Translations under genes and position numbers: made by a program | NCBI GenBank assembly: GCA_901538445.1 | Contig: LR594584.1 | Span: forward strand, 1,024,655-1,088,654 | Direction of reading: 5' to 3' | Source: Gemmataceae bacterium | GTDB lineage: Bacteria; Planctomycetota; Planctomycetia; Gemmatales; Gemmataceae | DNA length: 64,000 nucleotides | Shown here: positions 1 to 64,000 of the stretch, one piece after another | Layout: the number at the start of each line of letters is the position of its first letter | How positions within the stretch are numbered: position 1 is the stretch's first letter | Notes under the pieces: model-generated | Database searches by the model: none | What the model was told of the DNA's origin: nothing | Seen by the model: the letters and a program-made list of their open reading frames with translations, nothing else

Positions 1-1964
1 CGGCGTGCCTCGCCGCGCCCGACGTCCGCGAGGCCGCCGTCGCCGCACGGGGTGTCCACGTCCGCGCGCTCGCGTTCCGTCCCGACGCCAAGGTGCTGGC
101 CGTCGCCGAGGGGAAGGCGTGGATCGGGTGCCGCGTGTTCCTTGTGGACCCGACGACGGGCACTACCCTGCGAACGCTCACGTTCAGCGGCCCGCCGGTT
201 CAGGGGTCGGGCGGCGGGTTCGCACAGGACGGCGCGCGGGTGGTCGCGTTCAGCCCCGACGGGCGGTGGCTCGTCGTCGGGTGCCGCAGCGGGCAGGTCT
301 GTCGCTGGGACCTCTCGCTCGAGAAGCCGGCCGCGGCGACGTGGGCCGGCCACCGCAAGGAAATCACCGGCGTCGCCTTCGACCCGGACGGCGCGTTCTT
401 CTACACGTCCGCGACCGACGGGACCGTGAAGCGGTGGGCGACGAGCGGCACCGGCAAGGAACCGGCGGCCGCCGCACCGCCCGACCCCACCGGCACCCCA
501 GCCGCCGGCGGGTTGATCGCCCTCCCGGGCGAGCCGCGCCGGCTGGTCTTCGAGCGGAACGGCCTCGAATCGGCGGCACCCGAGACGCTCGCTCCGGTCA
601 GCACCGAGCGGGTTCCCGGAGCGGGCGGGTGGCGGGCCGCGACGCCGACGGGGAGCCTGTTCCTCACCGACGGGCCGACGGGTCTGGCGGTCTGGGACCG
701 GGCACTGCGGCAGTGCGGGCGGAACCTCGCGGACCCGGAACTCGGCGACAGCGCACAGCGCGGGTACGGGCGGGGCGCGACCGTGACCCCGTGCGGCGCG
801 CTGGCGGCGACGTTCGCGGGGAGCACCGACGGGACGCTGCGGCTGTGGGACCTGACCCGCGGGCGGCTCGCACTGCGTGTGGTTCTCGGGGAGACGCTCG
901 CCGCGGCCTTCAGCCCGGACGGGCGGCGGCTCGCGGTCGCCGCAGATCACAAGACCGTCATTTACGACGTTCGCCGCGGCCCCGAGACGCACACGCTCAC
1001 CCACGCCTCTCCGGTGCGCGCCTTCGCCGTTCGGCCCGACGGACGAGTGGTCACGATCGCCGCCGCGCCGCACCCCGGGGCCGACGGGTCGGTGGGCACC
1101 GTCGCACTGGAATGGCCCGCGGTCGGCACCGCTCCCCGTACGCTCTGGAACCGCACCACACAGCCGGTGTCGCCGACGTTCGCCGCCGCTCCGTTCGCCG
1201 GGGGCGTGGCCTTTTCGGACGGGAGCGGCTGGGTCGATTTCGAGTGCGGCGGGGCGATCCAGGGCCCGGGAATCCGCGTCGGGCTCCCCGGGGGCGACGA
1301 GTACGCCTTCCGGCCCGACCGCACGGGTCAGCGGCTGTGGATGACGCGGCAGAACCGGCTCACCGTGTTCGACGCACCGGCCCGCACGCCGCTCGCCGAG
1401 TGGCGGAACGACTTCGCGGACTTCACCTCGGGCCTCGGCGGGCTCGTGTGCGTCGACGCGGGCGAGCGGTACGCGGCGGTCGGCGGCCGCGACGGCACCG
1501 TGCGGCTGGTGCGGTACGAACCGGGCGGCGCGGCGGGGCGCATCGTGATCGACGCGACGTGGACCGGGTCCGCCGGGGCCGCGACCGCCGTCGCGCTGAG
1601 CGGCGACGAGTCGCTCGTCGCGGCCGGGAGCCACCTGGGGCGCGTCGTGGTGCGCCGGGTGCCCGGCGGCGGGGTCGTCGCAGACCTGAGCGCCCACACC
1701 GACCGCGTCACCTCGGTCGCGTTCAGCGCCGACGGCCGCCTCGCGACCGCGAGCCGGGACAAGCGGGTGCGGTTGTGGCGGCGCACCGGGGACGGGTTCG
1801 AACTGCTCGTGAACCTCGCCCCGGTCGGCTCGTCCGGGGTTCGTCAGGTCGCGTTCGGGCCGGGCGGCCGCCTGCTGATACTTCGCGAGGGCGAGTCCGG
1901 CGTCCACTCGTGGGACGTCGAGCGGCTCCGCACCCGCCTGGCGGAAATGGGGATCGGCTGGTGA
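1..1964 (+). CDS. WD40-repeat protein, 3' part (start lies before the window)
   Basis: The reading frame is open from the first bases (frame 3) to TGA at 1962-1964, so the N-terminus is missing. The visible ~650 residues are a string of beta-propeller blades with the 'F-S-P-D-G-R' turn and 'LW/RLWR' strand ends of WD40 repeats, for example 'VAFSPDGRWLVVGCRSGQV' near the start and 'VAFSADGRLATASRDKRVRLW' near the end. No catalytic domain is visible here. In planctomycetes such stretches are often the C-terminal part of large signalling or secreted proteins, sometimes behind a Ser/Thr kinase or protease domain. That domain, if present, would be upstream and cannot be judged. Role probably protein-protein scaffolding (inference). 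Confidence 0.85.
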   Translation, partial: ACLAAPDVREAAVAARGVHVRALAFRPDAKVLAVAEGKAWIGCRVFLVDPTTGTTLRTLTFSGPPVQGSGGGFAQDGARVVAFSPDGRWLVVGCRSGQVCRWDLSLEKPAAATWAGHRKEITGVAFDPDGAFFYTSATDGTVKRWATSGTGKEPAAAAPPDPTGTPAAGGLIALPGEPRRLVFERNGLESAAPETLAPVSTERVPGAGGWRAATPTGSLFLTDGPTGLAVWDRALRQCGRNLADPELGDSAQRGYGRGATVTPCGALAATFAGSTDGTLRLWDLTRGRLALRVVLGETLAAAFSPDGRRLAVAADHKTVIYDVRRGPETHTLTHASPVRAFAVRPDGRVVTIAAAPHPGADGSVGTVALEWPAVGTAPRTLWNRTTQPVSPTFAAAPFAGGVAFSDGSGWVDFECGGAIQGPGIRVGLPGGDEYAFRPDRTGQRLWMTRQNRLTVFDAPARTPLAEWRNDFADFTSGLGGLVCVDAGERYAAVGGRDGTVRLVRYEPGGAAGRIVIDATWTGSAGAATAVALSGDESLVAAGSHLGRVVVRRVPGGGVVADLSAHTDRVTSVAFSADGRLATASRDKRVRLWRRTGDGFELLVNLAPVGSSGVRQVAFGPGGRLLILREGESGVHSWDVERLRTRLAEMGIGW

Positions 1965-1977
1965 GCCCGCTCGCCCG

Positions 1978-2298
1978 TCACGCGACCCGCGGGCGGCGGA
2001 GCGACAGCGACCACACGAGCGCCGGGAGCGTCACGACCAGCCCCGCGAGCGTGACCTTCAGAAGCGCGGCGGGGTCGGCCGGGACGTGGTTCGCGGCGCA
2101 GTACGCGAGGCCGAAGAACACGCCCGCGACGCCCACGGCGAACGGGGCGAGCGACGCCCGCAGCGCGAGCCGCCGGCCCTCGGCGGTCGCCCGCCGCGTC
2201 GCCCGGACGCACAACGCGATCGCGACCGCCCCCGCCAGCCACATGGCCGGCGCGACGACCAGGCCGCACGTGTCGAACAGCCAGAGTATCGAAGCCAT
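1978..2298 (-). CDS. Small integral membrane protein of unknown function
   Basis: A 106-residue protein with three hydrophobic helices at about residues 2-30, 46-70 and 78-100, separated by short Arg-rich loops. The loops (RATRRATAEGRRLA, SLRRPRVA) follow the positive-inside pattern of an inner-membrane protein. The ATG is preceded by an AAGGAG-type ribosome site about 8 nt upstream. It converges tail-to-tail with the WD40 gene, leaving a 13-nt gap. I recognise no family. Confidence 0.6.
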   Translation of the reverse strand: MASILWLFDTCGLVVAPAMWLAGAVAIALCVRATRRATAEGRRLALRASLAPFAVGVAGVFFGLAYCAANHVPADPAALLKVTLAGLVVTLPALVWSLSLRRPRVA

Positions 2299-2587
2299 CG
2301 CACACTCCTTCGCCGTGAATGACGTGACGCGGCACGGACGCGCCGCACTCGGTTAGTCGCACCACGAGCCAAAAGAGTTCGGCAATCGCTCGCGTTCCGT
2401 GGAGAACGCGGAGTTCCGCCCGGCCCTGAGTGCCCGCTACCAAGTCCGTTGCTCTTGCGCCGCCCGTCCAGGTGTGAACGTCCACCGTCCGGGGCGGGGG
2501 TCCGTCTCACGAAAACGCCGGTGCGGACCGAGTGGCAGGCGTGGCGCGGCATAAAATTGCGGTACGTTTCGGTTGGGAGGTCGGTCG
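2299..2587. other. Divergent intergenic region
   Basis: 289 nt between the divergent small membrane protein (minus) and the TPR gene (plus). The only signal I see is a TAAAAT hexamer at 2552-2557, a plausible -10 box for the TPR gene. I see no RNA gene or long repeat. Confidence 0.3.
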
Positions 2588-3679
2588 ATGGACCCGGCGG
2601 CGAAGCAGGCCTTCGAGAACGGCATGAACCTGGCCCGGGCCGGCGACCCGGCGGCCGCGGCGGGGGCGTTCACCGAGGCCGTGAACCGCGAGCCGGCGTG
2701 GCTCGTGGCCCGGCTCAACCGCGGGGCCGCGTGGTTCCTGGCGAAGAACTTCCCGGCCGCCATCGCCGACTTCGACGCGGTCCTCGCCGCCGACCAGACC
2801 AGCCCGGACGTGTACCTGAACCGCTCGGTCGCGCGGCGGGCCGTCGGGGACCACGCCGGGGCCGACGCGGACCTCGCACGGGCGGTCGAAATCGCCCCGG
2901 ACAACCTGGCGGTCCTGAACAGCCGCGGGGCCGAGCGGCTCCGCACCGGCGACGCCCCCGGGGCCGCCGCCGACTTCACCCGCGTGCTCGAGGGCAACCC
3001 TGACCACGTTCCGACCCGCGTCGCCCGCGCCACCGCCCGGCTGCACGTGCTCGACTTCGACGGCGCGGTGGCCGACTGCGGGGACGCCCTGCGGGTCGAG
3101 CCGAAGCACCGCGAGGCGCTCATCACCCGCGTCTCCGCGCGGATGATGCAGCAGCAGTTCGCCGAGGCGATGGCGGACGTGGCGGTGCTCCTCGAAGCCG
3201 AACCGACCTCGCCCGAGATCCTGTACCTCCGCGGCGTCGCCCGCGTGGGGCTGGAGGAGTACGCCGAGGCACTCGCGGACCTGAACGAGGTGGTGAAGAA
3301 GGCCCCCCAGCTCGCCGCCGGCTGGGCGGCCCGGGGGAACGCGAAGTACCACCTGGGCGACGCGACCGCGGCCGCCGACTACCGCGAGGCGTTCAAGATC
3401 GACCCGACGTCGTCAACCCGGGTGCTGCTGCGGTTGGTCCGCGACCAGCAGCGGCACAAGCTGACCCAGGTGCTGGCGGAGTGCCAGGCGTTCCGGGCGA
3501 AGGACCGGAGCGACGGGATCTCGCTGGCGCGCCGCGGGCTGACGCGCCTGTTCCAGGGCCGGGCGGCCGACGCGAACCTCGACTTCGCCGCGTTCCGCAA
3601 GCTCATGCCCGGCGACGCCGGCATCCTCGACGCCCTCGTCGCCGCCGCGACCCGGGCCGTCGGCGACAAGAAGCGGTAG
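2588..3679 (+). CDS. Tetratricopeptide (TPR) repeat protein
   Basis: A 363-residue protein made almost entirely of ~34-residue helical TPR units, about ten of them. Recurrent signatures include 'AW--RG-A-Y-LG', 'A--DF--VL--NP' and 'P---A----RA'. There is no signal peptide or membrane helix, so it is probably a cytoplasmic scaffold. I chose ATG 2588 because GGGAGG lies at 2575-2580, at good spacing. A TTG 15 nt upstream is in frame but sits before that ribosome site. The partner is unknown. Confidence 0.85.
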   Translation: MDPAAKQAFENGMNLARAGDPAAAAGAFTEAVNREPAWLVARLNRGAAWFLAKNFPAAIADFDAVLAADQTSPDVYLNRSVARRAVGDHAGADADLARAVEIAPDNLAVLNSRGAERLRTGDAPGAAADFTRVLEGNPDHVPTRVARATARLHVLDFDGAVADCGDALRVEPKHREALITRVSARMMQQQFAEAMADVAVLLEAEPTSPEILYLRGVARVGLEEYAEALADLNEVVKKAPQLAAGWAARGNAKYHLGDATAAADYREAFKIDPTSSTRVLLRLVRDQQRHKLTQVLAECQAFRAKDRSDGISLARRGLTRLFQGRAADANLDFAAFRKLMPGDAGILDALVAAATRAVGDKKR

Positions 3680-3688
3680 GAGTCAGCT

Positions 3689-4249
3689 TCAGATGAGGTT
3701 CCAGTCACGGAGCATGTCCTCAGTGATTGTGAGCAGTTCTTCCCGTGGATGTTGGGTGGTACTGTGCGCGATCATCTGTTCGAGTAGTTCCGCCGCTGCT
3801 GGCGTTAGCAGCGGCACATTCCGCGTCGCTTGAGGGTCGAGATGGGTTGCCTCGGGTGTATCTGGTCGGAAGCAGAAGCCGCGTTCGTTTCCATCCGCCA
3901 TGTAACGCCGAAGGCGACGAGTGACACGTGGCGCGAGACGGCGATGAAGGTCGAGTCGTGTACCCCCTTCAGGAGTTTCATCGAGAACCCACTCCCGGGT
4001 GTCCTCGTACAGTTCAGGCTCGCCGGTGCCGCGAACAGCCTCTTCGCGATCAACCAATCGGCAGATCGTCAATCGCCCGCCAAGGTACAAGTGACCTTCG
4101 TTAATCGAGACCACATAAACCTTGTGCCCCCGCCCACCGACAGCCCCTCTTGCGTGGAAGTGATTGGCACCCGCGTACCTGAGGGGTACGCCAGCGGCGT
4201 TCACCTCCGGAACCCAGAAACGGTACTGCCAGTGACACATGAAAAACAT
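3689..4249 (-). CDS. Conserved hypothetical protein, possible PUA-like fold
   Basis: About 186 residues from the ATG at 4249. A second ATG at 4240 (MCHWQYRFW) is equally possible, and an upstream TTG at 4288 is less likely. The N-terminal part, 'YRFWVPEVNAAGVP', 'RGHKVYVVSINEGHLYLGGR' and 'ICRLVDREEA', has the alternating hydrophobic pattern of a small beta-barrel and is reminiscent of EVE/PUA-like modules. That assignment is inference. The C-terminal third is charged and helical. It converges with the TPR gene (9-nt gap) and lies 58 nt downstream of the next minus-strand gene, so the two may be co-transcribed. Confidence 0.6.
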   Translation of the reverse strand: MFFMCHWQYRFWVPEVNAAGVPLRYAGANHFHARGAVGGRGHKVYVVSINEGHLYLGGRLTICRLVDREEAVRGTGEPELYEDTREWVLDETPEGGTRLDLHRRLAPRVTRRLRRYMADGNERGFCFRPDTPEATHLDPQATRNVPLLTPAAAELLEQMIAHSTTQHPREELLTITEDMLRDWNLI

Positions 4250-4307
4250 GGGCACCGTTCCGCATGGTGGGGAGAAATGGGGGCACAAGTACGATTTGCC
4301 AAAGATA

Positions 4308-4562
4308 TCACGCCGCCGGCTTGTCAGGGTCGCCCGACAGGTCGCTCATACTGGCGGACAGAATTTGATGCACACTGGTGAAGTCAAACCAGTGGGGGTA
4401 TCCGCCCGGCCCGATAAACGCGACCACCCCGTCCTTCGTGGCGAGCGCCTGGGGGTGATCGATCTCGATACGCTTTCCGGTGTTCAATTCGACCGTGAAC
4501 ACCCGGAACGGTCTCATCTCAAGATGTGCCCGAACGACCGCCTCGAAGTTCTCCTGCGTCAT
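4308..4562 (-). CDS. Small conserved hypothetical protein (84 aa)
   Basis: Begins 'MTQENFEAVVRAHLEMRPFR', followed by 'FTVELNTGKRIEIDHPQALA'. This layout (a helix, then 'PF--F-V-L--G--YE--HPE') matches a family of very short planctomycete proteins that I recognise only as uncharacterised. It is probably a small beta-rich domain. The start has AGGGA about 8 nt upstream. No membrane segment or cysteine cluster. Same orientation as its neighbours on both sides. Confidence 0.65.
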   Translation of the reverse strand: MTQENFEAVVRAHLEMRPFRVFTVELNTGKRIEIDHPQALATKDGVVAFIGPGGYPHWFDFTSVHQILSASMSDLSGDPDKPAA

Positions 4563-4607
4563 GGGCCGTTCTCCCTGACAAAGTGATGTGTGTATTGTAC
4601 CAAACGC

Positions 4608-5666
4608 TCACCCCGCCCGGAATACGGCGACGCCCCCGGCGCCGCTGCCGGCGGCCAGCGACTTGTCGTCGGGGCTCCACGCCAGCACCGACGCCTCGCC
4701 CTCGGGGAACTTGAACGCCCCGACCTGCGGGCCGCGGGCGTTCGTCGGCTGCCACAGCACCACCTGCCCGTCGGTCGAGGCCGACGCGAGCAGGAACCCG
4801 CGGGCCTGGTAGGCGAGTGCCGTCAGGCTCGATTCGGGGTCGTGTGCGTCGAGCATCTGCGGCTTCGACCCCTCCGGCCCCTTCGGACTCGCCTTCGTGT
4901 CCCAGATGCACACCACAGGGCCCCCCCCGGTCGCGAGGTACCGCGAGGTGTGGTCCCACGCCAGCTCGCGGACCTTCGTGCGGTAGCCCCACATCTGGAG
5001 GTCGTGGGCCTCGTCGTAGTACCAGAAGTGAACCGTCGAGTCCTGGTTCCCGTGCGCGAAGATGCGGCCGTCGGGGCTCCACGCGAGCGCGAGCGGCGAC
5101 CCCTTCCACGCGAGCAGCTTCACCGGCTCGGCGCTCGCGAGCGGGTCGTAGGTCGCGGCGGCCCCGTAGGCGAGCAGCGTGAGGTGGTTCGTGCCGGGCC
5201 GCCACGCGAGGTCCATTACCGTGCCGGCCTGCGGCGGGAGTTCGCGGACCAACTCCCCGGCCGCCGTCCACACCCGCACCTTCTTCGCCGCCGCGGTCGC
5301 GAGCCACTGCCCCGACGGGTGCCACACGGCCTTCTCAGCCCACGAGCCGCCGGCCTCGAGTGCCTTCGCCTCCTGGCCGCTCAGAGTGTCCCAAAGCCGG
5401 ACCTTGTTGTCCTGCCCGACCGACGCGAGCAGCGTGCCGCCCGGCTGCCACGCGACCGCGGCCGTGCCGAACCCGTGGCCCTTCAACTGGTGGACCGGTT
5501 TGCCGGTGGCCGCGTCGAACACCGTGACCGGCCCGCTCACCGCCGCCGCCGCCAGGAACTTCCCGTCCGGCGACCACGCCAGCGAGTTCGTGTGGTCGGG
5601 CACCGACGCCTGCCAGGCGGGGCGGAGCTTGTTCTCGGACTTACCGAACAGGTTCAGGCGGGGCAT
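4608..5666 (-). CDS. WD40-repeat protein linked to the CobW-type GTPase
   Basis: A 352-residue single beta-propeller of about seven WD40 blades ('SLAWSPDGKFLAAAAVSGPVT', 'VAWQPGGTLLASVGQDNKVRLWD', 'VLAWSPDDKSLAAGSGAGGVAVF'). There is no signal peptide, so it is probably cytoplasmic. It lies immediately downstream of the COG0523 GTPase in the same orientation. The 194-nt gap is filled by a nested palindrome that ends about 14 nt before this ATG, and there is no clear Shine-Dalgarno. A role as partner or scaffold of the GTPase is inference from adjacency. Confidence 0.85.
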   Translation of the reverse strand: MPRLNLFGKSENKLRPAWQASVPDHTNSLAWSPDGKFLAAAAVSGPVTVFDAATGKPVHQLKGHGFGTAAVAWQPGGTLLASVGQDNKVRLWDTLSGQEAKALEAGGSWAEKAVWHPSGQWLATAAAKKVRVWTAAGELVRELPPQAGTVMDLAWRPGTNHLTLLAYGAAATYDPLASAEPVKLLAWKGSPLALAWSPDGRIFAHGNQDSTVHFWYYDEAHDLQMWGYRTKVRELAWDHTSRYLATGGGPVVCIWDTKASPKGPEGSKPQMLDAHDPESSLTALAYQARGFLLASASTDGQVVLWQPTNARGPQVGAFKFPEGEASVLAWSPDDKSLAAGSGAGGVAVFRAG

Positions 5667-5860
5667 GGCGGGGTGGATGTTGGTTGTGGGAGGTTGGTAG
5701 TTGGCGATTGGTTGTGGGTTGATGGGAGTGGGAGCGGCGGTTGTTCCCGGGCGAACCCTGAGCGCGAGCGAGGGGGTGACGCTGCCCCCCCTCGCTCGCG
5801 CTCAGGGTTCGCCCGGCCACCGACCGTCGACCAACCCCACAACCCACAACCAACCGCCGC
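5667..5860. repeat. Nested palindromic intergenic element with a perfect 30-bp inverted repeat
   Basis: The whole gap between the GTPase and WD40 genes is palindromic. The core is a perfect 30-bp inverted repeat (5747-5776 with 5787-5816) around a 10-nt loop; its arms carry CCCTGAGCGCGAGCGAGG. Outer arms are imperfect copies of TTGGTTGTGGGTTG near 5710-5720 and its complement at 5836-5855. It may act as a REP-like element, mRNA hairpin or mobile MITE. It stops just before the downstream ATG. Confidence 0.8.
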
Positions 5861-6955
5861 TCAAGCGACGCACTTCTTGAACCCGGCGGTCAGCTCCTCG
5901 CGGTTGAGGTTCCGGCCGATGAAGATGAGCTTGTTCGACCGCGGGGTCTTGCCCCAGGGCTTGTCCGGGCGGCCGTCGAACAGCATGTGAACGCCCTGGA
6001 ACACGAACCGGTTCGGGTCGCCCTTGATCGACAGCACCCCCTTCATGCGGAAGATGTCGCCGCCCTTGGTCTGGAGCAGTTCGCTCATCCACTTGTTCAG
6101 CCGCTTCGCGTCCAAGTCGCCCTCGATCGTCAGCCCGACGCTCGACACCGACTCGTCGTGGACGTGGTCGGGGGCGTGCGAGTGCTCCTCGTGGACCTCG
6201 AGCGAGTGCGTCTTGTGGTCGTGGTCGTGCTCGCAGTGCCCGTGGTCGTGGTCGCAGTGCGAGTGGTCGTGCTCGTGCTTGTGGTCGTGCTTGTGCCCGC
6301 CGGTCTTCAGGAAGTCGGGCTCGTGGACGAGGATGCGGTCCAGGTCGAACCCCTTCACGTTCAGCACGTTGTCCAGGTTCACCTGCGCGTTGGTGGTGCG
6401 GTGGATGCGGGCGACGGAGTTCATCTTCTTGATGCGGCGCTCGAGCGCATCGAGCTCGCCCGGGGTCACGAGGTCGCACTTGTTGAGCAGCACGACGTCG
6501 GCGAACGCGATCTGCTCCTGCACCTCGTGCGAGTCCCAGTGGAGCATGACGTGCTTGGCGTCCACGAGGGTCACGATGCCGTCGATCATCGTCTTCTTCT
6601 GGACCTCGTCGTCCATGAAGAACGTCTGGGCGACCGGGCCGGGGTCGGCCATGCCGGTCGTCTCGATGAGGATGTAGTCGAACTTCTCGCGCCGCTTCAT
6701 CAGGTTGCCGAGGATGCGGATCAGGTCGCCGCGGACGGTGCAGCAGATGCACCCGTTGTTCATCTCGAAGATCTCTTCCTCGGCGTTGATGACGAGGTCC
6801 TGGTCCACGCCGATCTCGCCGAACTCGTTCTCGATGACGGCGATCTTCTTGCCGTGGTTGGCGGTCAGGATGTGGTTCAGGAGCGTGGTCTTCCCCGCGC
6901 CGAGGAAGCCGGTGAGGACGGTGACCGGGACGCGGTCGGGTGCGGTGGCGGACAT
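5861..6955 (-). CDS. COG0523 / CobW-family metal-handling GTPase with His-rich loop
   Basis: A 364-residue G3E-family P-loop GTPase. Visible motifs: Walker A GFLGAGKTT at residues 16-24, the metal-binding CxCC (GCICC, Cys69/71/72) typical of zinc/cobalt COG0523 proteins, ETTG at 98-101 and the guanine-specificity NKCD at 158-161. Residues 221-266 form an extreme His/Asp-rich loop (HKHDHKHEHDHSHCDHDHGH and following), a metal-buffering stretch. The C-terminal CobW_C domain follows ('KGVLSIKGDPNRFVFQGVHM'). The likely role is GTP-dependent transfer of Zn2+ (or Co/Ni) to a client protein. The metal and client are not decided by sequence, and I saw no Zur site. Confidence 0.92.
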   Translation of the reverse strand: MSATAPDRVPVTVLTGFLGAGKTTLLNHILTANHGKKIAVIENEFGEIGVDQDLVINAEEEIFEMNNGCICCTVRGDLIRILGNLMKRREKFDYILIETTGMADPGPVAQTFFMDDEVQKKTMIDGIVTLVDAKHVMLHWDSHEVQEQIAFADVVLLNKCDLVTPGELDALERRIKKMNSVARIHRTTNAQVNLDNVLNVKGFDLDRILVHEPDFLKTGGHKHDHKHEHDHSHCDHDHGHCEHDHDHKTHSLEVHEEHSHAPDHVHDESVSSVGLTIEGDLDAKRLNKWMSELLQTKGGDIFRMKGVLSIKGDPNRFVFQGVHMLFDGRPDKPWGKTPRSNKLIFIGRNLNREELTAGFKKCVA

Positions 6956-7106
6956 TCGGGTTCCTCCGGGGGGTGGCGCGACTGCGCGGTGAGGGGATTG
7001 TACCCCGAGCGGGCGGAGGGATCAGGTGAGTTGCGCGTGAAGGCGCACCGGAAACGACCGCGGCCCACCCCGAGGGGTGGGCCGCACGGGGCGGGCGGCG
7101 GTGGGC

Positions 7107-7292
7107 TCACGTCCCGCTCTTTTCCTTGAGCTTCTCGCCGGCGTCCTTGACCGCCTGCCCCGTTTTCTTCGCCGCCTCGGCGGCCTTCTCGGCCAGGGTC
7201 TCGGCCCCGGACTTCACCTTCTCGCCGGCCGTCTTCGCCGCGTCGCCCACGGCCTCGCCGGCCCTCTCGATGTTTTCTTTGATGGTCGCCAT
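7107..7292 (-). CDS. Small Lys/Ala/Glu-rich amphipathic-helix protein (LEA/CsbD-like)
   Basis: A 61-residue protein, 'MATIKENIERAGEAVGDAAK' continuing as repeats of the form T/AGEKVKxGAExLAEKAAEAA. The ~11-residue periodicity predicts one long amphipathic helix, as in LEA-type and CsbD-like stress proteins. The ATG at 7292 is preceded by GAAGGAG at ideal spacing, so the longer upstream open frame is not used. It is divergent from the thioredoxin gene. A role in membrane or protein protection under stress is inference. Confidence 0.75.
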   Translation of the reverse strand: MATIKENIERAGEAVGDAAKTAGEKVKSGAETLAEKAAEAAKKTGQAVKDAGEKLKEKSGT

Positions 7293-7483
7293 CGTCTTTC
7301 TCCTTCGGGTACCTGAGGGGAGTCTGTGTCGGCCGGGGTTGCGAGCCCCGCACGGCTGCGTCGGGAACCAACGCAATCCGCGTGCCGGACCTCCGGTCGA
7401 ATAGGCGCTTCCCCCCGCCCGTCTAGCGGCGTACCCTGGTGAGATCGACCCGCACCCCAACCCCGCCCCAGGACGTCCCCACC

Positions 7484-8617
7484 ATGCGACTGCTCTGCGC
7501 CGCCGCGGTGTCCCTCGGCCTCGGCCTGCTCGTCGTCTACGCCGGCGACGGGAAGGCCGAGGGGGCCGAGAAGCTGACCGCGCTGAAGAAGAAGTTCGAG
7601 ACCGAGATGGCCGAACTCAAGGACCGGTTCAAGAAGGCGAGCGACCCCGGCGACAAGCGGGGCGTCCAGGTCGAGATGCGGGAACTCGTCGCGCTGACCG
7701 CGGACAAGGCGCTCGCGATCGCCAAGGACGACCCGAAGGGCGACACCGGGTTCGCCGCCGCCGAGTTCGTCGTCACCGCCGCGGGCGAGGTCCGGGCCGA
7801 CGGGCTCACCGAGGTCGACGCGGCCCTCGCCCTGATCGCCGAGCACCACGCGGCCAACCCGAAGGTGAAGGACCTGCTCGCCCCGGCCATGCGGCTCGGG
7901 GCCGGCGGCGACAAGCTGCTCGTGGCCGTGAGCGAAAAGGCCACGGACAAGGAAGCGAAGGGGACCGCGCTGTTCATCCGCGGGTTCAAGGCCGCCCGCA
8001 ACGCCGAAGAGGAAGAGGACGACAAGGAACTCGCCGCGAGCATCGCGAAGGCGATCGACCTGTTCGAGAGGGCCGTCAAGGAGTCGCCGGACACCAAGGT
8101 CGGCCGCAGCGGGAGCACGATCGCCGAGCTGGCCAAGAAGCAGACCCAGATGCTCAAGGAGATCGTGATCGTCGCGGTCGGCAAGCCGGCCCCGGAGGTC
8201 GAGTCGCTGACTCTCGACGGCAAGAAGGTGAAGCTCTCCGACTACAAGGGGAAGGTCGTGCTGCTCGACATCTGGGCCACGTGGTGCGGGCCGTGCCGGG
8301 CCATGATCCCGCACGAGCGCGAGCTGGTGAAGGGCAACAAGGACAAGCCGTTCGTGCTCGTCAGCGTCAGTGCCGACGACAAGAAGGACACCCTCGAGAA
8401 GTTCCTCGAGAAGGAGCCGATGCCCTGGGTCCACTGGTGGGACGAGGGCGGCGAGAGCCCGGTGCTCAAGAAGTACCGGGTCCGCGCGTTCCCGAGCCTG
8501 TTCCTCATCGACCACTCCGGCATCGTCCGCGAGAAGTGGGTCGGCAACCCCGGCGACGACAAGATCGACAAGGCCGTCGAGGAGCTGGTGAAAGAGGCCG
8601 TCAAGGCCAAGGGCTGA
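7484..8617 (+). CDS. Secreted TlpA/thioredoxin-like protein, copy 1
   Basis: A 377-residue protein with a signal peptide ('MRLLCAAAVSLGLGLLVVYA'), a ~200-residue helical charged region, and a C-terminal TlpA/AhpC-type thioredoxin fold. The redox motif is WATWCGPC (Cys268/Cys271), with the cis-Pro region in 'RVRAFPSLFLID'. It probably acts outside the cytoplasmic membrane as a thiol-disulfide reductase. It is paralogous to the next gene: both share the string ATWCGPCRAMIPHERELVK and the same domain order. A hairpin with a T-run follows the stop codon. Confidence 0.88.
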   Translation: MRLLCAAAVSLGLGLLVVYAGDGKAEGAEKLTALKKKFETEMAELKDRFKKASDPGDKRGVQVEMRELVALTADKALAIAKDDPKGDTGFAAAEFVVTAAGEVRADGLTEVDAALALIAEHHAANPKVKDLLAPAMRLGAGGDKLLVAVSEKATDKEAKGTALFIRGFKAARNAEEEEDDKELAASIAKAIDLFERAVKESPDTKVGRSGSTIAELAKKQTQMLKEIVIVAVGKPAPEVESLTLDGKKVKLSDYKGKVVLLDIWATWCGPCRAMIPHERELVKGNKDKPFVLVSVSADDKKDTLEKFLEKEPMPWVHWWDEGGESPVLKKYRVRAFPSLFLIDHSGIVREKWVGNPGDDKIDKAVEELVKEAVKAKG

Positions 8618-8624
8618 GTTCCCC

Positions 8625-8666
8625 CGCGCCCGCCCGGTTCGCCGTGCGGGCGCGTTCGTTTTTTCC
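8625..8666 (+). terminator. Intrinsic terminator after thioredoxin copy 1
   Basis: A GC stem (CGCGCCCGC paired with GCGGGCGCG, about 12-nt loop) is followed by a T-rich run (TTCGTTTTTT). It leaves only about 25 nt before the next gene, so copy 2 may rely on read-through. Confidence 0.6.
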
Positions 8667-8690
8667 CTTCCGCACCCGTTGAGGTTCACA

Positions 8691-9851
8691 ATGCGTTCGC
8701 TGCTCACGCTCGCCCTGGCACTCGGCCTCTGTGGCCTGGCCGGCGCGCTCGACGACAAGAAGACCGACGACAAGAAGTTAGAAGAGAAGAAGGCAGAAGA
8801 GAAGCCGTCGGTCGCCGACCAGATCAAGGCGATCGAGAAGGAGTTCCAGGAGACGGCCAACGACCTGGGCAAGCAGTTCCAGGCCGCGAAGACCGACGAG
8901 GAGAAGGCCGCGCTGCGGGAGAAGTTCTTCGCGCTCCAGCCGAAGGTCGCCGAGAAGGCGCTGGCCATCGCCGAGGCCAACCTGAAGGACCCGGCCGCGA
9001 TCGACGCGGCCCTGCTGGCCCTGAAGATGGGCGGGCCGTCGCCGGTCGGCACGAAGGCCGGTGAACTGATCGGCGCGAACTTCGCCGACAGCCCGAAGCT
9101 CAAGCCGTTGATCCCGAGCCTGGGCCGCTCCGCCGGGGGCCAGAAGCTCCTCAAGGTGATCCACGAGAAGGCCACCGACAAGGACGTGAAGGGCGCTACG
9201 CTGTACTACATCGCGTCCGGGATGCTCGAGGAGGCCGACTACCCGCGGGGCGGGCCGCCAGTGCCGGCCGACAAGCAGGCCGCGGCCTTCAAGGAGGCCG
9301 GGGAGATGCTGGCCAAGGTCTCAAAGGAGTACGGCGACGTCCAGATCGGCGGCCGCCGCGGCGAGAAGGAAACGCTGGCCAAGGCGGTCGAGAACCAACT
9401 GTTCTTCCTCAACAACCTGACCGTTGGGAAGGTGCTGCCCGACTCGGTCTGTGAGGACCTCGACGGCAAGAAGGTGAAGATCAGCGACTACCGCGGCAAG
9501 GTCGTCGTGCTCGACATCTGGGCGACCTGGTGCGGGCCGTGCCGGGCCATGATCCCGCACGAGCGCGAACTGGTGAAGAACCTGAAGGACAAGCCGTTCG
9601 TGTTCATCAGCCTGAGCGCTGACGACGAGAAGGACACGCTGGTGAAGTTCATCGAGAAGGAGCCGATGCCCTGGACCCACTGGTGGAACGGCGGCGCGAA
9701 GGGCGGCCCGGTCGCCGACTACAAGGTTCAGTTCTTCCCGACCGTGTACGTCCTCGACGAGAAGGGCGTGATCCGGTTCAAGCACGTCCGCGAGAAGGCC
9801 ATGGACGAGGCCATCGACGTGCTGCTCAAGGAGATCAAGCCGAAGGGCTGA
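8691..9851 (+). CDS. Secreted TlpA/thioredoxin-like protein, copy 2
   Basis: A 386-residue paralogue of the preceding gene. It has a signal peptide ('MRSLLTLALALGLCGLAGAL'), a very charged Lys/Asp/Glu linker, a helical middle region ('KAIEKEFQETANDLGKQFQA'), then a TlpA thioredoxin domain with WATWCGPC (Cys281/Cys284). ATG 8691 is preferred over the in-frame TTG at 8679 because GAGG lies between them at suitable spacing. The helical regions have diverged far more than the thioredoxin domains, suggesting duplication followed by change of partner specificity (inference). Confidence 0.88.
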   Translation: MRSLLTLALALGLCGLAGALDDKKTDDKKLEEKKAEEKPSVADQIKAIEKEFQETANDLGKQFQAAKTDEEKAALREKFFALQPKVAEKALAIAEANLKDPAAIDAALLALKMGGPSPVGTKAGELIGANFADSPKLKPLIPSLGRSAGGQKLLKVIHEKATDKDVKGATLYYIASGMLEEADYPRGGPPVPADKQAAAFKEAGEMLAKVSKEYGDVQIGGRRGEKETLAKAVENQLFFLNNLTVGKVLPDSVCEDLDGKKVKISDYRGKVVVLDIWATWCGPCRAMIPHERELVKNLKDKPFVFISLSADDEKDTLVKFIEKEPMPWTHWWNGGAKGGPVADYKVQFFPTVYVLDEKGVIRFKHVREKAMDEAIDVLLKEIKPKG

Positions 9852-9868
9852 TCCCCTGAACCTCCGCA

Positions 9869-9899
9869 CGCCCACCCATTCGCTATGGGTGGGCGTTTT
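9869..9899 (+). terminator. Intrinsic terminator after thioredoxin copy 2
   Basis: A 10-bp stem CGCCCACCCA/TGGGTGGGCG with a 7-nt loop, then TTTT. It separates the thioredoxin pair from pabB. Confidence 0.75.
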
Positions 9900-9907
9900 C
9901 ACGCGCC

Positions 9908-9913
9908 TATACT
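9908..9913 (+). promoter_or_regulatory. Possible -10 box for a leaderless pabB transcript
   Basis: TATACT lies 6 nt before the pabB ATG (9920). With normal spacing, transcription would start at or next to the ATG. There is no Shine-Dalgarno between the terminator and the start. The -35 region is weak. Confidence 0.35.
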
Positions 9914-9919
9914 TCAATC

Positions 9920-11452
9920 ATGGATTCGGGCGAGCCACTCCAGTTCGACGCGGTGCCTGTGCCGACGCCGCCCGGCGGCCCGCTCGCGGTCGAACTGGTC
10001 CCGGCCCCAGCCCCTTGGGACGTCGCCCGCCGCCTCGCACACCTCCCGCACCTGCTGTTCCTCGACTCGTCCGAGACGCACCCCGACCGCGGCCGGTACT
10101 CCTATGTGAGTGCGGACACTTCGCTCGAAATGCATCTTTCACCGCGGAATGGACGGACGAAGAATAAGAACTCGCTATGGGCAATCCACGAGCACTTGCC
10201 TGCCCGCCTCGCGGTCACGTTGCCGGAACTACCGCCATTCCAAGGCGGGTTGGCTGGGATCTTCGGTTACGAGTTCGGACGGGCGCTTGAAACGCTCCCC
10301 CAAACCTTTCACGACGAGTTCTGTGCTCCAGAGTGGGCATTCTCCGTTAGCGACTGGGTGATTTCCTTCGACCATGAGCAAAGCCAGGCCTGGCTTATCT
10401 CGACGGGGCGTTCCATCTTCGGTGCTGGGCCCGATCGCGAACGTGCCGAGAATCGGTTAGATCAAGTGCTGGCGGCGCTGCGAAGGCCGATTGAGTCTCT
10501 GCAACCTCTCTCGGAACTGGCATTCCCACGACCTCGCCATGTGCGGGCCGCAGAACTTGCGCCGCAGTACCCCCTGCCCGGGTTCCCCGGGGTCACGAGC
10601 AACTTCGACCGGGCCGGGTACGAGGCGGCGGTGCGAAGGGTTGTCGAGTACATCCACGCGGGCGATGCGTTCCAGGTGAACCTGTCGCAGCGTTTGCTCG
10701 CGCCGCTCACCGAGCACCCGCTAGAGTTGTACGGCCGGTTGCGGACGCTCAACCCGGCCCCGTTCTCCGCGTACTTCGACCTCGGCGACTTCCAGATCCT
10801 CAGCGCGTCGCCGGAACGGTTCTTGCGGGTCCACCCCGGCGGCGAGGTCGAGACGCGGCCCATCAAGGGCACCCGCCCCCGCGGCCGCACGCCGGAAGAG
10901 GATGCCGCACTGATCCGCGACCTCGTCACCAACCCGAAGGACCGGGCAGAGAACGTGATGATCGTGGACCTGCTCCGCAACGACATCGGCAAGGCGTGCG
11001 AGTACGGCTCGGTGCGCGTCCCGCGGGTGTGCGAAGTGGAGACGTTCCGGTTCGTCCACCACCTCGTCTCGGAGGTCCGTGGGAAGCTCAAGCCGGGCGT
11101 CGGCCCGCTGGAGTTGCTCGCCGGCGCGTTTCCGGGGGGCTCGGTGACCGGCGCACCCAAGGTGCGGGCGATGGAGATCATCGCCGAGCTGGAGCCGACC
11201 GCCCGCGGCCCGTACTGCGGGTGCCTCGGGTGGATCGGGTTCGACGGGGCGATGGACACGAATATCCTGATCCGCACGTTCACCGCCGGCCGCGGGTGGG
11301 TGCAGTTCCCCGTCGGCGGCGGCATCGTCGCCGACAGCGACCCGGCCCGCGAGTACGAGGAAACCCTGCACAAGGCCGCGGGGTTGCTCCGGGCACTGAA
11401 GGCAGAGGACAGAGGACAGAGGACAGAGGACAGCAAACGGCCGGCGGAGTAA
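9920..11452 (+). CDS. pabB: Aminodeoxychorismate synthase component I (PabB)
   Basis: A 510-residue chorismate-binding enzyme that makes 4-amino-4-deoxychorismate, the precursor of p-aminobenzoate. The N-terminal domain carries 'FQGGLAGIFGYEFGR'. The chorismate-binding domain from about residue 220 has 'GDAFQVNLSQR', the PabB-type PIKGT (Lys316), where anthranilate synthase has PIAGT, then 'DLLRNDIGK' and 'GGSVTGAPKVRAMEII'. The segment ~10090-10560 has clearly lower GC than the rest: 55% at 10321-10380 against 73% at 10861-10920 by count. The last 16 residues (from about 495) are encoded by an intergenic palindrome. DUF447 and beta-RFAP synthase genes follow, suggesting that the product feeds H4MPT as well as folate. 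Confidence 0.93.
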   Translation: MDSGEPLQFDAVPVPTPPGGPLAVELVPAPAPWDVARRLAHLPHLLFLDSSETHPDRGRYSYVSADTSLEMHLSPRNGRTKNKNSLWAIHEHLPARLAVTLPELPPFQGGLAGIFGYEFGRALETLPQTFHDEFCAPEWAFSVSDWVISFDHEQSQAWLISTGRSIFGAGPDRERAENRLDQVLAALRRPIESLQPLSELAFPRPRHVRAAELAPQYPLPGFPGVTSNFDRAGYEAAVRRVVEYIHAGDAFQVNLSQRLLAPLTEHPLELYGRLRTLNPAPFSAYFDLGDFQILSASPERFLRVHPGGEVETRPIKGTRPRGRTPEEDAALIRDLVTNPKDRAENVMIVDLLRNDIGKACEYGSVRVPRVCEVETFRFVHHLVSEVRGKLKPGVGPLELLAGAFPGGSVTGAPKVRAMEIIAELEPTARGPYCGCLGWIGFDGAMDTNILIRTFTAGRGWVQFPVGGGIVADSDPAREYEETLHKAAGLLRALKAEDRGQRTEDSKRPAE

Positions 11453-11508
11453 CCACGGCTTCTGTTCTTCGTCTTGCTGACTTCTGTCGTCCGTCCTCTG
11501 TCCTCTGG
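11403..11508. repeat. Palindromic element overlapping the pabB 3' end
   Basis: The left arm is tandem AGAGGAC units (11403-11432) and the right arm is its complement, GTCCTCTGTCCTCTG (11493-11507). The left arm is translated as the C-terminal tail of PabB. The right arm stops 8 nt before the ATG of the next gene. The AGAGGAC string recurs in the element at 58621-58796. Confidence 0.75.
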
Positions 11509-11515
11509 TGTTGCG

Positions 11516-12085
11516 ATGATTCTCGAAGGGCTCGTGACGACCGTGGACACCGACGGGTCGCCGCACCTTGCGCCGATGGGGCCGCGGGTGGCGGCCGACT
11601 TCCGGAGCTTCACCCTGCGCCCGTTCCCGACCTCGAACACCTACCGCAACCTGTGCCGGCACCCCGAGGGGGTGCTGCACGTCACAGACGACGCGCTGCT
11701 GCTCGCGCGGGCCGCGATCGGGGCCGTCGGCGTGTTCCCGCAGGTGCGGCCGGCCGAGCGGGTCCGCGGGTTCGTGCTCGCCGACTCGTGCCGGCACTAC
11801 GAGTTCACCGTGAAGTCGATCGACGCCAGCCAGGAGCGGGTGACGGTCGAGGCCGAGGTGGTTCACACCGGCCGCACGCGCGACTTCTTCGGGTTCAACC
11901 GGGCGAAGCACGCGGTCGTCGAGGCGGCGATCCTCGCCACGCGGCTGCACCTGATCCCGCACGCCGTGGTCGCGGCCGAGTTCGCGAAGCTGCGGGTGAT
12001 CGTCGGGAAGACCGGCGGGCCGGCCGAACACGAAGCGATGGACCTGCTCGAAGCGAAACTGCGCGACGCGGGGGCCGGCCGATGA
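11516..12085 (+). CDS. DUF447-family protein, probable H4MPT-pathway gene
   Basis: A 189-residue protein with the DUF447 pattern: 'MILEGLVTTVDTDGSPHLAP' at the N-terminus, 'TLRPFPTSNTYRNLCRHPEG', then 'RTRDFFGFNRAKHAVVEAAI'. The family resembles FMN-binding split-barrel proteins and occurs in methanogens, methylotrophs and planctomycetes, often near genes for methanopterin-linked C1 transfer (established family context). Its reaction is not known to me. Flanking pabB and beta-RFAP synthase in the same orientation support a role in H4MPT or methanofuran metabolism (inference). No clear Shine-Dalgarno, because the upstream palindrome abuts the ATG. Confidence 0.82.
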   Translation: MILEGLVTTVDTDGSPHLAPMGPRVAADFRSFTLRPFPTSNTYRNLCRHPEGVLHVTDDALLLARAAIGAVGVFPQVRPAERVRGFVLADSCRHYEFTVKSIDASQERVTVEAEVVHTGRTRDFFGFNRAKHAVVEAAILATRLHLIPHAVVAAEFAKLRVIVGKTGGPAEHEAMDLLEAKLRDAGAGR

Positions 12086-12097
12086 TCCGCCCAGAGT

Positions 12098-12244
12098 TTT
12101 TGCCCTCTCCCCTTGCGGGAGAGGGTGGCCGCGAGTCTTCGAGCGGCCGGGTGAGGGGTGAGCGCCTCGCGCGCACCTCACGCCCTACCCCTCACCCGGT
12201 TTGCTCCGCAAACCACCCTCTCCCGCAAGGGGAGAGGGCAAAAC
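12098..12244. repeat. Dispersed palindrome of the CCCTCTCCC/GGGAGAGGG type (copy 1)
   Basis: Arms GCCCTCTCCCCTTGCGGGAG and its complement enclose secondary palindromes (GGTGAGGGG / CCCCTCACC). Copies occur at 54034-54169 and 60993-61129. It fills the gap between the DUF447 gene and beta-RFAP synthase. Confidence 0.85.
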
Positions 12245-12266
12245 TGCGAGCCGCGGGGGGCAGTTG

Positions 12267-13196
12267 ATGGTTCGCGTCGTCGCGCCGAGCCGGTTGCACT
12301 TCGGGCTGTTCCACGTTCCCGCCGCGGGCGACCACCGGCCCGGCGAGCGGGCGTTCGGCGGCGTCGGGCTGATGATTGACACGCCCAGCACCATCGTCGC
12401 CGCGGAGCCCGCCGACTCGTGGCGGTTCGAGGGGATGCTCGCGAGCCGCGCCCAGTCGTTCGCGATGCGGTTCATTCAGGCGATTCCCGAGGACCAGCGC
12501 CGGCCGTTCCAGGTGCTCGTCGAGCGGTGCCCGCCGGAGCACACCGGCCTTGGCGTCGGCACGCAACTGGGGCTCGCAGTGGGGAAGGCGCTTTCGGTCG
12601 CGCTGGGCGAGACCGACGTGACCTCGCAGGTCATCGCGGCCCGCGTCGGTCGCGGCGAGCGCTCGGCGATCGGCGTCCACGGGTTCGACCGCGGCGGGCT
12701 GCTCGTCGATGCGGGGAAGTTGCCCGGCGAGGAGGTGTCCCCGCTGCTGGCGCACGTCTCGCTGCCGAAGGAGTGGCGGGTGGTGGTGTTCGCGTCGCCG
12801 GCCGCGGGGAGCTGGCACGGGCACGTCGAGCGGGCGGCGTTCGCGGCGGCCCGCGGCGGCGACCCGAACGCGCTCCGCCGGCTCGTCGATGCGGCAATCA
12901 TCCCCGCGGTGCGGGCCGGCGACTTCCCCGCGTTCGGCGACGCGGTCCACGAGTTCAACCGCCGTGCGGGTGAGCCGTTCGCCGCGGCCCAGGGCGGACC
13001 GTACGCCTCGCCGGCCGTCGCGGAGCTGATCGCCGAGTTGCGGGCGGCGGGCGTCCACGGCGTCGGCCAAAGCTCGTGGGGGCCGACCGTGTTCGCCATC
13101 GCGCCCGACACCGACACCGCCCTGTCCCTCGTCCTGCGGTTCGGCCGCCGCGTCCCCGCGATGGTCGCCCGCGTGAGCGCCGGGCACACGGTGTAG
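12267..13196 (+). CDS. Beta-ribofuranosylaminobenzene 5'-phosphate (beta-RFAP) synthase
   Basis: A 309-residue GHMP-superfamily enzyme. Beta-RFAP synthase condenses p-aminobenzoate with PRPP, releasing CO2 and PPi, as the first committed step of tetrahydromethanopterin synthesis (established). Visible features: N-terminal 'VVAPSRLHFGLFHVP', the 'GGVGLMIDTP' strand, the glycine-rich GHMP loop 'HTGLGVGTQLGLAVGKAL' (about residues 92-109), 'GVHGFDRGGLLVDAG', and a C-terminal 'GVGQSSWGPTVFAI' motif. ATG 12267 has a G-rich ribosome site and lies just after the repeat; the upstream in-frame codons are repeat sequence. PabB two genes upstream makes the precursor of its substrate. Confidence 0.92.
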   Translation: MVRVVAPSRLHFGLFHVPAAGDHRPGERAFGGVGLMIDTPSTIVAAEPADSWRFEGMLASRAQSFAMRFIQAIPEDQRRPFQVLVERCPPEHTGLGVGTQLGLAVGKALSVALGETDVTSQVIAARVGRGERSAIGVHGFDRGGLLVDAGKLPGEEVSPLLAHVSLPKEWRVVVFASPAAGSWHGHVERAAFAAARGGDPNALRRLVDAAIIPAVRAGDFPAFGDAVHEFNRRAGEPFAAAQGGPYASPAVAELIAELRAAGVHGVGQSSWGPTVFAIAPDTDTALSLVLRFGRRVPAMVARVSAGHTV

Positions 13197-13536
13197 CGGG
13201 CCGCCGAAACGGTGATCGTACGGCATAATTGAACCTGGGAGCGTTGAGAGCGGGCGAAATGGTTCTGGCGGATTCGGGGGGTGGGGTCTCCAGAATCATC
13301 CAGAGGCTCCAGAACCAACGCCAACTCTCCAGAATCACCTCGAACTCTCCAGAACCAACGCCAACTCTCCAGAACCAAGTCGCAGAGCCGCAGAAGCAAC
13401 CACCACGTCCGCGAGTCGCAGCATCGCGTCCGACAGCCCGGGAACATCGGACGCGACGCTCGCGGCTTTCTCGCGGTGGCCGGGAGTGTTCTGGTCCGTC
13501 ATCCGGAAGGGGCGGTCCGCACGTTCTCCGGGTGGA
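13197..13536. other. Gene-poor region with tandem repeat
   Basis: No convincing coding sequence. It holds the 20-bp tandem repeat at 13292-13390 and a hairpin-like segment around 13421-13470 (GCGTCCGA ... TCGGACGC). Confidence 0.4.
13292..13390. repeat. 20-bp tandem repeat, about five units
   Basis: Units of the form AGAACCAACGCCAACTCTCC. The units at 13311-13330 and 13351-13370 are identical, and the others are degenerate. Each carries a CTCCAGAA core. There is no unique spacer between units, so it is not a CRISPR array. Confidence 0.75.
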
Positions 13537-13788
13537 TCAAAGCCACCAGAGGAACAACCGTCGGAACCGATGAAGCACCCAAACGACCCACTCAAGCAGC
13601 ACGCTCGCGATCTCGTGTCCCTGATGGCCCCTGGGTTTGAGCGCGTGGGCGAAGCGCTCGGTGGCGCGTGTCGCCTCATCTCGCATTTCGGCCAACACAA
13701 CGAAAACGCCCCAGAGCCCCAACGCGCTGACGCCCAGCCCCAGAAGGCAGACGAGCAGAGTCACGAGTACCCGCACCTTCGCGTTCAT
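13537..13788 (-). CDS. Small single-pass membrane protein, hypothetical
   Basis: An 83-residue product beginning 'MNAKVRVLVTLLVCLLGLGV', one strongly hydrophobic helix (about residues 7-34), then a charged stretch and a hydrophobic C-terminal end (VLLEWVVWVLHRFRRLFLWW). The ATG at 13788 is preceded by GGAAGGGG at good spacing, which is why I prefer it to longer in-frame extensions. No recognised family; it could be spurious in this repeat-rich region. Confidence 0.4.
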   Translation of the reverse strand: MNAKVRVLVTLLVCLLGLGVSALGLWGVFVVLAEMRDEATRATERFAHALKPRGHQGHEIASVLLEWVVWVLHRFRRLFLWWL

Positions 13789-14138
13789 CGCGGCCCCTTC
13801 CATCCGCCACGATCCCGTCGCACGCGCCGTATTCCCGCTCGGCTCCGTCCCAGCAAACTCTTCGCGACTCGTAACACCCCCTCCCAACTCCACTGTACAC
13901 CACTTCTCGTTGTCCATAAATGTATAATTTCACTCGCAATCGACGTCCAACAACTGCCATTTACCGGTCCGATTTCGCCGGATCGCCGTTGTGGGCAATA
14001 AAAGTCAAAAAAAACGCCGCGGTCGAGTTGACACGGGTAGTGAACAGATGTATAAGTAGTCGTGTCGGGTGCTACTGAGGAGTTGAGCAGCCGACGGGTG
14101 AACGCAACGGCGGAACGAGCACGAGGGAGGGAAGGACC
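13789..14138. other. AT-richer promoter region
   Basis: 350 nt without a supported gene. From about 13880 the sequence becomes AT-rich, with an A-tract at 14000-14014 just upstream of a consensus-like promoter (14028-14056). Confidence 0.5.
14028..14056 (+). promoter_or_regulatory. Strong sigma70-type promoter
   Basis: TTGACA (14028-14033), a 17-nt spacer, then TATAAG (14051-14056). An A-rich tract upstream resembles an UP element. The predicted transcription start is near 14063, about 75 nt before the next ATG. This is the closest match to consensus in the window. Confidence 0.75.
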
Positions 14139-14585
14139 ATGGAAAGCTGGCGTCTGGTGTGGCGAGAAGGGTTCGCCCCCGTCATCTCGACGAGCGGCCT
14201 CGAGTCCTTGCGGGCCGCCCTCCAGGGCGACGACCCCCGGCTCACGCAGGGCAGCACCACCACCCCGCCCCCGCTGATGTGCGTCCAGGACTGGCCCGTC
14301 GAGGCCGCCTGCGCCCTCGGGTTCTGCGGGTGGCAGGGCGACGACCTCGAGACCGTCGGCCAGGTCGAGGAGTTCTTCGCCCGGGCCTGCTTCGAGGCCG
14401 ACCAGCGGCTCGGCGAGCCCGCCGCGTGCCGGTGGTTCCTCAACTGGTTCGACGACACCCCCCGCGCCGAGATGCGGCGCGAGCTCCTCGCCGAGGTCGA
14501 GCGGTCCCTGGCCGAGCGGTTCCCGATCGAGCGGCCCGCCGCCGCGGTCGTCCCGCACGAGAAGACCGAGACCGCCGCGGCCTGA
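14139..14585 (+). CDS. Conserved hypothetical protein behind a strong promoter
   Basis: A 148-residue protein: 'MESWRLVWREGFAPVISTSG', then a Trp/Phe/Cys-containing helical region ('PVEAACALGFCGWQGDD', 'FFARACFEADQRLGEP', 'RWFLNWFDDTP') and an acidic, Ala-rich C-terminus. No signal peptide or membrane helix. GGAGGGAAGGACC lies upstream of the ATG as a good ribosome site. I do not recognise a named family. The promoter suggests abundant expression. The next small gene, 66 nt downstream, is probably in the same transcript. Confidence 0.7.
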   Translation: MESWRLVWREGFAPVISTSGLESLRAALQGDDPRLTQGSTTTPPPLMCVQDWPVEAACALGFCGWQGDDLETVGQVEEFFARACFEADQRLGEPAACRWFLNWFDDTPRAEMRRELLAEVERSLAERFPIERPAAAVVPHEKTETAAA

Positions 14586-14651
14586 CCCGGCCCGGCCCCG
14601 AGTCGCGACACCCCCCAACACACGCAATCAATCACTGAAGCGGAGTCAGTC

Positions 14652-14978
14652 ATGATCGCCACATGCCGCCACTGCTCGAAGTCCAAGGTGAACCGCCCCC
14701 GGGGCCTGTGCTGGAGCTGCTACTACACTCCGAACGTCAAGGAACTGTACCCGTCCACGAGCAAGTACGCGCGCCGCGGGGTCGGGAATTTCACCGGAAA
14801 CGCCCCGCTCCCGACCGCACCGACGACCGCCGCGCCCGGCACCCCGGAGAAGCTCGCGGTCCTCGAGCAGCGGGCCAAGCTCAAGCAGGCTCTGTTCCAC
14901 CCGGCCGACGCGCGGTTCGCGGGCGACACCCGCCCGCACGAGTTCCTGAAGGGCCACAACCAGGCCGTGGCGGCCTGA
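14652..14978 (+). CDS. Small zinc-ribbon-like protein, hypothetical
   Basis: A 108-residue protein with an N-terminal treble-clef/ribbon-like cysteine set: 'CRHCSKSKVNRPRGLCWSCYY' contains Cys-x2-Cys and, 11 residues on, Cys-x2-Cys. A basic stretch 'STSKYARRGVGNF' follows, then a Pro/Ala linker and a short helix. Probably zinc-binding, perhaps for RNA, DNA or protein contact (inference). It is downstream of the strongly promoted 148-aa gene and followed by an intrinsic terminator, so the two form one short unit. Confidence 0.7.
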   Translation: MIATCRHCSKSKVNRPRGLCWSCYYTPNVKELYPSTSKYARRGVGNFTGNAPLPTAPTTAAPGTPEKLAVLEQRAKLKQALFHPADARFAGDTRPHEFLKGHNQAVAA

Positions 14979-15436
14979 ACGCACGTCTGAACGTCACCAC
15001 CGGCGAGGGGCGCAGGAAGCGGCGCTCCCTCGCCGGGGTGTTTTTGTCCCCGTCCGACGCACGCGCGGGGCGAACCTTCACCCCTTTTCGTCCCTCTTCC
15101 GTGCGGCGAGTGACACTGGGGTGTCACAACGTCCCGAAGCCAAAGTGTCCGTCCGAGTCTGGTTGGCGGGGTTGTTCGGGCGGTGCGGGTCGGTCCGAAC
15201 CGGGGGCCGCGCCGGGGCGATCCCGAGCCACTGCGACGAGCGCAAGCCCCGCCCGAATCACCGATTGCGACCGGGGCGGGGAGTAAAGGTCGGGGTGCGC
15301 CCGTTGTGCCGACGGTGCGCCCTGCGGACCAAATGTCCCGCGCCGCATTTGGCTTCCGGGGCCGGGGCCGCGCGATTCGTGGCGTAGAATTGGGAAGCGT
15401 TTTCAGGACGACTGGCGCTCAACGGAGGACAACCCC
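14979..15436. other. Intergenic region between zinc-ribbon gene and csrA
   Basis: 458 nt. It holds the terminator at 15000-15045 and a GTGACAC/GTGTCAC inverted repeat at 15110-15127. TAGAAT at 15385-15390 is a plausible -10 box for csrA. I saw no gene. Confidence 0.5.
15000..15045 (+). terminator. Intrinsic terminator
   Basis: Stem CCGGCGAGGG with CCCTCGCCGG and an inner GCGC/GCGC, followed by GTGTTTTT. It ends the two-gene unit starting at 14139. Confidence 0.8.
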
Positions 15437-15634
15437 ATGCTCGTACTCAGTCGCAAGCTCGGGGAAAAGATTTTCATCGGCGACAACATCTGTATCACGG
15501 TCGTGGACATCGACCGGGGCAAGATCCGGCTCGGGATCGAGGCACCACGGGACGTGCCGATCTACCGCCAGGAGCTGCTGCCCCTGCACCAGCAAAAGGT
15601 GGAGGGCCAGACGAACCTGCCGGCGGTCTCCTGA
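15437..15634 (+). CDS. csrA: Carbon storage regulator CsrA
   Basis: A 65-residue RNA-binding translational regulator. It binds GGA-containing hairpin loops near ribosome sites (established). The full family signature is present: 'MLVLSRKLGEKIFIGDNICI', 'VVDIDRGKIRLGIEAPRDVPIYRQEL', including the RNA-contacting N-terminal strand and the conserved Arg after the VPIYR turn. Length is normal. Start has GGAGG 8-10 nt upstream. It is a monocistronic gene with its own terminator. Its targets cannot be read from this window. Confidence 0.97.
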   Translation: MLVLSRKLGEKIFIGDNICITVVDIDRGKIRLGIEAPRDVPIYRQELLPLHQQKVEGQTNLPAVS

Positions 15635-15740
15635 CCGCCCCGGACGAGCGCCGCTCCGAGCCACCGGCTCGAGTCCTGACCGCGGGGGCGGTACGTGGAT
15701 TCGCCGGACCGGGTTCTCGTCCCTCCTCCTGAGCGCGACC

Positions 15741-15790
15741 CGACCCGTGCGCGGCACCTTCCCCGGTGCCGCGCACGGGTCGCGGTTTTT
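15741..15790 (+). terminator. Intrinsic terminator of csrA
   Basis: A perfect 18-bp stem (15741-15758 with 15765-15782), 6-nt loop TTCCCC, then GCGGTTTTT. Confidence 0.88.
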
Positions 15791-15800
15791 GGGTGGCGGA

Positions 15801-15935
15801 GTGTTGTGTGTTGAAGAGTGCTAGGAGTGTTGCCGTGGCGGGAGCGTTTGCGGGCACCCACGCATTCCTCCCGTGGGGCCGGGGCGTACAACATCCCAAC
15901 ACTTTTCAACACGGCAACACTCCCAACACGCACTC
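15801..15935. repeat. Palindromic element before the asparaginase start
   Basis: Imperfect arms: the left contains GTGTTGAAGAGTGC and GGAGTGTTGCCGTG, the right their complements (CACTTTTCAACACGGCAACA). It ends 5 nt before the ATG at 15941. Confidence 0.6.
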
Positions 15936-15940
15936 CAACC

Positions 15941-16876
15941 ATGCCCGACCCCATCGTGATCGCGACGTGGCCGTTCGGTAAAGTTGCCGCGGAGGCGGCC
16001 CTCAAGTCGCTCGCGAACGGCGACCCGGCACTCGACGCGGCCATTGCCGGCGCGCAGGCCGTCGAGGACGACTACTCGTGCCGCACCTCGGTCGGGTTCG
16101 GGAGCCTGCCCGACCGCCTCGGCCGGCTCACGCTCGACGCCTGCGTCATGGACGGCAAGACGCTGGCGTGTGGGGCGGTCGCGGGGGTCGAGCACATCAA
16201 GCACCCGGTCGCCCTGGCCCGCCGCGTCATGGACAGGACCACGCACGTCCTACTTGTGGGTGAAGCCGCGAAGTGGTTCGCGCTCCAGCAGGGGTTCCCG
16301 CTCGAGGTGCCGTACACCTCCGACGCGATCAAGGAGTGGCTGGAGAAGCACCCGGACCTCAAGCAGAGGCCCGGCGCGAACCCGCCCGCCCCGTGCGACG
16401 GCGCGTCGGAGATCAACATCGACGCCGACCACCACGACACGGTCACGGTGCTGACCCGCGACGCGAAGGGGAGCCTGGGCGGGGCGTGTACCACGAGCGG
16501 GCTCGCGTACAAGCTCCCGGGCCGCGTGGGCGACTCGCCGATCATCGGGGCCGGGCTGTACGCCGACGACCTCGCGGGGGCGGCCGGCGGCACCGGGGTC
16601 GGCGAGGAGATCATCCGCATCGCCGGGAGCAGCTACGTCGTGGAGCTGATGCGCGGCGGCAGGTCGCCGCAGGAGGCGTGCGTGCGGGCGTGCGAGCGGG
16701 TCAACGCGAGCGCCGGCCGCCGCGGGGTCCACCCGGCCCGGGTCGCGTTCCTGGCGCTCGACCCGAAGGGGAACGTCGGCGCGGCCTGCACCGCGAAGAC
16801 GAACTTCCAGTACGCCGTCGGCCGCGGCGGCAAGGTCGAGCTGGTCCAGGCGAAGGAGATCGCCGCGGGCATGTGA
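15941..16876 (+). CDS. Isoaspartyl peptidase / N4-(beta-N-acetylglucosaminyl)-L-asparaginase family Ntn-hydrolase
   Basis: A 311-residue type-2 asparaginase-fold protein that would self-cleave before a catalytic Thr. The cleavage motif 'ADHHDTVTVLTRD' places the nucleophile at Thr167, with 'GSLGGACTTSGLAYKLPGRVGDSPIIGAG' downstream as in this family. The N-terminal 'WPFGKVAAEAALKSLANG' matches. Family members hydrolyse beta-aspartyl peptides or GlcNAc-Asn bonds; substrate cannot be fixed by sequence. There is no clear signal peptide from the chosen ATG, so a cytoplasmic isoaspartyl peptidase is the simpler reading. Confidence 0.9.
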   Translation: MPDPIVIATWPFGKVAAEAALKSLANGDPALDAAIAGAQAVEDDYSCRTSVGFGSLPDRLGRLTLDACVMDGKTLACGAVAGVEHIKHPVALARRVMDRTTHVLLVGEAAKWFALQQGFPLEVPYTSDAIKEWLEKHPDLKQRPGANPPAPCDGASEINIDADHHDTVTVLTRDAKGSLGGACTTSGLAYKLPGRVGDSPIIGAGLYADDLAGAAGGTGVGEEIIRIAGSSYVVELMRGGRSPQEACVRACERVNASAGRRGVHPARVAFLALDPKGNVGAACTAKTNFQYAVGRGGKVELVQAKEIAAGM

Positions 16877-16893
16877 CGGCGCGAGTCCAACTC

Positions 16894-16961
16894 CTTTTGT
16901 GGGGCAGGCATTCTTGCCTGCCTCCGAAGGGCGGAGCAGACAGGAATGTCTGCCCCACCAA
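16894..16961. repeat. REP-like palindrome
   Basis: Arms TGTGGGGCAGGCATTCTTGC and its imperfect complement (GCAGACAGGAATGTCTGCCC), lying just after the asparaginase stop codon. Confidence 0.75.
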
Positions 16962-17110
16962 AGAGCGGCGCAAGTCGGCCGGGCGCGGCCGTTCCCCGTC
17001 GCCGGGGTCGGCTTGCGGGCCGGGGGAGGGTTCGCTATACCCCCCGGCATCCGGGACTTCACATCGTCGCGCGGTCAGGGGAAGACGCGCCCAGTCGGGG
17101 GTAGGACGCC

Positions 17111-17938
17111 GTGTCGCAGGTATCACACAAGAGGTACGAGCAGGAGCCGGACGCCAGCGGCGACGAGACGCCGGCCCTGGTCGAAGTCGTGCGGGCCGGG
17201 GCCGAGTCGGCGGCGAAGCCCAAGGAAGACGAGCAGATGTCGCTGTTCTGGCGGGTGTTCGGCGGCACCATCCTGAGCATGGTCGCGCTCGGCACCATCA
17301 CGCTGTACAACAGCATCACCTCGAACATCGCGGAGCTGCGGGGCGAACTCAGCCGCGAGCGCGAGGCCCGCGCCGAGCTGGTCAAGAAGGACGAGTTCAA
17401 CTCGCGGATGACCAGCCAGTACGAGCGGATCCGCGGGCTCGACGCGCAGAAGGCCGAGTGCGAGGTGCTCAAGGAGCGGGTCGGGGGCGCGGCCGCGGCC
17501 CTCGATGGGCACAAGAGGGACGCGGCCGCGTCCCTCGAGCTGGTCCGCAAGGACCTCGACGCCATCAAGAAGGAGGCGGCCGCCGTCGAGGTGCTCCGGG
17601 AGCGCGCCCAGGGCAACGCCGAGGCCCTCAAGGCGGTCCGCGAGGAGGTGGCGGCGCTCCAGAAGAGCCTGGACCAGAACAAGGTCGCCGACCTCGAGCG
17701 GAAGGCGAGCCGCGACGCGCAGGCGAAGCTCCTCGACGACACGATCAAGGACATCCAGCGCGGGCTCCAGGACTGCCGCGAGAAGATCGCCCGGCTGGAG
17801 GGCCAGCGGTCCGCCGGGACCGGCGACGCCACCGCGGTCCCGGTGCCGTTCCGCGGGTCGCCCGGCGAGCCGAAGGGGGCCGGCACCGCGCGGCCCGCCC
17901 CGGCCGAGCCCAGGGGCGAGAGGGGCGAGAAGGACTGA
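17111..17938 (+). CDS. Membrane-anchored coiled-coil protein, hypothetical
   Basis: 275 residues from GTG 17111. A ~45-residue polar N-terminus precedes one transmembrane helix ('FWRVFGGTILSMVALGTITL', about residues 46-66), then a ~175-residue coiled coil with heptad Leu/Ala and many Glu/Lys/Arg, and a Pro/Gly/Ala-rich tail. The topology suggests a bitopic protein with an extended rod, as in envelope scaffold or spacer proteins. No recognised family. It lies 63 nt upstream of the pseudouridine synthase in the same orientation, with a hairpin between them. Confidence 0.7.
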   Translation: MSQVSHKRYEQEPDASGDETPALVEVVRAGAESAAKPKEDEQMSLFWRVFGGTILSMVALGTITLYNSITSNIAELRGELSREREARAELVKKDEFNSRMTSQYERIRGLDAQKAECEVLKERVGGAAAALDGHKRDAAASLELVRKDLDAIKKEAAAVEVLRERAQGNAEALKAVREEVAALQKSLDQNKVADLERKASRDAQAKLLDDTIKDIQRGLQDCREKIARLEGQRSAGTGDATAVPVPFRGSPGEPKGAGTARPAPAEPRGERGEKD

Positions 17939-17944
17939 CCGCAA

Positions 17945-17970
17945 GAAACAGGGGCGCTGGCCCCTGTTTC
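17945..17970. terminator. Hairpin after the coiled-coil gene
   Basis: GAAACAGGGGC/GCCCCTGTTTC-type stem with a tiny loop. No T-run follows, so termination is uncertain. Confidence 0.45.
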
Positions 17971-17987
17971 GCGTTCCCGGCTCGGGC

Positions 17988-17993
17988 TACAAT
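17988..17993 (+). promoter_or_regulatory. Possible -10 box, leaderless pseudouridine synthase mRNA
   Basis: TACAAT lies 8 nt before the ATG at 18002. With normal spacing the transcript would begin at or next to the start codon, and no Shine-Dalgarno is present. The -35 region is weak. Confidence 0.35.
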
Positions 17994-18001
17994 GCTCTGT
18001 T

Positions 18002-18775
18002 ATGGAACGCCTCAACAAGTTTCTGGCCCACGCCGGCGTGGGCTCCCGCCGGTTCTGCGACACCCTCATCGCCGCGGGCCGCGTGAAGGTCAACGGCGTC
18101 CGCGTCACCGACCTCGGCGTCCGGGTCGACCCGGCCGCGCACCAGGTCGCGGTGGACGACCAGCCGGTGAAGGCCGAGCGGCTCGTGTACTGGGCCGTCA
18201 ACAAGCCCGTCGGGCACCTCTGCACCAACGACGACCCGGACGGCCGCCCCCGGGCCATCGACCTGCTCCCCCACGTCGAGCAGCGGGTGTACACCGTCGG
18301 CCGGCTCGACGAGGCCAGCGAGGGGCTGCTCCTGATGACCAACGACGGCGACCTGGCCGTCTCGCTCATGCACCCGCGGTACGGCATCCCGAAGATGTAC
18401 TTCGTGCTGGTCGCCGGGAAGCCGGGGCCGGACGACCTCCAGAAGCTCCTCGACGGCGTGTGGCTGAGCGAGGGCAAGGTGAAGGCCCGGAGCGTCAAGC
18501 GGCTCAAGGCCCAGGGGAACAGCACCTGGCTGCGGGTCGTGCTGACCGAGGGGAAGAACCGCGAGATCCGCCGCATGCTCGCGAAGCTCGGCCACAAGGT
18601 GATGAAGCTCCGCCGCGTCGCCATCGGCCCGATCAAGCTCGACAAGCTGCCCAAGGGCAAGGCCCGCCGCATCAGCGAGACCGAGCTGACCGACCTGCGG
18701 AAGTTCGTCGCCACCGCGAAGGCCAAGATCGAGCAGGCCCGCACGCGCGCCACCGGGAAGAAAGAAGAGAAGTGA
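18002..18775 (+). CDS. rluB: 23S/16S rRNA pseudouridine synthase (RsuA/RluB family)
   Basis: A 257-residue enzyme that converts a specific rRNA uridine to pseudouridine. An N-terminal S4 RNA-binding domain ('ERLNKFLAHAGVGSRRFCDT', residues 2-60) is followed by the catalytic domain with 'VGRLDEASEGLLLMTNDGDLA' (catalytic Asp103) and the C-terminal 'LTEGKNREIRRMLAKLGHKV' motif typical of RluB/RsuA. RluB is the closest named member, but RluE/F-type specificity cannot be excluded. The stop codon TGA forms the first bases of the palindromic element that follows. Confidence 0.93.
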   Translation: MERLNKFLAHAGVGSRRFCDTLIAAGRVKVNGVRVTDLGVRVDPAAHQVAVDDQPVKAERLVYWAVNKPVGHLCTNDDPDGRPRAIDLLPHVEQRVYTVGRLDEASEGLLLMTNDGDLAVSLMHPRYGIPKMYFVLVAGKPGPDDLQKLLDGVWLSEGKVKARSVKRLKAQGNSTWLRVVLTEGKNREIRRMLAKLGHKVMKLRRVAIGPIKLDKLPKGKARRISETELTDLRKFVATAKAKIEQARTRATGKKEEK

Positions 18776-18889
18776 TCCACAGATTACGCAGAAGACACAG
18801 ATTGAAGAACCAATCGAACGCACCCGGCACCGGGTTCTTGGTCTTCATCTGTCTTTGAAATCTGCGTCTTCTGCGTAATCTGTGGATCA
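18774..18889. repeat. ATCCACAGATTACGC-type palindrome, copy 1
   Basis: The left arm GATCCACAGATTACGCAGAA and the right arm (complement, with TCTTCTGCGTAATCTGTGG) enclose an AT-richer loop. Further copies lie at 22865-22987, 26961-27096, 39711-39844 and 58621-58796. The left end overlaps the upstream stop codon. Confidence 0.9.
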
Positions 18890-18909
18890 AACTTCTTCTC
18901 GGGTTGAGC

Positions 18910-19731
18910 ATGTTCCACCGCACCGCCCGCGTCGCCGAACACGTCCGACTCGCCGAGCGCACGTACCGCGTGCGGGTCGAGTGCCCCGAGGTCGCCGGCG
19001 CGATCCGCCCGGGGCAGTTCGTCATGCTCCGGCTCCCCGGCACCACCGACCCGCTGCTCGGCCGGCCGTTCGCCCTCTACGACACGGTCCTCGACGCCTC
19101 GGGGACGCCCGTCGCGCTCGACGTGGTGTACCTCGTCGTCGGCAAGATGACCGGCCGGCTCGCGAGCGTCGAACCCGGGCAGAAGCTCGAGGTGTGGGGG
19201 CCGCTCGGCAAGCCGTTCCTCGACGTCGGCGCGCCCGAGCGGGTCGCGCTCGTCGCCGGCGGCATCGGCCAGACCCCGTTCCTCGCCTACGCCCGCGAAC
19301 TGCTCGGCACGCGGGGATTTGGTGGCGACGCCCCGCGCCCGCGCACCGGGAAGGTGTCGCTGTACTACGGCGTCCGCACCGCGGCGCTCGCGGCCGGCGT
19401 CGAGGACTTCCGGGCCGCGGGGGTCGAGGTGCACCTCGCGAGCGACGACGGCAGCGTCGGCACGAAGGGGTACGTCACGCAGTTGCTCGCGGCGCACGGC
19501 AAGACCGGCCCGCTCGTCGGGTGCGGCCCCGAGCCGATGCTGCACGCGCTCGCGAAGGTCGCCGCGGCGTGGGGCGTCCCGTGCCAGGTGTCGCTGGAGA
19601 CGCCGATGGCGTGCGGCGTCGGCATCTGCTTCAGTTGCGTGGCGAAGGTGACCACGCCCGACGGGTGGGACTACAAGCGCGTGTGCGTCGACGGCCCCGC
19701 GTTCGACGCGGCGCAGTTGGTCTGGGGCTGA
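18910..19731 (+). CDS. pyrK: Dihydroorotate dehydrogenase electron-transfer subunit (PyrK-type)
   Basis: A 273-residue FAD/[2Fe-2S] flavoprotein that passes electrons from dihydroorotate dehydrogenase to NAD+ (established for PyrK). It has a ferredoxin-reductase-like FAD domain ('IRPGQFVMLRLPGTTDPLLGRPFALYD'), an NAD-binding segment ('VALVAGGIGQTPFLAYAREL', 'VGCGPEPMLHALAKVA') and the C-terminal iron-sulfur cysteines Cys235-x4-Cys240-x2-Cys243-x15-Cys259. I use ATG 18910 rather than TTG 18904. No pyrD gene is adjacent, so the partner is encoded elsewhere. A terminator separates it from the nuo operon. Confidence 0.92.
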   Translation: MFHRTARVAEHVRLAERTYRVRVECPEVAGAIRPGQFVMLRLPGTTDPLLGRPFALYDTVLDASGTPVALDVVYLVVGKMTGRLASVEPGQKLEVWGPLGKPFLDVGAPERVALVAGGIGQTPFLAYARELLGTRGFGGDAPRPRTGKVSLYYGVRTAALAAGVEDFRAAGVEVHLASDDGSVGTKGYVTQLLAAHGKTGPLVGCGPEPMLHALAKVAAAWGVPCQVSLETPMACGVGICFSCVAKVTTPDGWDYKRVCVDGPAFDAAQLVWG

Positions 19732-19805
19732 CGCCGACCCAAATCGTCCATTTGCTTGACGGCCCGAACACCTTCCGTACTATCTGGAACAGAGGAACTC
19801 TCTCG

Positions 19806-19833
19806 CCTCGACACCCCGTCGAGGTTGTTTTTT
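19806..19833 (+). terminator. Intrinsic terminator between pyrK and nuoA
   Basis: Stem CCTCGAC (19806-19812) with GTCGAGG (19818-19824), 5-nt loop ACCCC, then TTGTTTTTT. It insulates nuo from pyrK transcription. The T-run doubles as the -35 region of the proposed nuo promoter. Confidence 0.8.
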
Positions 19834-19853
19834 GACCGGGCTTGTGAAATAAT
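19825..19853 (+). promoter_or_regulatory. Candidate nuo operon promoter
   Basis: TTGTTT (19825-19830), a 17-nt spacer, AATAAT (19848-19853). The -10 hexamer lies inside the Rex-type operator, so a bound repressor would block RNA polymerase. Predicted start is near 19860, giving a ~24-nt leader with GGGGAGGGA before the nuoA ATG. Confidence 0.5.
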
Positions 19854-19859
19854 TCACAA
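19842..19859. promoter_or_regulatory. Rex operator (NADH/NAD+-responsive repressor site)
   Basis: TTGTGAAATAATTCACAA is a perfect dyad of the form TTGTGAA-N4-TTCACAA, which is the established consensus for the redox repressor Rex. It sits 24 nt upstream of the nuoA start, overlapping the proposed -10. Rex leaves DNA when NADH rises, which fits control of an NADH:quinone oxidoreductase. The rex gene is not in this window. Confidence 0.82.
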
Positions 19860-19883
19860 ACACCGTGCGGGGAGGGACGACGA

Positions 19884-20324
19884 ATGACCGTGCCCCCGGT
19901 CCAGACACCGGCCGGCCTGGAGCCCGCCTTCAGCCTGGAGGCGTACTACCCGGTGCTCTGCTACGGCGTGGTCGCGGTCCTGTTCGCCCTCACCACGGTC
20001 GCGGCCACCCACCTGTTCCCGTTCAAGCCGCGGAAGCTCACGAAGGTCAAGCAGATGGCCTACGAGTCCGGCATGGACCCGGTCGGGTCGGCCCGGATGC
20101 AGTTCGACATCAAGTTCTACCTGATCGCGATCCTGTTCCTCGTGTTCGACGTCGAACTCCTGTTCCTGTACCCGTGGGCGGTGATCGCCTACGGCGAGGG
20201 CGGCGACCAACTGTGGCGCACGGTGTTCGGCCGGGTCGCGTTCCTCGAGATCCTGGTGTTCATGGCGACGTTCGTGATCGCCTACGTCTACTCATGGAAG
20301 CGGGGGGTGTTCAAGTGGCGATAA
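19884..20324 (+). CDS. nuoA: NADH-quinone oxidoreductase subunit A
   Basis: A 146-residue membrane subunit of complex I. Three transmembrane helices are visible (about residues 22-45, 74-98 and 112-136). The conserved loop '[20 protein letters not shown]' and '[23 protein letters not shown]' are diagnostic. NuoA helps form the membrane interface near the quinone site. First gene of the operon, with a strong GGGGAGGGA ribosome site. Its 3' end overlaps the nuoB start. Confidence 0.97.
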
Positions 20325-20914
20325 CCGGCCTGATGCCCGACTTCCTGGTCACCAAGATCGACGCGCTCGCGAGCATGCTCCGCAAGCACAGCCTGTGGCC
20401 CATGCCGTTCGCGACGGCGTGCTGCGGCATCGAGCTGATGGCGACCGCCAGCAGCCGGTACGACATCGCCCGGTTCGGGGCCGAGGCCATGCGGTTCTCG
20501 CCCCGGCAGTGCGACCTGATGATCGTCGCCGGCCGGGTGGTGATGAAGATGGTCCCGGTGATGCAGCGGATCTGGCTCCAGATGCCCGAGCCCAAGTGGT
20601 GCATCAGCATGGGCGCGTGCGCGTCGAGCGGCGGCGTGTTCGACACCTACGCGGTCGTGCAGGGCATCGACCGGTTCATCCCGGTGGACGTGTACGTCCC
20701 CGGGTGCCCGCCGCGGCCCGAGCAGTTGATCCGGGCGGTGCTCGACATCCAGGAGAAGGTGCAGCGGACCGGGACCATCGACGCCCGCGAGTTCGCCGCC
20801 CGCGACACCTACGAGGGCCCGACCCCGCTCGCGACCGAGCTGGCCCCCGAGCAGGCCATCGTCGCCCCGGGCGACTTCCGCACCGCCACCCGCCTGCGGG
20901 TGCCGCTGAACTGA
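20315..20914 (+). CDS. nuoB: NADH-quinone oxidoreductase subunit B
   Basis: A 199-residue peripheral subunit carrying cluster N2, the electron donor to quinone. Cluster ligands are visible: the tandem Cys36-Cys37 (ATACCGIE), Cys102 (MGACASSGG) and Cys131 ([10 protein letters not shown]). I chose GTG 20315 because GGGGGG lies just upstream. An in-frame ATG at 20294 would add seven residues. It overlaps nuoA by 10 nt, consistent with translational coupling. The C-terminal ~35 residues extend past the core fold. Confidence 0.96.
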
Positions 20915-20915
20915 C

Positions 20916-20995
20916 GCGACCCGAGCCGTGCCGGTCACGGCACGGCTCGCGTCTCGCCTGAACCCGTGCCGTGACCGGCACGGCTCGCCCGGAGA
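20916..20995. repeat. Inverted repeats between nuoB and nuoC
   Basis: GAGCCGTGCC/GGCACGGCTC hairpin (20923-20948) plus a further complementary copy (about 20965-20990). It can fold in several ways and may tune mRNA stability within the operon. Confidence 0.75.
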
Positions 20996-21000
20996 AGGTC

Positions 21001-21507
21001 ATGCCGACGTACCTCGACACGCTGAACGCCAGGTTCCCCGGCGCGTTCACGACCTCGACGTTCCGCGACAACCACCGCGTCGTGCTGTCGGCCGAGAAGG
21101 CGTACGCGACGGTGTTCCCGCTGCTCAAGTGCCTGAAGACCGAGTGCGGGTTCGACATGCTCGCGGAACTCGGCGGCATCGACTACCTGAACTACCCGAA
21201 CGCCACCGACCGGTACGGCGTCGTGTACGGGCTCGTGAACACGGCCACGGCCGAGCGGGTGTTCGTCAAGGCGTTCGCCAACGACCCGGACCCCGAGCTG
21301 CCGTCGGTGTACGACCTGTGGAAGGCCGCCGACTGGATGGAGCGCGAGGTGTTCGACATGTACGGGGTGAGGTTCGTCGGCCACCCCGACCTGCGCCGCA
21401 TCCTGATGCCGCACGAGTTCACCGCGCACCCGCTGCGGAAGGACTACCCGCTCCGCGGCTACGGCGAGCGGCACAACTTCCGCCCGGTGACCCGGGCCGA
21501 GGGCTGA
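21001..21507 (+). CDS. nuoC: NADH-quinone oxidoreductase subunit C
   Basis: A 168-residue 30-kDa-type peripheral subunit. The C-terminal signature 'WMEREVFDMYGVRFVGHPDLRRILMP' and 'HPLRKDYPLRGYGERHNF' is diagnostic. It is a separate gene here, not fused to nuoD as in some enterobacteria. ATG 21001 follows GGAGAAGG. It has no cofactor and packs against NuoD and NuoI near the quinone cavity. Confidence 0.96.
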   Translation: MPTYLDTLNARFPGAFTTSTFRDNHRVVLSAEKAYATVFPLLKCLKTECGFDMLAELGGIDYLNYPNATDRYGVVYGLVNTATAERVFVKAFANDPDPELPSVYDLWKAADWMEREVFDMYGVRFVGHPDLRRILMPHEFTAHPLRKDYPLRGYGERHNFRPVTRAEG

Positions 21508-21515
21508 GGTCAGGA

Positions 21516-21595
21516 ATTACAAAGGTAAAAAGTAAAAGGTAAAGACAGACAGAACGCTCGCTCTTCGTTTTTATTCTTTACCTTTTACATTTTGC
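21516..21595. repeat. AT-rich palindrome between nuoC and nuoD
   Basis: Left arm contains AAAGTAAAAGGTAAAG, right arm its complement (CTTTACCTTTTACATTTT). It ends 13 nt before the nuoD ATG and is strikingly AT-rich compared with the flanking genes. Confidence 0.8.
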
Positions 21596-21608
21596 ACTCG
21601 GTACCGAC

Positions 21609-22838
21609 ATGCCACTTGAAACCGCTACTCCCGTGGAAGACGTCGCCGGTGCGGACCGGGAGTTCCTCTACACCCTAAACTTCGGCCCGCAGCACCCGGC
21701 CACGCACACCACCCTGCGGCTCATCCTCACGCTCGAGGGCGAGACGATCGTCAAGGCCGTGCCGGACATCGGCTACCTGCACAGCGGCTTCGAGAAACTG
21801 GGCGAAGACCTCGACTTCAACCAGTACGTCACGATCGTCGACCGGATGAACTACATCAGCCCGTTCGCGAACGAGTGCGCGTGGTTCACCGCCGTCGAGA
21901 AGCTCCTGAACATCGACGTGACTCCGCGGTGCAAGTACCTCCGCGTGATCCTCGCCGAGCTGGCCCGGATCAGCGACCACCTGCTGTGCGTCGGTGCGGC
22001 CGCCCTCGACCTCGGCGCGCTCACCGCGTTCCTGTACGCCTTCAACCAGCGGGAGAAGGTGTACGACATCATGGAGTTCGCGTCGGGCCAGCGGTTCCAC
22101 CCGAGCTTCTGCCGGGTCGGCGGGCTGATGGCCGACGTCTCCGACGACGTGGTCGCCAAGGTCCGCGACTTCGTGAAGACGTTCCCGAAGGCCCACGCCG
22201 ACCTCGTGCGGCTCCTGAACCGCAACCGCATCTTCGTGGACCGCACCAAGGGGATCGGCGTCATCTCCAAGGAGGACGCGATCAACACCGGGTGCTCCGG
22301 GCCGGTGGCGCGAGCCGCGGGCGTGGTCCGCGACCTGCGGAAGGACGAGCCGTACCTCGCGTACAAGGAACTCGCCGGGTCGTTCAAGGTGGTGTGCGGC
22401 AAGGGCGGCGACTGCTACAACCGCTACCTCGTCCGCATGGGCGAGATGGCCGAGTCGCTGAACATCATCGCCGCGGCGGTGGAGAACATCCCCGGCGGCC
22501 CGGTGAACGTGAACCTCGAGGACAAGCTCACGATCCCGGACAAGAACGCGACGTACCGGAGCATCGAGGGGCTGATCCAGCACTTCGAGCTGTTCATGTG
22601 GAACCGCCGGTGGGAGACGCCGGTCGAGGAGGTGTACGGGGCGAACGAGACGGCCAACGGCGAACTCGGGTACTACCTGGTCGCCGACGGCGGGGGCCGC
22701 CCGTTCCGCGCCCGCACGCGGCCGCCGTCCTTCATCCACTTCGCGGTGTTCCCGCAGATGATCGAAGGGCACCAGATTTCGGACGTGCCCGCGGTCCTCG
22801 GGAGCCTGAACATCATCGCGGCCGAACTGGACCGGTGA
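21609..22838 (+). CDS. nuoD: NADH-quinone oxidoreductase subunit D
   Basis: A 409-residue 49-kDa-type subunit that forms the quinone-binding cavity with NuoB. Signatures: 'LNFGPQHPATHTTLRLILTLEG' at the N-terminus (with the conserved HPxxH loop), 'DIGYLHSGFEKLGE', 'RISDHLLCVGAAALDLGA', and the C-terminal 'PPSFIHFAVFPQMIEGHQISD'. Length matches the family. No nickel ligands, as expected for complex I rather than its hydrogenase relatives. The ATG closely follows the AT-rich palindrome. Confidence 0.97.
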   Translation: MPLETATPVEDVAGADREFLYTLNFGPQHPATHTTLRLILTLEGETIVKAVPDIGYLHSGFEKLGEDLDFNQYVTIVDRMNYISPFANECAWFTAVEKLLNIDVTPRCKYLRVILAELARISDHLLCVGAAALDLGALTAFLYAFNQREKVYDIMEFASGQRFHPSFCRVGGLMADVSDDVVAKVRDFVKTFPKAHADLVRLLNRNRIFVDRTKGIGVISKEDAINTGCSGPVARAAGVVRDLRKDEPYLAYKELAGSFKVVCGKGGDCYNRYLVRMGEMAESLNIIAAAVENIPGGPVNVNLEDKLTIPDKNATYRSIEGLIQHFELFMWNRRWETPVEEVYGANETANGELGYYLVADGGGRPFRARTRPPSFIHFAVFPQMIEGHQISDVPAVLGSLNIIAAELDR

Positions 22839-22864
22839 GCAGAGGTGGGGGCAGAGAGAAGCAG

Positions 22865-22987
22865 AGTTATCCGCAGATTACACAGATGGACACAGATTGG
22901 AAAGCAGAGAACAGCGACCAGCGAGTTGTTGATTGAACTCTGATTTCTGTCTTAAAATCTGCGTTCATCTGCGAAATCTGTGGATAA
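22865..22987. repeat. ATCCACAGATTACGC-type palindrome, copy 2
   Basis: Arms GTTATCCGCAGATTACACAG (left) and the complement ending in CTGTGGATAA (right). The right arm contains TGTGGATAA (22979-22987), identical to the reverse complement of a DnaA box. It ends 16 nt before nuoE. Confidence 0.88.
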
Positions 22988-23003
22988 ATCTCCGGAGTTT
23001 GTG

Positions 23004-23486
23004 ATGCCGGCGCTCAGCGAAGACATGAAGAACCGGATCCGGGCGTTCCTCCCGAAGTACCCCCGGAAGCAGGCGGCGACGCTGCCGGCGCTGCACCTCG
23101 TCCACGACGAGCTGCGGACCGTGTCGAACGAGGCCATCGCCGAGATCGCCGAGATCCTCGAACTGCACCCGTCCGAGGTGCAGGACACGATGACCTTCTA
23201 CGCCTTCTACAAGGGCGAGGGCGAGAAGCTCGGCAAGACCCGGCTGTGGGTGTGCCGCGGGCTCGCGTGCATGCTCCGCGGCGCGTACGAGCTGATCGAG
23301 CACTGCGAGCACAAGCTCGGCGTGAAGTGCGGGCACACGACCCCCGACGGCGCGATCACACTCGAATTTGCCGAGTGCATCGGCGCGTGCGACGGCGCCC
23401 CGGCGTGCCTCAAGGAAGACGTCCACGTCATGAACGTGACGCCCGAGCGGGCCGACGAACTGATCACGCAGTTGAAGCTCAAATGA
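23004..23486 (+). CDS. nuoE: NADH-quinone oxidoreductase subunit E
   Basis: A 160-residue 24-kDa-type subunit carrying the [2Fe-2S] cluster N1a. Cluster ligands are in place: Cys84-x4-Cys89 (VCRGLACML) and Cys125-x3-Cys129 (ECIGACDGAP). The N-terminal helical part ('RIRAFLPKYPRKQAATLPAL') is typical. ATG 23004 follows CCGGAG; a GTG just upstream is possible. Its stop overlaps the start of the inserted small gene (ATGA). Confidence 0.96.
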   Translation: MPALSEDMKNRIRAFLPKYPRKQAATLPALHLVHDELRTVSNEAIAEIAEILELHPSEVQDTMTFYAFYKGEGEKLGKTRLWVCRGLACMLRGAYELIEHCEHKLGVKCGHTTPDGAITLEFAECIGACDGAPACLKEDVHVMNVTPERADELITQLKLK

Positions 23487-23803
23487 CGCCGCCTGACGAA
23501 CCGGGAGTTTGGGTGTTCAACGGGAGCGGTGGCCAGTTCCCCTCGGGGGTGTTCTCGACAGTCGAGCAGGCGGAAAGGTGGATCGCAACGCACAGGTTGA
23601 GCGGGATGCTGACCTGGTACCCCCTGGATGTCGGTGTCTACGAGTGGACCATCGAGAAGAAGTGTTTCATTCCTCGAAAAGATTACCAGAAGACGCCTGA
23701 TTTCATCCAGACGTTTAGCTCGGCCCACACCGGTCACTACCACTACGAGAATGGCGGACCGGCTGGTGCCGGGCTTGCGGACCAACAACAGGCGGCGGAC
23801 TGA
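23483..23803 (+). CDS. Small unknown protein inserted in the nuo operon
   Basis: A 106-residue protein: 'VWVFNGSGGQFPSGVFSTVE', 'ERWIATHRLSGMLTWYPLDVGVYEW' and 'FIQTFSSAHTGHYHYENG'. This resembles a family of small uncharacterised bacterial proteins (I think DUF7710, not certain) that is not part of complex I. It overlaps nuoE by ATGA and ends 5 nt before nuoF, so it is translated within the operon. Base use differs from the neighbours: 47% GC over 23641-23700 by count, far below the nuo genes. Probably acquired; a role in complex I is unproven. Confidence 0.75.
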   Translation: MTPPDEPGVWVFNGSGGQFPSGVFSTVEQAERWIATHRLSGMLTWYPLDVGVYEWTIEKKCFIPRKDYQKTPDFIQTFSSAHTGHYHYENGGPAGAGLADQQQAAD

Positions 23804-23808
23804 TAACG

Positions 23809-25176
<1,368 letters not shown>

Positions 25177-25223
25177 ACGATTACCAGGCCCGCCGTCCCG
25201 GGCGGACCCACGGGTTTCTCAAC

Positions 25224-26939
25224 ATGCCGACGGTCTACGTCAACGACAAGCCGGTCGAGATCGGCAACCGGAAGCTGAACTGCGTCCAGGCCGCGGAACT
25301 GGCCGGGCAGTTCATCCCGCACTACTGCTGGCACGAGGCGCTCAGCGTCGTCGCCAGTTGCCGCATGTGCCTCGTCGAGGTCGGCGACGTCAACCCGAAG
25401 GACGGCGTGCTGACCATGCAGCCGAAGGTCGTGCCGGGGTGCCAGACCCCGGTCCGCGACGGCACCCACATCGTCACCGGCGAGTACGACAAGCGCGACA
25501 CGTCGTTCCCGGCCCGGCCGTACGACGCCAACTACCTCAAGGGCGGCGCGCCGGGCACCCGGGCCAAGAAGTCGCAGGCCGACACGCTCGAAGGCCTGCT
25601 CATCAACCACCCGCTCGACTGCCCGGTGTGCGACAAGGCCGGCGAGTGCAAGCTCCAGGACTTCTCGTTCAAGTACGGCCGGTCCGAGTCGCGGATGGTG
25701 GACGTCAAGAACACCCCGCCGAACAAGCCGCACCTGTCGAGCAAGATCACGCTGTTCACCGACCGCTGCATCATGTGTACGCGGTGCGTGCGGTTCACCC
25801 GCGAGATCAGCGGCACCGCCGAACTCATGGTCAACGGCCGCGGGCACCACGAGGAGATCGACACGTTCCCCGGCCGCCCGCTCGAGAACAAGCTCGCCGG
25901 CAACGTCGTGGACCTGTGCCCCGTCGGCGCGCTCGGCAGCAAGGACTTCCTCTACAAGCAGCGCGTCTGGTATCTCAAGGAGAGCAACGGCGTCTGCTCG
26001 CGGTGCAGCACCGGGTGCAGCACCTTCGTGGACACGAACAAGGACATCGTCTACCGCCTGCGCGCCCGGCCGAACCCCGAGGCCCAGGGGCACTTCATGT
26101 GCGACGAGGGCCGGTACGGCTACCACTTCGCCAACTCCGCCGAGCGCATCCAGCGCCCGCAGGTGAAGGCCGACGGCGTGCTGAAGCCGGCCGCTTGGAA
26201 CGTCGTCACCCCGCAGCTCAAGAAGACGTTCACCGACGCCGCGAGCGCCAGCGCGAAGACGGTCGTGGGCGTGCTCTCGCCGTTCCTCACGGTCGAGGAG
26301 GCGTTCCTCTACGCGACGTACTTCAAGAGCCTGTCGGCCGACGTGCGGCTCGCGATCGGGCCGGTGCCGGTCGTCGGCCACGACGACACGTACCCCAAGG
26401 ACGTGAAGGGCAACCCGGTCGAGCCGGTGAAGTTCGTGATCCGCGCCGAGAAGTGCCCGAACCGCCGCGGCGTCGAGGCCGTCATCAAGCACTTCCAGGG
26501 CAGCGTGCCGGCGTTCGCCGACGTCGCCACCGAGAGCCTCACGGCCCTCTGGTTCGTCGGCGGCTACCCGGACAAGGATCAGCTCGCCGCGTCGCTGCCC
26601 GCCAACTGGAAGGCTCCGGCCCTGGTCGTCGCGCAGGACCTGTTCGCCGGCCCGATCACGGCGGCCGCGTCGTTCGTCCTGCCGGCCACGAGCAACTTCG
26701 AGAAGGCCGGCACGTTCGTGAACCACGCCGGCCTCGCGCAGACGTTCGACCGGGCCGTGCGGCCGCCGACCGAGGTGCGGACCGAGCTTCAGGTCGCGTT
26801 CGACCTGCTCGGCCGTAAGGGGCTGGTGCAGGCCGCCGCGATCCGTGCCGAACTGGCCGCGGCGATCCCGGCCTTCGCGCACCTGGCGACCAAGGAACTG
26901 CCGGCCAACGGCGTGCGGTTCGAGCTGGCAACGGTTTGA
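25224..26939 (+). CDS. nuoG: NADH-quinone oxidoreductase subunit G (compact form)
   Basis: A 571-residue iron-sulfur subunit. N-terminal [2Fe-2S] ferredoxin domain ('HYCWHEALSVVASCRMCLVE'), His-ligated cluster region ('NHPLDCPVCDKAGECKLQDF'), then [4Fe-4S] ligands 'CIMCTRCVRFTREISGT' and 'VVDLCPVGAL'. 'SRCSTGCSTFVDTNKDIV' with a later Cys ('FMCDEGRYG') matches the N7-type cluster. The molybdopterin-oxidoreductase-like C-terminal domain is shorter than in the ~900-residue E. coli protein. ATG 25224 lies 47 nt after nuoF. Confidence 0.95.
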   Translation: MPTVYVNDKPVEIGNRKLNCVQAAELAGQFIPHYCWHEALSVVASCRMCLVEVGDVNPKDGVLTMQPKVVPGCQTPVRDGTHIVTGEYDKRDTSFPARPYDANYLKGGAPGTRAKKSQADTLEGLLINHPLDCPVCDKAGECKLQDFSFKYGRSESRMVDVKNTPPNKPHLSSKITLFTDRCIMCTRCVRFTREISGTAELMVNGRGHHEEIDTFPGRPLENKLAGNVVDLCPVGALGSKDFLYKQRVWYLKESNGVCSRCSTGCSTFVDTNKDIVYRLRARPNPEAQGHFMCDEGRYGYHFANSAERIQRPQVKADGVLKPAAWNVVTPQLKKTFTDAASASAKTVVGVLSPFLTVEEAFLYATYFKSLSADVRLAIGPVPVVGHDDTYPKDVKGNPVEPVKFVIRAEKCPNRRGVEAVIKHFQGSVPAFADVATESLTALWFVGGYPDKDQLAASLPANWKAPALVVAQDLFAGPITAAASFVLPATSNFEKAGTFVNHAGLAQTFDRAVRPPTEVRTELQVAFDLLGRKGLVQAAAIRAELAAAIPAFAHLATKELPANGVRFELATV

Positions 26940-26960
26940 GTGACGATCTAATACAAAGCA

Positions 26961-27096
26961 GTTTTATCCACAAATTACACAGAGGACACAGAATAGAAGG
27001 CAGATCAATACAGAGTGACCGGGAGTCGAGATGATCGGCTTTTCGCTCTGTCTTGTGTCTTAAAATCTGTGTTCTCTGCGTAATCTGCGGATAAAT
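26961..27096. repeat. ATCCACAGATTACGC-type palindrome, copy 3
   Basis: Left arm TTTATCCACAAATTACACAG (with TTATCCACA, a DnaA-box match, at 26964-26972), right arm complementary (GTAATCTGCGGATAAAT). It ends about 27 nt before the nuoH ATG. Confidence 0.9.
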
Positions 27097-27122
27097 ACTC
27101 TGCTCTGCCGAGAAGAGAGCCG

Positions 27123-28382
27123 ATGCCCCCATTCAACCCGGTCTACACCGCGATCGTGATCGTCGCCCTCGTCGGCGCGGTCCTCGGGCTGTGCGCGTTC
27201 CTCACGCTCACCGAGCGGAAGCTCTCGGCGTGGATGCAGGACCGCGTCGGCCCCAACCGCGTCGGCCCCGGCGGCCTGCTCCAGCCGATGGCCGACGGCG
27301 GGAAGTTCTTCCTCAAGGAAGAAGTGATCCCGGACCACGTCGACAAGCTCTTCTACGTCCTCGCGCCGGCCGCCGCCGTGGGCACCGCCCTTCTGGCGCT
27401 CGCGGTCGTGCCGTTCGGGTCCACCGTCGCCCCGCCCGACCCGGTCGCGGTCACCGCGCCGGCGGCCGGCGGCCCGACCCCCGTGGAGACATTCGAGCGG
27501 CAGCAGGCCGAGTACCGGTCGCACTTCTCGTTCGTCCTTAACCCGGGGCTCGACATCGGCGTGCTCTATCTGTTCGCGGTCGGCTCGCTCGCCGTCTACG
27601 GCGGGGTGCTCGCCGGGTGGAGCGCCAACAACAAGTACTCGCTCCTCGGGGCGTTGCGGGCGAGCGCCCAGATCATCAGCTACGAGATCCCGCTCGGCAT
27701 GTCGGTCCTCGGCGTGTTCCTGATCGTCGGGTCGCTGAACCCCGAGAGGATCATCGACTGGCAGACCGCGGGCGGCCCGTACTGGCTGCTCCTGTTCCAG
27801 CCGCTCGCCCTATTCCTGTTCATGACCAGCAGCTACGCCGAGGCCAGCCGGCTCCCGTTCGACCTCCCCGAGGCCGAGCAGGAACTCGTCGGCGGCTACC
27901 ACACCGAGTACTCGGCCCTCAAGCTCGGGCTCATGCTCCTCTCGGAGTACGTCCACCTCATCGCGGGCAGCTTCATGCTGGCCGTGCTGTTCCTGGGCGG
28001 GTGGAGCCTGTTCGGGCTGGAGTCCGTGTCGGACGACCCGATCGTCACCGCCGTGCTGCGGCTCCTGATCCTGTGCGGGAAGATGTTCGCGCTGTGCATC
28101 TTCGCCCAGTTGGTCCGGTGGACGATCCCCCGGTTCCGGTTCGACCAGCTCATGAACATCGCGTGGAAGGTGCTGCTGCCGCTCGCGCTGCTGAACCTGA
28201 TCTGCGTCATGGTCGTGAAGCAGATGGGCTGGCCGCTCGTCGTGCTGACCGGCACCTCGGCGGCGCTGGTGGTCGGGGCCGGGCTGTTCTCGGTCTGGAC
28301 CGCGGGCTCGGTCACGAACCCGAAGCGCAAGGTCGTCAAGCTGCCCGCCGGCGTCCCCGCGGGCGTCACGTACGCGAGCTAA
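27123..28382 (+). CDS. nuoH: NADH-quinone oxidoreductase subunit H
   Basis: A 419-residue membrane subunit joining the peripheral and membrane arms and lining the quinone channel. Diagnostic motifs: 'ERKLSAWMQDRVGPNRVGPGGLLQP', 'RASAQIISYEIPLGMSVLGV', 'EASRLPFDLPEAEQELVGGYHTEYS' and 'PRFRFDQLMNIAWKVLLPLAL'. Eight or nine membrane helices are visible. Compared with standard NuoH there is an extra polar loop (about residues 103-130) after the second helix. Confidence 0.97.
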   Translation: MPPFNPVYTAIVIVALVGAVLGLCAFLTLTERKLSAWMQDRVGPNRVGPGGLLQPMADGGKFFLKEEVIPDHVDKLFYVLAPAAAVGTALLALAVVPFGSTVAPPDPVAVTAPAAGGPTPVETFERQQAEYRSHFSFVLNPGLDIGVLYLFAVGSLAVYGGVLAGWSANNKYSLLGALRASAQIISYEIPLGMSVLGVFLIVGSLNPERIIDWQTAGGPYWLLLFQPLALFLFMTSSYAEASRLPFDLPEAEQELVGGYHTEYSALKLGLMLLSEYVHLIAGSFMLAVLFLGGWSLFGLESVSDDPIVTAVLRLLILCGKMFALCIFAQLVRWTIPRFRFDQLMNIAWKVLLPLALLNLICVMVVKQMGWPLVVLTGTSAALVVGAGLFSVWTAGSVTNPKRKVVKLPAGVPAGVTYAS

Positions 28383-28391
28383 CTCAAGAAC

Positions 28392-28420
28392 GAAGCCCCC
28401 GCACCGCGCTGCGGGGGCTT
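28392..28420. repeat. Hairpin between nuoH and nuoI
   Basis: AAGCCCCCGCA paired with TGCGGGGGCTT, no T-run. Probably an mRNA hairpin rather than a terminator, since the operon continues. Confidence 0.65.
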
Positions 28421-28432
28421 GTGGAGCCCCTT

Positions 28433-28999
28433 ATGCCGATCCCCGAGTCCGACGTGAAGTGGGTCGAGGAAGCCCGGCTGGGCTTCTGGGAGCAGCTCTA
28501 CGTCCCGGCGATGATCGACGGGCTGAAGACCACCATCGGCCACATCTTCAGCCCGCAGGTGAAGACCGAGCAGTACCCGGAGCAGGAGCCGAAGATGCCC
28601 GCGAACTACCGCGGCGTCCACCGGCTCAACCGGGACGAGAAGGACCGCGTCAAGTGCGTCGCGTGCTACATGTGCGCGACCGCGTGCCCGGCCCACTGCA
28701 TCGACATCGTCGCCGCCCCGGCCCCCGCCGAGTGGGCGGACCGCGAGAAGTACCCCGAGACGTTCGTCATCGACGAGCTGCGGTGCATCTACTGCGGGAT
28801 GTGCGAGGAGGCGTGCCCCGTGGACGCCATCGAACTCACGACGCTCTACGACCTCACCGGCCTGAGCCGCGAGCAGATGGTGTTCGACAAGGAGAAGCTC
28901 CTGAGCGTGTTCGACCAGACCACAAAGGCCGGCACCGACCCAGTGCGGACGCGGGCCGGCCGCCTGAGCGTGGCGTCCGAAGCGCCGCCGGGCCAGTGA
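28433..28999 (+). CDS. nuoI: NADH-quinone oxidoreductase subunit I
   Basis: A 188-residue 8Fe ferredoxin-like subunit with clusters N6a and N6b. Both Cys-x2-Cys-x2-Cys-x3-Cys-Pro motifs are intact: 'CVACYMCATACP' and 'CIYCGMCEEACP'. The N-terminal amphipathic part ('YVPAMIDGLKTTIGHIFSPQ') docks on the membrane arm. C-terminal ~40 residues are polar and variable. ATG 28433, close behind the GC hairpin. Confidence 0.97.
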   Translation: MPIPESDVKWVEEARLGFWEQLYVPAMIDGLKTTIGHIFSPQVKTEQYPEQEPKMPANYRGVHRLNRDEKDRVKCVACYMCATACPAHCIDIVAAPAPAEWADREKYPETFVIDELRCIYCGMCEEACPVDAIELTTLYDLTGLSREQMVFDKEKLLSVFDQTTKAGTDPVRTRAGRLSVASEAPPGQ

Positions 29000-29080
29000 A
29001 CCATCGTTTACCCGCGACGCGACGCGGAGCGCGTCATATACCATTCGCGTCCCGCTTGTGAAAAACTGCACGAGCCCTGA

Positions 29081-30244
29081 ATGAACCCATCCTCGCTGAC
29101 ACCGACGCAGCTCGCCGCGGGGCAGATCGCCCTCGCCGCGGTCCTCGCCGTCGCCGGGTTCGCACTCCTCGTGCCCCGGCCGCGGGGCCGGCGGGTGGCC
29201 GCGGGGGTCGCGAGCCTCCTCGCCGCCGTCGCGGTGTTCGCGGCGTGGGTCTACAAGACCTTCGGCGACCCGATGCCGGACCTCATCGGCACCGCGCTGT
29301 TCTACCTGTTCTCCGGCTCGGCGCTCCTGTTCGGCACGGTCCTGGTGACGCAGGCCAACCCGGGCCGCGGGGCCATCGCCTTCGCGTTCGTGATCCTGAG
29401 CACCTGCGGGCTGTTCCTGCTGCTCGCCGCCCCGTTCCTGATGGCCGCAACGGTCATCATCTACGCCGGGGCGATCATCGTCACGTTCCTGTTCGTGCTG
29501 ATGCTGTCGCACGCCGGCGGGCCGTCCGACGAGAACAACCGCAGCCGCGAGCCGCTCCTCGGCTCGCTCGCCGGGTTCGCGTTCACCGGCCTGATCCTGT
29601 TCACACTCTACGTATCCGACGCCGGCCTGAAGCCGGTCGCGGCGGGCGAGGCCCCGAAGCCGGCCCAGCGGCTCCCGGCCCAGGTGCTGACGCCCGATGA
29701 GCGGGCCGCGCTGCTTTCCGCGGTCGAGAAGCTCGACGCGGTCGAGACCCAACTGCCCGGCGACGGCCCGGTCGCCGACCGCGGTGCCGTCCGCGACCAC
29801 TTCGACGCGGTCCGCGACCAGATCGGGGCCGTCGTGGGGTCGGACGCCCGGAGCCGTGACGGCTCGCTCCCCGCCCGGCTCGAAAAGGTGCCGACGCAGC
29901 CCGGCGGGAAGGTGGCGCCGCTCCGGGGCGACCAGCAGGCGGCACGGGTGCTGAAGCGGGCCGCCGAGGTGCGCCGGTTGAACGAGACCGCCCACGACGC
30001 GGTGTCGAGCCACCTGCTCGACGGCAAGCCGGACCGCCCGACCGTGAAGGCCCAGCTCCACAAGCTCCGCGACGAGGTGGTGCTGCTCGCCGGGTCCGGC
30101 GACCTGCCGGCGCGGAACGTCTCGAACCTCGGGTACCTGCTCTACACCGACCACCTGCTCGCGGTCGAACTGGCCGGCACGCTGCTGCTGGTCGCCACCA
30201 TCGGGGCCATCGCCATCGCACAGCGCAAGGGGGCCGCGGCGTGA
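29081..30244 (+). CDS. nuoJ: NADH-quinone oxidoreductase subunit J with large hydrophilic insertion
   Basis: 387 residues, about twice the usual NuoJ length. The core is recognisable: 'LFYLFSGSALLFGTVLVTQANPG', 'APFLMAATVIIYAGAIIVTFLFVLML' and a last helix 'AVELAGTLLLVATIGAIAIA'. Between the fourth and last helices (about residues 180-345) lies a ~165-residue charged, Ala/Leu/Arg-rich, probably helical insertion absent from canonical NuoJ. An extra hydrophobic pair is also present at the N-terminus. The frame is unbroken. Its stop overlaps the nuoK GTG (GTGA). Confidence 0.93.
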   Translation: MNPSSLTPTQLAAGQIALAAVLAVAGFALLVPRPRGRRVAAGVASLLAAVAVFAAWVYKTFGDPMPDLIGTALFYLFSGSALLFGTVLVTQANPGRGAIAFAFVILSTCGLFLLLAAPFLMAATVIIYAGAIIVTFLFVLMLSHAGGPSDENNRSREPLLGSLAGFAFTGLILFTLYVSDAGLKPVAAGEAPKPAQRLPAQVLTPDERAALLSAVEKLDAVETQLPGDGPVADRGAVRDHFDAVRDQIGAVVGSDARSRDGSLPARLEKVPTQPGGKVAPLRGDQQAARVLKRAAEVRRLNETAHDAVSSHLLDGKPDRPTVKAQLHKLRDEVVLLAGSGDLPARNVSNLGYLLYTDHLLAVELAGTLLLVATIGAIAIAQRKGAAA

Positions 30245-30658
30245 TTACCTTGTGGCACTACCTCGCGGTCGCCGCCGCGCTGTTCGGGATCGGCCTCGTC
30301 GGGTTCCTGACCCGGCGGAACATGATCACCATGTTCCTCTGCGCCGAGATGATGTTCCAGGGCGTGGCGATCAACTTCGCCGCGTTCGGCCGGTACCACG
30401 GCAACCTCCAGGGCCAGGCGTTCGTGCTGTTCATCATCGCCGTCGCCGCGTGCGAGGCGGGGATCGCACTGGCCCTGTTCCTGACCCTGTACCGCCGCGG
30501 CAGGTCGCTCGATGCGTCCGACTGGCAGGCGCTCCGCGAGGCCGGGGTGCCCCCGGTCATCGACACCGAGCCGCTCCCGACCGAGGTGACCGTGCCCGAC
30601 GACCTCCTCGCCCCCGCCGGGGTGCGGCCCAAGACCGCTCCGACCGAGGAGCCCGCGA

Positions 30659-30666
<8 letters not shown>
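30241..30666 (+). CDS. nuoK: NADH-quinone oxidoreductase subunit K
   Basis: A 141-residue membrane subunit. Three helices and the conserved Glu-bearing motifs are clear: 'RRNMITMFLCAEMMFQGVAINF' and 'FVLFIIAVAACEAGIALALFL', including the two buried glutamates used in proton transfer. The C-terminal ~45 residues ('PPVIDTEPLPTEVTVPDDLL') are an extra polar tail. GTG start overlapping the nuoJ stop; 8-nt overlap with nuoL. Confidence 0.96.
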
Positions 30667-32626
<1,960 letters not shown>

Positions 32627-32672
32627 CTTCAGCCCTGCCGTCGCGACGGCAGGGGTTGGGCTAAGGACCCGC

Positions 32673-34472
32673 ATGGACAAGATCTACGAGATCGTCGCCG
32701 CCCCGCGGACCGGCCGCACCCTGGTGCTGCTGGTGGTGCTGTTCCCGTTCCTCGCCGCGCTGTTCGTCAGCCTGTTCGGGAAGCGGGGCCGCCGGGTCGC
32801 GCTGCTGCTCGCGCTCGTTCACCTCGGGCTCGCGGTGAGCGTCGCCGCCATCGCGTCGATGCACCTCGGCACCCGCGACGAGTTGTCCGCGGGCCGCGGC
32901 ACCGACCACGCCAAGTTCGAGCCGGCGATGGTCCCGGGCGCGCGGGTCGGGGACGACGGCCGCACCGCGTGGACCCTCATGAGCCTGACCGCGACGCCGC
33001 CGAGCGCCGGCCGGGCCGGGCCGTTCGTGCAGTTCTTCGTCGGCGTGGACGGCCTGAACCTGTGGCTCGTCGCGCTCACGAGCTTCATGGTGGTCCCCGC
33101 GATCCTCGTGTCGTGGGAGTCGGTCACCGAGCGGCGCGGCGCGTTCTACGCCTGGCTGTTCGTGCTGCAGGGGGCCGCGGTCGGCGCGTTCCTGTCGTTC
33201 GACGTGATCCTCTTCTACGTGTTCTTCGAGCTGACGCTGGTGCCGGCGTTCTTCCTGATCGGCCGGTGGGGCCCGGGCTCGGCCCGCCGCGACGCGGCCC
33301 GCAAGTTCTTCCTGTACACCCTCGCCGGGAGCCTGCTCACCCTGGTCGGCGTCGTCGGCGTGGTCGTGACCAACCCGGACCCGACGACCGGCCAGATCAC
33401 GTTCTCGCTCCCGGACCTGATGGCCAACGTGCAGCACTGGCTCAACGCCGCGCAGGCCGAGGCGGCCGCCGGCAAGCCCGAGAAGCTCGCCGCCCTGCAC
33501 CAGACGCAGCTCTGGCTGTTCGTCGCGCTGATGGCCGGGTTCATGGTGAAGACCCCGATCTTCCCGTTCCACACCTGGCTCCCCAGCGCGTACGGCGAGG
33601 CCCCGATCGGCGTCACCGTGCTGCTGTCGGCGGTGCTCGCGAAGCTCGGCACGTTCGGCATCCTGCGGTTCGTGCTGACGCTGACGCCCGACGCCGCGGT
33701 CGCCTACGGGCTGCCGGTCGTCGGCACGCTCGCGGCGTTCGGCATCGTGTACGCGGCCCTCTGTGCCTACGCGCAGAAGGACATGAAGCAGATGGCGGCG
33801 TACAGCTCGGTGTCGCACCTCGGGTTCGTCGTGCTGGCGGTCTTCGCGTTCAACACCGAGGGCGTGGCCGGGTCGGTGCTGCACATGGTCAACCACGGGC
33901 TCAGCACCGGGGCCGTGTTCGCCCTGCTCGCGTTCCTCGCCGACCGGTACCGCACCACGAGCATGACGCAGTACGGCGGGCTCATGGGCCGGTTCCCGAA
34001 CTTCGCGGTGCTGGCGTTCGTGCTGTGCCTCGCGAGCGTCGGCCTGCCGGGGCTGAACAACTTCGTCAGCGAGATGCTGATGCTCGGCGGCCTGTTCCGG
34101 GCCGACGCGCCGAAGAACCACCACTACGCGCTCGCCGGGATCGCCGCGTTCAGCATCTTCCTCAGCTCGTGGTACATCATGACGATGCTCCAGCGGGTGT
34201 TCTTCAGCCCGCCGAAGGAGCCGCCGGCCGACGCGCCCGGCGCGGCCCCGCCCGGCGACGTGAACAGCCGCGAGTTGATCGCGTTCGGCTCGCTGGCGGC
34301 GCTGTGCCTCGTGCTCGGCGTGTACCCGCAGCCGGTGCTCGACACCATGAGGGCCGACGTCCGCATCGTGACCCGCATCGGCGACGACGCCCGCGTCCGG
34401 GTGTACGGCGAGCCGAAGCCGACCAAGGTGCTCGTGGCGGCCGAGCCGAACAACGGCAAGCAGGACCGGTAG
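32673..34472 (+). CDS. nuoM: NADH-quinone oxidoreductase subunit M
   Basis: A 599-residue antiporter-like subunit. Core motifs: 'FFELTLVPAFFLIGRWG' (key Glu), 'GFMVKTPIFPFHTWLPSAYGEAP', 'YAQKDMKQMAAYSSVSHLGF' and 'MVNHGLSTGAVFALLAFLAD'. It is ~90 residues longer than usual because of two polar loops, near residues 70-110 and 230-275. The 46-nt gap from nuoL contains a small CCTGCCGTCGC/GCGACGGCAGG hairpin. Confidence 0.97.
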   Translation: MDKIYEIVAAPRTGRTLVLLVVLFPFLAALFVSLFGKRGRRVALLLALVHLGLAVSVAAIASMHLGTRDELSAGRGTDHAKFEPAMVPGARVGDDGRTAWTLMSLTATPPSAGRAGPFVQFFVGVDGLNLWLVALTSFMVVPAILVSWESVTERRGAFYAWLFVLQGAAVGAFLSFDVILFYVFFELTLVPAFFLIGRWGPGSARRDAARKFFLYTLAGSLLTLVGVVGVVVTNPDPTTGQITFSLPDLMANVQHWLNAAQAEAAAGKPEKLAALHQTQLWLFVALMAGFMVKTPIFPFHTWLPSAYGEAPIGVTVLLSAVLAKLGTFGILRFVLTLTPDAAVAYGLPVVGTLAAFGIVYAALCAYAQKDMKQMAAYSSVSHLGFVVLAVFAFNTEGVAGSVLHMVNHGLSTGAVFALLAFLADRYRTTSMTQYGGLMGRFPNFAVLAFVLCLASVGLPGLNNFVSEMLMLGGLFRADAPKNHHYALAGIAAFSIFLSSWYIMTMLQRVFFSPPKEPPADAPGAAPPGDVNSRELIAFGSLAALCLVLGVYPQPVLDTMRADVRIVTRIGDDARVRVYGEPKPTKVLVAAEPNNGKQDR

Positions 34473-34539
34473 GTAACAGTTTTGGCGAGCCGGGAGCGTA
34501 AGCGACCGGAGGTTCAGTCGCTCCAGGGGCCAACCAACC

Positions 34540-36150
34540 GTGAATCCGCTGTCCGACCCGCAGTTGCAGCACACGTTCACCGGCGTCTTCCGGCTCGTCG
34601 CACCGGAGATCGCTTTGGTCGGCACGGCGTGCGTCGTGTTCCTGTTCGGCAGCGCCTTCAACCGCCGCTGGATCTGGTTCACGGTGTCGCTCCTCGGCGT
34701 GATCGCGGCGATGGTCCTTGCGGGGACCGTGCGGACCCCGATGCCCGAGGTGCTCACCGCCGCGCCGATCGTCCCCGACGCGGCCGCCAACTTCCTGCGC
34801 TGGGTCGCCCTCATCAGCGCCGCGGTGCTGCTGTTCCTGACGTGGCCCGAGGCGACCCGCGGGCACGCCGCCGAGTACTACGGCTCGCTGCTCGTCGCGG
34901 TCGCCGGCGTGTCGCTCACCGGCCGGGCGAACGACCTCGTGAGCCTGTTCCTCGCGCTCGAACTCATCAGCATCCCGACGTACATCCTGCTGTACCTCCC
35001 GTCCCGCTCCCGGCCCAGCCAGGAGGCGGCCGCGAAGTACTTCCTGCTCAGCGTGCTGTCGTCGGCCGTGCTGCTGTTCGGGTTCAGCTACCTCTACGGG
35101 CTGACCGGCAGCACCAACCTCTCGGTCATCACCGACGCGCTGACGAAGGCGAACGCCGAGGCGCTGTCGCCGATGGCGCTGGTCGGCATCGTGCTGGTGG
35201 TCGCGGGCATCGGGTTCAAGATCACCGCGGTGCCGTTCCACTTCTACGCCCCGGACGTGTACGAGGGCGGGCCGGCCGGCGTGGTCGCGATGCTCGCCGT
35301 GCTCCCGAAGGTCGCCGGGTTCGCCGCACTCGCCCGGCTCCTCGGCCTCGTCGGGGCCGACGCGCGGCACCTGCCGTTCGACACCGCCACCCAGCTCCCG
35401 CTGCTGCTCTGGATCCTCGCGATCCTCACGATGACCGTCGGGAACGTGCTGGCGCTGCTCCAGGACAACGTCCGCCGCATGCTCGCGTACTCCGGCGTGG
35501 CGCACGGCGGGTACATGCTCATGGGCGTGGTCGTGGCGTGCTCGCTGCCCGAGGCGGCCGGCACGGTCATCAAGCTCGAGGGCGCTCCGAAGGTGATCGG
35601 CCCGACCGTCGGCGGGATCGACGCGCTGCTCGTGTACCTCGTCGCCTACGCGCTCATGACGTTCGGCGCGTTCGCCGTGATCCTGTACCTCAGCACGCCG
35701 GCCCGCGAGGTCGGCGCGATCGACGACCTCGCCGGGCTCGGCAAGACGCACCCGATCTCCGCCGGGGCGATGACGGTGTTCCTGCTGAGCCTGATCGGGC
35801 TCCCGCTCACGGCCGGGTTCGCCGGCAAGCTCCTGCTGTTCATCGGCACGTTCACCGCCCCGGCCGACACCGCCGCGATGCGGAACCTGTACCGGCTGCT
35901 CGCGGTCGTCGCGGCGGTGAACTCCGCGGTCGGCGCGTACTACTACCTCCGCGTCGTCGGGGTCATGTACCTCCGCACCGCCCTCACCCCGATCGTCGGC
36001 TCGCGGGCCGTGCCGACGCTCATGGCGTCGGTCGCCCTCGCCGGTGCGACGGTGTTCTTCGGCATCTACCCGCAGCCGCTCCTCACCGCGGCCCGCCGGG
36101 CCGCCCCGGTCCCCGAGTTGCCCGTCCCCGCGGTCGCCGACGCGAAGTAG
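34540..36150 (+). CDS. nuoN: NADH-quinone oxidoreductase subunit N
   Basis: A 536-residue antiporter-like subunit, last gene of the operon. Motifs: 'LFLALELISIPTYILLYL', 'AAAKYFLLSVLSSAVLLFGFSYLYG', 'GIGFKITAVPFHFYAPDVYEGGPA' and 'LQDNVRRMLAYSGVAHGGYML'. GTG start. The 67-nt gap from nuoM holds a short inverted repeat. I saw no clear intrinsic terminator after the stop codon; the next gene has its own -10-like box at 36195-36200. Confidence 0.97.
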   Translation: MNPLSDPQLQHTFTGVFRLVAPEIALVGTACVVFLFGSAFNRRWIWFTVSLLGVIAAMVLAGTVRTPMPEVLTAAPIVPDAAANFLRWVALISAAVLLFLTWPEATRGHAAEYYGSLLVAVAGVSLTGRANDLVSLFLALELISIPTYILLYLPSRSRPSQEAAAKYFLLSVLSSAVLLFGFSYLYGLTGSTNLSVITDALTKANAEALSPMALVGIVLVVAGIGFKITAVPFHFYAPDVYEGGPAGVVAMLAVLPKVAGFAALARLLGLVGADARHLPFDTATQLPLLLWILAILTMTVGNVLALLQDNVRRMLAYSGVAHGGYMLMGVVVACSLPEAAGTVIKLEGAPKVIGPTVGGIDALLVYLVAYALMTFGAFAVILYLSTPAREVGAIDDLAGLGKTHPISAGAMTVFLLSLIGLPLTAGFAGKLLLFIGTFTAPADTAAMRNLYRLLAVVAAVNSAVGAYYYLRVVGVMYLRTALTPIVGSRAVPTLMASVALAGATVFFGIYPQPLLTAARRAAPVPELPVPAVADAK

Positions 36151-36243
36151 TCGCTCATTTCCCTGGGGCTCGCCAGGGTCCAAAGGCGCGCGCGTAGAAT
36201 GGGGTGTTGTTTCTCGCCCCCGTCGCCCGCGGTCTGGACCACC

Positions 36244-37287
36244 ATGGAATCCTCTCTCCCGCCCACCCCGTTCGACGCCGTCGTTGACCCCGAACCGATC
36301 GAAGCCGCCGTGCGCAGCGGCCGTCCGGTCCCGAAGGCCGACGAGTTCGCCGCCCAGATCAAGGAGACCGCCGACAAGCTGCTCCGCGACGGGGCCGCCC
36401 GCGGCGACGTGAAGCTCGTCGCCACCGCGGTCCGCGAGCTGCGGTACTGCTTCAAGGTGTTCGCCGCGTACCGCGGCACCCGGAAGGCGGTCGTGTTCGG
36501 CTCGGCCCGAACGAAGGCCGACCACCCGGCCTACGCCGCCGCGGAGGTGTTCGGCCGGCGGATCGTCGAAGAGGGGTGGATGGCGATCACCGGGGCCGGC
36601 AGCGGGATCATGGAGGCCGGGCACAAGGGGGCCGGCCGCGACCGCAGCTTCGGGCTGAACATCCTGCTCCCGTTCGAGCAGTCGGCCAACCCGGTCGTCC
36701 ACGGCGACCCGAAGCTCGTCACGCTCCGGTACTTCTTCACCCGCAAGCTCATGTTCATCAAGGAGGCCGACGCCGTCGTCCTCTTCCCCGGCGGGTTCGG
36801 CACCCACGACGAGGCCTACGAGGCGCTCACCCTGGTGCAGACCGGCAAGTCGCACATCTTCCCGATCGTGATGGTGGACGAGCCGGGCGGGAGCTACTGG
36901 AAGATGTGGGAGCGGTTCGTCGAGGACGCGCTGGTGGCCCGCGGGTACATCTCCCCGCACGACCTGCGGCTGTTCCGCGTCACCGACTCGGTCGAAGAGG
37001 CGATCAAGGAGGTGACCGGCTTCTACCGGGTGTACCACAGCATGCGGTACGTCCGCGGGAGCCTCGTGCTGCGGCTCCGCTCGAAGCTCAGCGACCGCCT
37101 GCTGGAGCGCATCGGGTGGGGGTTCGGCGACATCCTCGCGGGCGGCAAGTTCGAGCAGGTCGGCGCACTGCCCGAGGAGGCGAACGAGCCGGAACTCGCC
37201 GACCTGCCACGACTCAAGTTCCGCTTCGACCGGCACGGCATCGGCCGCCTGCGGCAGCTCATCGACGCGATCAACGCCGAGGCGTAA
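36244..37287 (+). CDS. LOG-family protein (nucleoside-monophosphate phosphoribohydrolase-like)
   Basis: A 347-residue Rossmann-fold protein of the LOG/TIGR00730 family. The nucleotide-binding PGGFGT motif is at residues 182-187 ('FPGGFGTHDEAYEALTLVQTGK') and is preceded by 'ITGAGSGIMEAGHKGAG'. Members cleave N6-substituted or normal nucleoside monophosphates to base and ribose 5-phosphate. An N-terminal ~60-residue helical region and a C-terminal ~100-residue extension exceed the minimal LOG domain. I use ATG 36244: the TAGAAT box at 36195-36200 puts transcription start after the alternative ATG at 36199. Confidence 0.88.
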   Translation: MESSLPPTPFDAVVDPEPIEAAVRSGRPVPKADEFAAQIKETADKLLRDGAARGDVKLVATAVRELRYCFKVFAAYRGTRKAVVFGSARTKADHPAYAAAEVFGRRIVEEGWMAITGAGSGIMEAGHKGAGRDRSFGLNILLPFEQSANPVVHGDPKLVTLRYFFTRKLMFIKEADAVVLFPGGFGTHDEAYEALTLVQTGKSHIFPIVMVDEPGGSYWKMWERFVEDALVARGYISPHDLRLFRVTDSVEEAIKEVTGFYRVYHSMRYVRGSLVLRLRSKLSDRLLERIGWGFGDILAGGKFEQVGALPEEANEPELADLPRLKFRFDRHGIGRLRQLIDAINAEA

Positions 37288-37623
37288 CGGCGGACCGGTT
37301 CGCGCCGAGCCGCCGACTCACTCCGGCCGGTGGTTCCGAAGCAACCCGCCAAACTCATAAGGATCCCAGGAAACACCTGCGGGGAGCGCCCTTGGCGAGC
37401 CGCGACCGCCAGGGAGCGGGAGACGTTGCCCGCTCCCTGGCGGTCGCAGCTCGCCGGGCCGTTCTTTACTGAGATCCGTATCACACCGACGGTTCGACGC
37501 AGCATCACCCCGAGCCACACCGATCGCTGCAGTGCGGGATTCCCCGGCACGCGGCCCCAGACGCCGCACGGGCGACCAACGTGAGTTGGCCGCCCGTGCG
37601 TGTTGTTCAGGTTCCGTTCAGCG
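37288..37623. other. Convergent intergenic region with hairpins
   Basis: 336 nt between convergent genes. It contains a long hairpin at 37394-37455 and a second palindrome at 37565-37600 (CGCACGGGCG ... CGCCCGTGCG) close to the end of the minus-strand gene. No gene seen. Confidence 0.6.
37394..37455. repeat. Long GC palindrome
   Basis: Left arm GGCGAGCCGCGACCGCCAGG plus GAGCGGG, 8-nt loop AGACGTTG, then a nearly perfect complement. It is possibly a transcription terminator for nuoN and the LOG gene, or a REP-like element. Confidence 0.75.
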
Positions 37624-38124
37624 TCACGGGTTGCCGCGGTAGCGGACGGGTGACGCGGCGGTCAGGTTCTGGTCCCCGCCGTCGTTGGGGATCGGGCGGA
37701 GTTGCTCCTCGCCCTGGTAGTGCCAGTGGGCGACGGCCGCGTCGCCGAACCGCCAGGTGTAAGCCGCCGGGCGGCCGTTGATCTTCGTCGGGAAGTCCAC
37801 CTCGCCGGCGTCCTCGTCGATGAGGTTGACGCCGAGGCCGGCGAGTTCGCCCGCCGCGGTCTGGAGCACCTGCTCGACGACGGCGATCTCGTCGCGGACC
37901 TGGTAGCGCCGCTGCCGCTCCTGCCAGACGAGGTCGCGGCGGTGGCGGTCGAGCCGCTCCTGTTCGGGCGTGAGGCGGCTGAGGGTCTGGCGGGAATTTA
38001 TGATGTCCGACACGATGCTCTTCACGAGCGGGAGCATCTGCCGTGCGGTCGTGAGGTCCAGGGCCACGTCCTTCTTCTTCGGCTTCCCGGCCGGGTTCGT
38101 GGCGCGATTGGGCGTGTTGCTCAT
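37624..38124 (-). CDS. DUF2203-family protein
   Basis: A 166-residue protein. 'LTTARQMLPLVKSIVSDIIN' opens a helical hairpin, followed by 'RDEIAVVEQVLQTAAGELAGLGV' and the family hallmark 'LIDEDAGEVDFPTKINGRPAAYTWRFGD' and 'HWHYQGEE'. The family is widespread and uncharacterised; a small helical plus beta-hairpin domain is expected. No signal peptide. It is isolated, convergent with the LOG gene. Confidence 0.85.
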   Translation of the reverse strand: MSNTPNRATNPAGKPKKKDVALDLTTARQMLPLVKSIVSDIINSRQTLSRLTPEQERLDRHRRDLVWQERQRRYQVRDEIAVVEQVLQTAAGELAGLGVNLIDEDAGEVDFPTKINGRPAAYTWRFGDAAVAHWHYQGEEQLRPIPNDGGDQNLTAASPVRYRGNP

Positions 38125-38657
38125 CTCGGCTCCCGGTGTGTGGTGATGGGGTCGCCAGCACCCCTGTCGCTAACCCATTCTAGAAGCGCCTTCCGCGGGT
38201 GAATGTCGCGGGGGCACGGTTTTCTCGGATTGAGGGCCGCCCCGTGTCGGTTCATTCGGGTGCGGGTCGGACTTCGGACACCCGACACGCGGTTCAGGTT
38301 CGGCGGCTCCCCTCAACACCCTATTCGATACGGTCGACGCGGCATTCGATTCGTTCTTTTCGCACCCCGTACTACCCGCCGCCGCTCAAGAAAAGAAGGT
38401 CAGTCGTCGGCGAAGTTGCGCGTGAACTTGAGCGGTTTGCCGGAATACTCGACAGGGGCGAGCCCTGCGGGTGCGGGGGGTCGTTCGGTTGCCCCCGCGT
38501 TAAGTATTATCGAAGCGAACCACGTGCCTTTCACCGCAAAGAGCGCGAGTTACCCATCGGTGGTGCCGATGGGTCGCGGGCGGACCGATCCCGTGCGCCT
38601 GTGGCCGCCGCCCCAGCCGCGGCGAGAATAGCAGGACCGCTCCCTCGAGGTGACCGC
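38125..38657. other. Intergenic region with a possible gene remnant
   Basis: 533 nt between divergent genes. Most shows no coding signal; codon use is mixed and AT-richer around 38310-38400. The only protein-like piece is the short minus-strand frame at 38400-38534, reported separately. Confidence 0.5.
38400..38534 (-). pseudogene. Possible C-terminal gene remnant or 44-aa small gene
   Basis: A minus-strand frame reads 'VKGTWFASIILNAGATERPP', then 'APAGLAPVEYSGKPLKFTRN' and ends FADD-stop. It looks like the C-terminus of a real protein rather than random translation. It begins at a GTG (38534) and a stop codon lies six codons further upstream, so no longer protein exists here. I do not recognise the family. 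It may be a decayed gene end or an expressed small protein. Confidence 0.3.
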
Positions 38658-39686
38658 ATGCCGCACCCGCCCCTGACCCCGGCCGAACTCCGTGCCGCGG
38701 TGGACAAGCTCCCCCGTGCCCGGCTCGCGCACCTGCCCACGCCGCTCGAAGAGGCCCCGCGGTTCGCCGCGAAGATCGGCGGCGGGGTGCGCGTGTTCGT
38801 GAAGCGCGACGACTGCACGGGCCTCCTCCTCGGCGGAAACAAGGCGCGGCACAACGAGTTCCTGCTCGGCGACGCGGTCGATCAGGGGTGCGATGTGGTG
38901 GTGTGGGGGGCCGGGGTGCAGTCGAACAACTGCCGCCAGACGGCCGCCGGGTGCGCCAAGCTCGGCCTGGAGTGCCGGCTGTACCTGAGCCGCGCCCACC
39001 ACCGCACGGAGCCGCAGGGGAACCTGCTGCTCGACTACCTCGTCGGGGCGCACGTCGAGTTCACCGACGCCGCGATCGGCCCCGAACTCAACGCGCTGCT
39101 CGCGTCAAAAGCCGACGACTTCCGCCGCGCCGGCCGCCGCCCGTACTTCTGGCACCCGCCGCGGGTGGTCCCGCTGTCGTCCGTGAGCTATGCTTTGTGC
39201 GTCGCGGAGATCGCCGAGCAGCTCGCGGCGCGGGGCGTGACGCCCGACGCGCTGTACGTTTCGTCCGCCGGGGCGACCGGGGCCGGCGTCGCGCTCGGCA
39301 AGGCGCTCCTCGGCTGGAACTGCGCCGCCCGCCTCATCTGCCCGATGCACTGGCCGTGGCACATCCCGACGCGGATGGCCGAGGACGCGAACGCCGCCGC
39401 CGAGCGGCTCGGCCTCCCGCACCGCCTGACGGCCGCCGACATCGACGCCGACGAGTCGCACGTCGCCCCCGGGTACGGGCACCCCTCCCCCGGCGGCCGC
39501 GAGGCGCTGAAGCTGCTCGCGACGACGGAAGCGATCCTGCTCGACCACGTTTACACCGCGAAGGCGCTGGCCGCACTCGTAGCGGACGTGCGAGCCGGGA
39601 AGTATCGCCCCGGGAGCGCGCTGGTGTTCATTCACACCGGCGGCGTCCCCGCGGTCTTCGCCGAACCGAACGCGGTGCTGGAGTGA
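38658..39686 (+). CDS. PLP-dependent D-cysteine desulfhydrase / ACC deaminase-like enzyme
   Basis: A 342-residue fold-type II PLP enzyme. The cofactor Lys62 lies in 'LLLGGNKARHNEFLLGDAV'. 'VVWGAGVQSNNCRQTAAGCAKLG' holds the conserved Ser-Asn-His/Cys loop, and the phosphate-binding 'SSAGATGAGVALG' and C-terminal 'FIHTGGVPAVF' match the family. D-cysteine desulfhydrase releases pyruvate, H2S and ammonia; 1-aminocyclopropane-1-carboxylate deaminase is the alternative and sequence alone does not decide. ATG 38658 follows CGAGGTGA. The stop codon TGA begins an ATCCACAG-type element. Confidence 0.88.
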   Translation: MPHPPLTPAELRAAVDKLPRARLAHLPTPLEEAPRFAAKIGGGVRVFVKRDDCTGLLLGGNKARHNEFLLGDAVDQGCDVVVWGAGVQSNNCRQTAAGCAKLGLECRLYLSRAHHRTEPQGNLLLDYLVGAHVEFTDAAIGPELNALLASKADDFRRAGRRPYFWHPPRVVPLSSVSYALCVAEIAEQLAARGVTPDALYVSSAGATGAGVALGKALLGWNCAARLICPMHWPWHIPTRMAEDANAAAERLGLPHRLTAADIDADESHVAPGYGHPSPGGREALKLLATTEAILLDHVYTAKALAALVADVRAGKYRPGSALVFIHTGGVPAVFAEPNAVLE

Positions 39687-39710
39687 TCCACAGAAGCCGA
39701 GAAGAGGTTG

Positions 39711-39844
39711 ATCCACAGATTACGCAGAGGACACAGATTTCAAGACAGAGGACAGAGGCATCACCACGGGTTGGAATTCGACCTCGATCTTCTGCCCTGG
39801 TTTCCTGTCTTCAAATCTGTGTCTTCTGCGTAATCTGCGGATAA
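39711..39844. repeat. ATCCACAGATTACGC-type palindrome, copy 4
   Basis: 38-bp arms: the left begins ATCCACAGATTACGCAGAGG and the right complement ends TCTGCGTAATCTGCGGAT, with three mismatches. A short partial copy (TGATCCACAGAAG) precedes it at the upstream stop codon. It ends about 40 nt before the next ATG. Confidence 0.92.
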
Positions 39845-39884
39845 ATCTCTTCGTCTTCGAATCCGCTTCCGCGGAGCCGACCCG

Positions 39885-42170
39885 ATGCCGCGTCTCGCAC
39901 TTCTGCTCGTCGCGCTCGTTCTCGCAACGCCGGTCGGCGGGCAGGAGAAGTACGCCGACCCGGAGATCACCCCCGCCGATCGCGAGCACTGGGCGTTCAA
40001 GCCCGTGGTGCGGTCGAAGGTGCCCGGGGCGGGGAACCCCGTCGATGCGTTCGTTCGCGCGAAGCTCGCCGCGGCCGGGCTGAAGCCGTCGCCCGAGGCC
40101 GACCGCGTCACGCTGATCCGCCGCGTCACCCTCGACCTCACCGGCCTGCCGCCCACGCCGGCGGAGGTCGATGCGTTCGTCGCGGATGCGGCACCCGACG
40201 CCTACGAGAAGGTCGTGGATCGGCTGCTCGCGAGCCCGCACTTCGGCGAGCGGCAGGCGCAGCACTGGCTCGACGTGGTGCGGTTCGCCGAGTCGAACGG
40301 GTACGAGGTCGATGGCGACCGGCCGCACGCCTGGCGGTACCGCGATTACGTCGTGAAGGCGTTCAACAACGACACGCCCTACGACCGCTTCCTGACCGAA
40401 CAACTCGCCGGCGACGAACTCTGGAAGGCCGAGACCGCTCGCACGAAGGACGCGCCGGGGTGGGCGTTGCTCGCACCGTTCCGGCGGCCAAGCGCGGGGA
40501 TCGACGCGCTCGTCGCGACCGGGATGCACCGGTGCGGCCCGGTCCACATGGTCGCCGGGAACCTCGACGCGGAGGTGCTGCGGCAGGAGCGGCTCACGGA
40601 GATGGTCAACGGCGTCGGGTCCGCGTTCCTCGGCCTCACGGTCGGGTGCGCCCGGTGCCACGACCACAAGTTCGACCCGTTCTCGGCCGGCGACTACTAC
40701 CGCATGCAGGCGTTCTTCACGCCCACCGCGTACCTCGACTTCGAGTTCGCCTCGCCGGCCGAACAGGCCCAGCGGAGGAAAGACGCCGACGCGATCGCCG
40801 CACAGATCTCACCGCTCAAGGCGAAGGTGGCGGCGCTCGACGCACCGTACCGCGAGCGGATCGCAAAGGCCAAGCGCGAGAAGCTGGAGCCGAAGTTCCG
40901 CGACGCGCTCGACACGCCGGCCGACAAGCGGACCGTCGAGCAAAAGACGCTCGCGTCGCAGGCCAACACACTCCTGAAGGTGACGTGGGACGAAGTCGTG
41001 GCGGCGCTGTCGCCGGCCGACCGCGAGGCCCGCACGAAGCTCCGCGAGCAGATCCACGCACTGGAGGCACAGATGCCACCGCCGAGCGCCGCGGCGTGGG
41101 CGATCGCGTCGAACGGCACGCCGGCGCAGGCGCACGTCCTGAAGCGCGGCGAGGTGTCGCGCAGGCTGCTGGCGGTCGGGCCGGGGTTCCCGCGGGTGCT
41201 GGTGACCGGCGAGAACGCGCCCAAAACGCGGCTCGACTTCGGGAAGTGGCTCACGCGGCCCGACCACCCGCTCACCGCCCGCGTCATGGCGAACCGGGTG
41301 TGGCAGTCGCACTTCGGCCGCGGGATCGCGGCGACGCCGAACGACTTCGGCCTCCGCGGCGACAAGCCGACGCACCCCGAACTCCTCGACTGGCTCGCGT
41401 GCGAACTGGTGGATCACAAGTGGTCACTGAAGCACCTGCACCGCCTGATCGTGACCTCGGCGACGTACCGCCAGTCCTCCAGCACAACTCACGGAGCGAA
41501 GCTCGACGGCGAGAACAAGCTGCTCTGGAAGATGTCGCGGCGGCGACTCGAAGCGGAGGCGGTGCGCGACGGGGTGCTGGCCGCGGCCGGCACACTGAAC
41601 CGGCAGGTCGGCGGGCCGTCGGTGCGGGTGCCGCTGGAGCCCGAGGTGTACGACCTGATCTTCACAGAGGGCGAGCCCGACGGGCTCTGGCCCGTGACGC
41701 CCGACGCCGCACAGCACACGCGGCGGTCGCTGTACCTGTTCAACAAGCGGAACGTGCGGCTGCCGCTGCTCGAGTCCCTCGACCAGCCCGACACGCTGAA
41801 CAGTTGCGCGTTCCGGCCGGTCAGCACGTTCGCCCCGCAGGCGCTGATCCTGATGAACGGCCCGTTTGTGCAGGAGCAAGGTCGGGCGCTCGCCGTGTCG
41901 CTCGCGAAGGAATACGCCGACGCCGCGAAGCAACTCGACGCGCTCTACCGCCGCACCGTGGGCCGCGCACCTCGGGCCGAGGAGGTGAAGCTCGCGACGG
42001 AGTTCCTCGACGTGCAGGCCGTAACGATCCGTGGCCGCCTGAAGGAAGGGCAGCCGATCGGCCTCGACCCGAAGTCGCTGCCGCCGGGCACCGACGCCGC
42101 CCGCGTGCGGGCGCTCGCCGACCTGTGCGTGGTGATGTTCAACACGCACGAGTTCGTGTACCGGCCGTAG
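39885..42170 (+). CDS. Secreted DUF1549/DUF1553 (planctomycete cytochrome-associated) protein
   Basis: A 761-residue protein with a signal peptide ('MPRLALLLVALVLATPVGG'). DUF1549 (about residues 48-260): 'DAFVRAKLAAAGLKPSPEAD', 'TGLPPTPAEVDAFVAD', 'DVVRFAESNGYEVDGDRPHAWRYRDYV', ending with a heme-type CARCH (Cys255-x2-Cys258-His259). DUF1553 (about 445-735): 'VMANRVWQSHFGRGIAATPNDFG', 'LHRLIVTSATYRQSS' and 'RSLYLFNKRNVRLPLLESLDQPD'. The extra N-terminal cytochrome domain of many relatives is missing, and no DUF1501 partner gene follows. Function is unknown; it acts outside the cytoplasm. Confidence 0.92.
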   Translation: MPRLALLLVALVLATPVGGQEKYADPEITPADREHWAFKPVVRSKVPGAGNPVDAFVRAKLAAAGLKPSPEADRVTLIRRVTLDLTGLPPTPAEVDAFVADAAPDAYEKVVDRLLASPHFGERQAQHWLDVVRFAESNGYEVDGDRPHAWRYRDYVVKAFNNDTPYDRFLTEQLAGDELWKAETARTKDAPGWALLAPFRRPSAGIDALVATGMHRCGPVHMVAGNLDAEVLRQERLTEMVNGVGSAFLGLTVGCARCHDHKFDPFSAGDYYRMQAFFTPTAYLDFEFASPAEQAQRRKDADAIAAQISPLKAKVAALDAPYRERIAKAKREKLEPKFRDALDTPADKRTVEQKTLASQANTLLKVTWDEVVAALSPADREARTKLREQIHALEAQMPPPSAAAWAIASNGTPAQAHVLKRGEVSRRLLAVGPGFPRVLVTGENAPKTRLDFGKWLTRPDHPLTARVMANRVWQSHFGRGIAATPNDFGLRGDKPTHPELLDWLACELVDHKWSLKHLHRLIVTSATYRQSSSTTHGAKLDGENKLLWKMSRRRLEAEAVRDGVLAAAGTLNRQVGGPSVRVPLEPEVYDLIFTEGEPDGLWPVTPDAAQHTRRSLYLFNKRNVRLPLLESLDQPDTLNSCAFRPVSTFAPQALILMNGPFVQEQGRALAVSLAKEYADAAKQLDALYRRTVGRAPRAEEVKLATEFLDVQAVTIRGRLKEGQPIGLDPKSLPPGTDAARVRALADLCVVMFNTHEFVYRP

Positions 42171-42194
42171 GCGTGAGTGGTTTGGAGCCGCGGA

Positions 42195-42345
42195 TGCGGC
42201 GACCGCGTGTAGCCAGGGGTGCGGCGAGCGCAGCGAGCAAACCCCTGGTCCGGGGCGATCTGCGAAGGCCGCCAGGGGTTTGCCCGCACAGCGGGCCGCA
42301 CCCCTGGCTACACGCGGTCGCCCCGGAGGGGCTACAACTCCCCCA
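42195..42345. repeat. Long palindromic element at a convergent gene boundary
   Basis: Outer arms GCGACCGCGTGTAGCCAGGG and following (42199-42225) match the complement at 42295-42321. An inner pair (AAACCCCTGG with CCAGGGGTTT) lies within. It fills the gap between the DUF1549 gene and the YcjX-like gene. Confidence 0.85.
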
Positions 42346-42349
42346 CCAC

Positions 42350-43723
42350 TCACTCAATCACAAACGTCGCCAGCCGGTCCACGTTCACCTGGTCGGGGGG
42401 GTAGTCCTTGCGGGCCGGCATTCGCGGGTACACCTCGGGGAACGAGTACGCCCCGGGGGCCCACGCCATCGGCCAGTCGTCGGGAAGTTCGCTCACCGTG
42501 AACCGCTGCTCCGCCCCGGGCGCGATCTTCCGGCCGTCGGCCCCGCGCAGCGGCGTGCCCACCAGCACCCGGCCGCCGGCTTCGAGCGGCATCGCCCGCG
42601 TCGAGACCACCGACGACAGGTTGAAGAAGTCGTACTTCAGCCCGTCGCGGTCGGCCGCGTACCGCTCGGCCATGCGGCGCAACAGCATCAGCATGCGGTC
42701 GCGGTCGGCGGGGTGGACGAGGTCCATCTTCGGTGCGGCGAACGCGACCCGCGTGATCCACCCCGGCCGCCACTGGTGGGGTAGCAGCACCTTGCTCAGC
42801 CCCCGCAGCACCGGGCCGAACACCGCGTTCTCGCCGGGCGACAGCACGTCGAACAGGTCGCGGACGATCTGCCGCGTGTCGTCGTACATCCCGACGCCGC
42901 CGGCCAGCAGCATCGTCACGTCCACCAGCACCACGAGTGCGGTACACGACCGGAACGCCACCACCGTCGGCTCGACCACGCGCTCGACGTACCGGTCGTA
43001 GCGGAACGCGAACGAGTCGAACAGTTCGGTGCCGGGCATTCTCAAGTCGGCCGGGAGGGGGCAGAACTGGTTCTCGGCGTCGGCCCCGCTGAACCGCGTC
43101 GCGGCCAGCACCTCGGGCGTGTCGGGCCGGGCCGCGCTCCCGTGGACGTCGAGCAGGAACGTGGAGGGCGAGACGAGCGGCTTGAAGTTGAGGATCAGGT
43201 TCGCGAGCGACAGCTTGTAGGTGTGGAGCAAGTCGGCGGCGGTCGCGCCGGGCCTCTTGATCGCGTCGAGGAACGGCGTCGTGCAGGTGCGGTAGCCCGT
43301 GTCGTTGACGAACAGCGCCAGCACCTTCTCGGACCACGCGGTGAAGTCGCGGCCGACCATCCCGGCGTCGGCGATCCGCTCGCCGGGGAGGTCGTACAGC
43401 TTCAGCAGCGTGTCGCTGAACGTCCAGTCGGACCGCTCGAACCGGCAGGCGAACTGCGACCGGTCAGTCGTCTTCGACGGCCACTTGCCGGCGTTCACCA
43501 GCGCGTCGCGGTGGCCGGTGTAGTTGAACGCGGCCCAGCCGGGGTCGGGCGGGAGCACGCAGAACTTACGGACGCGGGTGTCCTTCGACCCGAGCGGGAA
43601 CCGGTCCGGGTCGTGGTCCTGCAGGTGGTTGATGAGCGACGAGAGGAGCACGGTCTTGCCGCTGTTGTACAGGCCGACCACGCCGACCTTGCACTCCGTC
43701 GTCTTCAGTCGCAAAAAGCTCAT
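42350..43723 (-). CDS. YcjX-like P-loop NTPase (DUF463 family)
   Basis: A 457-residue nucleotide-binding protein resembling stress-associated YcjX proteins. Walker A GLYNSGKT is at residues 17-24. 'LLKLYDLPGERIADAGM' supplies a G3-like DxPG, 'ALFVNDTG' follows, and 'VVLVDVTMLLAGGVGMYDD' , 'RVAFAAPKMDLVHPADRD' lie in the second half (KMD as a base-recognition candidate). No membrane segment. Start ATG 43723; the divergent VOC gene starts 33 nt away, so the promoters must overlap. Cellular role is unknown. Confidence 0.83.
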   Translation of the reverse strand: MSFLRLKTTECKVGVVGLYNSGKTVLLSSLINHLQDHDPDRFPLGSKDTRVRKFCVLPPDPGWAAFNYTGHRDALVNAGKWPSKTTDRSQFACRFERSDWTFSDTLLKLYDLPGERIADAGMVGRDFTAWSEKVLALFVNDTGYRTCTTPFLDAIKRPGATAADLLHTYKLSLANLILNFKPLVSPSTFLLDVHGSAARPDTPEVLAATRFSGADAENQFCPLPADLRMPGTELFDSFAFRYDRYVERVVEPTVVAFRSCTALVVLVDVTMLLAGGVGMYDDTRQIVRDLFDVLSPGENAVFGPVLRGLSKVLLPHQWRPGWITRVAFAAPKMDLVHPADRDRMLMLLRRMAERYAADRDGLKYDFFNLSSVVSTRAMPLEAGGRVLVGTPLRGADGRKIAPGAEQRFTVSELPDDWPMAWAPGAYSFPEVYPRMPARKDYPPDQVNVDRLATFVIE

Positions 43724-43756
43724 GACGTCCCGCCGCGGTTGCGTGGAGCCTCCCCG

Positions 43757-44218
43757 ATGACTGGTATTCGTTGTACGGCCCTCGATCATTGTTCCGTTCT
43801 GATCACCGACGTGGAAAAAGCCCGCCGGTTCTACCGGACCGTGCTGGGGCTGCCGGAGATTCCGAAGCCGAAGACGTTCGACTTCGTCGCGCTGTGGTTC
43901 GACCTCGGGGCCGGGCAGACGCTCCACCTGCTCCAGAAGCCGCAGCCGGACACCCGCAGCCCGCGGCACTTCGCGCTGCGCGTCGCCGACGTGAACGCCG
44001 CCCGCGCCCACTGCCGCTCGCTCGGCATCGAGATTCAGGAGACCGGCCCGATCCCGCACTGCGACCGGTTCTTCGTCCACGACCCGGACGGCAACCGCAT
44101 CGAACTCATCCAGTGGATCGAGCCGTACGACCCGGCCGCCAGTGGGGCCGCGCCGCTCGCGGCGGCCAACCCCTACAACATCGGATGCCCAAGCCGTCGC
44201 ACGAGGAGTTCGCCATGA
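43757..44218 (+). CDS. VOC-family (glyoxalase/bleomycin-resistance fold) protein
   Basis: A 153-residue vicinal-oxygen-chelate domain of two beta-alpha-beta-beta-beta units: 'TALDHCSVLITDVEKARRFY', 'LGLPEIPKPKTFDFVALWFDLG', then 'HFALRVADVNAARAHCRSLG' and 'RFFVHDPDGNRIELIQWIEP'. Possible metal ligands are the N-terminal His and the Glu of 'RIELIQ'. Members include glyoxalases, dioxygenases and antibiotic-binding proteins; the substrate is undetermined. It overlaps the next gene (ATGA) and is probably co-transcribed with it. Confidence 0.88.
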   Translation: MTGIRCTALDHCSVLITDVEKARRFYRTVLGLPEIPKPKTFDFVALWFDLGAGQTLHLLQKPQPDTRSPRHFALRVADVNAARAHCRSLGIEIQETGPIPHCDRFFVHDPDGNRIELIQWIEPYDPAASGAAPLAAANPYNIGCPSRRTRSSP

Positions 44219-45858
44219 AGTTCGCTCCCTGGTCGCTCGTCGCGCTCGCCGCGGTCGCGGCGCTGTGCCCCGCTGAGCCGCCGAAGCCGCCCGCGGTCCC
44301 GCTGTTCGACGGGCTCGGCAAGCACACCCGCCCTGTCGGCACCAGTAAGCCCGAGGCGCAGCGGTACTTCGACCAGGGCCTCATGTTCATGTTCGCCTAC
44401 AACCACGACGAGGCGGTCCGGGCGTTCCGCCGCGCCGCCGAGATCGACCCCGACTGCGCGATGGCGTACTGGGGCGTCGCGCTCGCCAGCGGCATCAACT
44501 ACAACAACCCGAGCTTCCCTCCCGAGAAGGCCAAGGTCGCCTACGACGCCGCCTGGGCCGCCCACGACAAGGCGAAGGCGGAATCGCCTGCGAACAAGGC
44601 GCTCATTGAGGCGCTCGGCAGCCGCTACGCCGACCCGCTCCCGAAGGACATCAAGCCGCTCGAAAAGGCGTACTCCGAGGCGATGAGGGCCGCGTTCGAG
44701 GCGCACCCGAAGGACGCCGACGTCGGCTCGCTGTACGCCGAGTCGCTCATGAACCTGCGGCCGTGGGAGCTGTGGACCGCCGACGGCAAGCCGGCCCCCG
44801 AGACGCCCGAAATCCTCCGCGTGCTCGAAGCCGTGCGGAAGGCCAACCCGGACCACCCGCTCGCCAACCACCTGTACATCCACGCGACCGAGGCGTCGCC
44901 CGAGCCCGGCAAGGCCGACGACGCGGCCGACCGCCTCCGCGGCGCGCAACCGGCGCTGGGCCACCTGCTCCACATGCCGTCGCACATCGACATCCGCCGC
45001 GGCCGGTGGAACGAGGCCGTCGAGGCCAACCGCGCGGCCATCGCCGCCGACGGCGCGTACCAGAAGACCGTCCCCGAGCAGGGCTTCTACCGGCTGTACA
45101 TGGCCCACAACTACCACATGCTCGCGTTCGCCGCCGCCATGCAGGGGCAGTCGGAACTCGCGCTCAAGCACATGCGCGAGATGACCGCCGGCGTGCCGAA
45201 GGAGTGGCTCGCGGTGAAGGAAAACGCCGCCATCGCCGACGGGTTCGTCGCGCAGCCCCTGGAGGTGCTCAAGCGGTTCGGCCGGTGGGACGACATCCTC
45301 AAGGAGCCGGAGCCGGCGGAGGTGTTCCCGATCGCCCGTGCGATGAGGCACTATTCGCGGGGGGTCGCGTTCGCCGCGAAGGGCAAGCTCGACGACGCCC
45401 GCACCGAGCAAAAGGCGTTCGGGGCCGCGAAGATCCCCGAGGGCGCGACGTTCGGCAACAACCTCGCCGCCGACGTGCTTGCCGTCGCGACCGAGAACCT
45501 CCGCGGCGAGATCCTGCTCCGCGAGGGCAAGCTCGCCGACGCGGCGAAGGCACTCGAAGCGGCCGTCGCCCGCGAGGACAAGCTCCGGTACTCCGAGCCG
45601 CCGGACTGGTTCGTTCCGACGCGGCACGCGCTCGGGGCGGTCTTGCTCCGCGACAAGAAGCCGGCGGCCGCCGAGGCCGTCTACCGCGAGGACCTGCGCC
45701 GCTGGCCCGACAACGGCTGGTCGCTGTACGGGCTCGCCGCCAGCCTCGCCGCGCAAGGGAAGAAGGACGAGGCCGAAAAGGCGAGGGCGAAGTTCGCCGA
45801 GGTCTGGAAGCGGGCCGACGTGAAGCTCCCGTCGTCGTGCTTCTGTGTCGCGGAGTGA
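44215..45858 (+). CDS. Secreted TPR-repeat protein
   Basis: 547 residues. Signal peptide 'MKFAPWSLVALAAVAALCPA', then 'KPEAQRYFDQGLMFMFAYNHDEAVRAFRRAAE' and further TPR-like helical pairs to the C-terminus. Conserved His-rich segments 'LANHLYIHATEASPEPGKADDAA' and 'LLHMPSHIDIRRGRW' suggest a family-specific binding groove. It ends with an unusual Ser-Ser-Cys-Phe-Cys motif. The family is common in planctomycetes and Acidobacteria and has no assigned reaction. ATG overlaps the VOC stop codon. Confidence 0.85.
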   Translation: MKFAPWSLVALAAVAALCPAEPPKPPAVPLFDGLGKHTRPVGTSKPEAQRYFDQGLMFMFAYNHDEAVRAFRRAAEIDPDCAMAYWGVALASGINYNNPSFPPEKAKVAYDAAWAAHDKAKAESPANKALIEALGSRYADPLPKDIKPLEKAYSEAMRAAFEAHPKDADVGSLYAESLMNLRPWELWTADGKPAPETPEILRVLEAVRKANPDHPLANHLYIHATEASPEPGKADDAADRLRGAQPALGHLLHMPSHIDIRRGRWNEAVEANRAAIAADGAYQKTVPEQGFYRLYMAHNYHMLAFAAAMQGQSELALKHMREMTAGVPKEWLAVKENAAIADGFVAQPLEVLKRFGRWDDILKEPEPAEVFPIARAMRHYSRGVAFAAKGKLDDARTEQKAFGAAKIPEGATFGNNLAADVLAVATENLRGEILLREGKLADAAKALEAAVAREDKLRYSEPPDWFVPTRHALGAVLLRDKKPAAAEAVYREDLRRWPDNGWSLYGLAASLAAQGKKDEAEKARAKFAEVWKRADVKLPSSCFCVAE

Positions 45859-46294
45859 CCGGTCCACGGCGAGCGGCCCCGGGCCGCTCAGCCGCGGCGG
45901 TCACTGGTGCGATCGACCGGAGGATGCAGACGGCGAACCTCGGTCGATCGCCCTCCCACCACATTTGACCAATTAACAACTCCTCAGTTTTTTCTCAACT
46001 CGGCATGCGACGCGCATCGCCTTATCTCATTTACCAGAAATAAATTACCACACAAATTCGCCGCATCCGCATGTAAGCTGATCCGGCGAAAATATGAAGA
46101 AATCGTGAAACAGCCACCACCTGTCGGATTCTTATGGAGACATTGTGACAGCGGCGGCTATGTTCTTTACGCTCGGGGGGAAATGTTGAGCCCCGGGACG
46201 GATGCGGTGCGGTGCTGCGGGCCACCTCTCACCCAGCACACGCGGCGCGGCCCGTGAGACGAACCGATCGGCCCCACGTCTGAAGGAGCGAGCC
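45859..46294. other. AT-rich intergenic region before the TadG/vWA gene
   Basis: 436 nt. The first part has a GAGCGGC/GCCGCTC hairpin (about 45871-45890) and a GATCGACCG/CGGTCGATC inverted repeat (45911-45949). From ~45965 to ~46190 the DNA is AT-rich (40% GC at 46021-46080 by count), unlike the rest of the window. It is probably a promoter/5' leader region; I could not fix a promoter. Confidence 0.5.
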
Positions 46295-49200
46295 TTGCTC
46301 AATCGCACCCCGACTCGGCAGCGAACGGGCACCATCCTCCCTCTCCTTGCAGTGTGCGTCATCGGCCTCTTCGGGTTCATCGGGCTGGCCATCGACCTCG
46401 GGGTCGTGGCCGTCACCCGGACCCAGACGCAGAACGCGGCCGACGCGGCCGCCCTGGCCTCGTGCCGGACCCTGCACAACAAGCCGGCCGCGGTCGCCAA
46501 CAACATCGGCCCGGCGGTCGCTAAGGGGAAGGCCGCGGTCACCGCGAACCGGTTCCTGAACCACACGTTCACGAACGCGAACATCCAGAAGATCGAGGCC
46601 GGTCAGTACCTCTACGACGCCACGGCCCAGATCTTCCGGGTCGCGACGTGGACCGACGTGACCGCCGGCCCGGCGGTCCCCGCCCCGGGCGCGTCGTGGA
46701 CCGCGGTCCGGGTCTCGCTGCTCACCCAGCAGCCGACGTACTTCATGCGGGTGTTCGGGGTCAACGGGCTGCCGGTCGGGGCGCGGGCCACCGCCGTGTT
46801 CCGCCCGATCGACGTGGCGTTCGTCCTCGACATGACCGGGTCGATGGCCAACGGGAGCACGTTCAACTACAAGAACCGCTCGATGAACCCCGACAACCTG
46901 GTGCCGGCGTTCGGGCACTACGCCAACGCCCCGGGCGGCAACGGGGCCGGGGCCAGCGCCCTCCGGGCCACCCAGAACCAGTCGAACGACGACGGCGAGT
47001 CCATCCCGCAGAACAACTTCAGCATCGCCACCAACGGCGGCCCGGCGGTCATCCGGGGCTTCCACTTCGACCCGTCGAACGTGTCGGCCCCCGCGACCGT
47101 GGCGCACCCGCTGTCGCTCGTGGGCGGGTACCCGAACCTGCGGAACGCGTTCCACCGGTGGAGCCCGCCCGAGTCCGGCGGGAACCCGGCCGCGTACGCC
47201 CCGCCGACCTACGACTTCACCGGGTACAACGCGTTCCACAACGGGACCGAGGCGACCCCAAAGGGGCCGACCCCCGCCCCGGGCTCGTTCGGCACCATGA
47301 CCGACGCGGGGGGCATCACCTACGTCGGCGACCGGCTGCGGCGGGCCGACGGGTCGATCGACAAGACCGACACCACCTGGAGCGGCACCAAGCAGGCGGC
47401 CGCCACCGTGGCCCAGTTGCTCGGGTACACCGTCAGCGGCGGCAAGATCGACAAGGTTCCTTTGTCCAGGTTCCGCGACCCGGCCTGGGAGCAGTACGGG
47501 TACGACCTGGACGTCGCGAAGTACCGCGCGACCCGGGGGGCGAGCCAGACCCCGCTGGAGCCCGGCGCGTTCTCCGAGCAGGTGGCCGCGGGGGACAAGT
47601 TCAAGGGGTACTCGATGGGGCCGGGGTACTGGGGCAAGACGTTCTTCGTCTGGCCGCCCGACCCCCGCACCCCCGTCGGCCAGCCCGGCGACGCGAACTA
47701 CGTCCCCGGCGACTGGCGGCAGCGGTTCTTCGTGCGGTTCGACGGGACCAAGACGGTCCGGTTCGACCCGCAGGACCCGGACGTGCCCAACGGCATCAAC
47801 GCGTACCTGCTGAACCAGGGCAACGGCCCGGTGCTGGCCGGGAGCGTGCCGATCACCCAGGTGGGCGCGGCGGACCGCCCGTTCGACCTGGCCGACGCGG
47901 GTGACGCGGACGACGACGGCCCCGTTCACCGCCCCCGCGGGCGACGACTGCTCGCCCGCCAGAGCGAGAAGCCGATCCCCAAGCCGGAGCCGCCGAAGCC
48001 GCCCCAGCCCCCGCAGCCGCCACAGCCCCCCAAGCCGCCGACGCCGCCCGGCCCGCCCAAGCCGCCGGATCCGCCGAAGCCGCCGCCGGTGCCGAAGATC
48101 GTTCGGTGGCAAGTGGACTACCCGGCGGTGCTCAAGTGGATCAAGAGCGGCCCGCAGACGCTCCCGCCCAACCTCCGGGCCGGGCACATCGTGTACTACA
48201 CGTCCATCCCCGACGACGTGGACACGAGCAAGGGGAGCACGCAGCAGGTGCTCGACAAGGTGTGGTGGCGGCGGTACATCGACTACGTGCTGTCTAACAA
48301 CCGCAACAGCGGCGCCGACCTGTACGGGAGCCCGGACAACTGGAGCAAGGGCGGCCGGTCCGTCGGCACCGCGACCCTCGAGGCGTGGACCGGGCCGTCC
48401 GGGAAGTGGCCCGCGGTGCGGGCGCACCAGTCGTACGCCGACAGCCCGAACCGGCCGCGGCTGCACTTCTGGTTCGGCCCGCTGTCGATGATCGGGTTCA
48501 TCAACACGTCGAACAGCAACTGGCTCCCGGGCACCAGCCACGAGGCCCACTGCTGGCAGCTCAAGGCCGGGATGAACTCGGCCCTGGACGACGTGCGGAA
48601 CAACCACCCGAACCACTACGTCGGGCTGGTCATGTTCGGGTGGCCGGGGCACAACTCGATCCGCCGGCCGATGGGGCAGAACTTCCGGTCGCTCAAGAAC
48701 GCGCTGTTCTACCCGAAGTCGCTGCTGGACACGATCGACCAGGCCAACGGCGGGTCGTCGGTGACGTGCGAGGTGCGGCCGTACAACACCTCGTTCAACT
48801 CGGTGGCCGCCGACGAGATCCCCAACGCCAACGGATACACCGACCCGAACACCGGGCTGCTGTACGCGTTCAACCTGCTGTCCCCGTCGGTGAACCTGCC
48901 GACGAACGTGTACGGCACGGTGAAGGGCCGCCGCGGGGCCGGCAAGATGGTCATCTTCGAGACCGACGGGGTGCCCAACGCGCACCGGGACGTGAAGTTC
49001 AACCCGGCCGGGTACAACTCGACGTACTCGGTGACCGGGCAGGGCAAGGCGACCTACACCGGGGACGAGATCCCGGGCCAGAAGGCCGTCGAGATCGTCA
49101 CCCAGATGGGCAAGCCGATGTCGCCGGTCACGTCCGGGGACAGCGGGCTGAGCCTGCCGAACGCGCCGTGCCGGGTGTACCCGATCGGGTTCGGCGACCT

Positions 49201-49456
49201 GTTCGACCAGGGGCTGGCCCCGGACGCGACGTTCCGGCCCACCGCGCTTCAGTTCCTGGCCGACGTCGCGGCCGCGGGCGGGACCGGGCCGGGCACGCCC
49301 ACGGTGCCGGCCCGCGGGACCGGGCTCCTCGGTGCGGCGACCACCGTGCCCGAGTCGCAGATCATCACCGGGACCTACGAGAACCGCATCAACAACATGC
49401 GGCTGTGCCTCGAGCGCATCTTCCAGGGCGGCGTCGGTGTCTCTCTGGTGGAGTGA
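46295..49456 (+). CDS. TadG-like surface protein with split vWA domain and proline-rich segment
   Basis: 1053 residues from TTG 46295, supported by GAAGGAG 8 nt upstream. The N-terminal 'GTILPLLAVCVIGLFGFIGLAIDLGVVAV' and 'QNAADAAALASC' is the TadE/TadG pilus-assembly anchor. A vWA domain follows: the MIDAS motif 'FVLDMTGSMANGS' (Asp179), while the second MIDAS element 'MVIFETDGVPNAH' comes only at Asp891. About 700 residues lie between, including a Pro-Lys-rich stretch (~562-603) of PPKPPQPP type. Probably an exported, envelope-tethered adhesion or scaffold protein. No other tad genes are nearby. Confidence 0.85.
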   Translation: MLNRTPTRQRTGTILPLLAVCVIGLFGFIGLAIDLGVVAVTRTQTQNAADAAALASCRTLHNKPAAVANNIGPAVAKGKAAVTANRFLNHTFTNANIQKIEAGQYLYDATAQIFRVATWTDVTAGPAVPAPGASWTAVRVSLLTQQPTYFMRVFGVNGLPVGARATAVFRPIDVAFVLDMTGSMANGSTFNYKNRSMNPDNLVPAFGHYANAPGGNGAGASALRATQNQSNDDGESIPQNNFSIATNGGPAVIRGFHFDPSNVSAPATVAHPLSLVGGYPNLRNAFHRWSPPESGGNPAAYAPPTYDFTGYNAFHNGTEATPKGPTPAPGSFGTMTDAGGITYVGDRLRRADGSIDKTDTTWSGTKQAAATVAQLLGYTVSGGKIDKVPLSRFRDPAWEQYGYDLDVAKYRATRGASQTPLEPGAFSEQVAAGDKFKGYSMGPGYWGKTFFVWPPDPRTPVGQPGDANYVPGDWRQRFFVRFDGTKTVRFDPQDPDVPNGINAYLLNQGNGPVLAGSVPITQVGAADRPFDLADAGDADDDGPVHRPRGRRLLARQSEKPIPKPEPPKPPQPPQPPQPPKPPTPPGPPKPPDPPKPPPVPKIVRWQVDYPAVLKWIKSGPQTLPPNLRAGHIVYYTSIPDDVDTSKGSTQQVLDKVWWRRYIDYVLSNNRNSGADLYGSPDNWSKGGRSVGTATLEAWTGPSGKWPAVRAHQSYADSPNRPRLHFWFGPLSMIGFINTSNSNWLPGTSHEAHCWQLKAGMNSALDDVRNNHPNHYVGLVMFGWPGHNSIRRPMGQNFRSLKNALFYPKSLLDTIDQANGGSSVTCEVRPYNTSFNSVAADEIPNANGYTDPNTGLLYAFNLLSPSVNLPTNVYGTVKGRRGAGKMVIFETDGVPNAHRDVKFNPAGYNSTYSVTGQGKATYTGDEIPGQKAVEIVTQMGKPMSPVTSGDSGLSLPNAPCRVYPIGFGDLFDQGLAPDATFRPTALQFLADVAAAGGTGPGTPTVPARGTGLLGAATTVPESQIITGTYENRINNMRLCLERIFQGGVGVSLVE

Positions 49457-49480
49457 CACCGGGCGTCGCGAAGGACAAAA

Positions 49481-49532
49481 CCGACGGGGCGGTGGGGCGG
49501 GTGAACGTTCACCCGCCCCACCGCCCCGTCGG
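49481..49532. terminator. Perfect 52-nt palindrome, bidirectional terminator
   Basis: Two 26-nt arms with no loop (centre between 49506 and 49507), half-site CCGACGGGGCGGTGGGGCGG plus GTGAAC. It lies between the convergent TadG/vWA and tmk genes. No long T-run, so it is a hairpin boundary rather than a textbook terminator. Confidence 0.7.
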
Positions 49533-49552
49533 CGTGAGTGGTTCGGCCGCGC

Positions 49553-50197
49553 TCACCCCTCGGTCACGGGCCAGCCGTGGGCGGCGAGGAGCCGGGCCAC
49601 CTCGCGCCGGACGTGCCGGTGGACGGTGTCGGCGTCGGGGGCCGCGTCGATGATGCGGTACTTCTCGGGCCGCCGGCCGGCCTCGTACCGGAACCCGGTC
49701 TGCACCCGCCGCTGGTAGTCCGGGTCGCGGGCCTCGACGCGGTCGGCCTCACGGGCGCGGCGGGCCACGGTCACGTCGAGCGGCGCGTCGAACACCAGCG
49801 TCAGGTCGGGCTCGACGCCGCCGGTCACGAACCGGCCCACCGCCCACAGGTCCTCGGGCCGGAGCCCGCCCGCGTGCCCCTGGTACACCACGTTCGCCAG
49901 CGTGAACCGGTCCGACACCACGACCTCGCCGCGGTCCAGCGCCGGGCGGATCACCTCCTCGACGAGCTGCGCCCGCGACGCCATGAACAGCATCGCCTCG
50001 GTGACCGTGCCGATCCGGTGCTCGCGGCCGAACAGCACGATCTTCCGCAGCTCCTGCCCGAGCGCCGTGCCGCCGGGGTCGGTGCAGGCGGTCGCGGGGA
50101 CGCGGAGGGTCGCGAGCCAGTCCACCAGCATCCGGCACTGGGTGGACTTCCCGGTGCCGTCGATGCCGTCGAACGAGATGAACGCGGGCTTCGGCAT
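49553..50197 (-). CDS. tmk: Thymidylate kinase
   Basis: A 214-residue enzyme that phosphorylates dTMP to dTDP. P-loop 'FISFDGIDGTGKST' (Lys17), the DR motif 'VVSDRFTLANVVYQGHAGGL', and the 'PDLTLVFDAPLDVTVARRARE' lid region are present. Length is normal. ATG 50197; longer frames upstream are palindrome sequence. On the minus strand it lies downstream of the lipoate genes, separated by the palindrome at 50208-50331. Confidence 0.95.
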   Translation of the reverse strand: MPKPAFISFDGIDGTGKSTQCRMLVDWLATLRVPATACTDPGGTALGQELRKIVLFGREHRIGTVTEAMLFMASRAQLVEEVIRPALDRGEVVVSDRFTLANVVYQGHAGGLRPEDLWAVGRFVTGGVEPDLTLVFDAPLDVTVARRAREADRVEARDPDYQRRVQTGFRYEAGRRPEKYRIIDAAPDADTVHRHVRREVARLLAAHGWPVTEG

Positions 50198-50207
50198 GGT
50201 TGTTCCA

Positions 50208-50331
50208 AGCAATGGAACGCGGATGACGCGAACGAAAGGCAAGATGAAGAGGATCGGAGAGAGGACACACGGTCGGTCCGATCGGGTTTTCGATCCTGGC
50301 TTTCATCCGCGTCATCCGCGTTCCATTGCTT
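50208..50331. repeat. Palindromic element between the lipoyl-like gene and tmk
   Basis: Arms GCAATGGAACGCGGATGACG and complement (CGTCATCCGCGTTCCATTGC). It ends 11 nt before the tmk ATG and supplies the last residues (EAMERG) and stop of the upstream minus-strand gene. Confidence 0.88.
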
Positions 50332-50563
50332 CCTCTTGCTGTATCCACCCGAGCGTCTGCCCCGGGGTCAGGGCGTCGTTCGGGAAGGCGAGTTGCTCGG
50401 CGAGCGTGCCGGACGCCGGCGAGTGGACGTCGAACGTCGCCCCGGGGATCAGCACCTCGGCCACGCGGTCGCCCTCGACGACCCGGTCGCCGGGCTTGAC
50501 GTACCACAGGCTGAAGGTCGCCCGCGGCGACCCGAGGGCCGGGAGCGCCAGCGCCGCCCTCAC
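50312..50563 (-). CDS. Lipoyl/biotinyl-like domain protein without the acceptor lysine
   Basis: An 83-residue single barrel-sandwich domain: 'WYVKPGDRVVEGDRVAEVLI', 'PGATFDVHSPASGTLAEQLA', 'PGQTLGWIQQEE'. In lipoylated domains the hairpin reads DKA with a modified Lys; here the matching position is in 'PGATFDV' and no Lys is present. GTG start overlaps the lipA stop (GTGA), so translation is coupled to lipA. It could bind or shuttle without lipoylation, or be a structural relic. C-terminal residues come from the adjoining repeat. Confidence 0.75.
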   Translation of the reverse strand: MRAALALPALGSPRATFSLWYVKPGDRVVEGDRVAEVLIPGATFDVHSPASGTLAEQLAFPNDALTPGQTLGWIQQEEAMERG

Positions 50564-51464
50564 GCGGGCACCATGTCGCCGGCGTGGTAGCTCGACCGCA
50601 CGAACGGCCCGGCGACGACCTTGCTGAACCCGAGGAGCCGGGCGCGGGCCGCGATGGAATCGAACTCCCCGGGCGGCACGTACCGGGCCACCGGGATGCT
50701 GTGCTTCATCGTCGGCGCGAGGTACTGGCCGAGCGTGACCACGTCGCACCGGATCGCCCGCAGGTCGGCCAGCACGTCGAACAGCTCGTCGATCGTCTCG
50801 CCGATGCCGAGCATCAGCCCCGCCTTCGTGACGACGTGCGGGGCGCGCTGCTTGACGCGGTCGAGCAGGTCGAGGCTGCGGCGGTACTCGGCCCGGCCGC
50901 GGGCGACGCGGTACAGCCGCGGGACCGTTTCGAGGTTGTGGTTGAACACGTCCGGGCCCACGTCGGTGACGCGGTCGATCGCTTGGCGGTTCCCCATGAA
51001 GTCCGGCGTGAGCACCTCGACCGCGGCGTGCGGGAGCCGCTCGCGGACCGCCAGCACGCACCGGGCGAAGTGGTCGGCCCCGCCGTCCGGCAGGTCGTCC
51101 CGGGTCACGGACGTGATGACGACGTGCTTCAGCCCCAGCCGGGCGGACGCCTCGGCGACCCGGGCCGGCTCGTCGTCCTCGACGTGCAGCGGCTGGCCCT
51201 TGGGGACCGAGCAGAAGCTGCACGGGCGGGTGCAGACGTTGCCGAGGACCATGAACGTGGCCGTGCGGTGCGACCAGCACTCGGGCCGGTTCGGGCACTT
51301 GGCGTTCTCGCAGACCGTTTCGAGCTTGAGGTCTTCGAGGAGGTTCTGCGTGAAGGCGTTCCCGTTCCCGGCGGGGAGCGGCCGCTTCAGCCACGGGGGA
51401 GCCGGCCGCCGGTGCGCTCCGGGGGCGGGGCGGGCGGGGCGTCAAGGACGGTGAGCTGCAGCAT
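50560..51464 (-). CDS. lipA: Lipoyl synthase, apparently frameshifted near its N-terminus
   Basis: A radical-SAM enzyme that inserts two sulfurs into octanoyl groups. The auxiliary cluster 'CENAKCPNRPEC' and the SAM cluster 'CTRPCSFCSV' are both encoded in one frame, along with 'GNVCTRPC' and 'HNLETVPRLYRVARGRAEYRRSL'. That frame has no usable start upstream of the first cluster; the next ATG (51252) would remove it. An ATG at 51464, inside the lipB end as expected in an operon, is in another frame. Adding one base in the G/C run at about 51421-51440 joins them into a ~302-residue LipA. Sequencing error or real indel. Confidence 0.8.
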
Positions 51465-52188
51465 GTCGCGTGGGTTGGTATGGCGCTCGTGGGAGCGAGT
51501 GGAAAACGGACACCCGGTCGAACCCGAACCGGTCCGCGACCAGTTCGACGAGCCGCTGGCGGACCCCCGGCACCCGGACCCGGTGCCCGGACTCGCGGGC
51601 CAGGGACGTCATCGGGAGCGGGTCGCCGTCGCACCGCACGTCGCGGAACGGCTCCAGGTCCGGGTCGGCGTTCACGACCAGCCCGAAGCAGCTCACGCCC
51701 TGGCGGACCGCGGCCCCGACGTGAACGAGCCGCCGGCCGCGGACCATGATGCCAGGATGCTGGGGATCGGGCTCGCCGGCAACCCCGTACTCCCGGAGGA
51801 GATCAACTGCGATGCCCTGGAGGTGTTCGAGGTACGCGCCGGCGGTGAGGCCGAGGGCGTCGAGGGAGAGGACCGGGTAGCACGCGACCTGTCCGGGTTG
51901 GTGCAGCAGCACGCCGCCCCCGCGGCTCACCCACCGCACCGCCCACCCGCGGGCGTTCAGCTCCTCGGGGTTCGGCCGCACGTGGGACCGGCTCCCCTCG
52001 CGGCCGACGGTCACCCCGGCCGGGTGCTCGCACACGAGCAGCGCCGCCGTGGATGGGTCGCCGCTGATGTCGTATACCAGCCGACGCTGAAGGGCGAGCA
52101 GGGAGTCGAACGGGAGCGACCCGAGCAGGTACGCGTTCAGCGCCCGCCCCGGCCCCGGTTGCTCCCGCGTGTGTGGTGCGTTCGTCAC
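51442..52188 (-). CDS. lipB: Octanoyltransferase LipB (lipoyl(octanoyl) transferase)
   Basis: A 248-residue enzyme that moves octanoate from acyl carrier protein to lipoyl domains. 'LLVCEHPAGVTVGREGSRSHV' , 'WVSRGGGVLLHQPGQVACYP' and 'CFGLVVNADPDLEPF' are family motifs, and the Cys of 'VRCDGDPLPMTSL' fits the catalytic Cys. The catalytic Lys of E. coli LipB (in GAKI) aligns with Arg here ('GRRLVHVGAAVRQG'). GTG 52188 has GCGAGAG upstream; the longer open frame is palindrome DNA. It overlaps the inferred lipA start. Confidence 0.88.
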   Translation of the reverse strand: MTNAPHTREQPGPGRALNAYLLGSLPFDSLLALQRRLVYDISGDPSTAALLVCEHPAGVTVGREGSRSHVRPNPEELNARGWAVRWVSRGGGVLLHQPGQVACYPVLSLDALGLTAGAYLEHLQGIAVDLLREYGVAGEPDPQHPGIMVRGRRLVHVGAAVRQGVSCFGLVVNADPDLEPFRDVRCDGDPLPMTSLARESGHRVRVPGVRQRLVELVADRFGFDRVSVFHSLPRAPYQPTRHAAAHRP

Positions 52189-52203
52189 CGCTCTCGCCGC
52201 CCG

Positions 52204-52281
52204 GTTTCGTGTTTCAAGTTTCAGGTTGCGAGTTCCCGTCTTCCCAACTTGGAACGTGAACCTCGGAACTCGAAACTTCAC
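52204..52281. repeat. Imperfect palindrome between divergent lipB and membrane-protein genes
   Basis: Arms of GTTTCAAGTTTCAGGTTGCG type with an imperfect complement (GAACCTCGGAACTCGAAACT). It ends about 15-20 nt from the starts on both sides. Confidence 0.6.
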
Positions 52282-52301
52282 CCACCGGTATTTTAGCACG
52301 C

Positions 52302-53990
52302 ATGCCCGCCGACTCACAGGCCGACTGGCGCACCCTGGTCGGCGGCCTGCTCGCGGCCCCGTGGGTGCTCGCGCTCGTGGTCACGGTCGCGAACGCCGCC
52401 AAGCCGGTCCTCATCGACGACGCCGCGTACCTCGCCTACGCCCGCCAGGTCGCGGCGCACCCCGGCGACCCCTACGGCTTCGTGATGTTCTGGTGGACGG
52501 TCCCCGAGCCGGCGATGACCGTCCTCGTGCCGCCGGTCGTGCCGTACTGGCTCGCGATCAACGTCGCCGCGTTCGGCGAGCACCCGTGGCTGCTGAAGCT
52601 GTGGTTGTACCCGTTCGTGTGGGCGCTCGGGTGGGCGCTGCGCGACCTCCTGCGGCGGTTCGCCCGCGGCGCCGAGACCCGGGTGCTGCCACTCCTCATG
52701 CTCTCGCCAGCCGTGCTGCCGACGGTGAACCTGATGCTCGACCTTCCGGCGCTCGGCCTCGGGCTCGCGGCCGTCGCGGTGTTCGCACGCGCCGCGGACC
52801 GGTCGTCGTGGCCGCTCGCGGCCGCGGCCGGGGCGCTGGCGGCTCTGGCGATGCAGACGAAGTACACGGCGCTGCTCGTGCCGCCCGCACTGCTGTGGTA
52901 CGGCGTCACGCACCGGGGCATCCGGCTCGCGCTCGTAGCGGTCGCTGTATCCGTCGCCGGGTTCGCGGCGTGGGAAGGGTTCCTCGTCGCGAAGTACGGC
53001 CAGTCGCACTTCTTGTTCCACCTCGCCGAGCGGCAGAGCGCGACCGCGACGCTGGCCGAACAACTCCACAAGAAGGCCGACCTCGCGCCGCCGCTCGCTG
53101 GGCACCTCGGGTGCCTCGGCATCGGCGTCACACTGCTGGCGGCGTGCGTGCTCGGGGTGCCGCGAAACGTCGTCGCGGCCGCGGCGGTGCTTTGGGCCGG
53201 GTGCTTCGCTCGCATCGTGTTCGCGCCGCCGGGGGAAGTCCCGGTCGCGGCCTTCTGGCAGTCGTTCGGCTGGCTGTTCCTGGTCGGTCTGGTGCTCAGC
53301 GCACGACCGCTGCTGTTCCGCGGGTGGGTGCGGGTGCGTCGGAGCGGCGATGCGGTGTTCGTTGGCGGCTGGGTGCTGCTCGAAGTCGCGGGGTACTTCG
53401 CCTTGACGCCGTTCCCGGCCGCCCGCCGCGTGATCGGCCTCGCGCTCGTCGGCGGCGTCCTCGTCGCGCGCCTCTTGAGCCGCGTCGAGCGTGCCCGCCC
53501 GCACCGCCGGCCGCCCGGGTGGGTGTTCGCGTTCGGGATCGCCACGGGGGTCGGCGTCGCGGGCCTCGACACGCTCGACGCCTTCCCGGAGAAGGTGTGC
53601 GCCGAGCGCGCCGCCGAGATCGTCGCTGCCGAGCGCCCGACAGGGACGGTGTGGTTCGCCGGGCACTGGGGCTTCCAGTTCTATTGCGAGCGGGCCGGGA
53701 TGAGGCTCGTGGTGCCGGGCGGCTCGGTGCCGCGGCCCGGGGACGTGCTCGTGTTGCCGGCGTACCCGAACGAGGACGAGCTGTTCCGGCCGCACGCCGG
53801 GTCGGTGACGATCGCACCGCCGCCGTGGGCCGCGGCCGCCGTCGGCGAAGTGGTGTGGGACGACCCGCTCGCCGGGCAGACGGTCCCGAACTTCTACGCG
53901 GGGTACAACCCGGTCGAGGGCCGCCGGCACCCGCGGCTGCGGGTCGTGGTGTACCGGGTCGTCGCGCCGTGGGCAGTGCCGGGGGAGTGA
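52302..53990 (+). CDS. Polytopic membrane protein, glycosyltransferase-C-like
   Basis: 562 residues with about ten hydrophobic helices between residues 10 and 440 and a soluble C-terminal ~120 residues. The early 'KPVLIDDAAYLAYARQVAAHPGDPYGF' with an acidic pair after the first helix resembles the first-loop Asp/Glu site of GT-C/PMT-type enzymes, which use polyprenyl-phosphate sugars. The match is by topology and this motif only. Start ATG 52302. It is divergent from lipB. Confidence 0.75.
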   Translation: MPADSQADWRTLVGGLLAAPWVLALVVTVANAAKPVLIDDAAYLAYARQVAAHPGDPYGFVMFWWTVPEPAMTVLVPPVVPYWLAINVAAFGEHPWLLKLWLYPFVWALGWALRDLLRRFARGAETRVLPLLMLSPAVLPTVNLMLDLPALGLGLAAVAVFARAADRSSWPLAAAAGALAALAMQTKYTALLVPPALLWYGVTHRGIRLALVAVAVSVAGFAAWEGFLVAKYGQSHFLFHLAERQSATATLAEQLHKKADLAPPLAGHLGCLGIGVTLLAACVLGVPRNVVAAAAVLWAGCFARIVFAPPGEVPVAAFWQSFGWLFLVGLVLSARPLLFRGWVRVRRSGDAVFVGGWVLLEVAGYFALTPFPAARRVIGLALVGGVLVARLLSRVERARPHRRPPGWVFAFGIATGVGVAGLDTLDAFPEKVCAERAAEIVAAERPTGTVWFAGHWGFQFYCERAGMRLVVPGGSVPRPGDVLVLPAYPNEDELFRPHAGSVTIAPPPWAAAAVGEVVWDDPLAGQTVPNFYAGYNPVEGRRHPRLRVVVYRVVAPWAVPGE

Positions 53991-54033
53991 CACCCGATCC
54001 GGGTGGAGGGTATGCGTTGCGGCCTCTTGTCTG

Positions 54034-54169
54034 GCCCTCTCCCGCAAGGGGAGAGGGTGGCCGCGCCTCGCGGCCGGGTGAGGGGCCGAGCGTCAACGAA
54101 CCGCAGAGCTTTACCCCTCACCCGCCGCTCGCGGACTCGCGGCACCCTCTCCCGCAAGGGGAGAGGGAA
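54034..54169. repeat. Dispersed palindrome of the CCCTCTCCC type (copy 2)
   Basis: Arms GCCCTCTCCCGCAAGGGGAG and complement, with inner GGTGAGGGG / CCCCTCACC and GCGGCCGGGTG-type pieces. Same family as 12098-12244 and 60993-61129. It lies between convergent genes. Confidence 0.85.
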
Positions 54170-54235
54170 CCAAGACACCACACTCCGCATCAACCGGTCT
54201 TGGTAAGGGCGGCCCAACAGAACCAGGTGGTGGCC

Positions 54236-56077
54236 TCACCGCCGGAACGCGCGGCCGACCTTGAGCCCGTCCTTCGACTGGTACTCCCACACGACCTCGC
54301 CGGACGGGTCCACCTCGATCACCTTGTTGTGGTTCATCAGCGAGATCAGCGTGTTCCCGTTGAATAACCGCTGGCACGAGGTCGGGGCCGAGTCCCGCGG
54401 GCACTCGTACTTCCACGTCTGCTTGCCGGTCTTCAGGTCGTACTCGGCCACGCGGTCCTGGGGCGCGGCGGGGTTCTTGTTGTCCCGCTCGCACACGAGC
54501 ACCTTGTCCTCGCCGACGACCCCCAGCGCCTGGATCTGCATGATCCAGCCGAACGTCAGGTTCTTCTTCGCGTCCGCGCCCTTGGCGTCGAGGCGGAACG
54601 AGTTCGGGCCGCCGGGGTTGCCCGGTCCCTGGTACAGGTTGGTGACGTACAGCGTCTCGCCGGTCGGGAGCCGGCACCCGGCCATGATGTCGTAGGGCCG
54701 GGCGTGGGCCCACACCTGCTTGCCGTCCTTGTCCCACTGGAGCACGTTGTTGCGGCACACCACGAGCATGCCGCCGTCGGGCGTGAAGTCGATGTTGAGC
54801 GGCTGCTGGAGCGCGTTGCGGCGGGTCAGGATGCGGCCGGTCGTGTCCCGCTCGACCACCTGGTTGTTGTTCGACTCGGCGACCCAGACGTGGCCGTTCG
54901 GGGCCACCTTCACGTCGGTCGGGTTGTTCACCCCGACGATCCGCCACTTCTCCTTGAGGTCCGGCCCGAGGCACACGACCCGGCCCTGGCCGAACCCGGT
55001 GGAGTCCATCTCGATGACGTCGGTGTGCCCGGTGACCCGGGGCTTGTAGTCGAGCTTGACGAGATCGACCCGGTCGCCCTTCTCCTTCCACCACCCGAGC
55101 CACGCGACCCGGGCCGCCTCGAGCGCCGCGGGCGACTTGAGGAACCGGCCGTCCTTCGGGTGCGAGCCGGCCAGCGTCAGGAGGAGGTCCTCGAGCTGCC
55201 AGATGCGGCCCCGGGGGAGCTTCGGGATCAGGTCGATCAGCGCCGCGACGTACTCGCCCTCGCGGGTGACCAGCGCGAGCGACCACAGGCCGGCGAACCG
55301 GGCCTCGACGTCGGGCTCCTTGAGGACCGCCCCGCGGAGCTTCGCGTACGAGTCCTTGATGCGGACCCGCTCGGTCGCCGGGCCGCCCTCGGTGAGCGCG
55401 ACGTAGGCGGCCGTGCGGCGGGCCGGGGACCTGTCGTCGAGCGCGGCGACGAGGGCCGGCTCGGCCTTCCCGTCCCTCACGGCGAGCCCGACGAGTGCGG
55501 CGCGGATCGCGTCGGCGACGGCGTCGCTGTCGGCCAGCGGGAGGAACCCGATGAGGCCCGCGGCGGCCCCGTCGGGCTTGAGCTTCGCGATGGCCCGGAC
55601 CGCGGCGGCGGTGACCGCCGAGTGGGGCACCGTCTCGACCTTCCGCAGCGCGAGCCGGGCGCGGTACGCGACCTCGGGGTCGCGGTCCTGCTCCGCCTTC
55701 TTGAGCGGCCCGATCGCGGCCGACCCGTACCGCTCGACCTCCTCGGTGGCGGCCTCGCGGTCGTCGAAGTCGTCGGTCCCGAACCGGGCGATGATGTCCG
55801 AGATGCGGCCGTGGTCCGCGTCCGACAGGGTCCGGTGCTTCAGGTACCCGAGCAGTTGCGCGCCGTCGGTCGGGCTCAGGTTGGCCTTCTTGAGCGCCTC
55901 CTCGTCCGTGAGCGCGGGGGCGGGCGGGGTGACCGGCCCGGGCCGGGGGCGGACCGGCTGACGCTGGACGCGGCCCACCGGGGCCACCGGGACCGCGTCG
56001 TCGGCGGGGGCCGCCGGGGTGAGGCACACGGCCCCCAACAACAGGACCAGCGCGGACAGCGGCACGGGCCGACGCAT
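54236..56077 (-). CDS. Secreted HEAT-repeat plus beta-propeller protein
   Basis: 613 residues. Signal peptide 'MRRPVPLSALVLLLGAVCLT', a Pro-rich linker, then HEAT-like repeats (about residues 60-270; 'AAIGPLKKAEQDRDPEVAYRARLALRKV'). A C-terminal PQQ/NHL-type propeller follows (~330-613): 'NPTDVKVAPNGHVWVAESNNN', 'NIDFTPDGGMLVVCRNNVLQWD', 'KTGKQTWKYECPRDSAP'. Typical planctomycete exported protein with no known reaction. ATG 56077 follows CCGGAG; an upstream in-frame ATG at 56110 is less likely. Confidence 0.85.
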   Translation of the reverse strand: MRRPVPLSALVLLLGAVCLTPAAPADDAVPVAPVGRVQRQPVRPRPGPVTPPAPALTDEEALKKANLSPTDGAQLLGYLKHRTLSDADHGRISDIIARFGTDDFDDREAATEEVERYGSAAIGPLKKAEQDRDPEVAYRARLALRKVETVPHSAVTAAAVRAIAKLKPDGAAAGLIGFLPLADSDAVADAIRAALVGLAVRDGKAEPALVAALDDRSPARRTAAYVALTEGGPATERVRIKDSYAKLRGAVLKEPDVEARFAGLWSLALVTREGEYVAALIDLIPKLPRGRIWQLEDLLLTLAGSHPKDGRFLKSPAALEAARVAWLGWWKEKGDRVDLVKLDYKPRVTGHTDVIEMDSTGFGQGRVVCLGPDLKEKWRIVGVNNPTDVKVAPNGHVWVAESNNNQVVERDTTGRILTRRNALQQPLNIDFTPDGGMLVVCRNNVLQWDKDGKQVWAHARPYDIMAGCRLPTGETLYVTNLYQGPGNPGGPNSFRLDAKGADAKKNLTFGWIMQIQALGVVGEDKVLVCERDNKNPAAPQDRVAEYDLKTGKQTWKYECPRDSAPTSCQRLFNGNTLISLMNHNKVIEVDPSGEVVWEYQSKDGLKVGRAFRR

Positions 56078-56235
56078 GTGGGTTCTCCGGGTTACCTGGG
56101 CGCTCGCCACCCCTCCAATCTACGGCCCCGCGGGCCGCGGGGGAAACCCATTTCGCCGCGCGCCGCCTTGACGCGGCGGCCGCCCCGTGGCATATGCGCC
56201 GGTTCGACCGGCCAGTTTACCTGTGGGGCACCGGA

Positions 56236-56832
56236 ATGGGGGCAAGGCTCCGACTCGTGTGGCTGCTGTGCGCCCCGGCGATCGGGTGCGCCACGGCCCC
56301 GCCGCTCGACAACCCGGCCCCGGTCCGCGGCACCGCCGCCGAGGTCGAGAACCCGGTGCTGGTCTCGCCCGGGGTGCCGACCGCGGCCGCGTACCACGAG
56401 GTGTTCGAGAAGACGGTCGCGATCCTCGACGAGTATTTCGAACTGCTCCCGCCCAACCCCTACGACGGGCGGGTCGTGTCGAAGCCGCGGATCGCCCCGG
56501 GGTTCGAGCAGTTCTGGAAGCGCGGGAACCCCGAGCCGCGGGGCCGGCTCCTGGCGACGTTCCAGTCGATCCGGCAGGTCGCGACGGCCGAGATCCGGGC
56601 CGGCGAGCGGGGCGGGTACCTGGTGTACGTCGTCGTCGAGCGGGAACTCGAGGACCTGGCGCGGCCCGCCATGGCCCGGAACGGGGCGGCCGTGTTCCAG
56701 GACACGCCGTCGGTGGACCGCCAGTTCGACGTGGTCACCCCCGACGTGCCGACCGGCCAGGGGTGGTACCGGATCGGCCGCGACTACGCGCTGGAGCAGC
56801 AGATCCTCCGCCGCATCCGGGACTGCAAGTGA
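56236..56832 (+). CDS. Putative lipoprotein of unknown function
   Basis: 198 residues from ATG 56236 ('MGARLRLVWLLCAPAIGCAT'). A short hydrophobic signal ends at 'AIGC', a plausible lipobox with Cys18. The mature part is a mixed alpha/beta domain: 'AYHEVFEKTVAILDEYFELLPP', 'YLVYVVVERELEDLARPAMAR'. A longer form from ATG 56194 would put residues before the signal, so I favour the shorter one. It is 231 nt upstream of the MlaD-like gene, same strand. No named family. Confidence 0.7.
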   Translation: MGARLRLVWLLCAPAIGCATAPPLDNPAPVRGTAAEVENPVLVSPGVPTAAAYHEVFEKTVAILDEYFELLPPNPYDGRVVSKPRIAPGFEQFWKRGNPEPRGRLLATFQSIRQVATAEIRAGERGGYLVYVVVERELEDLARPAMARNGAAVFQDTPSVDRQFDVVTPDVPTGQGWYRIGRDYALEQQILRRIRDCK

Positions 56833-57063
56833 GTCGGGGCGTCTGCGAGCCGCGGGTGAGGGGAAAAGCCCCACCCACGCACCCGACGCGCAAGCTCGGG
56901 GTGACGGGTTCGGACTTTGGTCGATCAGCCGCGCTGGAGCGGTGCGGGTGAGCGATCCGTGCGGGGACTTGGGGGGACGCCCGTAAAATGGGCAGTCGCG
57001 CCGTGGGGGAGCCGCGTCCGGTGACGCGGCCCCGGGGCGGCCGCGGCTGAACGGGGCGGTGTC

Positions 57064-58599
57064 ATGGCCGAACGGGGGATGCGACTCAAACTGGGGGCGT
57101 TCGTGGCGGGGGCCCTGGCCATCCTGGCGGGCCTCATCGTCTTCTTCGGCCGCGCGCCGGAGCTGTTCTCGACCAAGGTCAAGTACGCGGTGCTGTTCTC
57201 CGAAGCGCCGGGCATCGCCCCGGGCATCCCGATCCGCAAGTCCGGGGTCCGCATCGGCGAGGTGACCGGCCTCGACCTCGACCCCGAGTCCGGCCAGGTC
57301 CGGGTCGCGTTCCGGATCGACCGCAAGTACCTCCCGCGGAAGTCCGAGGACGCGATCATCACCAAGGGGCTCCTCAGCGGCGACACCGCGATCGACTTCG
57401 TGCCCCGGCTCGCCGAGGACGGGCTCCCGGTGTCCCGCGGCGACGAGTGGCCCCCGGGGTCCGACATCCCGGGCCTGCCCCCGATCACCCCCCGGAGCCT
57501 GCTCACCCCGGCGTCCGGCATCCTCGCCAACGCGCAGCAGTCGCTCGACAAGGTCGCGAAGGCGTTCGAGCGGCTCGAAAAGTTCCAGACGATCCAGCCC
57601 AAGCTGGAGAAGGCGCTGGACGAGGCGAGCGAGACGTTCAAGTCGGTCCGCACGCTCGTGCCCGAGGCGAAGAAGACGATGGACAAGATCCAGAACCTGC
57701 TCGGGACCGACGCCCCGGCCCCGAACAACGGGGTCGTGCCCGCGAACTTCCTCGACAACCCGGCACTCGCCGCCGCCCAGCCGCCCGACAACGTGAACCT
57801 CAAGGAACTCATCAAGGACATCCAGGAGGTGGCCCGCACCGCGAAGCCGGCCGTGGACGAGATCCGGGCCGCCATCAAGCGGTTGGAGCCGGACGTCGCC
57901 GGGGCGGTGAAGTCGGCCAAGACAACGTTCGACAACGTCAACGACGTGCTGTCGCCCGAGAACAAGAAGCAGGTCGGGGAGTTGCTCAAGAACGCGAACG
58001 CGGTCGCCCTGTCGATCGTCCGCATCTCCAACGCGCTGACCACGATCCTCGACGGGGCCGAGAAGTCGCTCAAGAACATCGACACGGTCGTGTCGTCGGT
58101 CGGGCTGGTCGTCACCGACGTGCGGGCGGTCACCAAGCCGCTCGCCGAGCGGTCCGAGACGCTGGTGACCGGCGTGACCGAGTCGGTGGAGCAGTTGAGC
58201 AAGGCGCTCGCCGAGGTCCGCGGGCTGCTGGCGACGTTCGGCAAGGGTAACGGGGCGGTCCAGAAGCTGCTGACGGACCCAAGCGTGTACCAGAACCTCG
58301 ACGAGGCTGCCGGGTCGCTGGCCCGTGTGATGGGGAAGGCCGAGAAGATCACCCGCGACTTGGAGGTGTTCGCCGACAAGATCGCGCGGCGGCCGGAGCT
58401 GATCGGCATCGGCGGCGCGGTCCGGCCGAGTTCGGGGCTCAAGGACGCGCCCGGCGCGCCGCTCCCCGCCTACCGCCCGGAGTGGCCGCCCGCGGCGACC
58501 GCCCCGCGGCAGGCGAACTCGCCCAACTGGCTCCCGCAGCCGCCGGCCCCGAACACGAACCCGTACCCGCCCCCAGTCCAGGGCTACCCGCCGCGCTGA
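57064..58599 (+). CDS. MlaD/MCE-family protein with long C-terminal coiled coil
   Basis: 511 residues. One N-terminal membrane helix ('LGAFVAGALAILAGLIVFFG', about residues 9-28), then an MCE domain (~35-120: 'VLFSEAPGIAPGIPIRKSGVRIGEVTGLDLD'). A ~300-residue helical region with heptads and a Pro-rich tail ('PPAPNTNPYPPPVQGYPPR') follow. MCE proteins form lipid-transfer rings or tubes with MlaE/MlaF-type ABC subunits; none is nearby, so the partner is elsewhere or absent. TAAAAT at 56984-56989 may be its -10 box. Confidence 0.88.
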   Translation: MAERGMRLKLGAFVAGALAILAGLIVFFGRAPELFSTKVKYAVLFSEAPGIAPGIPIRKSGVRIGEVTGLDLDPESGQVRVAFRIDRKYLPRKSEDAIITKGLLSGDTAIDFVPRLAEDGLPVSRGDEWPPGSDIPGLPPITPRSLLTPASGILANAQQSLDKVAKAFERLEKFQTIQPKLEKALDEASETFKSVRTLVPEAKKTMDKIQNLLGTDAPAPNNGVVPANFLDNPALAAAQPPDNVNLKELIKDIQEVARTAKPAVDEIRAAIKRLEPDVAGAVKSAKTTFDNVNDVLSPENKKQVGELLKNANAVALSIVRISNALTTILDGAEKSLKNIDTVVSSVGLVVTDVRAVTKPLAERSETLVTGVTESVEQLSKALAEVRGLLATFGKGNGAVQKLLTDPSVYQNLDEAAGSLARVMGKAEKITRDLEVFADKIARRPELIGIGGAVRPSSGLKDAPGAPLPAYRPEWPPAATAPRQANSPNWLPQPPAPNTNPYPPPVQGYPPR

Positions 58600-58620
58600 C
58601 GCGAGGAAATGCGAAGAGAA

Positions 58621-58796
58621 GAGTTTTATCCGCAGATCACACAGAGGACGCAGATTTTCAGACAGAGGGCAGAGGACAGAGGACAGAGGACAGAGGAGCG
58701 TACCCGCTGGTTGCTCACGGATCTCCGACTTCTGTCCTCTGCTGTGTGTCTGAAAATCTGCGTCCTCTGTGTGATCTGCGGATAAATCTCTTCTCT
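58621..58796. repeat. ATCCACAGATTACGC-type palindrome, copy 5 (hybrid)
   Basis: Arms TTATCCGCAGATCACACAGA and complement; the inner part has tandem AGAGGAC units as in the element at 11403-11508. It lies between convergent genes rather than before a start codon. Confidence 0.9.
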
Positions 58797-58807
58797 GCTC
58801 CAGTCCG

Positions 58808-60862
58808 TTACTTCACGAACCGGTAGATCCCGCGGCCGTTCGGGGCGACGACCAAGAAGTACAGCTCGCCCTGCTCGTCCTCGCCGAACGACAGCACCGG
58901 CTTCGTCGGGTCGGGGACCGGCTTGTTCGCCGTCACCCGCTTCGCCTTCTCGTCGTACTTCAGCGCCCAGATCTTCGACGTGACGTAGTCGGCGTACACG
59001 TAGTGGCCGTCGAGTTCGGGCAGCGCCTTGCCGCGGTACACGGTGCCGCCGGTGACCGACTTGCCCACGTCGTGGCTGTACTCCCAGATCGGGTCGGTGA
59101 ACTCCTTGGCCGGGCCGCTCCCCTTCGCGCCGAACGGGTGCAGCCCCTCGCGGCGGTTCCAGCCGTAGTTCCCGCCCTTCTCGATGAGGTTGATCTCCTC
59201 GTACAGGTTCTGGCCCACGTCGGCGCACCAGAGCTGGCCGGTCTTGCGGTCGAAGGCGATGCGCCACGGGTTCCGCAGCCCGTAGGCGTAGATTTCGGGC
59301 AGCGCGTCTTTCACCCCGACGAACGGGTTGTCCTTCGGGATGCCGTAGTTCTTCCCGTCGGCCTTCGTGTTCACGTCGATGCGGAGGATCTTGCCGAACC
59401 AGTTGGAGAGCTTCTGGCCGTTGTCGAACGGGTCATTGCCCGAGCCGCCGTCGCCGTGGACGGCGTACAGGAACCCGTCCGGGCCGAACGCGATGGTGCC
59501 GCCGTCGTGGTTCCAGAACGGCCGGTTGGTGTACTTCAGCAGCACCTCTTCCGAGGCCGGGTCGAGCTTGGTCGGGTCGTCCTTCGACGGCCGGAACCGC
59601 GACACCACGTTCGCCCGCTTCTCGCTCTTCGGCGTGTAGAAGACGAACACCTCGCCGGTCTTCTTGAAGTCCGGGTGCATCGCCACGCCGAGGAGCCCCT
59701 CCTCGTTCGTCTTGTCGTCGTACTGCACCCGGTCCTGAATATCGAGCACCACCTTCGTCTCGGTCGCCTTCGGGTCGTTGGCGAAGCTGTGCAGCACGCC
59801 GTGCTGGGTGGCGACGAAGATCCGGTTGCTGCCGTCGTTGGCGTGCGTCAGCACGATCGGCCGCAGCGCGTTCACCTTGCCGGTCGCGGTCTCGGCGCTC
59901 CACCCGGTCCACTTCAGGTCCGGGAACGCGATCTCGGTCTTGAGCGCGAACGGGGCGGTGTCGACCTCGAACCCGGGGACCTGGGCCGGGATGGCGAACA
60001 CGGTCCCGGCCTTCATGTCCGGGATCAGGATCAGCTTCCCGGTCGGGTCGAGGCAGCTATCGGCGGCCGACTTGGACTCGGTGGTGAGGATCTCGACCGG
60101 CTTGTCGCCGGGGCGGTTGATGCCGAACACCTTGCCCGTCATGTTGCTCGTGACGAACAGTTGCCCGTGCTGGTTCCAGGTGACCCCGTCGGCCCCGGGC
60201 ATGCCCTCGGCGAGCTTCTCGGAGCTGGAGTCGGCGAGCTTGACGCGGTACAGGGTGCCGGCGAGGAAGTCGGCGAGCAGGAGGTGCGACGCGCCGTCCA
60301 TCTGCACGCCGTTGGGCATCTTGAGGCCCGGGAGCTTCTTCTCGTCGATGACGGTCGAGACGAGGCCGTTGGGCGTGACGCGGTAGAGCGCGCCCTTGGT
60401 CGGGTTCTCCTTGTCGCGGGTGCCCGAGTCGGTGACGTAGACCATCCCGCTCTCGGGGTCCACGGCGACGTCGTTGAGGAAGACCGGCGGGACCGGGAAG
60501 GCGTTCGCCGGCGCGAGTAGGTCGGCCCTCGGCTCCTTCGCGGTGGCGTCGATGCGGAGCACGCGGGTCTTGTCGGCGACGTAGAGGAACTTCTGGAACG
60601 CGGCGATCCCCTTGGGGTCGTCGAGGCCGGTGACGAACGGGACCGCCTTGCCGCCCGGCTCCAGCACGACGACCGAGCCGTCCCCGTCCTTGTCGCGCTC
60701 GCCGATCACGGAGACGAACACCCGGCCGCCGGGGCCGACGCACACCGACTCGGGGTTCACGAGCCCGGTGGCGATGGTCCGGGGCGGGTCGGCCTTTTTC
60801 TCGGCGGCGGCCGCGGGTGCGGCCGCGACCAGGATCAGGGTGAGGGAGAAGAGGCGCGTCAT
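58808..60862 (-). CDS. Secreted SMP-30/NHL propeller fused to a soluble sugar dehydrogenase-like propeller
   Basis: 684 residues with a signal peptide ('MTRLFSLTLILVAAAPAAAA'). The first propeller (~25-290) is SMP-30/gluconolactonase or NHL-like ('VNPESVCVGPGGRVFVSVIG', 'FLNDVAVDPESGMVYVTDSGT'). The second (~310-684) matches PQQ-dependent aldose dehydrogenases of the YliI/GSDH type: 'EEGLLGVAMHPDFKKTGEVF', 'HDGGTIAFGPDGFLYAVHGDGG', 'RNPWRIAFDRKTGQLWCADVG' and 'NYGWNRREG'. The probable role is periplasmic sugar oxidation, with unknown substrate. ATG 60862; upstream in-frame codons are repeat DNA. Confidence 0.88.
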   Translation of the reverse strand: MTRLFSLTLILVAAAPAAAAEKKADPPRTIATGLVNPESVCVGPGGRVFVSVIGERDKDGDGSVVVLEPGGKAVPFVTGLDDPKGIAAFQKFLYVADKTRVLRIDATAKEPRADLLAPANAFPVPPVFLNDVAVDPESGMVYVTDSGTRDKENPTKGALYRVTPNGLVSTVIDEKKLPGLKMPNGVQMDGASHLLLADFLAGTLYRVKLADSSSEKLAEGMPGADGVTWNQHGQLFVTSNMTGKVFGINRPGDKPVEILTTESKSAADSCLDPTGKLILIPDMKAGTVFAIPAQVPGFEVDTAPFALKTEIAFPDLKWTGWSAETATGKVNALRPIVLTHANDGSNRIFVATQHGVLHSFANDPKATETKVVLDIQDRVQYDDKTNEEGLLGVAMHPDFKKTGEVFVFYTPKSEKRANVVSRFRPSKDDPTKLDPASEEVLLKYTNRPFWNHDGGTIAFGPDGFLYAVHGDGGSGNDPFDNGQKLSNWFGKILRIDVNTKADGKNYGIPKDNPFVGVKDALPEIYAYGLRNPWRIAFDRKTGQLWCADVGQNLYEEINLIEKGGNYGWNRREGLHPFGAKGSGPAKEFTDPIWEYSHDVGKSVTGGTVYRGKALPELDGHYVYADYVTSKIWALKYDEKAKRVTANKPVPDPTKPVLSFGEDEQGELYFLVVAPNGRGIYRFVK

Positions 60863-60992
60863 TGCGGGGGGTCCTCGCGGGGGTGAGAGCGAGGTTAGTG
60901 TGGCCGCAACGCGCCACGAGAGCAAGGGGCCGGGCGCTTCTTCAACCCCGGAGGGGTTGCAGGGCAGAGCCCAGGGTCGCCGGTGTGTTGGT

Positions 60993-61129
60993 TCCCTCTC
61001 CCCTTGCGGGAGAGGGTGCGGCGAGGCTTTGCGAGCGGCGGGTGAGGGGTGAATGCGTTTGACGCGGTGGAGGCTCGCCCCCTCACCCGGCCGCGAAGCG
61101 CGGCCACCCTCTCCCGCAAGGGGAGAGGG
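60993..61129. repeat. Dispersed palindrome of the CCCTCTCCC type (copy 3)
   Basis: Arms TCCCTCTCCCCTTGCGGGAG and complement with inner GGTGAGGGG / CCCCTCACC. Same family as the elements at 12098 and 54034. Confidence 0.85.
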
Positions 61130-61168
61130 CAAGAAACCGCAACGGATACGGATCGCCCGGATCCGGTG

Positions 61169-64000
61169 TCAGTCCTCGTTCACCCGCGGGAGGCTCTCGC
61201 GCTCCTCGAGTTCGCGGTCGAACGCCTCCTGCTTCTCCTCGTACCGCCGCCGCTGGACCTCGAACGAGATCACCGCCTTCGGGTCGGCCTTCGGGTCGTT
61301 CTCGACCGTCAGCCCGCGGGTGAACTCCTTGCCGTCCACGGTGAGCGTCACGCGGTACGTGCCCGACGGCACGGTGCCGCCCTTCGGCCCGCTCAGGTTC
61401 CACTGCAGCCGGTGGAACCCGGCGTCGGCCGGGGCGGTGCGGAACTCCTTCACGGTGGCCCCGAGAGCGTCGGTCACCTTGAGCGACGCGGCCTTGCCGG
61501 GCTTCGTGACGAGGTACTCGAACGCGGCCCCGGGGGTCGGATTCGTGCCGTAGAACTTCCGCGCGTCCTTCGAGTACGGCGACTCGCGGCCTGCCTCGAA
61601 CTTCCACCGCACCGCGGCCGGCGGCGCAAACAGCGTCACCGGCTCCTTGAGCGGGTCGATGGTCTTCTCGTCCTTGCCGACGGTCTCGGTCCGCGGCGTC
61701 ATCTGGCGGATGCTGGACACGTCGAGAATCCACACGCTGCGGCCGTGCGTGCCGACGACGATGTCGCTCGCGGTCGTCGGCTGCGCGACCTCGTGGACCG
61801 CGACCGTCGGGAGGTTGTTGTTGATGTTCGCCCACGACGCGCCGCGGTTTACCGACGCCCAGAGGCCGAACTCGGTGCCGCAGTACAGCACGCTCGGGTT
61901 CGTGATGTCCTCGCGGAGCACGCGGGTCGAGCCGAACGCCGGGAGGTTCGCGGTGAGCGGCTTCCAGGTCGCGCCGTGGTCCTCGGTCACGAACAGGTAC
62001 GGCTTGTCGTCGTCGGACCGGTGCGCGTCGAGGCACACGTAGCACCGGCCCTCGGCGGCGCGGCTCGGCTCGATGCTCGACACCCACCGCGGCCCCGGCA
62101 GCCCGGCGGCCTTGAGCTTGTCGAGCACGCTCTCCCACTTCCCGCCGCCGTCGCGGGTGACCCACAGGTTGCCGTCGTCGGTGCCGGCCCACAGGACGTC
62201 GGCGCTCTTCGGGCTCTCGGCGATCGCGGAGACCGTCCCCTTCTTCGAGAGCGGCAACTCGGGGCTGATGGCCTTGAGGTCGCCGCCGCGGAACACCGAG
62301 CGGAACACGTACTGCGAGCCGCTGTAGAGGATGCCGGGGTTGTGGCTCGAAAGGATGAACGGGGTGTTCCAGTTGTACCGCAGCGGCTCGCCCGGCTTGA
62401 CCGACCCGCGGCCGATCCCGCGGCTCTCGCCGGTCCGCAGGTTCCGCCAGTTCATGCCGCCGTTCTGGCTCTCGGCGTACACCACGTCCGGGTCGCTCGG
62501 ATCCACCCGCATCACGAACCCGTCGCCGCCGTTGAGGAACAGCCAGTCGTCGCTGGTGGGGCCGGTGCCGCGGAGCGCCTGGCTCGGGCCGCCCCACGAG
62601 CCGTTGTCCTGGAGCCCGCCGTAGATGTTGTACGGCCGCTTGTTGTCCACCGCGACGTGGTAGAACTGGCCGATCGCGAAGTTGTTGTGGTGGTCCCACA
62701 CGGCCCCGCGGTCGTAGGTGCTGTAGAACCCGCCGTCGCCCCCGAGGATCATGTGCCGGCTGTCCCGCGGGTCGATCCACAGCGCGTGGTGGTCCGGGTG
62801 GACGCCGCCGACGGGCGAGCTGGCGAACTTCGCGCCGCCGTCGGCGCTCCGCCATAGTTGCAGGTCGCCGAGCACGTACACGACCTTCTCGTCGTTCGGG
62901 TCGCACCGCACCTGGCAGTAGTAGAACGGCCGCGGGTTCAGGCTGTTCACGCGGGCCCAGGTGCCGCCCCCGTCCTTGCTCACGAACACGCCGCCGGTCT
63001 GGAACCCGTCCTTGCCCTGGTCCTTCTGCACGTTCGGCTGCTGCCCGCCGACGACCGGCTGGAGCTGGAACGGCCGCGCCGCCGGGATCGCCTTCGCCCC
63101 GGCCGCGAGGGTGAGTTCCAGCACCAGCGGCTTGCCCTCGCGGGTGACGCCGAGCTTCACCTTGTCGCCGACCTTCAGCTTCGTGCGGGCCGCGGTCAGT
63201 TCCTTGGCGTCGGCGACCTTGGTGCCGTTGAGCGAGACGACCGTGTCGCCGGACTTCACCCCGGCCTTGTCGGCCGCGCCGTCCGGGGCCACGCCGGTCA
63301 CGACGAGCCCGCTCCCGAGCTGGATGCCGAGGCTCGGCGGGGCCGCGGGCCGCTCCGGGGTCTGGCGGGCCACGAGCTTGACGTCGAACGTCAGCTCCTT
63401 GTCGCCGCGCTTGACCGTGAACTTCACGACGTCGTCCGGCTTCTTCCGGGACATCACGTCGATCATCGTGTCGTAGTCCGGGAGCTTCGCGCCGTCGATC
63501 GCGACGATCACGTCGCCGTCCTTGACCCCGGCCTTGCCGAGCGAGCCGTCCTCGACGACCGACTCGATCTTCACCCCGCCGCCCTTGTCGGTGTCGCTGG
63601 AGATGCCGAGGTACACGGTGAGCGGGGGCCGGCCCTTGCCGACGTTCTCGGTGTCGATGATCGCGTACACGAGCCCCTTCGTCTTGCGGGAGTAGTCGAG
63701 CCCGATGCGGCCGGTCTTCACCGTGGGCAGGCCGTTGTTGAGCTTCGCGTCGGTGAGCTTCGTCCACGTCTTCCCCGCGTCGGTGCTCTTGAACAGCCCG
63801 CCGCCGGGGCCGTAGGTCACCTCGGGGCCGTACTGGTCCGGGCTGGGCCAGTCCTTCGCGTCGCCGAACGAGCCGTCGAACCCGTCCCGCCTCCGCTCCC
63901 ACATGCCGACGAGCAGCGCGTTCGGGTCGAACGGGTCCATGCGGAGGTCGATCGCGCCGGTGCGGTCGTCGACGTACAGGATCTTCTTCCAGGTCTTCCC
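61169..64000 (-). CDS. BNR/Asp-box propeller protein with two PDZ domains (partial at window end)
   Basis: At least 943 residues; the frame is open to the last base, so the N-terminus is outside. Asp-box/BNR blades (S-x-D-x-G-x-T-W: 'GLFKSTDAGKTWTKL', 'GVFVSKDGGGTWARVN', 'LWVTRDGGGKWESVL') form sialidase- or Vps10-type propellers. Between blades lie two PDZ-like domains ('AGVKDGDVIVAIDGAKLPDY' and 'AGVKSGDTVVSLNGTKVADA'). The C-terminus has a beta-rich domain ('FEYLVTKPGKAASLKVTDAL') and a charged helix ending 'RESLPRVNED'. Possibly an exported protein of unknown substrate; no sialidase active site is evident. Confidence 0.83.
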   Translation of the reverse strand, partial: GKTWKKILYVDDRTGAIDLRMDPFDPNALLVGMWERRRDGFDGSFGDAKDWPSPDQYGPEVTYGPGGGLFKSTDAGKTWTKLTDAKLNNGLPTVKTGRIGLDYSRKTKGLVYAIIDTENVGKGRPPLTVYLGISSDTDKGGGVKIESVVEDGSLGKAGVKDGDVIVAIDGAKLPDYDTMIDVMSRKKPDDVVKFTVKRGDKELTFDVKLVARQTPERPAAPPSLGIQLGSGLVVTGVAPDGAADKAGVKSGDTVVSLNGTKVADAKELTAARTKLKVGDKVKLGVTREGKPLVLELTLAAGAKAIPAARPFQLQPVVGGQQPNVQKDQGKDGFQTGGVFVSKDGGGTWARVNSLNPRPFYYCQVRCDPNDEKVVYVLGDLQLWRSADGGAKFASSPVGGVHPDHHALWIDPRDSRHMILGGDGGFYSTYDRGAVWDHHNNFAIGQFYHVAVDNKRPYNIYGGLQDNGSWGGPSQALRGTGPTSDDWLFLNGGDGFVMRVDPSDPDVVYAESQNGGMNWRNLRTGESRGIGRGSVKPGEPLRYNWNTPFILSSHNPGILYSGSQYVFRSVFRGGDLKAISPELPLSKKGTVSAIAESPKSADVLWAGTDDGNLWVTRDGGGKWESVLDKLKAAGLPGPRWVSSIEPSRAAEGRCYVCLDAHRSDDDKPYLFVTEDHGATWKPLTANLPAFGSTRVLREDITNPSVLYCGTEFGLWASVNRGASWANINNNLPTVAVHEVAQPTTASDIVVGTHGRSVWILDVSSIRQMTPRTETVGKDEKTIDPLKEPVTLFAPPAAVRWKFEAGRESPYSKDARKFYGTNPTPGAAFEYLVTKPGKAASLKVTDALGATVKEFRTAPADAGFHRLQWNLSGPKGGTVPSGTYRVTLTVDGKEFTRGLTVENDPKADPKAVISFEVQRRRYEEKQEAFDRELEERESLPRVNED

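Follow-up and report, generated by a model that had tools for sequence, protein, structure and literature searches.

Both the control of nuo by Rex and the stopping of RNA polymerase by DNA-bound regulators are already known. The Rex regulons of Streptomyces include nuo, cyd, atp and rex-hem, as described for S. avermitilis (PMC5355995), and the Rex site at nuo overlaps the promoter there. In the same report, the Rex site of wblE lies downstream of the transcription start, from +108 to +135, and it was proposed that Rex stops the progress of polymerase at this place. Roadblocks of this kind are also described for other repressors. In E. coli, LacI roadblocks at 30 or 60 bp from the start let more polymerase pass than those at 102 bp with weaker promoters, and the best fit for short spacings was more LacI dislodgement, not less termination (PMC4132739). 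An iron-dependent attenuator role has been ascribed to YtgR, which acts at trpRBA of Chlamydia (PMC6504234).

Here we analysed a stretch of 64,000 nucleotides from a Gemmataceae bacterium (the window), in which the leader of a complex I (nuo) operon carries a Rex-type dyad shortly behind a predicted intrinsic terminator. The arrangement suggests that Rex acts by tripping a stop signal in the leader rather than by blocking the promoter.

A perfect Rex-type dyad before the nuo operon

The genes and the leader elements of the region are as follows.

18904..19731, + strand, PyrK-like dihydroorotate dehydrogenase electron transfer subunit, the upstream gene (NCBIfam, 140 bits, below the equivalog cut-offs)
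19756..19783, + strand, probable nuo promoter, -35 TTGACG at 19756-19761, 16 nt, -10 TACTAT at 19778-19783 (sigma-70-like scan, conserved in relatives; predicted start about 19790)
19806..19824, + strand, predicted leader terminator hairpin CCTCGAC-ACCCC-GTCGAGG (fold, and position conserved in relatives)
19825..19833, + strand, T-tract (U-tract in RNA), beginning 17 nt before the dyad
19842..19859, no strand, putative Rex operator, perfect dyad TTGTGAAATAATTCACAA (exact consensus match and co-occurrence with rex)
19868..19875, + strand, probable Shine-Dalgarno region, G-rich, GGGGAGGG (read from the sequence)
19884..20324, + strand, nuoA (NCBIfam NuoA families, below their equivalog cut-offs)
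20315..36150, + strand, nuoB-nuoN, all on one strand (Pfam and NCBIfam matches)
Starts, + strand: nuoB 20315, nuoC 20971, nuoD 21609, nuoE 22980, nuoF 23809, nuoH 27123, nuoJ 29081, nuoK 30241, nuoL 30659, nuoM 32673, nuoN 34540
Ends, + strand: nuoG 26939 and nuoI 28999 (both starts uncertain)

Among these, nuoI, nuoL, nuoM and nuoN were assigned by gene order within the ferredoxin and Proton_antipo matches. The named NuoA records most similar to the nuoA product carry the labels Planctomycetota, Planctomycetaceae, Gemmata and Gemmataceae.

Sequence reading and a pattern scan both returned the exact 18-bp TTGTGAA-N4-TTCACAA at 19842-19859 that the first-pass annotation had described, and nuoA starts 24 nt after it, as was also stated there. 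It is the only exact match in the window, which holds four dyad matches with up to 3 mismatches compared with 0.29 expected in shuffles. The whole 7.86-Mb genome contains 2 exact dyads, the second being C2:2101725, and the backwards control pattern has no exact match in it. It turned out that 5 dyad matches with up to 2 mismatches occur in the genome compared with 4 for the control, so only near-exact dyads stand out, and the 2- and 3-mismatch dyads elsewhere in the window or genome were discarded as sites, being not above background. Lying as an exact consensus upstream of the gene it would regulate, the dyad at 19842-19859 is almost certainly a Rex operator, as judged from its sequence and its distribution.

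The dyad in the leaders of many relatives is often longer (ACT-TTGTGA-N6-TCACAA-AGT), and in some genera it reads TCGTGA-N6-TCACGA, with both halves changed in step. Three further TYGTGA-N6-TCACRA matches were found in the genome (C3:1568365, C3:329681 and C3:4189778; none for the control pattern), the first of which is followed by TTACAAT.

Two checks had been proposed earlier, a search for a rex gene and one for further dyad copies. The genome has one rex gene, which matches the NCBIfam Rex model NF003995 with 224 bits (cut-off 126). Its product contains the winged-helix N-terminal domain PF06971 and the Rossmann domain PF02629, both over the curated cut-offs, as members of the Rex repressor family do, and matches solved Rex structures over nearly the full length (E about 1e-40). 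The other exact dyad, C2:2101725, has a one-mismatch copy 53 bp away (pair at C2:2101672-2101742), and these tandem dyads stand before a gene for an ActA-like multiheme cytochrome, which belongs to a cluster for alternative complex III and a cbb3-type oxidase. Genes for a ferredoxin-domain protein (in the ActB position), NrfD-ActD, cytochrome c, COX1 and FixO follow the ActA-like gene on the same strand. One ORF in this cluster carries both NrfD (ActC-like) and ActD domains. Just upstream of the tandem dyads lies an ORF of 41 codons, probably coding for one membrane helix, and most of the actA loci searched have a similar sequence close to actA.

Order of promoter, terminator and operator

The promoter scan found TTGACG-16-TACTAT as the only sigma-70-like promoter in 18800-20400. 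Downstream of it, 19800-19833 folds at -13.2 kcal/mol (z -4.57), and by sequence and fold a GC-rich hairpin is followed at once by a T-tract, as in an intrinsic terminator. Because the promoter lies upstream of hairpin and T-tract, the order is promoter, terminator, operator and nuoA, in which the operator is downstream of the predicted transcription start. The order of promoter, hairpin and operator is repeated in many leaders of the taxonomic order. For the 72 terminator-bearing leaders, the promoter score 5' of the hairpin passed the threshold in 48 compared with 0 of 72 shuffled sequences, while 3' of the hairpin (the stretch that begins with the T-tract and ends 60 nt past the dyad start) it did so in 7 compared with 2 of 72 shuffled ones (one mononucleotide round of shuffling). 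With strong promoters 5' of the hairpin and near-background scores 3' of it, the terminator is most likely part of the nuo leader and stands between promoter and operator.

This differs from the first-pass annotation, in which a TTGTTT-17-AATAAT promoter overlapped the dyad and the terminator insulated pyrK. The two strings are indeed present, 17 nt apart (19825-19830 and 19848-19853), but they are not conserved as a promoter, the -35 sits in the T-tract of the terminator itself, and we rejected them as the nuo promoter. As for the terminator, the hairpin with its T-tract is there, but its role as an insulator is not supported. The likely nuo promoter is 5' of it, and its distance to the dyad varies little. 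Moreover, of the 29 terminator-bearing loci with longer upstream sequence, 14 have their strongest upstream ORF on the opposite strand (crude ORF calling; the 29 include the weak T-tracts of G040 and G047). The corresponding number for the 38 loci with longer upstream sequence is 21, by the same crude calling.

If transcription starts at about 19790, the leader before the hairpin is about 16 nt long. No Rfam family matches the window leader, and an Rfam riboswitch was rejected for this leader. One minimum-free-energy fold of 19790-19883, from this single sequence, pairs the U-tract with downstream sequence.

Two variants of the leader were observed in relatives. G004 and genus g34 (G075-G079) have a TACAAT- or TAGAAT-like -10 element 6-8 nt 3' of the dyad, possibly part of a second promoter that Rex would cover. 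In four genomes of family f7 (G482, G487, G489 and G496), a larger fold of about 60 nt may stand before the T-tract in place of the simple hairpin.

Spacing between terminator and operator

The nuoA leaders that we compared were read within the class Planctomycetia, and 93 of them bear the dyad and 52 do not. G025 belongs to neither number, its contig ending close to the dyad, and G023 (4 mismatches, a hairpin, no rex match) is dyad-bearing in the spacing and promoter counts and dyad-less in the rex counts. Of the 93 leaders, 74 have a strong T-tract no more than 32 nt from the dyad, compared with 20.6 in shuffles, and 65 have both a strong T-tract and a hairpin near the dyad, compared with 2.7 (20 dinucleotide-type rounds). 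Within 150 nt, hairpin and T-tract occur in 63 of the 93 dyad-bearing leaders but in only 3 of the 52 dyad-less ones; when 260 nt were scanned with looser settings, terminator-like hairpins appeared in G084, G061 and G050, 3 of the 22 leaders of the order that lack the dyad.

The distance between the two elements is nearly fixed. In the 65 leaders, the T-tract starts on average 16.6 nt before the dyad (SD 1.3), and exactly 17 nt before it in 42, compared with an SD of 22 for the distance from the dyad to the NuoA match. Most of the strong T-tracts (72 of 74) start 13-19 nt before the dyad, and the remaining two, in G394 and G570, start at 10 and 27 nt. The sequences vary much more: at the position of the 3' arm, the 72 leaders have 35 distinct 7-mers, with GTCGAGG occurring 26 times, and the 8 nt just before the dyad make 66 distinct stretches. 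Therefore, the distance is kept better than the sequence.

Two states of the leader can be seen. The dyad is 38-95 nt behind the -10 element in leaders with the T-tract, and 2-18 nt behind it in 16 of the 21 leaders without that T-tract, and both states are found inside the genera g1, g21 and g25. By eye, three leaders without a strong T-tract (G040, G047 and G528) have a hairpin and a weaker T-run, and G394 and G497 fit neither state.

Proposed mechanism and alternative explanations

Our proposal starts from the rex gene, the operator sequence, their co-occurrence, the order of promoter, hairpin and operator, and the near-fixed spacing. RNA polymerase would start at TTGACG-16-TACTAT, make about 35 nt ending in the GC-rich hairpin and then enter the U-tract of 9 nt; the operator is separated from the hairpin by 17 nt and from the end of the U-tract by 8 nt. 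At low NADH, Rex-NAD+ on the operator would block the polymerase inside the U-tract or at its edge, and the completed hairpin would release it, giving an RNA of about 44 nt by roadblock-coupled termination. When NADH rises, Rex would leave, polymerase would pass the U-tract more often and complex I would be made. Whether dislodgement of the LacI type or termination dominates, a terminator located where polymerase stalls would clear it fast. We lean towards this reading, in which Rex on the operator and the leader terminator together switch nuo transcription by NADH, as somewhat probable. Several points count against it: a polymerase arrested by Rex may not get as far as transcribing the U-tract, a hairpin of -13 kcal/mol could by itself terminate efficiently, a second promoter covered by Rex is possible in G004 and g34, some leaders fit neither state, and dyad and rex do not coincide in every genome. 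Footprints of Rex at full sites cover 23-29 nt in S. avermitilis (PMC5355995) and would therefore reach a few nt past the 18-nt dyad.

The alternative that survives best takes Rex as a plain roadblock and the leader terminator as an independent attenuator, constitutive or answering another signal. LacI placed 30-102 bp downstream of the start blocks polymerase in E. coli (PMC4132739), which agrees with such a roadblock. An independent terminator is harder to reconcile with the leaders of the relatives, in which it goes with a displaced operator, is rare among dyad-less leaders and keeps its distance to the operator, and the predicted leader of about 16 nt before the terminator would be too short for an aptamer. 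We regard this explanation as unlikely.

Classical steric repression, the model of the first-pass annotation, has the terminator insulating nuo and Rex blocking a promoter overlapping the dyad or lying immediately behind it. The Rex footprint at nuoA1 of S. avermitilis, reported at -42 to -16 (PMC5355995), is a precedent for it, and the -10-like elements behind the dyad in G004 and g34 as well as the TTGTTT-17-AATAAT string of the window would suit it. The distribution of promoter scores on the two sides of the hairpin and the opposite-strand ORFs upstream of about half of the terminator-bearing loci argue against it, as does the nearly fixed distance between terminator and operator, which insulation does not need; we consider it quite improbable. 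It is very doubtful that promoter and terminator make a small RNA with a role of its own, with the Rex site serving the read-through alone: the predicted transcript of about 44 nt does end in a U-tract, but the hairpin sequence varies among leaders, unlike that of a base-pairing RNA. Compared with these explanations, roadblock-coupled termination by Rex remains our preferred reading.

Co-occurrence of the dyad with rex

Because TGTGA-N6-TCACA is also the Crp consensus and the genome encodes two Crp-like proteins with a RET motif in the recognition helix (L007 and L008), we asked which gene tracks the dyad. The rex gene is present in 59 of the 90 genomes of the order, of which 86 have a readable nuoA leader (G005, G006, G058 and G071, without a proper NuoA, are outside the counts). 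A dyad in these counts has up to 3 mismatches and lies within 165 nt, a level that the backwards pattern reaches in 4 of 146 leaders; rex-negative means no PF06971 match. In the order, the dyad is found in 56 of 57 rex-positive leaders compared with 7 of 29 rex-negative ones (p 2e-13), and at the level of genera in 23 of 23 compared with 4 of 18. In the other orders of the class (60 leaders; G494, G517, G511 and genomes with partial or weaker matches are outside this set), the numbers are 30 of 31 and 1 of 29. The p-values overstate independence since the sequences share ancestry; the association has the same direction in separate orders.

The exceptions are few, comprising the dyad in 7 rex-negative leaders of the order and 1 of the class, and two rex-positive genomes (G014 and G418) without it. 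The eight rex-negative genomes with a dyad (G017, G040, G002, G054, G027, G059, G043 and G490) are many-contig assemblies, 83-94% complete, and rex may be missing from the assembly.

We give hardly any credence to a Crp/Fnr-family protein as the reader of the dyad, and rejected Crp in this role: besides the shared consensus and the two Crp-like proteins, PF13545 has a match of some kind in 71 of the 90 genomes (43 over the cut-off), but matches to the L008 protein above 200 bits occur in 5 of 90 (in some genomes the candidates were scored in part), 10 dyad-bearing leaders come from genomes without a PF13545 match (7 with rex; 3, G002, G054 and G059, without a rex match), and the dyad is tracked by rex, not by a Crp-type protein. 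Thus the earlier claim that a Rex operator controls the nuo operon gained support from the rex gene, from the co-occurrence of dyad and rex, and from the other exact copy before the alternative complex III/cbb3 cluster. Predicted control of complex I by Rex is supported on these genomic grounds.

Other Rex-type dyads in relatives

Of the 31 non-nuo loci examined, 13 have an exact dyad near actA, and in relatives exact dyads also lie before Rieske, NDH-2 (ndh2) and atpI-like genes. These dyads at respiratory genes point to a putative respiratory Rex regulon. The promoter comparison at non-nuo sites covers those with an assigned target gene, 5 of 24 sites being left out for lack of one. Measured at 12 actA sites, the distance from the -10 element to the dyad behind it is 3-12 nt, and none of these sites has a strong T-tract. 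The distance is 3-5 nt at 4 Rieske or Rieske-like sites, two of which have a T score of 4, starting 22 nt before the dyad. By the same promoter score, there is no convincing adjacent promoter at the actA site of the window's genome (G000), the two atpI sites and the ndh2 site.

Leaving nuoA and actA aside, there are 16 dyad loci of relatives, and in 7 of these, including those of rex-negative G060 and G082, the dyad lies inside a called ORF; therefore some exact dyads are due to chance. A phylum-wide scan for the T-tract with the dyad gave matches in 44 of 392 genomes. For the 30 loci that were fetched, NuoA is beside the match in five, namely G000, G009 and G063 of the order, and G463 and G410 of other orders of the class.

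Comparison with known systems

In leader attenuators and riboswitch terminators, an intrinsic terminator stands between the promoter and the first gene, as in the window. The window leader differs from them in having no Rfam aptamer match and no room for a leader peptide, and the proposed switch is a repressor bound to DNA. We judge it evenly balanced whether this is a composite switch used in several orders of Planctomycetia, in which a redox-sensing DNA-bound repressor is the effector of an intrinsic terminator and stops polymerase in the U-tract, hairpin and operator being about 17 nt apart, as a protein-on-DNA attenuation of the complex I operon. If true, a repressor need not keep polymerase off the promoter and can decide the outcome at a built-in terminator, and the near-fixed spacing across several orders would be a testable rule for the position of polymerase on meeting a bound protein. 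The predicted control of the respiratory chain by NADH and Rex would also extend to planctomycetes, covering complex I, alternative complex III and the oxidase, and in some relatives the Rieske, NDH-2 and ATP synthase genes. A narrow search of the open-licence literature found no report of a repressor operator tied to a leader terminator at a fixed spacing, and no study of Rex in planctomycetes.

The S. avermitilis system is alike in having a Rex-type repressor, the same operator consensus, and nuo and atpI among the targets, but its Rex site at nuoA1 covers part of the promoter, and the description of that site mentions no leader terminator, which is different from the nuo leader of the window (PMC5355995). 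The consensus of Staphylococcus aureus Rex, TTGTGAAW4TTCACAA, fits the window's dyad letter for letter, yet the sites described there lie in or a few bp from promoters and the targets named are mostly fermentation, nitrate or nitrite genes, unlike here (PMC2883068). LacI in E. coli (PMC4132739) and YtgR at trpRBA (PMC6504234) share with our proposal a DNA-bound repressor that stops elongating polymerase downstream of the start; as these systems are described, no operator is paired with an intrinsic terminator at fixed spacing, in contrast to the window. At the LacI roadblock the stalled polymerase is removed mainly by Mfd (PMC4132739), whereas in the window this task would fall to the intrinsic terminator.
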